Virus record (IMG/VR): IMGVR_UViG_3300032287_001552
Span: 1-29,437 of that record
Reading direction: 5' to 3' (one strand)
DNA from: a virus
DNA length: 29,437 bases
The notes under the pieces are model-generated. The model was not told where the DNA came from. It saw only the letters and a program-made list of their open reading frames with translations, and made no database searches. Shown here piece after piece: positions 1-29,437 of the stretch. Position numbers and translations under genes: made by a program. The first letter of the stretch is position 1. The number at the start of each line of letters is the position of its first letter.

Positions 1-123
1 ATTGAGAATGCCTTACTACATCAGTGACCAAATGAATGACTGCGCAGGGTGGGCAACCATCAAGGCTGATACACCTGACAGCACCCCTGAAACCATTGGT
101 TGTCATCAAACAAAGCAAGACGC
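1..123. repeat. Terminal direct repeat, left copy (circular join)
   Basis: These 123 bases are identical to 29315-29437. They lie inside the prohead protease gene and carry no feature of their own. Joining the copies gives a continuous circle of about 29,314 bases. This is most simply the overlap left when a circular or circularly permuted molecule is assembled, not a packaged terminal repeat, because it splits a gene. Confidence 0.95.
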
Positions 124-1381
124 AATTGACCAGATGATTGCTGTGTCATTGTCTGAAGAACTTGAACCAATGGGTGATTGGGCAACACGCGCTTTGTTGA
201 CCAATGCTGAATTGATTACTGATGAAGATTTGAATGAACAGTATGAAATGAATCAGGCTGACCCTTCAATGGAAGTTGACGCACTAAGGCGTGCGTATGA
301 AGCAGTGAAAAGCATTCTTGATGAAATCACTGAAAAGATTGGTGAAGTATCAATTGAACCTATGGGTGAATCTGAAGATGAAGATGAACTTGAAGTTGAA
401 ATGGATTCAAGAGAACAACGACAGATTGACCTATCACCACCACAGTTCATGCGTGACAATGCCAAGCGTGGTCTTGCATACCACGAAGAAGGATTGTCTG
501 GTGATGGGCTACAACCACAGACAGTTGAAGATGCGCGCAAGATGGCATCAGGTGAAGTGACCCCTGAGAAGTGGCGCAAGATTGCACCTTGGATAGCACG
601 ACATATGGTGGACTTAGAAGCAGCAGATGGTGAAATCACAGCAGGTGTGGTGGCTCATCTTCTGTGGGGCAGTGGTTCTACAAAGGAAGAAGCACAAAGA
701 ACTATGGACTACGCGCAAGGAATCATTGACCAACTTGATGCTGAACTTGAAGAAGAACGCCACGCATCACCTGTACGCGAGAACAGATGGGTGATAACAA
801 GTGGTGAACAACGCAAGCAGATTGCATACACCAACCTAGAACTGCGTGCGCTTGATGACAGTGAAGATGGCTGGACTGTATCTGGATACGCAGCAGTGTT
901 TGATTCACCTTCAGAACCTTTGCCTTGGACAGAGTATGTGAAGCGTGGTGCATTCCGTAAGACCATCAAAGATGGTGCTGATGTGCGTTTGCTTATTGAC
1001 CACACAGGTGTGCCATTGGCGCGCACCAAGTCAGGAACACTGAAACTGCGTGAAGATGAAAAAGGCTTATACATGGAAGCACGCCTAGACCCCAACAACC
1101 CTGACGCAGTGAAGATGCGCAGCGCGTTGATGCGTGGCGATGTTTCACAAATGTCTTTTGCCTTTGAAACAATCAAAGATGCGTGGAACAAAGACCGCAC
1201 AGTGCGTGAACTGCGAGAAGTCAAACTGCATGATGTGTCTATCGTGACCTATCCTGCCTATGAAGAAACCAGCGCAGAGATTCGCAACAGCAATTCAACT
1301 GATACAACAGTTGCTACCGTTGCACCAACATCGCTACGCAAAGCACAAATTGCAATAGCGATGGCAAGAGCCGTCAACTAG
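8..1381 (+). CDS. HK97-type prohead protease with long N-terminal extension
   Basis: This protein of about 457 residues matures the capsid by cleaving scaffold and capsid protein inside the prohead. The C-terminal part, roughly residues 265-430, is the U35 protease domain: the start SGYAAVFDS, the likely catalytic His in LIDHTG (about 332) and the likely catalytic Ser in QMSFAFE (about 383), at the usual spacing. The first 250 or so residues are extra. They contain a short N-terminal module (PYYISDQMNDCAGWATIK) and a helical module (KRGLAYHEEGLSGDGLQ to VAHLLWGSGS) seen as extensions on actinophage proteases. The ATG at 8 lies just after the upstream gene's stop (3-5). A TTG at 2 is also possible. 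The full upstream context is at 29059-29324. Confidence 0.9.
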   Translation: MPYYISDQMNDCAGWATIKADTPDSTPETIGCHQTKQDAIDQMIAVSLSEELEPMGDWATRALLTNAELITDEDLNEQYEMNQADPSMEVDALRRAYEAVKSILDEITEKIGEVSIEPMGESEDEDELEVEMDSREQRQIDLSPPQFMRDNAKRGLAYHEEGLSGDGLQPQTVEDARKMASGEVTPEKWRKIAPWIARHMVDLEAADGEITAGVVAHLLWGSGSTKEEAQRTMDYAQGIIDQLDAELEEERHASPVRENRWVITSGEQRKQIAYTNLELRALDDSEDGWTVSGYAAVFDSPSEPLPWTEYVKRGAFRKTIKDGADVRLLIDHTGVPLARTKSGTLKLREDEKGLYMEARLDPNNPDAVKMRSALMRGDVSQMSFAFETIKDAWNKDRTVRELREVKLHDVSIVTYPAYEETSAEIRNSNSTDTTVATVAPTSLRKAQIAIAMARAVN

Positions 1382-1443
1382 CCACACGCCAGTGCGACAC
1401 TCAACACAAACAACAAACCCCACTACAAGATTGGAAGCCCACA

Positions 1444-2748
1444 ATGGCACTTTCAGAAAAGTTGATTGAAAAGCGTGACGCACATCTTGCAACTGCACAA
1501 GGCATCGTTGATGCAGCAGAAGCAGAAGTGCGTGACCTGACCACAGAAGAGAATGACCAAATCGGCGTTGCTCTCCGTTCCGCACAAGAACTTGATGCAC
1601 AGATTGAACAGCACAAGGAACTTGAAGCACGCAACGCAAAAGCAGCAGAGATGCGTGCCAATGCTGGTCTTGCTTCACCTGCTGTTGTCAAGTCTGAGCC
1701 ACGCACATACAGCCGTGAAAACCGCAGTGTGTCGTTCTTGGCTGACGCATTTGCTGCACAGTTCAATGGCGACTATGTAGCCAAAGAGCGTCTTGCACGC
1801 CACATGAATGAAGAAAAAGTTGAACGCCGTGATGTCACTTCAGCAAACTTTGCTGGCTTGATTGTTCCACAGTTCTTGACTGAACTTGCTGCACCATTGG
1901 CGCGCGCAGGACGACCTGTTGCAGATGTCGCACGCAAGCACGCACTGCCTGCTGCTGGCTTGACCATCAGCATCAGCAAGGTGACCACAGGTTCAAGCAC
2001 TGCTGTTCAGTCTGAAGGTGCTGCTGTTTCTGAAACCAACATGGACGACACCAAGTTGGACATCAGCGTTGTCACTGTTGCTGGTCAGCAGACAGTTTCC
2101 CGTCAGGCTCTAGAGCGTGGCACAGGTGTTGATGCGTTGGTAATGAATGACCTTATCCGTTCATACCACACCACACTTGACGCACAAGTTGTTGCTGAAA
2201 TTGAAGCATCTGCTGGTCAGTCCGTAACTGCAACAGACGCATCACCAACAGTTGCTGAGTTGTACCCCAAACTGCTTGACGCAATCCAGAAGGTTCAAAC
2301 CACCTACTACGGCAACCCAAATGTGATTGTCATGCACCCACGCCGATTGGCTTGGATTCTTGCAGCACTTGACACCACCAACCGCCCATTGGCAGTACCA
2401 GTTCCACAATCACCAATGAACGCACTTGCAGTTGGCGATGGTGGCGTGGTTCGCTATGCAAACAGTGGTTATGCAATCGCAGGACTTCCTGTGGTTACAG
2501 ATGCCAATGTTGCTACCAACCAAGGTGCAGGAACAAACCAAGACGCAATCTACATTGGTGACACCAATGAATTGCATCTTTGGGAAGATGGCGATGGTGC
2601 GCCAATGTACCTGCGCTTTGACCAGCCAAAAGCAGCAGAACTTGACATTCTTGCAGTTGTCTATGGCTACAGCGCATACACGGCAAACCGCTACCCAAAT
2701 GCATGGGCAAAGGTAACAGGCACTGCGCTTGTGACCCCAACCTTCTAA
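1444..2748 (+). CDS. Major capsid protein, HK97 fold
   Basis: At 434 residues this has the length of an HK97-type major capsid protein. The first 110 or so residues are charged and helical (EKLIEKRDAHLATAQ), as expected for the scaffolding delta domain removed by the upstream protease. The shell domain follows, with family-like stretches such as NFAGLIVPQFLTELAAP, a beta-rich centre (VTTGSSTAVQSEGAAVSETN), VIVMHPRRLAWILAALD in the A domain and a C-terminal LHLWEDGDGAPMYLRFDQP. It follows the protease by 62 bases and is followed by a strong hairpin, consistent with separate control of this most abundant product. Confidence 0.93.
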   Translation: MALSEKLIEKRDAHLATAQGIVDAAEAEVRDLTTEENDQIGVALRSAQELDAQIEQHKELEARNAKAAEMRANAGLASPAVVKSEPRTYSRENRSVSFLADAFAAQFNGDYVAKERLARHMNEEKVERRDVTSANFAGLIVPQFLTELAAPLARAGRPVADVARKHALPAAGLTISISKVTTGSSTAVQSEGAAVSETNMDDTKLDISVVTVAGQQTVSRQALERGTGVDALVMNDLIRSYHTTLDAQVVAEIEASAGQSVTATDASPTVAELYPKLLDAIQKVQTTYYGNPNVIVMHPRRLAWILAALDTTNRPLAVPVPQSPMNALAVGDGGVVRYANSGYAIAGLPVVTDANVATNQGAGTNQDAIYIGDTNELHLWEDGDGAPMYLRFDQPKAAELDILAVVYGYSAYTANRYPNAWAKVTGTALVTPTF

Positions 2749-2774
2749 TCACTGAAGGTTCACCAATAGTTTGT

Positions 2775-2814
2775 TGGTGCTGGCTGTTTGTCGGGACACA
2801 GACAGCCAGCACCA
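2775..2814 (+). terminator. 13-bp perfect hairpin after the capsid gene
   Basis: TGGTGCTGGCTGT at 2775-2787 pairs perfectly with 2802-2814 across a 14-base loop. It begins 26 bases after the capsid stop and ends 18 bases before the next start. No run of T follows, so it is not a textbook intrinsic terminator. It may instead attenuate, protect the 3' end of capsid mRNA, or mark a processing site. Confidence 0.6.
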
Positions 2815-2832
2815 CAACACTTGAAAGCAATC

Positions 2833-3036
2833 ATGGACACAAAACTTATTGAAGCACTGCTGATTGAGCGTGAAGGATATGTGCGCAGGAATCTTCCTGA
2901 ACGCATCAAAGCAGTTGATGAAGCCTTGCGTCATGCTGGCTACACAAAGACCAGCGCACCTGTTGAGACTGCCACTGCTGAACCTGTCGTTGAGCGCGCA
3001 GCAAAGCCTGCTACCAGAAAGCGTGCAACTGACTAG
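2833..3036 (+). CDS. Small head protein, unknown function
   Basis: This 67-residue protein starts with a helix (MDTKLIEALLIEREGYVRRN) and ends in an Ala/Thr/Lys-rich basic tail (KPATRKRATD). Small proteins of this shape lie directly after the capsid gene in many actinophages, between capsid and connector. Their function is not established. The ATG at 2833 is preferred to upstream in-frame ATG codons because those fall within the hairpin and lack family-like sequence. It ends two bases before the next gene. Confidence 0.7.
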   Translation: MDTKLIEALLIEREGYVRRNLPERIKAVDEALRHAGYTKTSAPVETATAEPVVERAAKPATRKRATD

Positions 3037-3038
3037 CA

Positions 3039-3647
3039 ATGGCTATCACCAATGGATACTGCACACTTGCACAGGTGAAAGCAGCACTGCGTTTGACTGA
3101 TAACGCTGATGACACTTTGATTGAATCTGCTATTCAATCTGCGTCACGCAGAATTGATGGGTACTGCAATCGGTGGTTCTACAAAACAAATCAGACTGCT
3201 ATTCAGGTCTATCCTGCAACAATCTATGAATGTGGCGTGTTGAACGACATTGCCAGCAGCAGTGTCACTGTCAAGATTGACAGCAACGCTGATGGCACTT
3301 ATGCAACCACATGGACACAGGGACAGCAGTACCAGTTAGAACCTTTGAACACAGCCATCACAGGAAAGCCATACAGACGCATTGTGGCTATCAATGGCTA
3401 TTCATTCCCTATTGCGTATGACAAGCCATTGGTGCAGGTCACAGCGCAGTGGGGCTGGAACGCAATACCTTCTGATGTTGAACAGGCTTGCATCTTGCTT
3501 TCTATGCGCCAGTTCGCACGATTGAACGCAGCACTAGGTGTTGTTGGTTTCGCTGATATGGCTATTCAGGTGCGCGCTGTTGACCCTGATGTGCGTGACT
3601 TGTTGCAACAGTTTGTTCTTCCTACTGCTGGTGCAGGAACTGTCTGA
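3039..3647 (+). CDS. Head-tail connector (gp6-like adaptor)
   Basis: At 202 residues, this has the helical start typical of the HK97 gp6/SPP1 gp15 adaptor group: CTLAQVKAALRLTDNADDTLIESAIQSASRRID, followed by YCNRWFY. Such proteins bind the underside of the portal and form the first ring of the neck. The middle is beta-rich and the C-terminal region returns to helices (EQACILLSMRQFARLNAALG). The position, two genes after the capsid gene, agrees. Its stop overlaps the next ATG. Confidence 0.8.
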   Translation: MAITNGYCTLAQVKAALRLTDNADDTLIESAIQSASRRIDGYCNRWFYKTNQTAIQVYPATIYECGVLNDIASSSVTVKIDSNADGTYATTWTQGQQYQLEPLNTAITGKPYRRIVAINGYSFPIAYDKPLVQVTAQWGWNAIPSDVEQACILLSMRQFARLNAALGVVGFADMAIQVRAVDPDVRDLLQQFVLPTAGAGTV

Positions 3648-4063
3648 TGGCTTCAGTTGCTTCTATCGCTGATGGGTTGAAAACACGCCTAGCAACCATC
3701 AGTGGTTTGCGTGCGTACTCATACCAGCCTGAACAGTTGAACCCACCCTTTGCATATCCTGTGTTGAATGGCGTGACTTATCATCAGACAATGGGTATGG
3801 GTAACGCTGTCACACAGTTTGACTGGTCTGTGTATGTCATCGTTGGTAGATGGGTTGACCGTGTAGCAGTCACCAACCTTGATGGCTTCTTGTCACCTAC
3901 TGGTGCAACATCAATCAGGGCTGCGCTTGAAGGTGACCGCACACTTGGTGGTGCGTGTTCAGATTTGGTTGTTGCAACATCTGCAAACATCAGCGCACTA
4001 GAACAAGATGATGCAGAATACATGCAAGTATCTTTCAGTCTCACAATCTACGCAGAAGGGTAG
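3647..4063 (+). CDS. Probable tail terminator / neck protein
   Basis: This 138-residue protein starts with a helix (SVASIADGLKTRLATISGLRAYSY). It continues with beta strands and a final strand pair (YMQVSFSLTIYAEG). Length, order and secondary-structure pattern fit the tail terminator (lambda gpU-like) or tail-completion proteins that cap the tail tube at the neck. No diagnostic residues are visible, so the assignment rests on position between the adaptor and the tail-tube genes. The ATG overlaps the previous TGA by one base. Confidence 0.6.
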   Translation: MASVASIADGLKTRLATISGLRAYSYQPEQLNPPFAYPVLNGVTYHQTMGMGNAVTQFDWSVYVIVGRWVDRVAVTNLDGFLSPTGATSIRAALEGDRTLGGACSDLVVATSANISALEQDDAEYMQVSFSLTIYAEG

Positions 4064-4070
4064 AACAACA

Positions 4071-4238
4071 ATGGCATCATTCAAAGTAATCAGCGACAAC
4101 TGCACACTTGGTAATCAAGGAAGCATTGTCACAGAAGCAGAACTTGAAGATGTAAACTTGCAAGCGTTGCTTGAAGGTGGACATCTTGAACCTGTTTCTT
4201 CAAAGCCACAGAAAAACACAAACACGGAAGGTGAATGA
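4071..4238 (+). CDS. Small conserved phage protein, unknown function
   Basis: This 55-residue protein (MASFKVISDNCTLGNQGSIV, then a stretch like DLNLxALLEGGHLEP) resembles short proteins found just before the tail-tube gene in actinophages, often with VTEAEL and ALLEGGHL-like motifs. No enzymatic motif is seen. The ATG at 4071 is preferred over an upstream in-frame ATG inside the previous gene. It sits 7 bases after that gene's stop. The end overlaps the first possible start of the next gene (4235). Confidence 0.65.
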   Translation: MASFKVISDNCTLGNQGSIVTEAELEDVNLQALLEGGHLEPVSSKPQKNTNTEGE

Positions 4239-4240
4239 AC

Positions 4241-4648
4241 ATGGCTGTATTAGCACTTACAGATGCCAGCATCACAATCAATAGCGTTGCGTTGAGCAGC
4301 AAGGCAAACAGCGTCACAGTCAACTATGAGATTGATTCAGTAGAAGCAACAGCGTTTGGTTCTGGTGGTCATGTGTTCATTGGTGGCTTGCAGAACAACA
4401 GCATTGAGATTGCTTTGATGCAGGACTATGCAGCATCGCAAACAGAAGCAACCATCTATCCGTTGGTAGGAACCACTACCACTGTTGTTATCAAACCAAC
4501 ATCTGCTTCTGTTGGCGCAACAAATCCTTCATACACAATCACAGGAACTTTCTTGGCTTCTCACACACCTGTTGCTGGTGGTGTTGGTGAATTGGCTATG
4601 ACCACATTGAGTTTCACTGGTGGAACCATTGCTAAGGCTGTTGCATAG
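4241..4648 (+). CDS. Major tail (tube) protein, copy A
   Basis: This 135-residue, almost all-beta protein starts MAVLALTDASITINSVALS and contains an ATAFGSGGHVFIGGLQNN loop and a C-terminal GELAMTTLSFTGGTI. Size, fold pattern and place before the tail chaperone suit a tail-tube subunit. It is a close paralogue of the next gene. The ATG at 4241 matches the paralogue's start and has a ribosome-binding site GGAAGGTG 7 bases upstream. An ATG at 4235 (overlapping the previous stop) would add two residues. Confidence 0.75.
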   Translation: MAVLALTDASITINSVALSSKANSVTVNYEIDSVEATAFGSGGHVFIGGLQNNSIEIALMQDYAASQTEATIYPLVGTTTTVVIKPTSASVGATNPSYTITGTFLASHTPVAGGVGELAMTTLSFTGGTIAKAVA

Positions 4649-4650
4649 TC

Positions 4651-5082
4651 ATGGCTGTTCTCGCACTTACAGATGCAGTAATCACCATCAACGCTATTGC
4701 TGTGACAAGCAAGGCAAATAGCGTCACTTTGAACTATGAAGTTGATTCAATTGAAGTGACAGCATTTGGTGATACAGGACACAAGTTTGCTGGTGGCTTG
4801 CAGAACAACTCACTTGAAGTTGCTTTGATGCAAGACTTTGCCACAACTATTCCTGCTGGTTCACCTTCAACAAGCGTGGAAGCGTTGATTTATCCGTTGG
4901 TAGGTACAACAACCACAGTGACTGTCAAACCAACATCTGCAATCACATCAACAACAAACCCTATCTACACGCTGACAGGTACATTCCTTGCCAGCCACAC
5001 ACCTGTGGCAGGTGGCGTTGGTGAATTAGTGATGACCACATTGAGTTTCACTGGTGGAACACTTACCAAAGCAACTTCATAA
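4651..5082 (+). CDS. Major tail (tube) protein, copy B (tandem paralogue)
   Basis: This 143-residue protein is collinear with copy A: both start MAVLALTDA, share NSVT, NYE-DS, ALMQD-A and IYPLVGTTTTV, and end with the same VAGGVGEL-MTTLSFTGGT block. Copy B carries a 7-8 residue insertion near residue 65 (TIPAGSPSTSVEA). It starts two bases after copy A stops and lacks a clear ribosome-binding site, so coupled translation is likely. One copy may form the tube and the other may decorate it or form the tail tip. Which is which cannot be decided here. Confidence 0.75.
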   Translation: MAVLALTDAVITINAIAVTSKANSVTLNYEVDSIEVTAFGDTGHKFAGGLQNNSLEVALMQDFATTIPAGSPSTSVEALIYPLVGTTTTVTVKPTSAITSTTNPIYTLTGTFLASHTPVAGGVGELVMTTLSFTGGTLTKATS

Positions 5083-5103
5083 TCAGAACAGGACAGCAAC
5101 AAA

Positions 5104-5397
5104 ATGAAAATGCAAATGCGCATCATCTTCAATGATGCAACCACACAAGACTGTGAAGCAATCTTTGCTGATTTCGTAGCGTTTGAACGCACATGGAATC
5201 GCAGCGTCACAAAGTTTGAAACAGAACTGCGTTTGACTGACATTGCTTGGTTGGCGTGGAAAACACAAATCCGTTGCAAGCACACACAAGAACAGTTTGA
5301 CATCTGGCTTGAAAAGGTTGAAACGATTGATGTGGTTTCTGAAGATGTGCCTGACCTGCCAGAAGAAGTTGAGACTGCAACAGTCCCTTTGGACTAG
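5104..5397 (+). CDS. Tail assembly chaperone, short form (gpG-like)
   Basis: This 97-residue helical acidic protein contains FADFVAFERTWNRS, TDIAWLAWK and FDIWLEKVE, a pattern typical of siphovirus tail assembly chaperones. These bind the tape measure protein and help the tube polymerise. It lies between the tube genes and the tape measure, as in lambda. The ribosome-binding region is AGAACAGGACAG (5085-5096). The last codons include the slippery heptamer at 5385-5391. Most ribosomes should stop at 5397 and yield this form. Confidence 0.85.
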   Translation: MKMQMRIIFNDATTQDCEAIFADFVAFERTWNRSVTKFETELRLTDIAWLAWKTQIRCKHTQEQFDIWLEKVETIDVVSEDVPDLPEEVETATVPLD

Positions 5398-5570
5398 ACA
5401 GCACATACGGAAAGTTCATCACCGTATGTGTTGAAGCAGGTATTGCACCTTCTGTGCTGATTGAAGAAGATGCCAAAGATGTTCTATCAATGTATGAATA
5501 TGTGAAGTGGCGCAGCCAACAAAGCGCACAGGCTCTACAAATGGAACGCAAGAATAGTAAGGTGTTGTGA
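5104..5570 (+). CDS. Tail assembly chaperone, -1 frameshift product (gpGT-like)
   Basis: A slip of -1 at CCCTTTG (5385-5391) joins the first 96 residues of the short form to 59 more encoded at 5391-5570, giving about 155 residues. The extension reads GLDSTYGKFITVCVEAGIAP and continues helical to the TGA at 5568-5570. That frame has no other plausible gene and no good internal start, yet it is open and has the same codon usage as its neighbours. This is the arrangement known for lambda G/GT and most siphoviruses. The last base of its stop is the first base of the next ATG. Confidence 0.85.
5385..5430 (+). promoter_or_regulatory. Programmed -1 ribosomal frameshift signal
   Basis: The heptamer CCCTTTG lies in the reading frame C CCT TTG, the canonical X XXY YYZ layout, six bases before the zero-frame stop codon of the chaperone's short form at 5397. 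Ten bases downstream is a perfect 9-bp hairpin: CACATACGG (5402-5410), an 11-base loop, and CCGTATGTG (5422-5430). Slippery site, spacer and stimulatory stem are therefore all visible. Confidence 0.88.
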
Positions 5571-6214
5571 TGGCTGATGTACGCAACAACATGGTTCACG
5601 GCATCAGACCTGTATTGCAGACTTTGCAACAGTTAGAGCGCGAGACATACAAAATCATTGAAGCCGATTTGAAGAACGCAACTGAACCTTTGCGCGTTGC
5701 TGTTGCTAATGACTTTCCTGATAAGCCTTGGAAGTCATCAACTGGTGTCATCAACTGGACTAGGTATGGGCGCACTAGGCGTGGAAGAAAACCACCTGAT
5801 GCTGCTGGTTCTTCTTTCCCTAAGTGGGACAGCAAGAAAGTCAAGAAGGGTGTGCAGGTCAAGGTTGGTGGGCGCAAGGTACGCAGGACTAATTCATACC
5901 CCATTCTGCGTATTGCACAGACCAATGCTGCTGGTGCTATTTGGGACTTGGCAAAGAACCAGCGTGGTGAAGGCGCAGTGGGTCAGCAGTTTGTGCGCAA
6001 TGTGAATACCACTGGCACACCTTCAAGAGTGATGTGGAAATCAACCAAGAAACATCTGCCACTTGTAGAAAACAAGATTGACAAAATCATTGATGACATT
6101 GGCAAGCGTTTCACTGCGCAGATAGCGAACGCCACAGACAGACGCAATGCGCAGTCAATAAGAGCAAGCAAACAGGCACGCACTGCACTTGGCAGATTTG
6201 GAAAGGTTCTCTAG
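5570..6214 (+). CDS. Conserved tail-region protein, unknown function
   Basis: This 214-residue basic protein starts with a long helix (MADVRNNMVHGIRPVLQTLQ), has a Lys/Arg-rich loop (RYGRTRRGRKP) and a C-terminal helical stretch rich in Arg, Asn and Ala. Similar proteins lie between the chaperone and the tape measure in metagenomic actinophages. Position suggests a role in tail assembly, but no catalytic or binding motif is seen. The ATG at 5570 overlaps the stop of the frameshifted chaperone (TGATG). A GTG at 5567 is an alternative. Confidence 0.6.
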   Translation: MADVRNNMVHGIRPVLQTLQQLERETYKIIEADLKNATEPLRVAVANDFPDKPWKSSTGVINWTRYGRTRRGRKPPDAAGSSFPKWDSKKVKKGVQVKVGGRKVRRTNSYPILRIAQTNAAGAIWDLAKNQRGEGAVGQQFVRNVNTTGTPSRVMWKSTKKHLPLVENKIDKIIDDIGKRFTAQIANATDRRNAQSIRASKQARTALGRFGKVL

Positions 6215-6216
6215 TC

Positions 6217-8796
6217 ATGGCTGTTGTAGTACCCATCATCAGTACCTTTGATGCAAAGGGAATCACCAAAGCCATCGCTGATTTCAAGAAACTAGACAAC
6301 GCTGGCGACAAGAGCGCATCAGTATTGCTATCAACCAACAAAGCAGTCAACACATTAGGAAAGAACTTTGCAAAGTTTGGTGGCATTGCTGCTGGTGTTG
6401 CTGGTGTTGTTGGTGGGTCACTTGTCAAGGCTGCATATGAATCACAGAAGGTGATGAAGCAGACTGAAGCAATTGTTGCTGCCACTGGTGGTGCAGCAGG
6501 CATGACAGCAAAGCAGGTTGCAAACTTTGCTGAATCATTGTCTGTGAAAACAGGTATTGATGATGAAGCAATCCAATCAAGTTTGAACCTGTTGCTGACT
6601 TTCAAGCAAGTACGCAATGAAGTTGGCAAAGGCAACGACATTTTCAATAGGGCTTCAATGGCTGCATTGGATTTGGGCAATGTCTTTGGTTCTACTGATG
6701 CTGCTGCAAAGATGCTAGGCAAGGCACTGTCAAACCCTGTCAAGGGAATCAACGCACTTCAGCGTGCAGGTGTGAACTTCTCTGACCAGCAGAAGGAACA
6801 AATCAAGACGCTTGTTGCCACAGGCAAAACCCTTGAAGCGCAGAAGATGATTCTGAAAGAAGTTGAATCACAGGTTGGTGGCACTGCTGTTGCTGGTGCT
6901 ACTGGCTTTGACCGTATGCGTGTGGCACTAGGTAACGCTGCTGAAGATTTGGGTACTGTTCTCATTCCTTATGTGGAACGCTTCGCAAACTTTGTGATTG
7001 ACAAAGTTGTTCCTGTGATTGAACAGTTCTCAACCATTCTTGGTAATCGTGGTCTAGGTGGCGCATTCAATTACTTAGTTGGGTCAATTGTGCGTGGTGT
7101 CTGGAACATGGGCAACATGGGCAAAACCATCACAGTAATCATTGGTTTGTTTGGTGCGTTGAAGGTTGCTGTCATTACCTACACAGCAGTTCAAACAGCG
7201 TTGACTATTGCAGCGCAGGTGACAACAGGTGCGCTCAAAGCACAGATTGTTGCGCTGAACGCAACAAAAGTTGCAATGCTTGCTGCTGGTGGTGTGACAG
7301 CCTTGCTCACCATCGCAGCAAGTTTGTATGCGATTTATGCAGGCAACAAATCAAAAGCAACATCTGCTACACAAAACTTCACTGATGCACTTTATGAAGA
7401 AGGAGATGCACAGAAGGAAGCCATCAAGCAACTGCTGCTATCAAGCAGAAATCTCAGCAACCTTGCCTTCATGCTGAATCTAAGTGGGCAAGGTGTTGGT
7501 GCTTTTGAAGAATACCTGACAAAGGGAACAGGCTCTTTGAAAGTGTTGAAAGAGCGTATTGACGCAGCAGTGAAGGCTGGCAGGGGTTTCACATATTGGA
7601 ATGAAAGTGGACAAGGTTTCACAGTTTCTGCTGGTGATGCAAAGAAATACAAAAAATCTCTTGATGAACTGACCAAATCACAACAGCAATACATTGCCAA
7701 TCAAAAACTATTCAAGGGTCTTGGCTTGAATATTGACACCACCGATACTGACAAAGCAGGCAAAATAATCTTGACTGCTGCTGAAAAGTTCAAAAAGTTT
7801 GGCGATGCTGCACGCACTGTTGTTTCTGACCAGAAGAACCTGCGTGATGCGTTCAAGAACACAGTGACTGCGCAGAAGTCTTTGCAGACAGCCACAGACA
7901 ATGTTGCTGCTGCACAAGCCAAACTGAACAGGATTGCGCAGGGCTATGGGGCTGGTAGCACTGAAGCACAGACAGCGCAAGAAGGATTGAACAGGGCGAA
8001 CCGTGACGCTACGCAAGCAGGCTATGACCTGACAAAAGCCAACTACGCAGTGTCTGATGCTGAAAAAGCGTTAGAGCAGGCACGCAGACGGAACAACCCT
8101 AGAGAGATTGCAGAAGCAGAAATTGCTTTGGCTGAAGCACGCTTTGCACAGGAAGATGCACAGAAGGCTGTTGCTGATGCAACCACTGCTGTGAACACTG
8201 CACAAACAAATCTGAATGAAACAATCAATGGTGCTGCTACAACTAGCGATACATACAAGAACGCATTGATTGAATTGCAAGAAGCGCAAGATGCACAGGT
8301 TGAAGCCATTGACAAAGTGCGTGATGCCAAAGAGCGTGAACTAGAAGTGACACGCAATCTGGCAAAGGCTGAAATCTTGTTGCGCAAGGCAAAGGGTGGT
8401 TTGACCAAATCGCAGATAGCAGCAGCCAACAAACTGTTGAAGCAGTTGAATACACCTGTGACAGTTACTGTGCCTTCACCCACTGCTGGTGTTGGTTCTA
8501 CTGGCTCTACTGTGTCTATGCCTTCTGCAAGTATGTCAGGCTTTGACTGGTCTGGTATCAGCGTTGGTGGTCTTGCCACGCTTGCTGAAGGTGGCATTGC
8601 TATGAAACCCACATTTGCGCTCATCGCTGAAGGTGGTGAACCTGAAGCAGTGATTCCATTGTCAAAGATGGGTGCGATGGGTGGAGATACCATCATCAAT
8701 GTGACTGTGACCAGCGCAGACCCAAACGCAGTTGTTGATGCGTTGCGCCGATACCAACGCCAGAATGGTGCGTTGCCACTAAGGGTTCAGGGATAA
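6217..8796 (+). CDS. Tape measure protein
   Basis: At 859 residues this is the longest gene. It sets tail length and is thought to be ejected during infection. The N-terminal quarter shows tape-measure-like sequence (VAAYESQKVMKQTEAIVAAT-type helices, KLGKALSNPVKGINALQRAG). Residues about 300-375 hold two or three hydrophobic segments (VIIGLFGALKVAVITYTAV; VAMLAAGGVTALLTIAASL). Residues about 530-730 are Ala/Gln/Glu-rich coiled coil with repeating ALxEAxxAxxxA patterns. The C-terminus has the common GGIAMKPTFALIAEGGEPEA-VIPLSK segment. At about 1.5 angstrom per residue it implies a tail near 130 nm. Confidence 0.92.
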   Translation: MAVVVPIISTFDAKGITKAIADFKKLDNAGDKSASVLLSTNKAVNTLGKNFAKFGGIAAGVAGVVGGSLVKAAYESQKVMKQTEAIVAATGGAAGMTAKQVANFAESLSVKTGIDDEAIQSSLNLLLTFKQVRNEVGKGNDIFNRASMAALDLGNVFGSTDAAAKMLGKALSNPVKGINALQRAGVNFSDQQKEQIKTLVATGKTLEAQKMILKEVESQVGGTAVAGATGFDRMRVALGNAAEDLGTVLIPYVERFANFVIDKVVPVIEQFSTILGNRGLGGAFNYLVGSIVRGVWNMGNMGKTITVIIGLFGALKVAVITYTAVQTALTIAAQVTTGALKAQIVALNATKVAMLAAGGVTALLTIAASLYAIYAGNKSKATSATQNFTDALYEEGDAQKEAIKQLLLSSRNLSNLAFMLNLSGQGVGAFEEYLTKGTGSLKVLKERIDAAVKAGRGFTYWNESGQGFTVSAGDAKKYKKSLDELTKSQQQYIANQKLFKGLGLNIDTTDTDKAGKIILTAAEKFKKFGDAARTVVSDQKNLRDAFKNTVTAQKSLQTATDNVAAAQAKLNRIAQGYGAGSTEAQTAQEGLNRANRDATQAGYDLTKANYAVSDAEKALEQARRRNNPREIAEAEIALAEARFAQEDAQKAVADATTAVNTAQTNLNETINGAATTSDTYKNALIELQEAQDAQVEAIDKVRDAKERELEVTRNLAKAEILLRKAKGGLTKSQIAAANKLLKQLNTPVTVTVPSPTAGVGSTGSTVSMPSASMSGFDWSGISVGGLATLAEGGIAMKPTFALIAEGGEPEAVIPLSKMGAMGGDTIINVTVTSADPNAVVDALRRYQRQNGALPLRVQG

Positions 8797-10463
8797 TGCC
8801 ACAGCAATACACAGTTGAATACCAACTTGAACGCAACAACTTGTTGTTCAATCCATCATTTGAAAGCAACACCTATGATGGGTCACTGGTTGGTTCAACT
8901 GCAAGTGTGATTGCTTCTGGTGCGTACTCAGGCACATACTGTCTGCAAGTTATCGCAACAACTAACAGCACATCTAATGAGTATGCGACACCAACAAATC
9001 AGGCACGCATTGTTGCAGGCAACACATACACAGCATCAGCGTATGTGTTCATCACTGCTGGTGTTTCACGCAATATGCGTCTAGGTATTAGAACCTATGA
9101 TTCAACTGGAACGCAACGCAACAACACACTAGGTGCTATCACCAGCATCACTACTGGTGGTGGGTGGCAACGCATATCTGCTTCTGTCACTGCTGGAACA
9201 AATGACTACTACGCATCTGTCTATGTTCTCTATCAAAACAGCAATGGCGCAATCAGCAATGCTGTGTTGATTGATGGAATGATGCTTGAACAATCAGCAT
9301 CTGTTGGTTCATACTTTGATGGCTCAACAACCAACGCATATTGGCTAGGTGTGGCAAATGGTTCACCTTCAGCGTTACCAACTACAACATGGCTTGCGCT
9401 AACTAATGTGCAGCAGATTTCAGGGTTTGTTGGCAGGCAAGGAATCAACGACACTTTTGAGCCATCACGCATGACTATCAGTGCTAGATACCCAACAGGG
9501 TTCAGCGCGCAGAACACAGCGTTGAAAGTGAACACACAAATCAGGGTCAAGCGCACAGGTTCTACTTATACAATGTGGACAGGGCGAATCAGAAATGTCA
9601 GCGTACAGTGGGCTATCCCATACAACAGCAGCACAGGAACAGGTGTCGCAGACAATGTTGAAATTGAATGTGAAGGTGCGTTGGCGCAGTGGGGAAGGTT
9701 GCAGGGTAATAGTTTGGCTGTTGCTGCAAGTGACTTGCTGACACAGTTGAGCAATGTTCTTGCTGGAACCAACTTGAACTATGGAACGACATACACCGCT
9801 TCAACATCACCACAGTTGTCTGCATCTGAAGTTGGTGATTCTCTAGCAGTTTGGTTGAACACTGCGTGCGCCACTGTTGGTGCAACAATCAAAGATGGTT
9901 CTGACAACAACATTGTTGGTGTCAATGGGCGTGACATTGTTGGTACTTTGCCTGTGCAGTTCAGCGACACAACAAACAACAGCACTAATCAGGTGTATGA
10001 CGGAATTGTGTTTGATTCTGCATCTTCTGATTTCTTCACAGAAATTGAATTGAACACTTATTCTTATGGTGATGTTGTTGTCACATATGGAACTGCCCCA
10101 TATCGCACGCTGCGCCAGAACACATACAGCCCAAGTGCGTCACAGGCAACAGACCTAGCCAACTATCTTCTTGGTATCTATGGTGATAATGGTTTTGGTA
10201 TTTCTGAAATCACTTGTAAGTCAGATGCACAAAATAGTTGGTCTTTGGATTTGGGCTATGGCTGGTGGGACATTATTGGCTACACAACTTTCATAACTTT
10301 TCGTGGCACAACTTTTCGCTGCACCATTCTTGGTTCAGCGTTCACTGCTACACCATCAGAATCACGATTCACCTACTATGTTGCTGATATTGGTTTGACA
10401 CCATTTCTCATTCTTGATGACACATCTGCTGGAATACTTGACCAAAACAAACTTGGCTGGTGA
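8796..10463 (+). CDS. Tail-tip protein with N-terminal carbohydrate-binding-like domain
   Basis: This 555-residue protein follows the tape measure, so it is probably a distal tail or hub/minor tail protein. Residues about 10-180 look like a jelly-roll module of the CBM4/9 type: NLLFNPSFES at the start, AGNTYTASAYVFITAG in the middle, GGGWQRISASVTAG, and VLIDGMMLEQ with SVGSYFDGS at the end. The remainder contains beta-rich sequence including MWTGRIRNVSVQW, VEIECEGALAQWGRL and a GYGWWDIIGYTTFITFRGTTF-like C-terminal part. The CBM-like module suggests binding to host surface sugars. The ATG overlaps the tape measure stop (TAATG). Confidence 0.75.
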   Translation: MPQQYTVEYQLERNNLLFNPSFESNTYDGSLVGSTASVIASGAYSGTYCLQVIATTNSTSNEYATPTNQARIVAGNTYTASAYVFITAGVSRNMRLGIRTYDSTGTQRNNTLGAITSITTGGGWQRISASVTAGTNDYYASVYVLYQNSNGAISNAVLIDGMMLEQSASVGSYFDGSTTNAYWLGVANGSPSALPTTTWLALTNVQQISGFVGRQGINDTFEPSRMTISARYPTGFSAQNTALKVNTQIRVKRTGSTYTMWTGRIRNVSVQWAIPYNSSTGTGVADNVEIECEGALAQWGRLQGNSLAVAASDLLTQLSNVLAGTNLNYGTTYTASTSPQLSASEVGDSLAVWLNTACATVGATIKDGSDNNIVGVNGRDIVGTLPVQFSDTTNNSTNQVYDGIVFDSASSDFFTEIELNTYSYGDVVVTYGTAPYRTLRQNTYSPSASQATDLANYLLGIYGDNGFGISEITCKSDAQNSWSLDLGYGWWDIIGYTTFITFRGTTFRCTILGSAFTATPSESRFTYYVADIGLTPFLILDDTSAGILDQNKLGW

Positions 10464-10487
10464 CACTATGAAAAAGGAAAACTAATT

Positions 10488-11036
10488 ATGCCAACCCCAC
10501 CAACCTTTGTGACAGGACAAGTGCTGACTGCTGCACAGATGAATACCATTGGTATGCACCTAATCAAAACGCAAACAGTAGGAACCACTGTTTCAAGCGT
10601 GGCTGTTACAGGTGCGTTCTCTGCTGACTATCAGAACTATCGCATCATCTATTCAGGTGGTACGGCATCAGGTACAGCGCAAGCATTGAATCTGCGTCTA
10701 GGTGCTGCAACTACTAACTACTTCAATGGGGCTACCTTCGCCGTGTATGCCACAGGGGCTAATGGAAATGTGGCGTACAACAACACACAAACATCTTTTG
10801 TGTATGCAGGAACAGCAGATGCCACAATGGGAAACTTTCTAGATATTGATTTGTTGAATCCGTTTGATTCAACAAGGTTCACTGGCTTTGGTGGGTCATT
10901 CATTGTGACTGATGTTGCTGGTCATACAGGTGGTGTCCACAAGTCCAATACAAGTTTCACAGACTTCACCTTGTTCGCAGGTTCAGGAACTTTGACAGGT
11001 GGCACAATCCGTGTCTATGGATATAGGAACGCATAA
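10488..11036 (+). CDS. Probable tail fibre / receptor-contact protein
   Basis: This 182-residue beta-rich protein has the N-terminal pattern TFVTGQVLTAAQMNTIG, common in small tail or fibre proteins of environmental phages, then a Gly/Thr/Ser-rich body (NYRIIYSGGTASGTAQALNL) and a C-terminal GTLTGGTIRVYGYRNA strand. It lies directly after the tail-tip gene. A trimeric head-type fibre domain is likely but unproven. The ribosome-binding site is AAAAAGGAAAAC, about 7 bases before the ATG. Confidence 0.6.
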   Translation: MPTPPTFVTGQVLTAAQMNTIGMHLIKTQTVGTTVSSVAVTGAFSADYQNYRIIYSGGTASGTAQALNLRLGAATTNYFNGATFAVYATGANGNVAYNNTQTSFVYAGTADATMGNFLDIDLLNPFDSTRFTGFGGSFIVTDVAGHTGGVHKSNTSFTDFTLFAGSGTLTGGTIRVYGYRNA

Positions 11037-11167
11037 TGAGTAATGAACTAACAAAACCACTAGTTCAAATTGATGACCTAGTGCGTGAAATGACTGATGA
11101 AGAATACGCACAGTATCTTCAAGACCAAGCCAACGCACCTGCACCACTAGTGACATCAGATGAATGA
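11036..11167 (+). CDS. Small acidic protein after the fibre gene
   Basis: The 43-residue product (MSNELTKPLVQIDDLVREMT...) is acidic and helical, with a DEEYAQYLQDQ segment. It begins at the TAATG overlap with the fibre gene and overlaps the next ATG by eight bases. Small proteins with a (T/D)xEEYAQ pattern often follow tail-fibre genes in phages and may be assembly factors. That role is inference from position. Confidence 0.6.
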   Translation: MSNELTKPLVQIDDLVREMTDEEYAQYLQDQANAPAPLVTSDE

Positions 11168-11354
11168 ACAGATAGTTGTTGCGTTGATAGGCGCATCAGT
11201 CACGCTGATAGTGACGCTGATTGAAGTGACACGCAGACAGAACAACAAAGACCACGCAAGCAACGCAAACAAACTAGACCGCATTGCAGAAAAGATAGAT
11301 ACCGTTGACAGCAGATTGGGCAAACACTTTGAATGGCACGCACACAAAGACTGA
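11160..11354 (+). CDS. Small membrane protein with one TM helix and coiled coil
   Basis: This 64-residue protein has a hydrophobic N-terminal helix (IVVALIGASVTLIVTLI, residues 4-20) followed by a charged coiled-coil-like tail (NKLDRIAEKIDTVDSRLGKH). This matches the architecture of DUF2746-like and other small membrane proteins of actinophage lysis regions. It could be an accessory holin or spanin-like factor. It overlaps its upstream neighbour by 8 bases and its downstream neighbour by 22. Confidence 0.6.
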   Translation: MNEQIVVALIGASVTLIVTLIEVTRRQNNKDHASNANKLDRIAEKIDTVDSRLGKHFEWHAHKD

Positions 11355-12598
11355 TACGCCTATCAACCAGCGTGGCATTTCTCTTGTTATTGCTGGCGAG
11401 TGGGCAAACGAACGCAAACGCTGGTGGCATCGCAGAAAACGGTATCAACGCAAACTACTTCAGCGTTGAACAGATACCACCTGCCAAGAATGAATCACTG
11501 CACACCTTGTGTGGCAGCGAGATAGAAAACAACATCAACAGAAACTTTGAAGGTGAACCATTCACTGACTGTCCTAATGACCTGTTCATGGTTCATTACA
11601 CAGGCTTCATCACTTTGCCTGTTCACAACACCATTCAGTTTTGGTTGGCTGCCGATGATGGTGGAACAATGAAGATTGGAACATATGAATGGGGTGACTG
11701 GTCTGATAAGGGTTGCACTGCGATAGAGACAGAACCAATGACCCTGCAATCAGAACAACCACTGATGCTTGATGGCTGGTTCTATGAGAATGGTGGTGGC
11801 ACTTGTTTCATGCTGGCGTGGAGAATCAACAATGGTGATTGGCAGATTGTGCCTGATTCAGCGTTCACTGTTTCTGCGACAGAACCCACGACAACAACCA
11901 CACAGCCAGAACCCACAACAACACAAGCCCCGACAACCACAACTGAAGCATCAACAACTACTACTTCTCTGGTTCCTGAAACACAGACCACACATCATCA
12001 GGTTCAGACAACACTTCCTGCGACAACCACAACTGCTGCGCTTCCTGCCACGCTTCCTTCATCTGTTCCTGTCTCAACTGTTCCTGCACCTTCACCAGAC
12101 GATGCGCCAACCACAACACTGCTGATGCCAACAACATCACTGCCACTTCAAGAACCCACATCTGAACCCCAATCTGAAACTGATACACAAATCATAGAAC
12201 TGATAGACACCCTTGATACGGGAACGGCATCAGAAGTGATTGAAGCAGTAGCCAACATTCTTGACGCAGGCATTGATGCGGAACAGGCAGCAGAACTAGC
12301 CACCAATCCTGAACTGCTTGAAACGATAGAGCCAGAACAAGCACAAGAAATCTTTGAAGCGTTAGACATTGAAACACTTGACGCTGCTGAAATAACAGCA
12401 CTAGTGGAAGCAGTGCAAGACGCACCCACTGAAGTGCGTGAAGCCTTTGAAGAAGCAATCAATGTCTTTGATGGTGCTGTTGATTCCTATGTTCCGATTG
12501 GTTCAACTGTTCCCATCAGCACACGCAGATTGGTGATTGCTGCTGGTGCATTGCTGTCTGCTGTACCAACTTCAACATCATCAGCAAGACGCAAGTGA
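11333..12598 (+). CDS. Secreted PA14-like protein with Thr-rich linker and C-terminal anchor
   Basis: This 421-residue protein has a clear signal peptide (MARTQRLIRLSTSVAFLLLL to about residue 30). Residues about 35-182 resemble a PA14 domain, a beta barrel that binds sugars: note FMVHYTGFITLP, FWLAADDGGTMKIG, LMLDGWFYENGGG and FMLAWR, with Cys residues at 60, 80, 128 and 158. Residues about 183-280 are a Thr/Pro-rich stalk with TTTTT runs. Residues about 284-380 form an acidic helical domain. The end carries a short hydrophobic segment (LVIAAGALLSAV) followed by SARRK. It lies between the fibre and holin genes. Possible roles are adhesion of the virion or infected cell, blocking of superinfection, or lysis. 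None is established. Confidence 0.7.
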   Translation: MARTQRLIRLSTSVAFLLLLLASGQTNANAGGIAENGINANYFSVEQIPPAKNESLHTLCGSEIENNINRNFEGEPFTDCPNDLFMVHYTGFITLPVHNTIQFWLAADDGGTMKIGTYEWGDWSDKGCTAIETEPMTLQSEQPLMLDGWFYENGGGTCFMLAWRINNGDWQIVPDSAFTVSATEPTTTTTQPEPTTTQAPTTTTEASTTTTSLVPETQTTHHQVQTTLPATTTTAALPATLPSSVPVSTVPAPSPDDAPTTTLLMPTTSLPLQEPTSEPQSETDTQIIELIDTLDTGTASEVIEAVANILDAGIDAEQAAELATNPELLETIEPEQAQEIFEALDIETLDAAEITALVEAVQDAPTEVREAFEEAINVFDGAVDSYVPIGSTVPISTRRLVIAAGALLSAVPTSTSSARRK

Positions 12599-12625
12599 TG
12601 AGTGAATCACACACGATAGGCGAGA

Positions 12626-12808
12626 ATGGGACACGGTATGAACAGATTGTTGGGTGAGTTCGCAGGTCTTGTATGGACATTGGCAGGTACTGCGCTTGTG
12701 CTTATCACGCTTTCTGGTCAGACACGCACAATCGGATTGTGGATTAGTGGCGCAGCCTTAGTTCTCAATCTCGCAGCGATAGCACTACAAAAGGAAGAAG
12801 AAGAATGA
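12626..12808 (+). CDS. Small two-helix membrane protein, possible holin partner
   Basis: The 60-residue product has two hydrophobic segments (LVWTLAGTALVLITL, residues about 15-29, and LWISGAALVLNLAAIAL, about 38-54) and an acidic tail KEEEE. This two-TM hairpin with charged end is holin- or antiholin-like, and it directly precedes the likely holin, overlapping it by four bases (ATGA). The start at 12626 has AGGCGAG five bases upstream. ATG 12641 is an alternative. Confidence 0.6.
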   Translation: MGHGMNRLLGEFAGLVWTLAGTALVLITLSGQTRTIGLWISGAALVLNLAAIALQKEEEE

Positions 12809-13059
12809 ACACAGCAGTAAGCATCATTCAACGCATCATCAGCACATTCATTGTGAATGCAATGGCAATCATTGGTGGCGCATCAATCATTGGTGGTATT
12901 CCTGTCGCCAAGTCAGCAATGCTGGCTGGTATCAGTGCAGTGGTCACAGTCATTGAGCGTCTAGCGCGCGCATCTGTTGATGGCAACTTGACCACAGCAG
13001 AAATCAACGCAGCGTTCACTGGTGTTGTGCCAGAAGAAAAGAACGCAGACAACCAATGA
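12805..13059 (+). CDS. Holin (r1t-like)
   Basis: This 84-residue protein has the look of the phage r1t holin group: an amphipathic start (VSIIQRIISTFIVNAMAIIG), a glycine-rich hydrophobic segment (GGASIIGGIPVAKSAMLAGI) and another hydrophobic helix, then a short acidic tail with LTTAEINAAF. It would form lesions in the cell membrane to release the endolysin. It overlaps both neighbours by four bases, making a tight lysis cassette. Confidence 0.78.
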   Translation: MNTAVSIIQRIISTFIVNAMAIIGGASIIGGIPVAKSAMLAGISAVVTVIERLARASVDGNLTTAEINAAFTGVVPEEKNADNQ

Positions 13060-13643
13060 AGTACCCGTATCAGAAACTTGTATTGCCTTCCTGCTTGAAA
13101 GGTGAAATCAACGGAAGATTGAACAAGGCTCTGCTGGTGCGTGTGAACACAGGTGGCAAGATGGTCAAGCCAGCAGCAGTTGCGTTCAATGCGTTATATG
13201 AAGAAGCAAAGAAGGCTGGACTCACACTGCGCAACATTGGTGACTATCGTTCCTTTGATGGTCAGTTGGCAATGTTCCTTGACCGTTATGAAATCGCAAA
13301 ACCAAATGACCCACGCTTGAAGAAGCCACGCACAGTGACACGCAAGTATGAAGGCAAGGTGTGGATTCTGAAGAAAGGCAAAGCACCATCTGCTGCGCCA
13401 GACCCAACAGGGAAGTCAGGCAGCAATCATGGTTGGGGTCTTGCTATTGATTTGGCTGTTGAAGGCAAGGGTGGACAGATTGTTGCGCTGGCTTCTGCAA
13501 AGCGCGCGTTGAAGTTCATGTGTGAGACAGCACCTAAGTATGGGTTTTTCTTGCAGGGTGACAATCCAAAGTCACCAGAGTTTGAAGCATGGCATTGGCA
13601 GTATTGCATTGGTGATGCCACACCACCTGCGTTGCAGGGTTAG
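13056..13643 (+). CDS. Endolysin, M15/VanY-type peptidase
   Basis: At 195 residues this fits a single-domain D-Ala-D-Ala carboxypeptidase-type or L-Ala-D-Glu endopeptidase lysin that cuts peptidoglycan peptides. The zinc and catalytic motifs are present: DYRS (63-66), SNHGWGLAIDL (123-133; His125 and Asp132) and EFEAWHW (175-181; His180), the SxHxxGxAxD and ExxHW signatures. There is no signal peptide, so export should depend on the holin. It is the last gene of the late operon and is followed by a strong terminator. Confidence 0.9.
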   Translation: MKYPYQKLVLPSCLKGEINGRLNKALLVRVNTGGKMVKPAAVAFNALYEEAKKAGLTLRNIGDYRSFDGQLAMFLDRYEIAKPNDPRLKKPRTVTRKYEGKVWILKKGKAPSAAPDPTGKSGSNHGWGLAIDLAVEGKGGQIVALASAKRALKFMCETAPKYGFFLQGDNPKSPEFEAWHWQYCIGDATPPALQG

Positions 13644-13700
13644 CAGGTCATGGGTGGGGCTGGTTGCTGTCCATCAGCCCTGCCCACCTAACGCAAAAAG

Positions 13701-13740
13701 CCCCACAGCAGGCAGGAAACCAAACAAGCCTGCTGTGGGG
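13701..13740. terminator. Bidirectional terminator between convergent genes
   Basis: CCCCACAGCAGGC (13701-13713) pairs perfectly with 13728-13740 across a 14-base loop. On the minus strand the stem is followed by CTTTTTGCG, an intrinsic terminator for the leftward cassette. For rightward transcripts the stem is present but the T-run is weak (ACATCTTTA). A second, imperfect GC-rich inverted repeat lies at about 13650-13688. Confidence 0.82.
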
Positions 13741-13746
13741 ACATCT

Positions 13747-14004
13747 TTACAGTGACCACCATTCCCTGCCCCACATGGCAGATGGGTGGCAACCAAGCCT
13801 GATAGCGATTCTGTCAGCGCGTGCATAGTGAATCGTTGCTTCACCTTCTGATGCGCGCCACTTCATTAGTGTGCCGACATTGATACCAAGTAGGTCTGCT
13901 GCATCGCGCACAGGTAAGTCATTGACCACACGCAGAATTGGTGTTGTTGATAGGCGTGCTGTCCGTTCACGCTTCCACACATCTTCAACACCAACTTCTG
14001 CCAT
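13747..14004 (-). CDS. Small helix-turn-helix protein
   Basis: The 85-residue protein has a predicted helix-turn-helix in VRDAADLLGINVGTLMKWRA (about 32-51), like MerR/excisionase-type sequences. The C-terminal motif YARADRIAIRLGCHPSAMWG is shared with 24695-25042. It is the last gene of the leftward cassette, 3 bases after the CI/Cro-like gene, and is probably a transcriptional regulator. No integrase is present, so an excisionase role is unlikely. Confidence 0.65.
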   Translation of the reverse strand: MAEVGVEDVWKRERTARLSTTPILRVVNDLPVRDAADLLGINVGTLMKWRASEGEATIHYARADRIAIRLGCHPSAMWGREWWSL

Positions 14005-14007
14005 GTA

Positions 14008-14265
14008 TCAACTTTCTGTGTGCTGCCAGTACGCAACAGCCATGATGACTGAACCTTTGTCTGCACCTGTTGCTTGTTCAATCGCAACAAGATGATTCAC
14101 TGCTGGCAATGTCTTGCCTTGTTCCCATGAACTAACCAATGGCTGTGTGACATTGATGCGTTTTGACAGTTCACGCTGGCTGATGCCTGCTGTCATTCGT
14201 GCAGCAAGCAACACTGTTGCGCATTGCTTCAACTGTTCTGCTGGTACTTCTTGTTTCTTTGGCAT
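14008..14265 (-). CDS. Cro/CI-type HTH regulator
   Basis: The 85-residue protein is nearly all an HTH_3 (XRE) domain: LLAARMTAGISQRELSKRIN, then VTQPLVSSWEQGKTLPAVNHL. Recognition helix QPLVSSWEQG is typical. It lacks a dimerisation or protease-sensor domain, so it resembles Cro more than a full CI. The ATG (complement of 14263-14265) is preceded on the minus strand by AGGACAGGACAG. An upstream extension of the open frame overlaps the lysozyme-like gene and is not needed. The likely target sites are unknown. TTCTAGG sites are candidates. Confidence 0.78.
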   Translation of the reverse strand: MPKKQEVPAEQLKQCATVLLAARMTAGISQRELSKRINVTQPLVSSWEQGKTLPAVNHLVAIEQATGADKGSVIMAVAYWQHTES

Positions 14266-14290
14266 GGTTTGCTGTCCTGTCCTAGAAGGG

Positions 14291-14767
14291 TTACTTGTTA
14301 GTGATACTAGCGTTGCTTGTAGCACGCCAGTGAGAACTGCCACCATTGTTGTAGAGATACGCAGCAACTGCGATGTTGCAAGAAGGCTTCTGAAGTATCA
14401 GAACATCTGATGACTTGCAGATTGCTTTGGTTACAGAACGCCAAGTTGAATTGACCTGCAACAATCCAATGTCGTATGACTTCACTGCGCTGCACTTTCT
14501 GTATGTGCGCGCGTGTGACAGTTCACAATTCCTGTGTGATTTGTTCTTGTGATAGTTCCAGCCGATTGCGCGTGGCTGGCAGCGAGATTCACGGTACATA
14601 ATCGGCGCGAACACGCGCACTGGCAGACCTGCCTTGCGCAACGCATCGTGCCATTCTGGACATGGCAAGCCTTTGATGGGTGCTGCGTCTGCGTCACGCA
14701 GCGAGAAGGTGAGAAGTAGAAGATTGATGATGAATGCGACAATGATGAATCTGGTTGTGCGTGTCAT
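14291..14767 (-). CDS. Secreted lysozyme-like / lytic transglycosylase protein
   Basis: This 158-residue protein has a signal peptide (MTRTTRFIIVAFIINLLLLT, likely cleavage near ADA-AP at 29). A lysozyme-fold catalytic domain follows: PIMYRESRCQPRAIG (Glu60 the likely acid), then SYDIGLLQVNSTW (99-109), a pair of motifs typical of SLT/lysozyme-like enzymes. Four or more Cys suggest disulphides outside the cell. It would cut peptidoglycan glycan strands. It is first in a leftward operon with two regulators, not in the lysis cassette, so it may remodel the wall or act in entry or superinfection. The ribosome-binding site on the minus strand is AGGAAAGGAAC. Confidence 0.75.
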   Translation of the reverse strand: MTRTTRFIIVAFIINLLLLTFSLRDADAAPIKGLPCPEWHDALRKAGLPVRVFAPIMYRESRCQPRAIGWNYHKNKSHRNCELSHARTYRKCSAVKSYDIGLLQVNSTWRSVTKAICKSSDVLILQKPSCNIAVAAYLYNNGGSSHWRATSNASITNK

Positions 14768-15075
14768 GGGTGTTCCTTTCCTGCCACGCTCAATGGGTGT
14801 TTCAGGGTTGCTGGCTGTCTTTGTACCCATCTGGCGTTTGCGTGTCTCACAGGGGCGCACAGCGCGTCTGGCTGTGGGTCTGGCTGCGCTGGCAGATTGT
14901 CTATGTCCAGCCTTGGCTGGTTGGTAGGGGTCAGTTGGTGTCCACCCTAGACAGACCCTGTGCCATTTCTGTGTCACCTGCCCTGAATCCCTTGTGGGGT
15001 GGGGCTTTGGCAGGGTCAAAAGAAATCTGCCCACAATGCGTGTGATGGGGTATCAGGTGTGCTTATAATGGGTGC
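14768..15075. other. Divergent intergenic region between leftward cassette and early genes
   Basis: No gene is supported in these 308 bases. They hold the rightward promoter module at 15021-15075, a tight inverted repeat CCAGCC/GGCTGG at 14907-14920, and a direct repeat of GTCTGGCTG with a 12-base period near 14867-14888. The leftward promoter is not obvious. TACAAA on the minus strand near 14820-14826 is a weak -10 candidate. The sequence is GC-richer than its neighbours. Confidence 0.6.
15021..15075 (+). promoter_or_regulatory. Early leaderless promoter, module copy 1
   Basis: A perfect TATAAT lies at 15064-15069, six bases before the ATG at 15076, so transcription should start at or beside the start codon. 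No TTGACA-like -35 is visible. The upstream block AGAAATCTGCCC...AATGCG recurs at the same distance before the gene at 22470. Confidence 0.75.
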
Positions 15076-15492
15076 ATGGAAACGAACAACACCCAATTCA
15101 ACACACCACTGCAAAACCGTCAAGACCGTGTATTCAGCGAATATGAAGAACTGCTTGCACAAGTCGCGCAAGGTGGCGTGACAGTAGAGACATCAGCACT
15201 GTTTGACCTTGAAGGTAATTGGACACCAGCACGATTGGTTGAAAACAAGTACGGCTTCTCATGGTTAGTGCTTGATGAGAACGGAAAGTCAAAAGGAATC
15301 TTTGTTCCCTACGCATCAAAGAAGCGTGAGACACAAGCAAAGCATGGATTTGTTGAAGGGAAAGTGCGTGTGCCAGCAAAAGCAGAAATGTGGGGTGGCA
15401 AGTTGATGCAGGCAGGTCTTGTGCCAGCAGATGAAGTTGGCACAGTCAAGCCAATTGAAATCATCACCACTGACCGATTCGCCAACAACTAA
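15076..15492 (+). CDS. Unrecognised early protein (METN start)
   Basis: This 138-residue soluble protein is not recognised. It has a helical N-terminal half (DRVFSEYEELLAQVAQG), a central strand-rich segment (WTPARLVENKYGFSWLVLDE) and a basic stretch (YASKKRETQAKHG). The start METN is shared with the genes at 22470 and 23186, all three under leaderless-type promoters. It is the first rightward early gene after the regulatory region, so it may be expressed first. Confidence 0.65.
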   Translation: METNNTQFNTPLQNRQDRVFSEYEELLAQVAQGGVTVETSALFDLEGNWTPARLVENKYGFSWLVLDENGKSKGIFVPYASKKRETQAKHGFVEGKVRVPAKAEMWGGKLMQAGLVPADEVGTVKPIEIITTDRFANN

Positions 15493-15506
15493 CAACCAAC
15501 ACACAT

Positions 15507-15522
15507 CAAAGGAAACCAAACC
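15507..15522 (+). promoter_or_regulatory. Conserved ribosome-binding leader, copy 1
   Basis: CAAAGGAAACCAAACC directly precedes the ATG at 15523. The AGGA core is the Shine-Dalgarno match, and the flanks are conserved in four other copies (18874, 22879, 23417, 24680). Confidence 0.75.
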
Positions 15523-15708
15523 ATGAACACAACATCAATCACCAGCCAACTTCAAAGCCTTCTTGCGACAGCAACTGAAGATTTCAATACAAAGCGCAAC
15601 GCATATGCACAATGCCAGCAGGGAAGTTTCAAGCCATACATGGAAGCAGCAGCACTTTTGGAACAAGTAGTCGCGCTGTGCGAATCAAACGGTATTGAAG
15701 TCAAGTAA
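15523..15708 (+). CDS. Small unrecognised early protein
   Basis: The 61-residue protein (MNTTSITSQLQSLLATATED...) is helical with two helices separated by CQQGSFKP. It has no recognised motif. It follows the leaderless gene with a conserved ribosome-binding leader and is followed by an intrinsic terminator, so the two form a short early transcript. Confidence 0.6.
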   Translation: MNTTSITSQLQSLLATATEDFNTKRNAYAQCQQGSFKPYMEAAALLEQVVALCESNGIEVK

Positions 15709-15725
15709 TCAATCACAACGCATCT

Positions 15726-15751
15726 GCCCCACCCTTAGTGGTGGGGCTTTT
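15726..15751 (+). terminator. Intrinsic terminator of first early transcript
   Basis: GCCCCACC (15726-15733), loop of 6, GGTGGGGC (15740-15747), then TTTTGTGTTT. This is a textbook rightward terminator. Its loop contains the stop codon of the leftward initiator-like gene, so the two features overlap. Confidence 0.85.
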
Positions 15752-16517
15752 GTGTTTCTGTGCGACATTCACACCAGCGTGATTTGTGTTGCTGTTCATC
15801 AGGGTCAAAGTCCACAATGAAACCAGCACCATCACACACAACACAATCAGCATCACCAATCACATCTGGCATGATGCGCTTCACCTGCGCAGGCTGATTC
15901 ACAATCAACTTGTTCAACTGCACATCAAGCATTGTTGCGCTAGGCACACTCAACTGCATCAACGCTGTTGTGACCTGCTGTTCAGTCCAGCCACCCTTCA
16001 ACGCGCCATTGATGATTGCCAGCAGCGAATGCCACGCACCTTTGCCTGTTGGGGTCTTTCCACCTGTGCGCTGTTTGTATGCGTTCCACCATTCATCAGC
16101 GATTGACTGCGCAGCAGTAGGTTCTTGACTCTGTATCAAACTGACTATGGTTCCTATGTCGTTTTTGTCGCCACCTGTGGGTGCGTTTTTGTCGCTAGGT
16201 AGGGACATTTTTGACGCTACCTGTGGAACTGTGATGACTGTGTATTGATTGCTTGTCATGTCACCATTTGCGCTGATGCGTTGTTTCTTGATAACAGCAC
16301 CAATCTCAATCAGTTCTGCCAATGCTCTGTCAATGCTCTTGACTGTGCAGTTGCATTTGGCAGCCAGCGTTGCTCTTGATGGGTGACACGCACCTGTTTC
16401 TTTATCTGCGTACCGTTGCAAGGTTCCGTACAAACGCACTGCTGTGGCTGTTATGTCTGAATACAAGACCCATTCTGGAATGATGCAGAAGTAGTTATCT
16501 GCGTTGATGTTGTTCAT
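15735..16517 (-). CDS. Replication initiator-like winged-helix protein
   Basis: In this 260-residue protein, residues about 10-95 form an HTH_36-like winged helix (VLYSDITATAVRLYGTLQRY, then CHPSRATLAAKCNCTVKSIDRALAELIEIGAV), as in phage replisome organisers and RepA/DnaD-type initiators. The middle (IADEWWNAYKQRTGGKTPTG, WHSLLAIINGAL) is helical and DnaD-like. The C-terminus has a possible zinc cluster, CVVCDGAGF and CEC. It is transcribed away from the repeat-rich gap 16518-16702, the likely origin. No helicase or primase is seen, so it would recruit host machinery. Confidence 0.65.
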   Translation of the reverse strand: MNNINADNYFCIIPEWVLYSDITATAVRLYGTLQRYADKETGACHPSRATLAAKCNCTVKSIDRALAELIEIGAVIKKQRISANGDMTSNQYTVITVPQVASKMSLPSDKNAPTGGDKNDIGTIVSLIQSQEPTAAQSIADEWWNAYKQRTGGKTPTGKGAWHSLLAIINGALKGGWTEQQVTTALMQLSVPSATMLDVQLNKLIVNQPAQVKRIMPDVIGDADCVVCDGAGFIVDFDPDEQQHKSRWCECRTETQKPHH

Positions 16518-16702
16518 TGGTTCTCACTCTCTGTGTTACAACCACTGATACTCTCACCAGTGGCTTCTGTACCCCTTTCTAGGAAGTCACAAGATAGTGC
16601 CTGTGGCGTACTCAATGTGAGAACACCACAGGCACTTTCACTTTCTCGCTATCAGTAACAGTTCTCACAACGGTGACGCACCCAACTGCAATGATGACCT
16701 GT
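16518..16702. other. Repeat-rich divergent gap, candidate origin or operator
   Basis: It contains GTTCTCAC at 16520-16527 and 16661-16668 and its inverted copy GTGAGAAC at 16617-16624. There is also an inverted repeat CCACTG/CAGTGG near 16542-16563, a TTCTAGG site (16577-16583) and the 11-bp hairpin at 16596-16636. It separates the initiator-like gene from the recombinase gene. An origin with iteron-like sites, or operators for both genes, fits equally. Confidence 0.5.
16596..16636. repeat. 11-bp perfect inverted repeat
   Basis: AGTGCCTGTGG (16596-16606) pairs with 16626-16636 across a 19-base spacer that contains GTGAGAAC. TTTCACTTTCT follows on the plus strand, so it could also act as an attenuator. 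Confidence 0.75.
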
Positions 16703-17623
16703 ATGAAAGCAATACAGAAACCAGAACACGGCAGCCTTGAATGGTTACAACTGCGACACAAGCACGATGGCAAAACCATCGTTGGTGCATCAGAAGTATC
16801 AGCCATCATGGGTGTCAATCCCTACAAGAACATCATTGACCTAGCCATTGAAAAGATGCAGCCACCAATGGTGCGAGATAAGAACGATGCAATGAAGCGT
16901 GGCATCTTTCTAGAGCAGGGACTATTGGACTACGCCAGCGATGAGATTGGCAGCAGGATTGTCACACCAGTTGACATGTACCTGAACGGCAGAATCATCA
17001 GCACGCTTGATGGTGTATGTGCTGACCCTTCACGATTGTTTGAAGCCAAAACCACAACAGGCTGGATTCAAGGTGATGCGTGTTTGCCTGAATGGTTCTG
17101 GCAGGCACAAGCACAGATGCACTGCACAGAAACACAAGTGGTGACATTCATTGTGCTTGACCGTCAGTTGCGTATCTCAATGTTTGATGTTCATCGTGAT
17201 GATGAAGCCATCGCTGAAATGGTTGCAAAGGTGGAAGCGTTCTGCGCAGCGATTGATGAAGAACGATTACCTGAAGAAGTGCCACTATCAGCAGAGCAAG
17301 TAGGGCTTTTGCACCCAACGCCAGATGGAACAGAAATTGAACTAGGCGCAGCAGGGCTGGAACTGTTGCAACGCTGGCAATCAGCAAAGGAAATGCTGAA
17401 GCATTATGAGCAAGAAGAACAAGACCTGAAAGATGCGCTTGCGAACTTGTTGCGCGAACATTCAGCAGGCACTGTTGATGGCAACAAGGTGGTCACATTC
17501 AAAGCGCAGAGCAGCACACGCTTTGACCAGAAAGCCTTTACTGATGCGAACCCTGACCTAGCAAAGCAGTATCAGAAAGCGTCATCATTCAGGGTGATGC
17601 GTGTTATGAAGGGTGCAATCTGA
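16703..17623 (+). CDS. YqaJ/lambda-exonuclease-type recombinase nuclease
   Basis: This protein of about 306 residues has the YqaJ signature: GSLEWLQLRH at the start, GASEVSAIMGVNPYKN, KRGIFLEQG, an Asp in TLDGVCADPSRLFEAKT with the ExK pair (E and K of FEAKT), and the QAQAQMHC motif. It should be a 5'-3' dsDNA exonuclease that makes single strands for the annealing protein encoded immediately downstream (overlap of one base). The C-terminal third is helical (EMLKHYEQEEQDLKDALANL). The start at 16703 fits the family. GTG 16673 and ATGs at 16691/16694 are alternatives. Confidence 0.85.
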   Translation: MKAIQKPEHGSLEWLQLRHKHDGKTIVGASEVSAIMGVNPYKNIIDLAIEKMQPPMVRDKNDAMKRGIFLEQGLLDYASDEIGSRIVTPVDMYLNGRIISTLDGVCADPSRLFEAKTTTGWIQGDACLPEWFWQAQAQMHCTETQVVTFIVLDRQLRISMFDVHRDDEAIAEMVAKVEAFCAAIDEERLPEEVPLSAEQVGLLHPTPDGTEIELGAAGLELLQRWQSAKEMLKHYEQEEQDLKDALANLLREHSAGTVDGNKVVTFKAQSSTRFDQKAFTDANPDLAKQYQKASSFRVMRVMKGAI

Positions 17624-18342
17624 TGAACATCTTTCAAGCATTGAATGAAGTGATGAAAGAAGTTGGTGCTGTTCGCAAGAATGAACGCAACACACATCAG
17701 AACTTCAACTTTCGTGGCATTGATTCAGTCATCAATGCTGTGTCACCAGCGTTCCGCAAGCATGGCATCTTCTGCACACCAACAGTTATCAGCAGTGAGT
17801 ATGAATCTGTGCAGGTTGGACAGAACAGAACAGTGATGGGTCACGCACGCGTCATGGTGTCTTACACATTCCACGCATCTGATGGTTCATCTGTGGCTGC
17901 AACAGTGAGCGCAGAGAGCATGGATAGTGGCGACAAAGCAACAGCAAAAGCAATGAGTGTTGCCTATCGCACAGCGTTGTTGCAGACATTGTGCCTACCC
18001 ACTGATGATGCAGACCCTGACGCAGACACCTATGAACGCTCACCAGTGGCTGCACCTGCACGCAAAGAAGAAGCAGTGCGCACCACACGCACAACACACA
18101 CCAACACAACACGCAACGATTCAAGACAAGCACCAAAGCGCAGTGACGCACAAGCAAACCTGATGCGCTCACTTCTAGAACAATGTGAAGTTGATGAACA
18201 ACTTGTGATTGATTCATTCAAAGTGCAGATTGATGACGCGACAGTGCCACAAGCAAAAACAATCATTGATGCGTTGTTGCGTTTGAAGAAGGGTGAATCA
18301 GAAATTGAAATCAACGCAGATGGCACACCAGTCATTCGCTGA
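17623..18342 (+). CDS. ERF-family single-strand annealing protein
   Basis: This 239-residue protein contains the ERF core: NIFQALNEVMKEVGAVRKNE, NFNFRGIDSVINAVSPAFRKHG, and MDSGDKATAKAMSVAYRTAL. ERF proteins anneal complementary strands and, with the upstream exonuclease, form a Red-like recombination pair that may circularise or concatemerise phage DNA. A low-complexity Thr/Arg linker (about 150-170) joins a C-terminal helical region. The ATG overlaps the exonuclease TGA by one base. Confidence 0.88.
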   Translation: MNIFQALNEVMKEVGAVRKNERNTHQNFNFRGIDSVINAVSPAFRKHGIFCTPTVISSEYESVQVGQNRTVMGHARVMVSYTFHASDGSSVAATVSAESMDSGDKATAKAMSVAYRTALLQTLCLPTDDADPDADTYERSPVAAPARKEEAVRTTRTTHTNTTRNDSRQAPKRSDAQANLMRSLLEQCEVDEQLVIDSFKVQIDDATVPQAKTIIDALLRLKKGESEIEINADGTPVIR

Positions 18343-18508
18343 TGGTGACCTGTTCAAAGTCGCCAACCAGCGTGGTGTGTTTGTGTTCAGGGGCTGGAAT
18401 CCTGATGAGTCTGTCAGGTGTTTTGGTGGCACTAGGGGCAGGGAACGCTGGCGCAGTTTCCCTGTGTCAGCAGGGCTGAAACCCTTACGCCATAAGGGTT
18501 CTAGGTAA
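18320..18508 (+). CDS. Small basic protein overlapping the ERF gene end
   Basis: The 62-residue frame starts inside the last codons of the ERF gene and contains GDLFKVANQRGVFVFRGWNP, then DESVRCFGGTRGRERWRSFP. This aromatic, Arg-rich, strand-like sequence looks like real protein, unlike chance frames. It covers most of the gap before the next promoter. No ribosome-binding site is clear, so expression would depend on ERF translation. Function unknown. Its end overlaps the hairpin at 18480-18500. Confidence 0.5.
   Translation: MAHQSFADGDLFKVANQRGVFVFRGWNPDESVRCFGGTRGRERWRSFPVSAGLKPLRHKGSR
18480..18500 (+). terminator. Short hairpin before the 18536 promoter
   Basis: AACCCTTA (18480-18487), loop CGCCA, TAAGGGTT (18493-18500) form a perfect 8-bp stem, then CTAGGTAATGTTG. 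The T-run is poor, so it may be a weak terminator or insulator between the recombination operon and the next promoter. Confidence 0.5.
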
Positions 18509-18535
18509 TGTTGCATCTTCCCCGATAAATGGTGC

Positions 18536-18547
18536 TAATCTGAACCC
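18536..18547 (+). promoter_or_regulatory. Leaderless -10 box
   Basis: TAATCT at 18536-18541, six bases before the ATG at 18548. The surrounding GGTGCTAATCTGA is identical to that before 22470. No -35 is evident. Confidence 0.65.
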
Positions 18548-18856
18548 ATGACATCAACACCAATCAACCCATTTGACATTGAATCTGCTGAACGCCACGC
18601 ACAATGCAAAGCAACAGCAGAAGCAATCTTCAATCAGTTCAGCCTTGCACCACGCAAGCATGGTAATCGCTGGTACGCAGAAATGGTCAATGCAGATGGC
18701 GCAACATTTGGTGAAGTGTTCAGCAACATCATTGATGGCAGTGCCACCTTTGGTGCGTACAAGACCAAGCGAGATGCAGCAGCACACACCATGTCAAATG
18801 GTGAGACATACAACTTCAAGCGTCTGTGTCACACAGTCGCATGGGAACTTGTCTAA
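18548..18856 (+). CDS. Unrecognised early protein
   Basis: This 102-residue protein has an N-terminal helix (DIESAERHAQCKATAEAIFN) followed by strand-like segments (HGNRWYAEMVNADGATFGEV) and a C-terminal helix. No motif is recognised. It begins at a leaderless-type promoter. The sequence rhythm and codon usage match its neighbours, so it is a real gene. Confidence 0.65.
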   Translation: MTSTPINPFDIESAERHAQCKATAEAIFNQFSLAPRKHGNRWYAEMVNADGATFGEVFSNIIDGSATFGAYKTKRDAAAHTMSNGETYNFKRLCHTVAWELV

Positions 18857-18873
18857 TCAACAACAACAATCAA

Positions 18874-18889
18874 CAAAGGAAACCAAGCC
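18874..18889 (+). promoter_or_regulatory. Conserved ribosome-binding leader, copy 2
   Basis: CAAAGGAAACCAAGCC sits immediately before the ATG at 18890. One base differs from the 15507 copy. Confidence 0.75.
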
Positions 18890-19387
18890 ATGAAAAAGTC
18901 AGAGATTGAAACAATCATCACAGCAACACCAGAAGCAATCTTCAAGGAAGATGTCAAGAGCGCATGGCGCAACTTCATCATTGTGGGATTTGAACAGGTC
19001 AAGAAGAATCACTACACAGCACCTGTCACTGTTGCCCTAGTCAAAGATGTGTGGTGTGCAGCACCAACAATGGAACTGCACATCAGCGACAAGGTACGCA
19101 AGCAGCCACTGCGCACAATCATTGCAACCAATTCATCATCACCACAGGCATTCCAATCATTGAAGATTGCACAGGCAGAACGCAAGAAGAACGCAGAGAA
19201 GCGTTACAAGCAACAACAAGAACTGATGAATGACATCAAGCCTGAACTGAACGCAGCGTTGAAGGCTTGTGGCGTGGACAACAAAGCATGGAACTTCAGT
19301 GACACCACATTCAAGATTGAAGTTGACTTGGACAACGCAGAACAACTGCTGAAGATTCTGCAATCCTTCGCAATCCTGACAGCATGA
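18890..19387 (+). CDS. Unrecognised early protein
   Basis: This 165-residue basic protein is helical at the start (KKSEIETIITATPEAIFKED), has a central beta-rich region with VTVALVKDVWCAAPTMELHI, and a Lys/Gln-rich coiled-coil part (KKNAEKRYKQQQELMNDIKP). No enzyme motif is seen. The stop overlaps the next start (ATGA), so it is cotranslated with the following gene. Confidence 0.65.
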   Translation: MKKSEIETIITATPEAIFKEDVKSAWRNFIIVGFEQVKKNHYTAPVTVALVKDVWCAAPTMELHISDKVRKQPLRTIIATNSSSPQAFQSLKIAQAERKKNAEKRYKQQQELMNDIKPELNAALKACGVDNKAWNFSDTTFKIEVDLDNAEQLLKILQSFAILTA

Positions 19388-19677
19388 ACCACATCATCAC
19401 AACTGATGTTGAATGGGCGCGTGGCTTTGGCGCAGGTTCATGGCGCGCCTATGCACGCATCAATGGACAGCGCACCAGCATGAACTGTATGCACAGTCAC
19501 AGCAGGCAAGACCTAGCAGAACGCTGTGCAATCAAATACTTCACACAAATCATTGCCCCACTTCCACAAGCAGAACTGATTGACATTGGTGATGGATTGA
19601 TGGAAGCACGCTGGACAAACAACAACAACACAATCACCACACGCCGATTCCGTTACCTACCAGAAAGAACCAACTGA
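19384..19677 (+). CDS. Unrecognised early protein
   Basis: The 97-residue protein has VEWARGFGAGSWRAYARING, then a His/Cys-containing segment (MNCMHSHSRQDLAERCA) and a strand-like end. Function unknown. It starts at an ATGA overlap and lies one base before the next gene, in a tight early operon. Confidence 0.6.
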   Translation: MNHIITTDVEWARGFGAGSWRAYARINGQRTSMNCMHSHSRQDLAERCAIKYFTQIIAPLPQAELIDIGDGLMEARWTNNNNTITTRRFRYLPERTN

Positions 19678-19678
19678 C

Positions 19679-20002
19679 ATGGGCATCAACACAAACCACT
19701 TCCTAACCTGCGACAAGCACGCATCTGCTGATTGTCCCTATGTGATGTCATCATCACTTGATGCCAGCATCAACAAGATTGTGAATGACGCAACTGAAGC
19801 AGGCTGGATATTCCACAAAGGCAAATGGCTATGCACACACTGCAAGCCAGCCATCATTGAAGTGTTCAAAGTGGACATTGAAGAACACGGAAACCTTCTG
19901 GTGTGGGTGCTGTCTGACAACACTGTTCAAGTGGCACATAGGCAAGATGATTCTGCTTCATGGGGGCAAACTTTCTACGGCAGGAGAAGTGGCAATGACT
20001 GA
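19679..20002 (+). CDS. Probable zinc-binding early protein
   Basis: In this 107-residue protein, CDKHASADC near the start and CTHC at about 54-57 give four Cys/His ligand pairs suited to one zinc site, within a helix-strand context (KIVNDATEAGWIFHKGKWLC). Small Cys-cluster proteins of this kind occur in actinophage early regions. The end overlaps the next gene by 8 bases. Function unknown. Confidence 0.6.
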   Translation: MGINTNHFLTCDKHASADCPYVMSSSLDASINKIVNDATEAGWIFHKGKWLCTHCKPAIIEVFKVDIEEHGNLLVWVLSDNTVQVAHRQDDSASWGQTFYGRRSGND

Positions 20003-20492
20003 ACAACCAGACCTATTCAGCATCACTGATGATGATGCGTTGACCTACAACGGCACAGCAGGTGCAGTGAACCAGCCAGCCAGCCAACAACGCGCCAAGC
20101 GTGAAGCCAGCAACGGCGCAGCCACAGAGCGCGCAAGGCTCATTCTGAATGTTCTTGCTGAACTGCCTGATGGCGCAACTTGGAAACAACTTGGAAGCGT
20201 TCTGACGCTGCATCATGGGCAGGTATCTGGTGCGCTATCCAATCTGCACAAATCAGGTCATGTGTTCATGCTGCACAAGCAGAAAGACAGATGCCATCTG
20301 TATGTTCACGCCAAGTTCCGTGTGAACTACACAACTGATGAACGGATTGATGAGCCTGCACAAACCAAAGCAGGGAAGCGCAACGCAGACATGGAACGAT
20401 TACTGCAAGCAATCATCATTGGCATTCAGATGGGCAGGGTGCGTGACAGCGTTGTTGAATCCATTGTGGAAGAACTGCGCAACACTGACTGA
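19995..20492 (+). CDS. Winged-helix DNA-binding protein
   Basis: In the middle of this 165-residue protein lies a MarR-like winged helix: RLILNVLAELPDGATWKQLG, then LHHGQVSGALSNLHKSGHVF and a short wing (CHLYVH). The start MTEQPDLFSITDDD is acidic. It is probably a transcription or replication regulator. The ATG at 19995 has AGGAGAAG upstream. A longer in-frame extension to 19785 overlaps the previous gene and is not supported. Confidence 0.68.
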   Translation: MTEQPDLFSITDDDALTYNGTAGAVNQPASQQRAKREASNGAATERARLILNVLAELPDGATWKQLGSVLTLHHGQVSGALSNLHKSGHVFMLHKQKDRCHLYVHAKFRVNYTTDERIDEPAQTKAGKRNADMERLLQAIIIGIQMGRVRDSVVESIVEELRNTD

Positions 20493-20505
20493 TACCATCA
20501 GCCAT

Positions 20506-20961
20506 GTGACAGCAGAAGAACCACCAGCCAGAAAAGGTGACTGCCCATGTGGGTGTGGTCTATTTGGCAACATCACCAACCAGCGTCATGTGCGTGGCTG
20601 CGTGTGCAAACGCTGCATGGGCGCACGCAATCGGCGCAAAGGATTGAGCAAGCAGCGCACAGCACGCAAGCAACTTGGTGTTGGTGCGTCACACAAGTTT
20701 GGTGATGGCAATGAAGAACGCTGGCAATCAATGTTTGCCAATGAAGTGAAAGCAGGCAAACAGATTCAACCTGCTGTCACTGCATGGTTACGCATTGAAC
20801 AGCAAGTGCTTTCTAACGCACCTGACTTTGGCAATAGACGCAAACCCACACGCGCTGTCCTGATGCCTGATGGCTGGTCTGATGGGTTGGTGATGGTGCG
20901 TCTGTCAGTATGGGCAGAAATAATTGCACCAGCCCTAGAAGCGTTCTACGGCGAAAACTAA
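20506..20961 (+). CDS. Probable PD-(D/E)XK nuclease, resolvase-like
   Basis: This protein of about 151 residues starts from the GTG at 20506. The N-terminal Cys cluster (CPCGCG, then GCVCKRCMG) should bind zinc and is followed by a basic NRRKGLSKQRTARKQLG stretch. GDGNEERWQSMFANEVKAGK contains a Glu-x-Lys pair like the catalytic core of PD-(D/E)XK nucleases, and MPDGWSDGLVMVRLS is a late strand. Actinophage proteins of this shape are annotated as Holliday junction resolvases. That role fits its place near the recombination genes but is not proven. Confidence 0.55.
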   Translation: MTAEEPPARKGDCPCGCGLFGNITNQRHVRGCVCKRCMGARNRRKGLSKQRTARKQLGVGASHKFGDGNEERWQSMFANEVKAGKQIQPAVTAWLRIEQQVLSNAPDFGNRRKPTRAVLMPDGWSDGLVMVRLSVWAEIIAPALEAFYGEN

Positions 20962-20981
20962 CCACCAGAAAGACAGCACTG

Positions 20982-22316
20982 ATGAACACACCACGAATCC
21001 TTCACGGCAACAACCTTGACTTGTTGCGCACACTGCCAGACAACAGCATTGATTCCATTGTCACTGACCCACCATACGAACTTGGGTTCATGGGTAAGAA
21101 ATGGGACAGCACAGGTATTGCATACAGTGTTGAACTGTGGTCTGAATGTTTGCGTGTGTTGAAGTCTGGTGGGCATCTTCTTGCGTTCAGTGGTTCACGC
21201 ACTTATCACAGAATGGTTGTGGCGATTGAAGATGCAGGGTTTGAAATCCGTGACCAGATTATGTGGGTGTATGGCTCTGGCTTTCCCAAGTCATTAGACA
21301 TCAGCAAAGCGATTGACAAGGCTGCTGGTGCAGAACGCACAGTGATTGGTGAAAAAAAACAAAGAGCAAACTCATCAGCATCAAACATCAAGATGAATGC
21401 AAGTGCAGGTGAAGTAGAACTGATTACTGCACCTGCTACTGATGAAGCGCAGCAGTGGTCTGGTTGGGGTACAGCGTTGAAACCAGCGCATGAACCAATT
21501 GTGATGGCTAGGAAACCGATTGACGGAACAGTGGCAAACAATGTTTTGAAGCATGGTGTTGGTGGCATCAACATTGATGGGTGCAGGGTGGAAACAACAG
21601 ACAACTTTGACAATGTTGTTGGCAGACCAATTCAGAAACTTGCTACACGCAGAGAAGGCGAAACAGATGATGAGTATCGCAGCAGGGTTCTTGAATCACC
21701 TGCACAGCAGGAAGCATTAGCAAAACTGAAAGAACTTGGAAGATTCCCTGCGAACTTTATTCATGATGGTTCAGAAGAAGTGCTTGCACTATTCCCCGAC
21801 ACCAAAGGTGGAACAGCAATTAGGCGCAATAGTGGTGGCAACACATTTGGTGGTGAAAACAAAAAACCAGCAATGAATGATTTGGGATACGGTGATGATG
21901 GTTCTGCTGCACGCTTCTTCTATTGCGCTAAGGCAAGCAAGGCTGAACGCAACGCAGGCTTGGAAGGAATGCCTGCTGAATGGAAAGCAGCAGCAAACTT
22001 CAGACCAAATCACATGGAGAAAGCATTAGAAGGTGACAGTGGGAATCCGTTTGGAAGATTCCAGCCAACACAGAACTTTCACCCCACTGTGAAACCAATT
22101 GCGCTGATGCGTTACCTAGTCAGATTGGTGACACCACCCAACGGAACAGTTCTAGACCCCTTCACAGGGTCAGGTACAACACTGGTGGCAGCAGTGCTGG
22201 AAGGGTTCAACAGCATCGGCATGGAACTGACAGCCGATTACCTGCCCATCATCAATGCCCGTGTTGAGTGGGCTTTGAAGCAACCTAGAGAGCCTGAGCA
22301 GCCAACCCTGTTCTAG
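20982..22316 (+). CDS. DNA methyltransferase (N6-adenine/N4-cytosine class, beta order)
   Basis: In this 444-residue protein, catalytic motif IV is DPPYELGFMGKKWD (DPPY at 29-32), and the SAM-binding motif I is the C-terminal DPFTGSGTTLVAA (about 392-404). Motif IV before motif I is the beta arrangement of N4/N6 methyltransferases. The middle (about 110-350) holds a long target-recognition region. No restriction enzyme gene is next to it, so it is an orphan that probably protects phage DNA. The target site cannot be read from sequence. The ATG at 20982 gives the family-like start RILHGNNLDLLRTLPDNSID. Confidence 0.88.
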   Translation: MNTPRILHGNNLDLLRTLPDNSIDSIVTDPPYELGFMGKKWDSTGIAYSVELWSECLRVLKSGGHLLAFSGSRTYHRMVVAIEDAGFEIRDQIMWVYGSGFPKSLDISKAIDKAAGAERTVIGEKKQRANSSASNIKMNASAGEVELITAPATDEAQQWSGWGTALKPAHEPIVMARKPIDGTVANNVLKHGVGGINIDGCRVETTDNFDNVVGRPIQKLATRREGETDDEYRSRVLESPAQQEALAKLKELGRFPANFIHDGSEEVLALFPDTKGGTAIRRNSGGNTFGGENKKPAMNDLGYGDDGSAARFFYCAKASKAERNAGLEGMPAEWKAAANFRPNHMEKALEGDSGNPFGRFQPTQNFHPTVKPIALMRYLVRLVTPPNGTVLDPFTGSGTTLVAAVLEGFNSIGMELTADYLPIINARVEWALKQPREPEQPTLF

Positions 22317-22469
22317 ACCCTGCCAGAGCGCACAGGAAGCCCTGTGAGCGTTCTTGGGGGCTGGAAGGGGCTGAACCAGCCCACAGCCATTAGCAAGCCT
22401 TCTAGGGGCTAGAAAGAAATCTGCCCCAAATGCGTCAGATAGGTGATTAGTGGTGCTAATCTGACAGGT
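22317..22469. other. Intergenic region with hairpin and early promoter, module copy 2
   Basis: GGGCTGG and CCAGCCC near 22359-22382 form a 7-bp hairpin after the methyltransferase gene, and TTCTAGG lies at 22400-22406. The block 22415-22469 repeats the module at 15021-15075 without gaps, with TAATCT (22457-22462) seven bases before the ATG at 22470. No gene is seen. Confidence 0.7.
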
Positions 22470-22862
22470 ATGGAAACCAACCAGACACCACCATCACAGC
22501 GCAAGCGCATTGGCGCATTGGGCAAAGTTTCAGCAGCATCACAAGTTGATGACCTGTGTTGGGAACTTGAACACTTGTGTGAATCACTCAACTTGTCATT
22601 CACACGCTTTGATGATGTTGAGATTGCAACAACCAACAACCAGACATTCAACGCTGATGTTGTTGAGAAGTTCAAGTGTGAAACACAATCATTCACTGAA
22701 CACATCTTGCTGGTCAGTTCAGAATCTGATTCAGGCAACTACAGCGCACCACGCTTGATGAAGAACCTGCGCAACGCAATCAAGATGCTGAAGTCAAATG
22801 AACAACTGTTCATCACTTGCACTGATGACGCTTGTGACTATTGCCAGCAAGAATCAATCTGA
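22470..22862 (+). CDS. Unrecognised early protein (METN start)
   Basis: This 130-residue protein begins METNQTPPSQRKR, then has a helical region with LCWELEHLCESLN and an unusual number of Cys, ending in CTDDACDYC. No known domain is recognised. It is the first gene after a leaderless-type promoter that copies the one at 15021. Confidence 0.65.
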   Translation: METNQTPPSQRKRIGALGKVSAASQVDDLCWELEHLCESLNLSFTRFDDVEIATTNNQTFNADVVEKFKCETQSFTEHILLVSSESDSGNYSAPRLMKNLRNAIKMLKSNEQLFITCTDDACDYCQQESI

Positions 22863-22878
22863 CACACCCATCAACTAA

Positions 22879-22895
22879 CAAAGGAAACCAAACCA
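22879..22895 (+). promoter_or_regulatory. Conserved ribosome-binding leader, copy 3
   Basis: CAAAGGAAACCAAACCA directly precedes the ATG at 22896. It is identical to copy 4 at 23417. Confidence 0.78.
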
Positions 22896-23135
22896 ATGAA
22901 AACCAACCAGCCAACATCAATCAACTACAAGACCCAATACCAGATGATGCGTCTTGCTGAAACACTGATGCCATTGATGCCAGAACGCATCATTGACAAG
23001 TTCAGCGCAGTGGTGACACCACGCATGGAACAAGCAGAAGCATCAGCGCATCTGATGCACACAGACCGATTTGACATGATTGTTGATTGGGGCTGCACAG
23101 CACAACGCATCATCAGCAAGAAAGTCAGCAAGTGA
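22896..23135 (+). CDS. Small unrecognised helical protein
   Basis: The 79-residue protein (MKTNQPTSINYKTQ, MMRLAETLMPLMPERIIDKF) is Met-rich and helical. It has no recognised function. It shares the start pattern ATG(A/G)AAACCAACCAG with the gene at 22470. Confidence 0.55.
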   Translation: MKTNQPTSINYKTQYQMMRLAETLMPLMPERIIDKFSAVVTPRMEQAEASAHLMHTDRFDMIVDWGCTAQRIISKKVSK

Positions 23136-23172
23136 TGAAGAAGCCATGCACCAATCACATCAGCACCTGTGA

Positions 23173-23185
23173 TACAATTCCTGAT
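23173..23185 (+). promoter_or_regulatory. Leaderless -10 box
   Basis: TACAAT at 23173-23178, seven bases before the ATG at 23186. It is the same distance as in the other leaderless promoters, but the upstream module is not conserved here. Confidence 0.6.
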
Positions 23186-23404
23186 ATGGAAACCAACTAC
23201 ACCAAAGTCACAGAGATGACACCAGCACTTGCAGACATTGTTGAACTTGTCTGGGAAGGCTGGTGGTCAGATGAAGAACGCATTGATTGGTACGCATTCC
23301 TAGACAAAGTTGAATCCTTTGGTTTTGACTTAGGCAGCGACATGGAAGCACCAATCATCAAAGCAATCAAGAAGCAGGTCAAGCACCTGCGCAACAGCAA
23401 CTGA
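23186..23404 (+). CDS. Small acidic early protein (METN start)
   Basis: The 72-residue protein has METNYTKVTEMTPALADIVE, a Trp-rich centre (VWEGWWSDEERIDWYAFL) and a basic C-terminal helix (IKAIKKQVKHL). Function unknown. The start is chosen from the -10 box and the shared METN beginning. A longer in-frame extension to 23087 overlaps the previous gene. Confidence 0.62.
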   Translation: METNYTKVTEMTPALADIVELVWEGWWSDEERIDWYAFLDKVESFGFDLGSDMEAPIIKAIKKQVKHLRNSN

Positions 23405-23416
23405 CACAACAACAAT

Positions 23417-23433
23417 CAAAGGAAACCAAACCA
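23417..23433 (+). promoter_or_regulatory. Conserved ribosome-binding leader, copy 4
   Basis: CAAAGGAAACCAAACCA immediately precedes the ATG at 23434. Confidence 0.78.
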
Positions 23434-23640
23434 ATGAAACATTATGACGGACAACGCTGGAACTATCGTGGCTTCATCATCTGGTGCTTTGATGGCGCAT
23501 ATGACATTCACGAAACAGTTGATGGACACCCAATCGCTGAAGGAATCTTCACAGTGGAAGAAGCCAGAGCCATCATCAATGAAGAACGCTGGTTCAAAGC
23601 GTTCACATCAGGCAACATCAAAATCAAACTGAATAGATAA
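23434..23640 (+). CDS. Small unrecognised early protein
   Basis: The 68-residue product has an aromatic strand-rich front (YDGQRWNYRGFIIWCFDGAY), a possible acidic turn (EVEEARA-like VEEARAIINEE) and a short basic end. It has the look of a compact single-domain protein, but no family is recognised. An ordinary gene boundary follows at TAA 23638-23640. Confidence 0.58.
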   Translation: MKHYDGQRWNYRGFIIWCFDGAYDIHETVDGHPIAEGIFTVEEARAIINEERWFKAFTSGNIKIKLNR

Positions 23641-23678
23641 ACAAGTCTCATCAAATAACAATAGAACAGGACAGAACA

Positions 23679-24155
23679 ATGAGAATCAAAACCACAAACA
23701 ACCTGCGCAAAGAAATCACTGCGCTAGACCTAGCAGTAAAGATGCTGCGCGCAGAAAATGAAGGTATGCGCAGGTCAGTAGTGACCCTGAAGAAATCACT
23801 GAACGCACCACTTGCCTTGTGGGAATCACACTGGTTTGAATCACTGCCAAAAGCAGAACAAGAACTGATTGACAAGACAGCACGCACGATTGCTTCAGCG
23901 TTGAAGCCAGTGCCAGTCATCAACAACACAGTCACATCAGCAACACCAGTCAAGCCTGCGATGCAGTTGAAGCCAATCAAGCGCACACCAATCAACACAG
24001 CAAAGCGCAACCAACCTTGGACAGCAGCAGATGACAAGAAACTGATGCGCATGGTCAAAGCCAATGAACCCAATGTTCACATTGCAGATGTGCTTGGGCG
24101 CAGTGTCGGTGCATGTATGCAGCGTGTCAATATCCTGAAAAACAGAAAGAACTGA
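23679..24155 (+). CDS. Coiled-coil protein with Myb/SANT-like DNA-binding end
   Basis: In this 158-residue protein, residues about 8-45 form a coiled coil (NLRKEITALDLAVKMLRAEN). A Pro/Thr-rich linker follows. The C-terminal part (PWTAADDKKLMRMVKANEP, then IADVLGRSVGACMQRVNIL) resembles a Myb/SANT helix-turn-helix with spaced aromatic or hydrophobic core. It is likely an early DNA-binding regulator. The leader is AGAACAGGACAG (23663-23674). Confidence 0.62.
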   Translation: MRIKTTNNLRKEITALDLAVKMLRAENEGMRRSVVTLKKSLNAPLALWESHWFESLPKAEQELIDKTARTIASALKPVPVINNTVTSATPVKPAMQLKPIKRTPINTAKRNQPWTAADDKKLMRMVKANEPNVHIADVLGRSVGACMQRVNILKNRKN

Positions 24156-24161
24156 TAACCA

Positions 24162-24329
24162 ATGGGATTCATCATCATCTTCAGCGTGTTCATCATTGGT
24201 GGCTTCATCTTTGAAGCAGTACGCCAACGCGCACTAGAAGCAGAACACAACAGGCAACGCGTGCGAGAACTACACCAGCAGAACCATCAACTGCGTGATG
24301 AAATCGCACGCCTAACACGCCAACGCTGA
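24162..24329 (+). CDS. Small membrane protein with coiled coil
   Basis: The 55-residue product has an N-terminal hydrophobic helix (IIIFSVFIIGGFIF) and a charged coiled-coil-like end (VRELHQQNHQLRDEIARLTR). It was found by reading the gap between neighbours. It starts six bases after the preceding stop, and its stop overlaps the next ATG (TGATG). Its role is unknown. Anti-superinfection or lysis-accessory functions are possible. Confidence 0.6.
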   Translation: MGFIIIFSVFIIGGFIFEAVRQRALEAEHNRQRVRELHQQNHQLRDEIARLTRQR

Positions 24330-24619
24330 TGGCAATGCACGCACAAGTCACAACCATCAACGGCGATGTCTGGCTACTACCAATCACACTGCAAGTCTGC
24401 GCCGATTGGGAACAATGGTCAGGTAAGACACTGGCAGCGATGGCAGACCCAACAGCAATGGACTTTGCTTATCTGTGCTGGCGCGCAGCAATGTATGCAG
24501 GTCAGATAAGACGCAGAACCACATTGCGTGATTTCGCAAAGATGGTGAATGGTTGGGAGATACTGAACATCACCCCTAATGGGATAGACCAACTTGAAGA
24601 ATGGCTGAAAGAACAATGA
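24329..24619 (+). CDS. Tail-chaperone-like protein in the early region
   Basis: The 96-residue protein has the chaperone-like pattern ADWEQWSGKTLAAM, AMDFAYLCWRAAMYAG, then LRDFAKMVNGWEIL, which parallels FADFVAFERT, TDIAWLAWK and FDIWLEKVE of the chaperone at 5104. It lies far from the tail genes. It may be a second chaperone-fold protein with another partner, or a convergent helical pattern. The ATG overlaps the previous TGA. Confidence 0.55.
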   Translation: MAMHAQVTTINGDVWLLPITLQVCADWEQWSGKTLAAMADPTAMDFAYLCWRAAMYAGQIRRRTTLRDFAKMVNGWEILNITPNGIDQLEEWLKEQ

Positions 24620-24723
24620 CCAGATGCACACGCTGTGACCAACTGCTGTGGCAGTGTGTATGCCCCAACTACCCAACACCAAAGGAAACCAACAATGGCA
24701 AAACAAATCAAAGACATCACTGA
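24616..24723 (+). CDS. Small putative zinc-ribbon protein overlapping the next gene
   Basis: The 35-residue frame (MTRCTRCDQLLWQCVCPNYP...) has two CxxC/CxC pairs, enough for one zinc site. It starts by ATGA overlap with the upstream gene and ends 29 bases inside the next gene. It may be a real coupled gene or a leader-like ORF controlling the next one. The conserved ribosome-binding leader lies inside it. Confidence 0.5.
   Translation: MTRCTRCDQLLWQCVCPNYPTPKETNNGKTNQRHH
24680..24694 (+). promoter_or_regulatory. Conserved ribosome-binding leader, copy 5
   Basis: CAAAGGAAACCAACA directly before the ATG at 24695, inside the 24616 frame. Confidence 0.7.
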
Positions 24724-25042
24724 ACATGGAATCAGCATGTACCGCTACCGCCAATGCAGATGCGACATCTGCAAGCAAGCAGCATCAGAACAACGCAAAC
24801 ACTTCAGACCAAAGAGCGACAACAAACGCATCAGGCTTGATGGCACAGTGTTTGTTGCAAGACTTATCAAAGACAATCGGCATGGTGCTATCAACACCAA
24901 CCTGATTTCAAAGTGGTCACGCTTTGGAATAGACATCTACAACGCTGATGAATGGTGTATGCGTTTGGGTTATCACCCCATAGAGATTTGGGGTCAGGAC
25001 TTCTACCAAGACTGCTGTGAAGATGAACTGGTTGATGCGTGA
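24695..25042 (+). CDS. Cys-containing protein with HTH-like C-terminus
   Basis: The 115-residue product starts MAKQIKDITEHGISMYRYRQ and continues with CRCDICKQ, an HG...CRCDxC motif common in actinobacterial and actinophage zinc-finger-like proteins. The C-terminal YNADEWCMRLGYHPIEIWGQ matches the leftward HTH protein at 13747-14004. It is likely DNA-binding. The start is set by the conserved leader. The frame is open further upstream. It ends at the next start (GTGATG). Confidence 0.65.
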   Translation: MAKQIKDITEHGISMYRYRQCRCDICKQAASEQRKHFRPKSDNKRIRLDGTVFVARLIKDNRHGAINTNLISKWSRFGIDIYNADEWCMRLGYHPIEIWGQDFYQDCCEDELVDA

Positions 25043-25272
25043 TGGACATTGAAGAAACACGCAACGCTTATCTGCGCGCAACAGAACCAATCACAATCAC
25101 AGCGCAACGCTGCCCAATCTGCCACTACCCACAAGAACCAGAACTGATTGAACTTGTCAGTGACAAGCCATCAGTACCTGACCTACCTGAATGGCAAGTC
25201 ATCTGGCACTGTGGCAACACCTACCTGCACACACGCATCAACAACCAACAACAAAGCAACACTGATGCCTAG
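25042..25272 (+). CDS. Small Cys-cluster protein
   Basis: The 76-residue protein has RCPICHYPQEPELIELV with a CxxC pair, and a later WHCGNTYLHTRIN that may complete a zinc site. An acidic start (MDIEETRNAY) precedes it. No family is recognised. It overlaps the previous stop by one base and the HNH gene by eight. Confidence 0.6.
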   Translation: MDIEETRNAYLRATEPITITAQRCPICHYPQEPELIELVSDKPSVPDLPEWQVIWHCGNTYLHTRINNQQQSNTDA

Positions 25273-25573
25273 ACCACCACGCACCTGTCTCACCTGTGGA
25301 ACGATGCACCACAACCCATCACGCTGCGACAAATGCGAACTGCAACGCAACAACCAACGCCAACGCCACAGGGACAAACGCCACTATGACTCTGAGTATC
25401 GCAGAGTTGCCAAGCAGGTCAGGGACACAGCACAGGTGTGTTGGCTCTGTGGAGAAGGAACAAGAGCAGATGACCCTTGGACAGCAGACCACCTGATACC
25501 AGCAGACCTGAACTCACCACTACTTCCAGCACACAGAACCTGCAACAGCCGTAGGGGGAACAGAACCACCTAG
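25265..25573 (+). CDS. HNH endonuclease
   Basis: This 102-residue protein has an HNH core with zinc cysteines: CLTCG near the start, CDKC, CWLCGEG, then the DH of WTADHLIPAD and the His-Asn of AHRTCNSRRGN. An HNH gene just before the terminase subunits is a recurring arrangement in cos-type phages, where it assists DNA packaging cleavage. The adjacent gap is therefore a place to look for the cos site. The ATG at 25265 is supported by the Arg/Pro-rich start of the family. Confidence 0.85.
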   Translation: MPRPPRTCLTCGTMHHNPSRCDKCELQRNNQRQRHRDKRHYDSEYRRVAKQVRDTAQVCWLCGEGTRADDPWTADHLIPADLNSPLLPAHRTCNSRRGNRTT

Positions 25574-25782
25574 ACCCACCCACACCCCACACCCCACCCC
25601 AAGTCGCAGCACAGACCCACACAGAGCGTCTGACAGGCATCACTGATGCCCCCATGCCTATGCGATTTTCTAGGGTGGGGTTCTTCTTCACCCCTGCCCC
25701 GTCTCTTTGCGTACAATGTCAGCAAATAGGCGTTGCGCTTATCGCTACGCAAGAGAGAGAACAGGACAGAGAGAGAAGGCTC
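25574..25782. other. Intergenic region before terminase: candidate cos/packaging and promoter zone
   Basis: It holds the C-rich tract 25575-25600 (potential G-quadruplex on the minus strand), a dyad GGCATC-ACT-GATGCC (25636-25650), TTCTAGG (25668-25674), a GGGGT/ACCCC hairpin (25677-25694) and the -10 box at 25712. No gene is supported. Confidence 0.6.
25712..25717 (+). promoter_or_regulatory. Likely late promoter -10 box
   Basis: TACAAT lies about 66 bases before the terminase small subunit ATG at 25783, so this transcript should have a leader. No TTGACA-like -35 is visible at the usual distance. The leader carries AGAACAGGACAG (25758-25769) and a purine-rich AGAGAGA repeat, then AGAAGG five bases before the ATG. 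Confidence 0.55.
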
Positions 25783-26262
25783 ATGGCTGGAACAAGAAAC
25801 AGTGGTGGCAGGAATAAGAAACCTGCTGAAGTGAAAGCAAGATTGGGTCAGGCAAGCAAGGCTGAACTGGCGATTGTTGCTGGAACGATTGACGCAAAGA
25901 ACGCTGGTGTGCCACAACCAATCAGACCGTTGATTGCTGGTGGTGTTGGTGCGCAATTGTGGGATTCGTTGTGGTCATCTTCTGCTGTGTGGATTAGACC
26001 TGACACTGATGTTGAACTTGTGCAGATGTTGTGCGAGATGACAGAAGAATATGCAGCGTTGCGCACACAGGTGATTGTTGATGGTGACTATCACGATAGA
26101 GCAGCACTACGCAATCTGGAGAAGTCACGCTTCAGTGTTATCTGTGCGTTAGGTCTGACACCAGTGGACAGGTCAAGACTTGGTTTGCAAGCAGTGAAGG
26201 TTGAATCAGAGATGGAACAGTTCAGAAAGTCTGTTGCTAGAAAGCGTGCTAATGAAGCCTAA
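25783..26262 (+). CDS. Terminase small subunit, P27-like
   Basis: This 159-residue protein starts with a basic segment (GTRNSGGRNKKPAEVKARLG). A helical core in P27-family style follows: LWDSLWSSSAVWIRPDTDVE, then EMTEEYAALRTQV. A final helix includes EKSRFSVICALGLTPVDRSR. It would recognise the packaging site and recruit the large subunit, whose gene overlaps it by 11 bases. The start at 25783 is chosen from the ribosome-binding region. The open frame continues upstream into noncoding sequence. Confidence 0.85.
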   Translation: MAGTRNSGGRNKKPAEVKARLGQASKAELAIVAGTIDAKNAGVPQPIRPLIAGGVGAQLWDSLWSSSAVWIRPDTDVELVQMLCEMTEEYAALRTQVIVDGDYHDRAALRNLEKSRFSVICALGLTPVDRSRLGLQAVKVESEMEQFRKSVARKRANEA

Positions 26263-27721
26263 GCAGTTGTGGCAGCCTGCGTTCTACACACCATCACAGA
26301 ACAGCACAACTGATGGTGATGATGTGATTGATTTTGCTGAACACTTCTTGCGTTTGACCAAAGGTGTGAAAGCGCATCAGCCTTTGGTGTTCACTGATTG
26401 GCAGAAGTGGTTGTTGCGTGAAATGCTTGAACGCAATGACAGTGGCAGGTTGCGCTACAAGCGTGCGTTGATTGGGTTGCCACGCAAGCAAGGCAAGTCA
26501 CTGTTGGGTTCTGCGCTTGCGCTGTATGGTTTGTTTGCTGGTGAAGCAGGTGCAGAAGTTTATTCAGCAGCAGGTGACAGACAACAGGCACGCATCGTGT
26601 TTGAAGAAGCCAAGCATCAGATACAGCAATCACCTGCGCTATCTGCTGAATGCAAGGTGTACCGTGACGCAATAGAAGTGCCATCAACAAACGCTATCTA
26701 CCGTGTGTTATCTGCTGACGGAAAACTTGCGCAAGGCTTGAACCCATCGCTGGTCATCTTTGATGAACTTCATGTGCAACGCAATGATGATTTGTATGAC
26801 GCATTGACTATGGGTTCTGGCGCGCGTCTTGACCCATTAGTGGTTGCTATCACTACTGCTGGCTATGACTTAGAAAGTCTGTGTGGCAGGTTGTACCAGT
26901 ACGGCAAGCAAGTTGCAGCAGGTGAAGTAGTTGACCCTTATTGGGGTTTCTGGTGGTGGGAATCAGACCGTGATTGTGACATCAATGATGAAAAGCAATG
27001 GAAGAAATCAAACCCCAATCTGGTGTTGGGTTTGCTTGATGCTGATGACTTGAAAGTGTCTGCACAGCAATCATCAGAAGCATCTGTGCGCAGGTTCAGA
27101 TTGAACCAGTGGGTGCGTGCGCAGGAATCGTGGCTGCCTGCTGGCGCATGGGAGAACTGCAACAACCCTGACGCAGCAATCATCAATGCCTATGACCCTG
27201 CGTGGGTGGGTATTGACATGGCGTTGAAACACGACAGCATCGGCATTGTTGTTGCACAACCACACGATGACGGAAAGATTGCAGTGCAAGCAAAGATATT
27301 CCACCCCGACATGAACGGCATTGACATTCAAGCCATTGAACAGCACTTGCGTTCACTGCACGATGAATTGAACATTCAAGAGTTTGCGTATGACCCTGCG
27401 TTCTTCCAGCGCAGTGCGGAAGCACTCTATGATGATGGGCTTCCAATGGTTGAGTTTCCACAGTCATCACAGCGCATGATTCCTGCTTGCGGAACAACCT
27501 ATGAACTGATTGTGGGAAAGAAGGTTGCGCACGATGGTTCACCAATGTTCACTGACCAAGTGCTGTCTGCTGCACAGCGTATGACTGAGCAAGGCTGGCG
27601 ATTGTCCAAAGGTAAGTCACGCAGGAAGATTGACGCGTGCATTGCAATGTGCATGGCGATAGATAGAGCAACTAGACGCAATAGTGGTACGCCAACACCT
27701 ATGATTGCATCTGTATGGTGA
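26252..27721 (+). CDS. Terminase large subunit
   Basis: At 489 residues this is the expected size for Terminase_1-type motor-nucleases. The ATPase half has a Walker A-like GLPRKQGKS (about 75-83) and Walker B LVIFDELH (Asp about 171, Glu about 172). The nuclease half has an RNase H-like Asp in VGIDMALKHDS (about 322) and a late Asp in RKIDACIAM (about 461). The protein pumps DNA into the prohead and cuts it. The start at 26252 gives the family-like MKPKQLWQPAFYT. A longer frame overlaps the small subunit gene. Confidence 0.94.
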   Translation: MKPKQLWQPAFYTPSQNSTTDGDDVIDFAEHFLRLTKGVKAHQPLVFTDWQKWLLREMLERNDSGRLRYKRALIGLPRKQGKSLLGSALALYGLFAGEAGAEVYSAAGDRQQARIVFEEAKHQIQQSPALSAECKVYRDAIEVPSTNAIYRVLSADGKLAQGLNPSLVIFDELHVQRNDDLYDALTMGSGARLDPLVVAITTAGYDLESLCGRLYQYGKQVAAGEVVDPYWGFWWWESDRDCDINDEKQWKKSNPNLVLGLLDADDLKVSAQQSSEASVRRFRLNQWVRAQESWLPAGAWENCNNPDAAIINAYDPAWVGIDMALKHDSIGIVVAQPHDDGKIAVQAKIFHPDMNGIDIQAIEQHLRSLHDELNIQEFAYDPAFFQRSAEALYDDGLPMVEFPQSSQRMIPACGTTYELIVGKKVAHDGSPMFTDQVLSAAQRMTEQGWRLSKGKSRRKIDACIAMCMAIDRATRRNSGTPTPMIASVW

Positions 27722-27725
27722 TGCC

Positions 27726-27854
27726 ATGAGACTGATTATTGCTGAAGCCATTGGTGTTGTTATTGCTTGCGCAGGTGTATTTATGATTCATGTTCCTAGT
27801 GGATTGATAGTCACTGGTGCTGCTGTTGTTGCGATGATTGAAGCGAACGCATGA
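27726..27854 (+). CDS. Small membrane protein between terminase and portal
   Basis: The 42-residue product has two hydrophobic stretches (IIAEAIGVVIACAGVFMI and LIVTGAAVVAMI). It starts four bases after the terminase stop and overlaps the portal start by four (ATGA). A tiny membrane protein is common at this site in actinophages. Function unknown. It was found by reading the gap. Confidence 0.7.
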   Translation: MRLIIAEAIGVVIACAGVFMIHVPSGLIVTGAAVVAMIEANA

Positions 27855-29062
27855 GCCTTTTCAGAAGGCAAGAAGTGCGTGCGTTGCCACCCACGATTGA
27901 CCCAACAGGGCTGACTGCTAGACCAGCGTATGCGTCTTCTGCTGGTGAAATCGTTGACCAGAACAGTGCATTCACATCAACAACAATCATGGCTGCTGTG
28001 ACATTGCTTGCTGATTCCGTAGCAATGATGCCACTTGACTTATACCGTGAAGTTGGCAACAGGTATGAAAGATTGCCTAAGCCATTGGTGTTGGTAAGAC
28101 CTAACGCAGAACAATCAATGTTTGACTTTGTGCATCAGTTCATTGCAACACTTGCTGTGCATGGAACTTGCTTTGTGTATGCGCCCCGTGAAGGTGGGCA
28201 GGTTGTAGAACTGCGCAACATTCACCCTGACAGAGTGACCATCAAGATAGATATGGACACGAACAGCAGCACCTATGGTGAGCGCACCTACATGATTACT
28301 GGCAGCAATGAAGTGTTCACCAGTGAAACATTGAAGCAAGTTGATTGGTTGCGTTTCCCTAATCAGGTGCGTGGATTGTCTCCCATTGATTCACTGCGTC
28401 AGGCAATCGGCACAAACATTGCCATTGACCGTTTCTTGGCGCAGTTCTATGGCGATGGTGCAACACCATCTTCAGTGCTTGAAACTGATTCAAACTTGTC
28501 TGCTGAATCAGCAGAAGTGTTGCGTCAGACATGGGTGGACACGCTCTACAAGAACCGCAAGCCAGCAGTGTTGACAGGTGGCTTGAAGTGGCGCAGCGTC
28601 ACAGTGTCTGCTTCAGACATGGACACAATCAACTACCGTGAAGCAATCGTGCGCGATATCTCGCGCGCATACAGAATCCCACTACACATGATAAATGGCA
28701 CAGGTGGAGACAACCAGACCTATCAGAACATTGAATCAGCAGGTATCAACTTCCTGCGACACACTTTGCTTCCTTGGTGCAAGCGTCTTGAAGATTTGAT
28801 TTCTGACTTGCTACCAAGACCACAGTATGTGCGCTTTGATGTGAATGAGTTTGCAAGAGCAGACCAACTGACAAGAGTGCGCGCACAACAAACAATGATT
28901 ATGTCTGGCACTTTGACACCTAATGAAGCACGCCAGATTGAAGGCAGAGAACCATACACAGGTGGTGACCAGTTCATTCTTGGTATTGCTGGCGCACCTG
29001 TTGCTGGTGTTGAAGGTGGCGATTTGCCCACATTGGGCGTAGATAGTTTGGTGGAAGAATGA
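27851..29062 (+). CDS. Portal protein, HK97 family
   Basis: This 403-residue protein has typical portal sequence: STTIMAAVTLLADSVAMMPL, DLYREVGNRYERL, WLRFPNQVRGLSPIDSLRQAI, FYGDGATPSSVLETD, and RIPLHMINGTGGDNQTYQNI. Twelve copies form the ring at the capsid vertex through which DNA enters and leaves. Its length is near the family average. The order terminase, portal, protease, capsid agrees. Confidence 0.93.
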   Translation: MSLFRRQEVRALPPTIDPTGLTARPAYASSAGEIVDQNSAFTSTTIMAAVTLLADSVAMMPLDLYREVGNRYERLPKPLVLVRPNAEQSMFDFVHQFIATLAVHGTCFVYAPREGGQVVELRNIHPDRVTIKIDMDTNSSTYGERTYMITGSNEVFTSETLKQVDWLRFPNQVRGLSPIDSLRQAIGTNIAIDRFLAQFYGDGATPSSVLETDSNLSAESAEVLRQTWVDTLYKNRKPAVLTGGLKWRSVTVSASDMDTINYREAIVRDISRAYRIPLHMINGTGGDNQTYQNIESAGINFLRHTLLPWCKRLEDLISDLLPRPQYVRFDVNEFARADQLTRVRAQQTMIMSGTLTPNEARQIEGREPYTGGDQFILGIAGAPVAGVEGGDLPTLGVDSLVEE

Positions 29063-29319
29063 AATCACAAGCCTATTCAGTGTCCACAACAAGAGTGAAG
29101 ATTGTTGCATCAGACAACATCAACAGAACTGTCTATCTGCACGCTGTTGGTGCTGGCGTTGTCTATATAGGTGGTGCTGATGTCACTTCCGCAAATGGAA
29201 TGTTGACAGAAAAGAATGCTGTGCCATTAGAAATGTTCCTTCCAGCAAATGAAGAACTGTATGCAATCACTGCCACAGGTACTGAAGAAGTGCGTGTGCT
29301 TACACCAAGTCAGGATTGA
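29059..29319 (+). CDS. Small beta-rich protein between portal and protease
   Basis: This 86-residue protein has YSVSTTRVKIVASDNINRTV, VYLHAVGAGVVYIGGADVT, then PLEMFLPANEELYAITATG and a final beta strand. This beta-rich pattern occurs in small proteins beside protease genes of actinophages. It may be a capsid accessory or decoration protein, but function is not known. It overlaps the portal stop by four bases. Its stop is followed by the protease ATG two bases later. Confidence 0.68.
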   Translation: MKSQAYSVSTTRVKIVASDNINRTVYLHAVGAGVVYIGGADVTSANGMLTEKNAVPLEMFLPANEELYAITATGTEEVRVLTPSQD

Positions 29320-29437
29320 GAATGCCTTACTACATCAGTGACCAAATGAATGACTGCGCAGGGTGGGCAACCATCAAGGCTGATACACCTGACAGCACCC
29401 CTGAAACCATTGGTTGTCATCAAACAAAGCAAGACGC
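29315..29437. repeat. Terminal direct repeat, right copy (circular join)
   Basis: Identical to 1-123. It contains the end of the 29059 gene and the start of the protease, so it shows which sequence is upstream of position 1 in the circular molecule. Confidence 0.95.
29322..29437 (+). CDS. Prohead protease, 5' fragment (second copy of gene start)
   Basis: The ATG at 29322 corresponds to position 8. The frame encodes MPYYISDQMNDC onward and runs off the window. It is the same gene as 8-1381 in the circular genome, not a separate gene. Confidence 0.9.
   Translation, partial: MPYYISDQMNDCAGWATIKADTPDSTPETIGCHQTKQD

Follow-up and report, generated by a model that had tools for sequence, protein, structure and literature searches.

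The leftward three-gene cassette of a small phage genome (IMG/VR record IMGVR_UViG_3300032287_001552; all 29,437 nt of it are referred to as the window) is, judged from gene order in its relatives, the distal part of a block that runs from a replication-initiator-like gene (REP) through a lysozyme-like gene (LYZ) to two small regulator genes (XRE and HTH). The best reading of this arrangement, which we hold tentatively, is that LYZ is a wall-remodeling exported muramidase, expressed along with the replication block and controlled in a Cro/CI-like manner. This suggests that the host wall is altered during infection, beyond the final burst.

The window begins and ends with the same perfect direct repeat of 123 nt (positions 1-123 and 29315-29437), which makes a complete genome probable even though its ends are listed as linear in IMG/VR. 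A siphophage-like gene set (terminase, portal, prohead protease, capsid, and tape measure) is accompanied by RecE, ERF, and REP genes. Among named phages, Pontimonas phage phiPsal1 has the closest terminase (39% identity), a LYZ match in the phages collection was obtained for Actinomycetia phage DSL-LC01 alone, and LYZ relatives elsewhere are fused to Rpf domains (PF06737), which among 14 control genomes were matched in Corynebacterium only. Together, these three lines point to an actinobacterial host; the phage is small, and the host probably belongs to the aquatic actinobacteria. The window holds further features of its own. Positions 11333-12598 (+) encode a protein of 421 amino acids whose start resembles a signal peptide and which includes a long stretch rich in Thr and Pro, without a Pfam match and with relatives 44 to 98% identical. 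The tail region includes a protein with a CBM_4_9 carbohydrate-binding domain (8796-10463, +), and two adjacent similar genes (4235-4648 and 4651-5082) form a tandem duplication with repeat stretches 75 to 79% identical at the DNA level.

Three minus-strand ORFs, with intergenic gaps of 25 and 3 nt, exactly fill positions 13747-14767 (Table 1). The first-pass annotation had described a signal-peptide lysozyme-like gene followed by an XRE gene and a second HTH gene, and the Pfam matches of all three agree with this description. It had also assigned the cassette a terminator of its own, which holds up well: stem arms at 13701-13713 and 13728-13740 are followed by TTTTT on the minus strand, and the stretch has a folding energy of -35.1 kcal/mol (z -4.56), a stability equalled by none of 200 shuffles. 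On by-eye comparison, L003-L006 (loci are numbered L) keep the terminator, and L008, L009, and L017 have one whose stem sequences are altered; L013 shows no evident counterpart 3' of HTH. Spacing and terminator suggest that LYZ, XRE, and HTH are cotranscribed. Against five relatives (15 pairwise tests), dN/dS was 0.10 to 0.24 for LYZ, 0.10 to 0.47 for XRE, and 0.05 to 0.24 for HTH; by this measure, purifying selection acts on the three genes alike.

Table 1. Features of the cassette and its surroundings in the window
Feature	Position	Strand	Description
Holin-like gene	12805..13059	+	Holin only second-best PHROG (E 5e-5); best (E 8e-24) labelled nuclease
VanY-type endolysin	13056..13643	+	Last gene of late operon; Pfam match; beside cassette
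Intrinsic terminator of cassette	13695..13740	-	13-bp stem, T5 tail
HTH	13747..14004	-	85 aa; HTH_23 PF13384 match
XRE	14008..14265	-	85 aa, Cro/CI type; HTH_3 PF01381 match
LYZ	14291..14767	-	158 aa, signal-peptide-like start, lysozyme fold; SLT PF01464 match
LYZ 5' leader	14768..14951	-	Conserved, about 180 nt, possibly structured
Promoter/operator-like element	15051..15067	+	Recurrent; 8 nt ahead of a start codon; further copies at 18524 and 22445
Small gene	15076..15492	+	phrog_5855; between REP and LYZ; own promoter-like element
61-aa ORF	15523..15708	+	Second ORF of rightward insert
Terminator-like hairpin	15726..15747	+	3' of rightward insert
REP	15735..16517	-	Replication-initiator-like; HTH_36, phrog_270; heads block in relatives

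The linkage to the initiator emerges from a comparison of 76 viral loci, near-duplicates among them, recovered by searching with a LYZ alignment. Sixteen of these loci have XRE no more than 1 kb from LYZ, and 15 have HTH at such a distance. REP is found no farther than 2.5 kb from LYZ at 16 loci, all but one of which also have XRE nearby. LYZ, XRE, and HTH follow one another on the same strand at 15 loci; one more (L050) has LYZ-XRE, the available stretch being without HTH. This recurrence, together with the low dN/dS, marks the cassette as something other than a chance arrangement. The complete order REP-LYZ-XRE-HTH on one strand recurs at 14 loci besides the window (L004-L006, L008, L009, L017, L031-L034, L035, L038, L013, and L084), and partial blocks are seen in L003, where the contig begins at the LYZ leader, in L007, which stops within LYZ, and in L050 (REP-LYZ-XRE). 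In the window, two rightward ORFs and a terminator-like hairpin separate REP from LYZ, which are thus probably on separate transcripts there; in L006, the two are 219 nt apart, with no ORF of at least 80 amino acids between them.

The first-pass annotation also stressed that the cassette is transcribed against the late operon. This is so in the window genome but fails as a general rule. In most of the window group the block is inverted relative to VanY, RecE, and ERF, whereas in five relatives (L013, L084, L050, L035, and L038) the preceding RecE and ERF genes share its strand, as do VanY-type genes wherever one was recognised. The 8.3-kb fragment L005 combines both arrangements, with RecE and ERF on the strand of the block and VanY opposed, showing that layouts vary. 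Since the block is found in both main layouts, opposition to the late operon is not essential, but initiator linkage is.

On the most likely reading, LYZ would be an exported muramidase that cuts wall glycan. Its score against SLT PF01464 is 23.1 bits (Pfam gathering cut-off, 21.3), which places it in that family. Read from the sequence, the N terminus has a basic start, a hydrophobic core, and ADA before residue 29, and is signal-peptide-like. E60, D99, and six cysteines are invariant across an alignment of 50 LYZ sequences; the RESxC motif, with the catalytic Glu, is present at all 76 loci, and the D-x-G-to-N-S motif at 75, the remaining locus being a truncated frame. D99 aligns with the lysozyme C Asp that precedes Q-x-N-S, presumably a catalytic residue, and LYZ thus has the second catalytic Asp of c-type lysozymes and EtgA-like muramidases. 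The AlphaFold model (pLDDT 87.4) has a lysozyme-like fold; in second-look alignments its VIA Z values rose to 10.4 against lysozymes and to 9.8 against Slt70, and a Foldseek search with it returned no match at E <= 0.001. When the LYZ profile was compared with the PDB, EtgA and lysozyme C scored best, weakly (E 0.002 to 0.006). LYZ thus shares the Glu and Asp of EtgA, c-type lysozymes, and SLT enzymes, with VIA Z about 10, but the phage family differs from them in its own GWNY and TYRKC motifs and in its six invariant cysteines.

On the sequences collected, the LYZ family is a phage family. One scan of a genome collection yielded no confirmed LYZ relative in bacterial genomes (29 stretches matched the pattern), and one such scan for HTH none either (32 stretches); both rest on short conserved peptides, so distant relatives may escape. 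In other lineages, LYZ is found in tail or lysis neighborhoods or near SSB and WhiB, and its role may differ there. At 12 of the 76 loci (L039, L042, L051-L054, L068, L070, L072, L081, L083, and L085) the LYZ frame also contains an Rpf motif, an endolysin-like stretch separating the two domains in some of these proteins, and none of the 12 has XRE or HTH nearby. PF06737 was confirmed in 7 of 10 scanned LYZ-family proteins (E 7e-12 to 4e-16), these 7 having been preselected as fused-looking, and 8 of 20 records gave one match each, in frames of fusion length. Five of seven scanned Rpf-fused relatives score below the SLT cut-off, and two further proteins (L088 and L073) have no SLT match. L042 and L070 were tried as NCBIfam RpfC and rejected, their 27.3 and 44.1 bits being far under the cut-off of 200. 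The window LYZ and the rest of its genome gave no PF06737 match; the Rpf connection of the window LYZ runs via family fusions only.

According to the excerpts available of the respective reports, Rpf domains occur in tape-measure proteins (PMC6392294), a wall-hydrolase motif of the TM4 tape measure (mt3, not the Rpf motif) helps the phage to infect stationary cells (PMC1796659), infection with WC1 is accompanied by a rise in four of the six rpf genes of the host (PMC10986025), and mycobacteria deficient in Rpf are infected less efficiently by two phages (PMC12908700, a conference poster). These reports make wall remodeling a relevant function to consider. Rpf (PF06737) and the Rpf and mt3 motifs of tape measures, as presented in the excerpt of PMC1796659, are muralytic and tied to non-growing actinobacteria, a likeness that LYZ shares through the 12 loci with a Rpf motif; the window LYZ differs from them in having no PF06737 domain and in being a free signal-peptide protein outside any tape measure.

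The leader upstream of LYZ is firmly conserved at the sequence level. It aligns over about 180 nt across 11 sequences, one of them partial, and its motif pattern matched 12 viral contigs, always preceding LYZ. Its identity to the window exceeds that of the four-fold sites of LYZ in eight of nine pairs (e.g., 0.68 versus 0.28 in L032), the exception being L005 (0.90 versus 0.91). A coding role was dropped because open frames upstream of LYZ differ among relatives. TAGGGT was likewise rejected as a -10 box for LYZ: it is not enriched (4 found, 2.9 expected) and sits in a predicted stem. The evidence for an RNA structure is suggestive. The predicted closing stem ends directly before GGAAAGG, a ribosome-binding-like motif, and 96.3% of cells pair in the predicted structure. 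Folding of the full-leader alignment gave z -6.4, beating 200 of 200 column shuffles (reverse complement, z -3.05); the 3' parts alone gave z -1.1 to -2.9, and the single window leader with its flank z -1.84. The covariation score exceeded those of all 500 shuffles, but related sequences can reach such a score without structure, and the structure scored was derived from the same alignment. Pairs changed on both sides numbered 4 of 30, which 25 of 500 shuffles reached, and the figure for further pair types was reached by 49 of 500.

The leader model also matches L012 (positions 1850-2006; E 1.6e-6 in 1.09 Mb), a distant 44-kb phage with a LYZ 56% identical; XRE is not matched there, and HTH is matched at just 42%, about 9.6 kb off. 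The leader match ends at the start of LYZ, and its 29.1 bits compare with 23.2 under a structure-free model, which speaks for sequence conservation more than for structure. With filters off, no significant leader match was obtained in L010, L011, L013, L040, or L085, the nearest being L010:9789-9896 (7.2 bits, E 0.33), about 100 nt before LYZ. An Rfam search with the leader returned nothing at gathering score (best E 0.25, on the opposite strand), and no description of cassette or leader was recognised in searches of the open-licence PMC literature. The leader is a candidate new RNA regulatory element before a wall-hydrolase gene.

Both regulators are small. XRE scores 42.2 bits against HTH_3 PF01381 (Pfam cut-off, 23) and has no C-terminal domain; HTH just reaches the cut-off of HTH_23 PF13384 (24.6 bits for both). 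At E 0.01, the HTH protein matched nothing in the phages collection, and its model found no match in Foldseek at E <= 0.001; among the weak Foldseek matches, many are Cro/CI-like and include P22 c2, N15 Cro, and SaPI2 Stl. Separately, a small protein encoded at 24635-25042 (+), without a Pfam match, has a C-terminal RLGxHPxxxWG in common with the cassette HTH by eye. A partly palindromic 17-bp element (GATAAATGGTGCTAATC and variants) is present at 15051, 18524, and 22445 (+), each time 7 to 8 nt ahead of a start codon. This position, directly ahead of small genes, suggests leaderless transcripts. Strong copies occur at similar places in several relatives, with high scores that are partly circular because the matrix was built from the scored sites; L013 and L033, which both have XRE and HTH, hold no strong copy (top scores 12.2 and 10.9). 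The palindrome pattern matched 14 times with up to three mismatches (4.7 expected; 14 reached by 0 of 100 shuffles), but it was picked after inspecting the copy at 22445, and of the 14 matches only those at 18524 and 22445 have two mismatches or fewer. That XRE or HTH binds the element is a guess.

What we infer from these patterns, as follows, concerns when LYZ is made, its export and activity, the targets of the regulators, the structure of the leader, and the physiological role. REP would start phage DNA replication, and LYZ would be made with the replication block rather than with the late lysis genes, its translation being set by the conserved leader. Exported by the host, LYZ would cut glycan strands from the outer side of the membrane and, like host Rpf enzymes, would loosen the wall or keep it growing while the phage replicates; the VanY endolysin may then find the wall already primed when lysis comes. 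As small Cro/CI-like repressors, XRE and HTH would tune the block and neighboring early promoters. The first-pass annotation had offered control of an infection state with wall remodeling as one of two possibilities, and of the two this is the one that fits better: the cassette follows the initiator in both main layouts, and the LYZ family is fused to Rpf in other phages.

Close behind stands a reading that is doubtful but serious, in which LYZ is a secreted second endolysin, exported in advance, restrained while the membrane is energised, and aiding VanY once the holin fires, with the regulators setting its timing only; both readings can be true. The VanY gene and a holin-like gene adjoin the cassette, and VanY lies within 2.5 kb of LYZ at 9 of the 76 loci, all in lineages lacking XRE (L044, L045, L056, L058-L061, L064, and L067). 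Kayvirus Tgl provides a precedent, to which LYZ can be likened: the excerpts of its description (PMC7150955) present a lytic transglycosylase with a signal peptide and a lysozyme-like fold, whose gene lies a few genes from lysK, apart from the main endolysin, and can be transcribed early from an early promoter, and Tgl-producing cells lyse when nisin mimics the holin. LYZ, for its part, has a signal-peptide-like start by eye and lies on the strand opposite to the late genes. Tgl, however, belongs to the lytic module near lysK, and the same excerpts (PMC7150955) make no mention of linked regulators, an initiator, or Rpf fusions. In the cassette group, by contrast, LYZ stays with REP and the regulators regardless of the strand of the lysis genes, and the Rpf fusions indicate growth-type wall hydrolases.

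A carrier state seems quite unlikely. XRE and HTH would then be repressor and anti-repressor of REP and the early genes, and the genome would persist unintegrated with LYZ expressed. In the lambda cro/cII-O region, small HTH regulators lie beside the initiator gene, and the regulators of the block resemble that neighborhood in adjoining REP; the block differs in having no integrase and in placing a lysozyme gene between initiator and regulators. The P22 c2, N15 Cro, and SaPI2 Stl matches of HTH and the recurrence of operator-like sites would also fit, and extrachromosomal prophages are known in mycobacteria, as an excerpt of PMC7157519 states. Against it stand the length of XRE, only 85 amino acids without a C-terminal domain, and the bacterial genomes, where LYZ and HTH relatives were not found with the patterns used. 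Partition genes are likewise scarce: ParA (PF13614) was matched in none of the 30 records that contain a LYZ, XRE, or HTH relative, of which the window is one, and ParB (PF02195) in one of nine, namely G013, to which L013 belongs and which gave a ParB_N match. Neither was found in the window or in six records of about 30 kb with the same layout (L004, L006, L008, L009, L032, and L034), which have no terminal repeat and may be incomplete. In addition, an excerpt of the phiPsal1 report describes that phage as lytic, without sign of integration (PMC6106888). phiPsal1 (MG835450) resembles the window in size, in its terminase, and in having a cI/Cro-like HTH gene that follows the holin and points leftward, without an annotated integrase; it differs in lacking an annotated lysozyme-like gene, in an M23 peptidase instead of VanY, and in a RepO encoded elsewhere.

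It is very unlikely that LYZ is a superinfection or wall-modification factor whose changes to the wall keep competing phages from attaching or injecting, the fact in its favor being that the signal-peptide enzyme occurs in phages of diverse gene context. The other possibility raised by the first-pass annotation, the remains of a lysogeny module, is scarcely tenable. Its observation that an integrase is absent was correct: the probably complete genome matched neither tyrosine (PF00589) nor serine (PF00239) integrases, and across the same 30 records the former was matched in none and the latter in one (L042, without XRE or HTH near LYZ). The six same-layout records gave no integrase match either, and the relatives with an integrase at the cassette site for which that annotation called did not appear among the cassette-bearing records searched. 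Since a complete-looking genome and six relatives of about 30 kb lack integrase, ParA, and ParB, and phiPsal1 is judged lytic, a lysogeny remnant is disfavored. Repressor-like genes, XRE among them, and a site between late and early genes would suit a module eroded after integrase loss, but purifying selection on all three genes, the missing integrase, and the identical block in another layout argue against it.

A broader proposal, unlikely but worth stating, is that lytic phages of slow-growing aquatic actinobacteria would use a replication-linked, Rpf-like exported lysozyme, under an undescribed conserved mRNA leader, to bring a dormant host wall into growth, or keep it growing, for infection. 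A signal-peptide enzyme that is fused to Rpf in other phages and linked to the initiator here makes it testable whether phages actively alter the wall or the growth state of hosts that are limited by nutrients.
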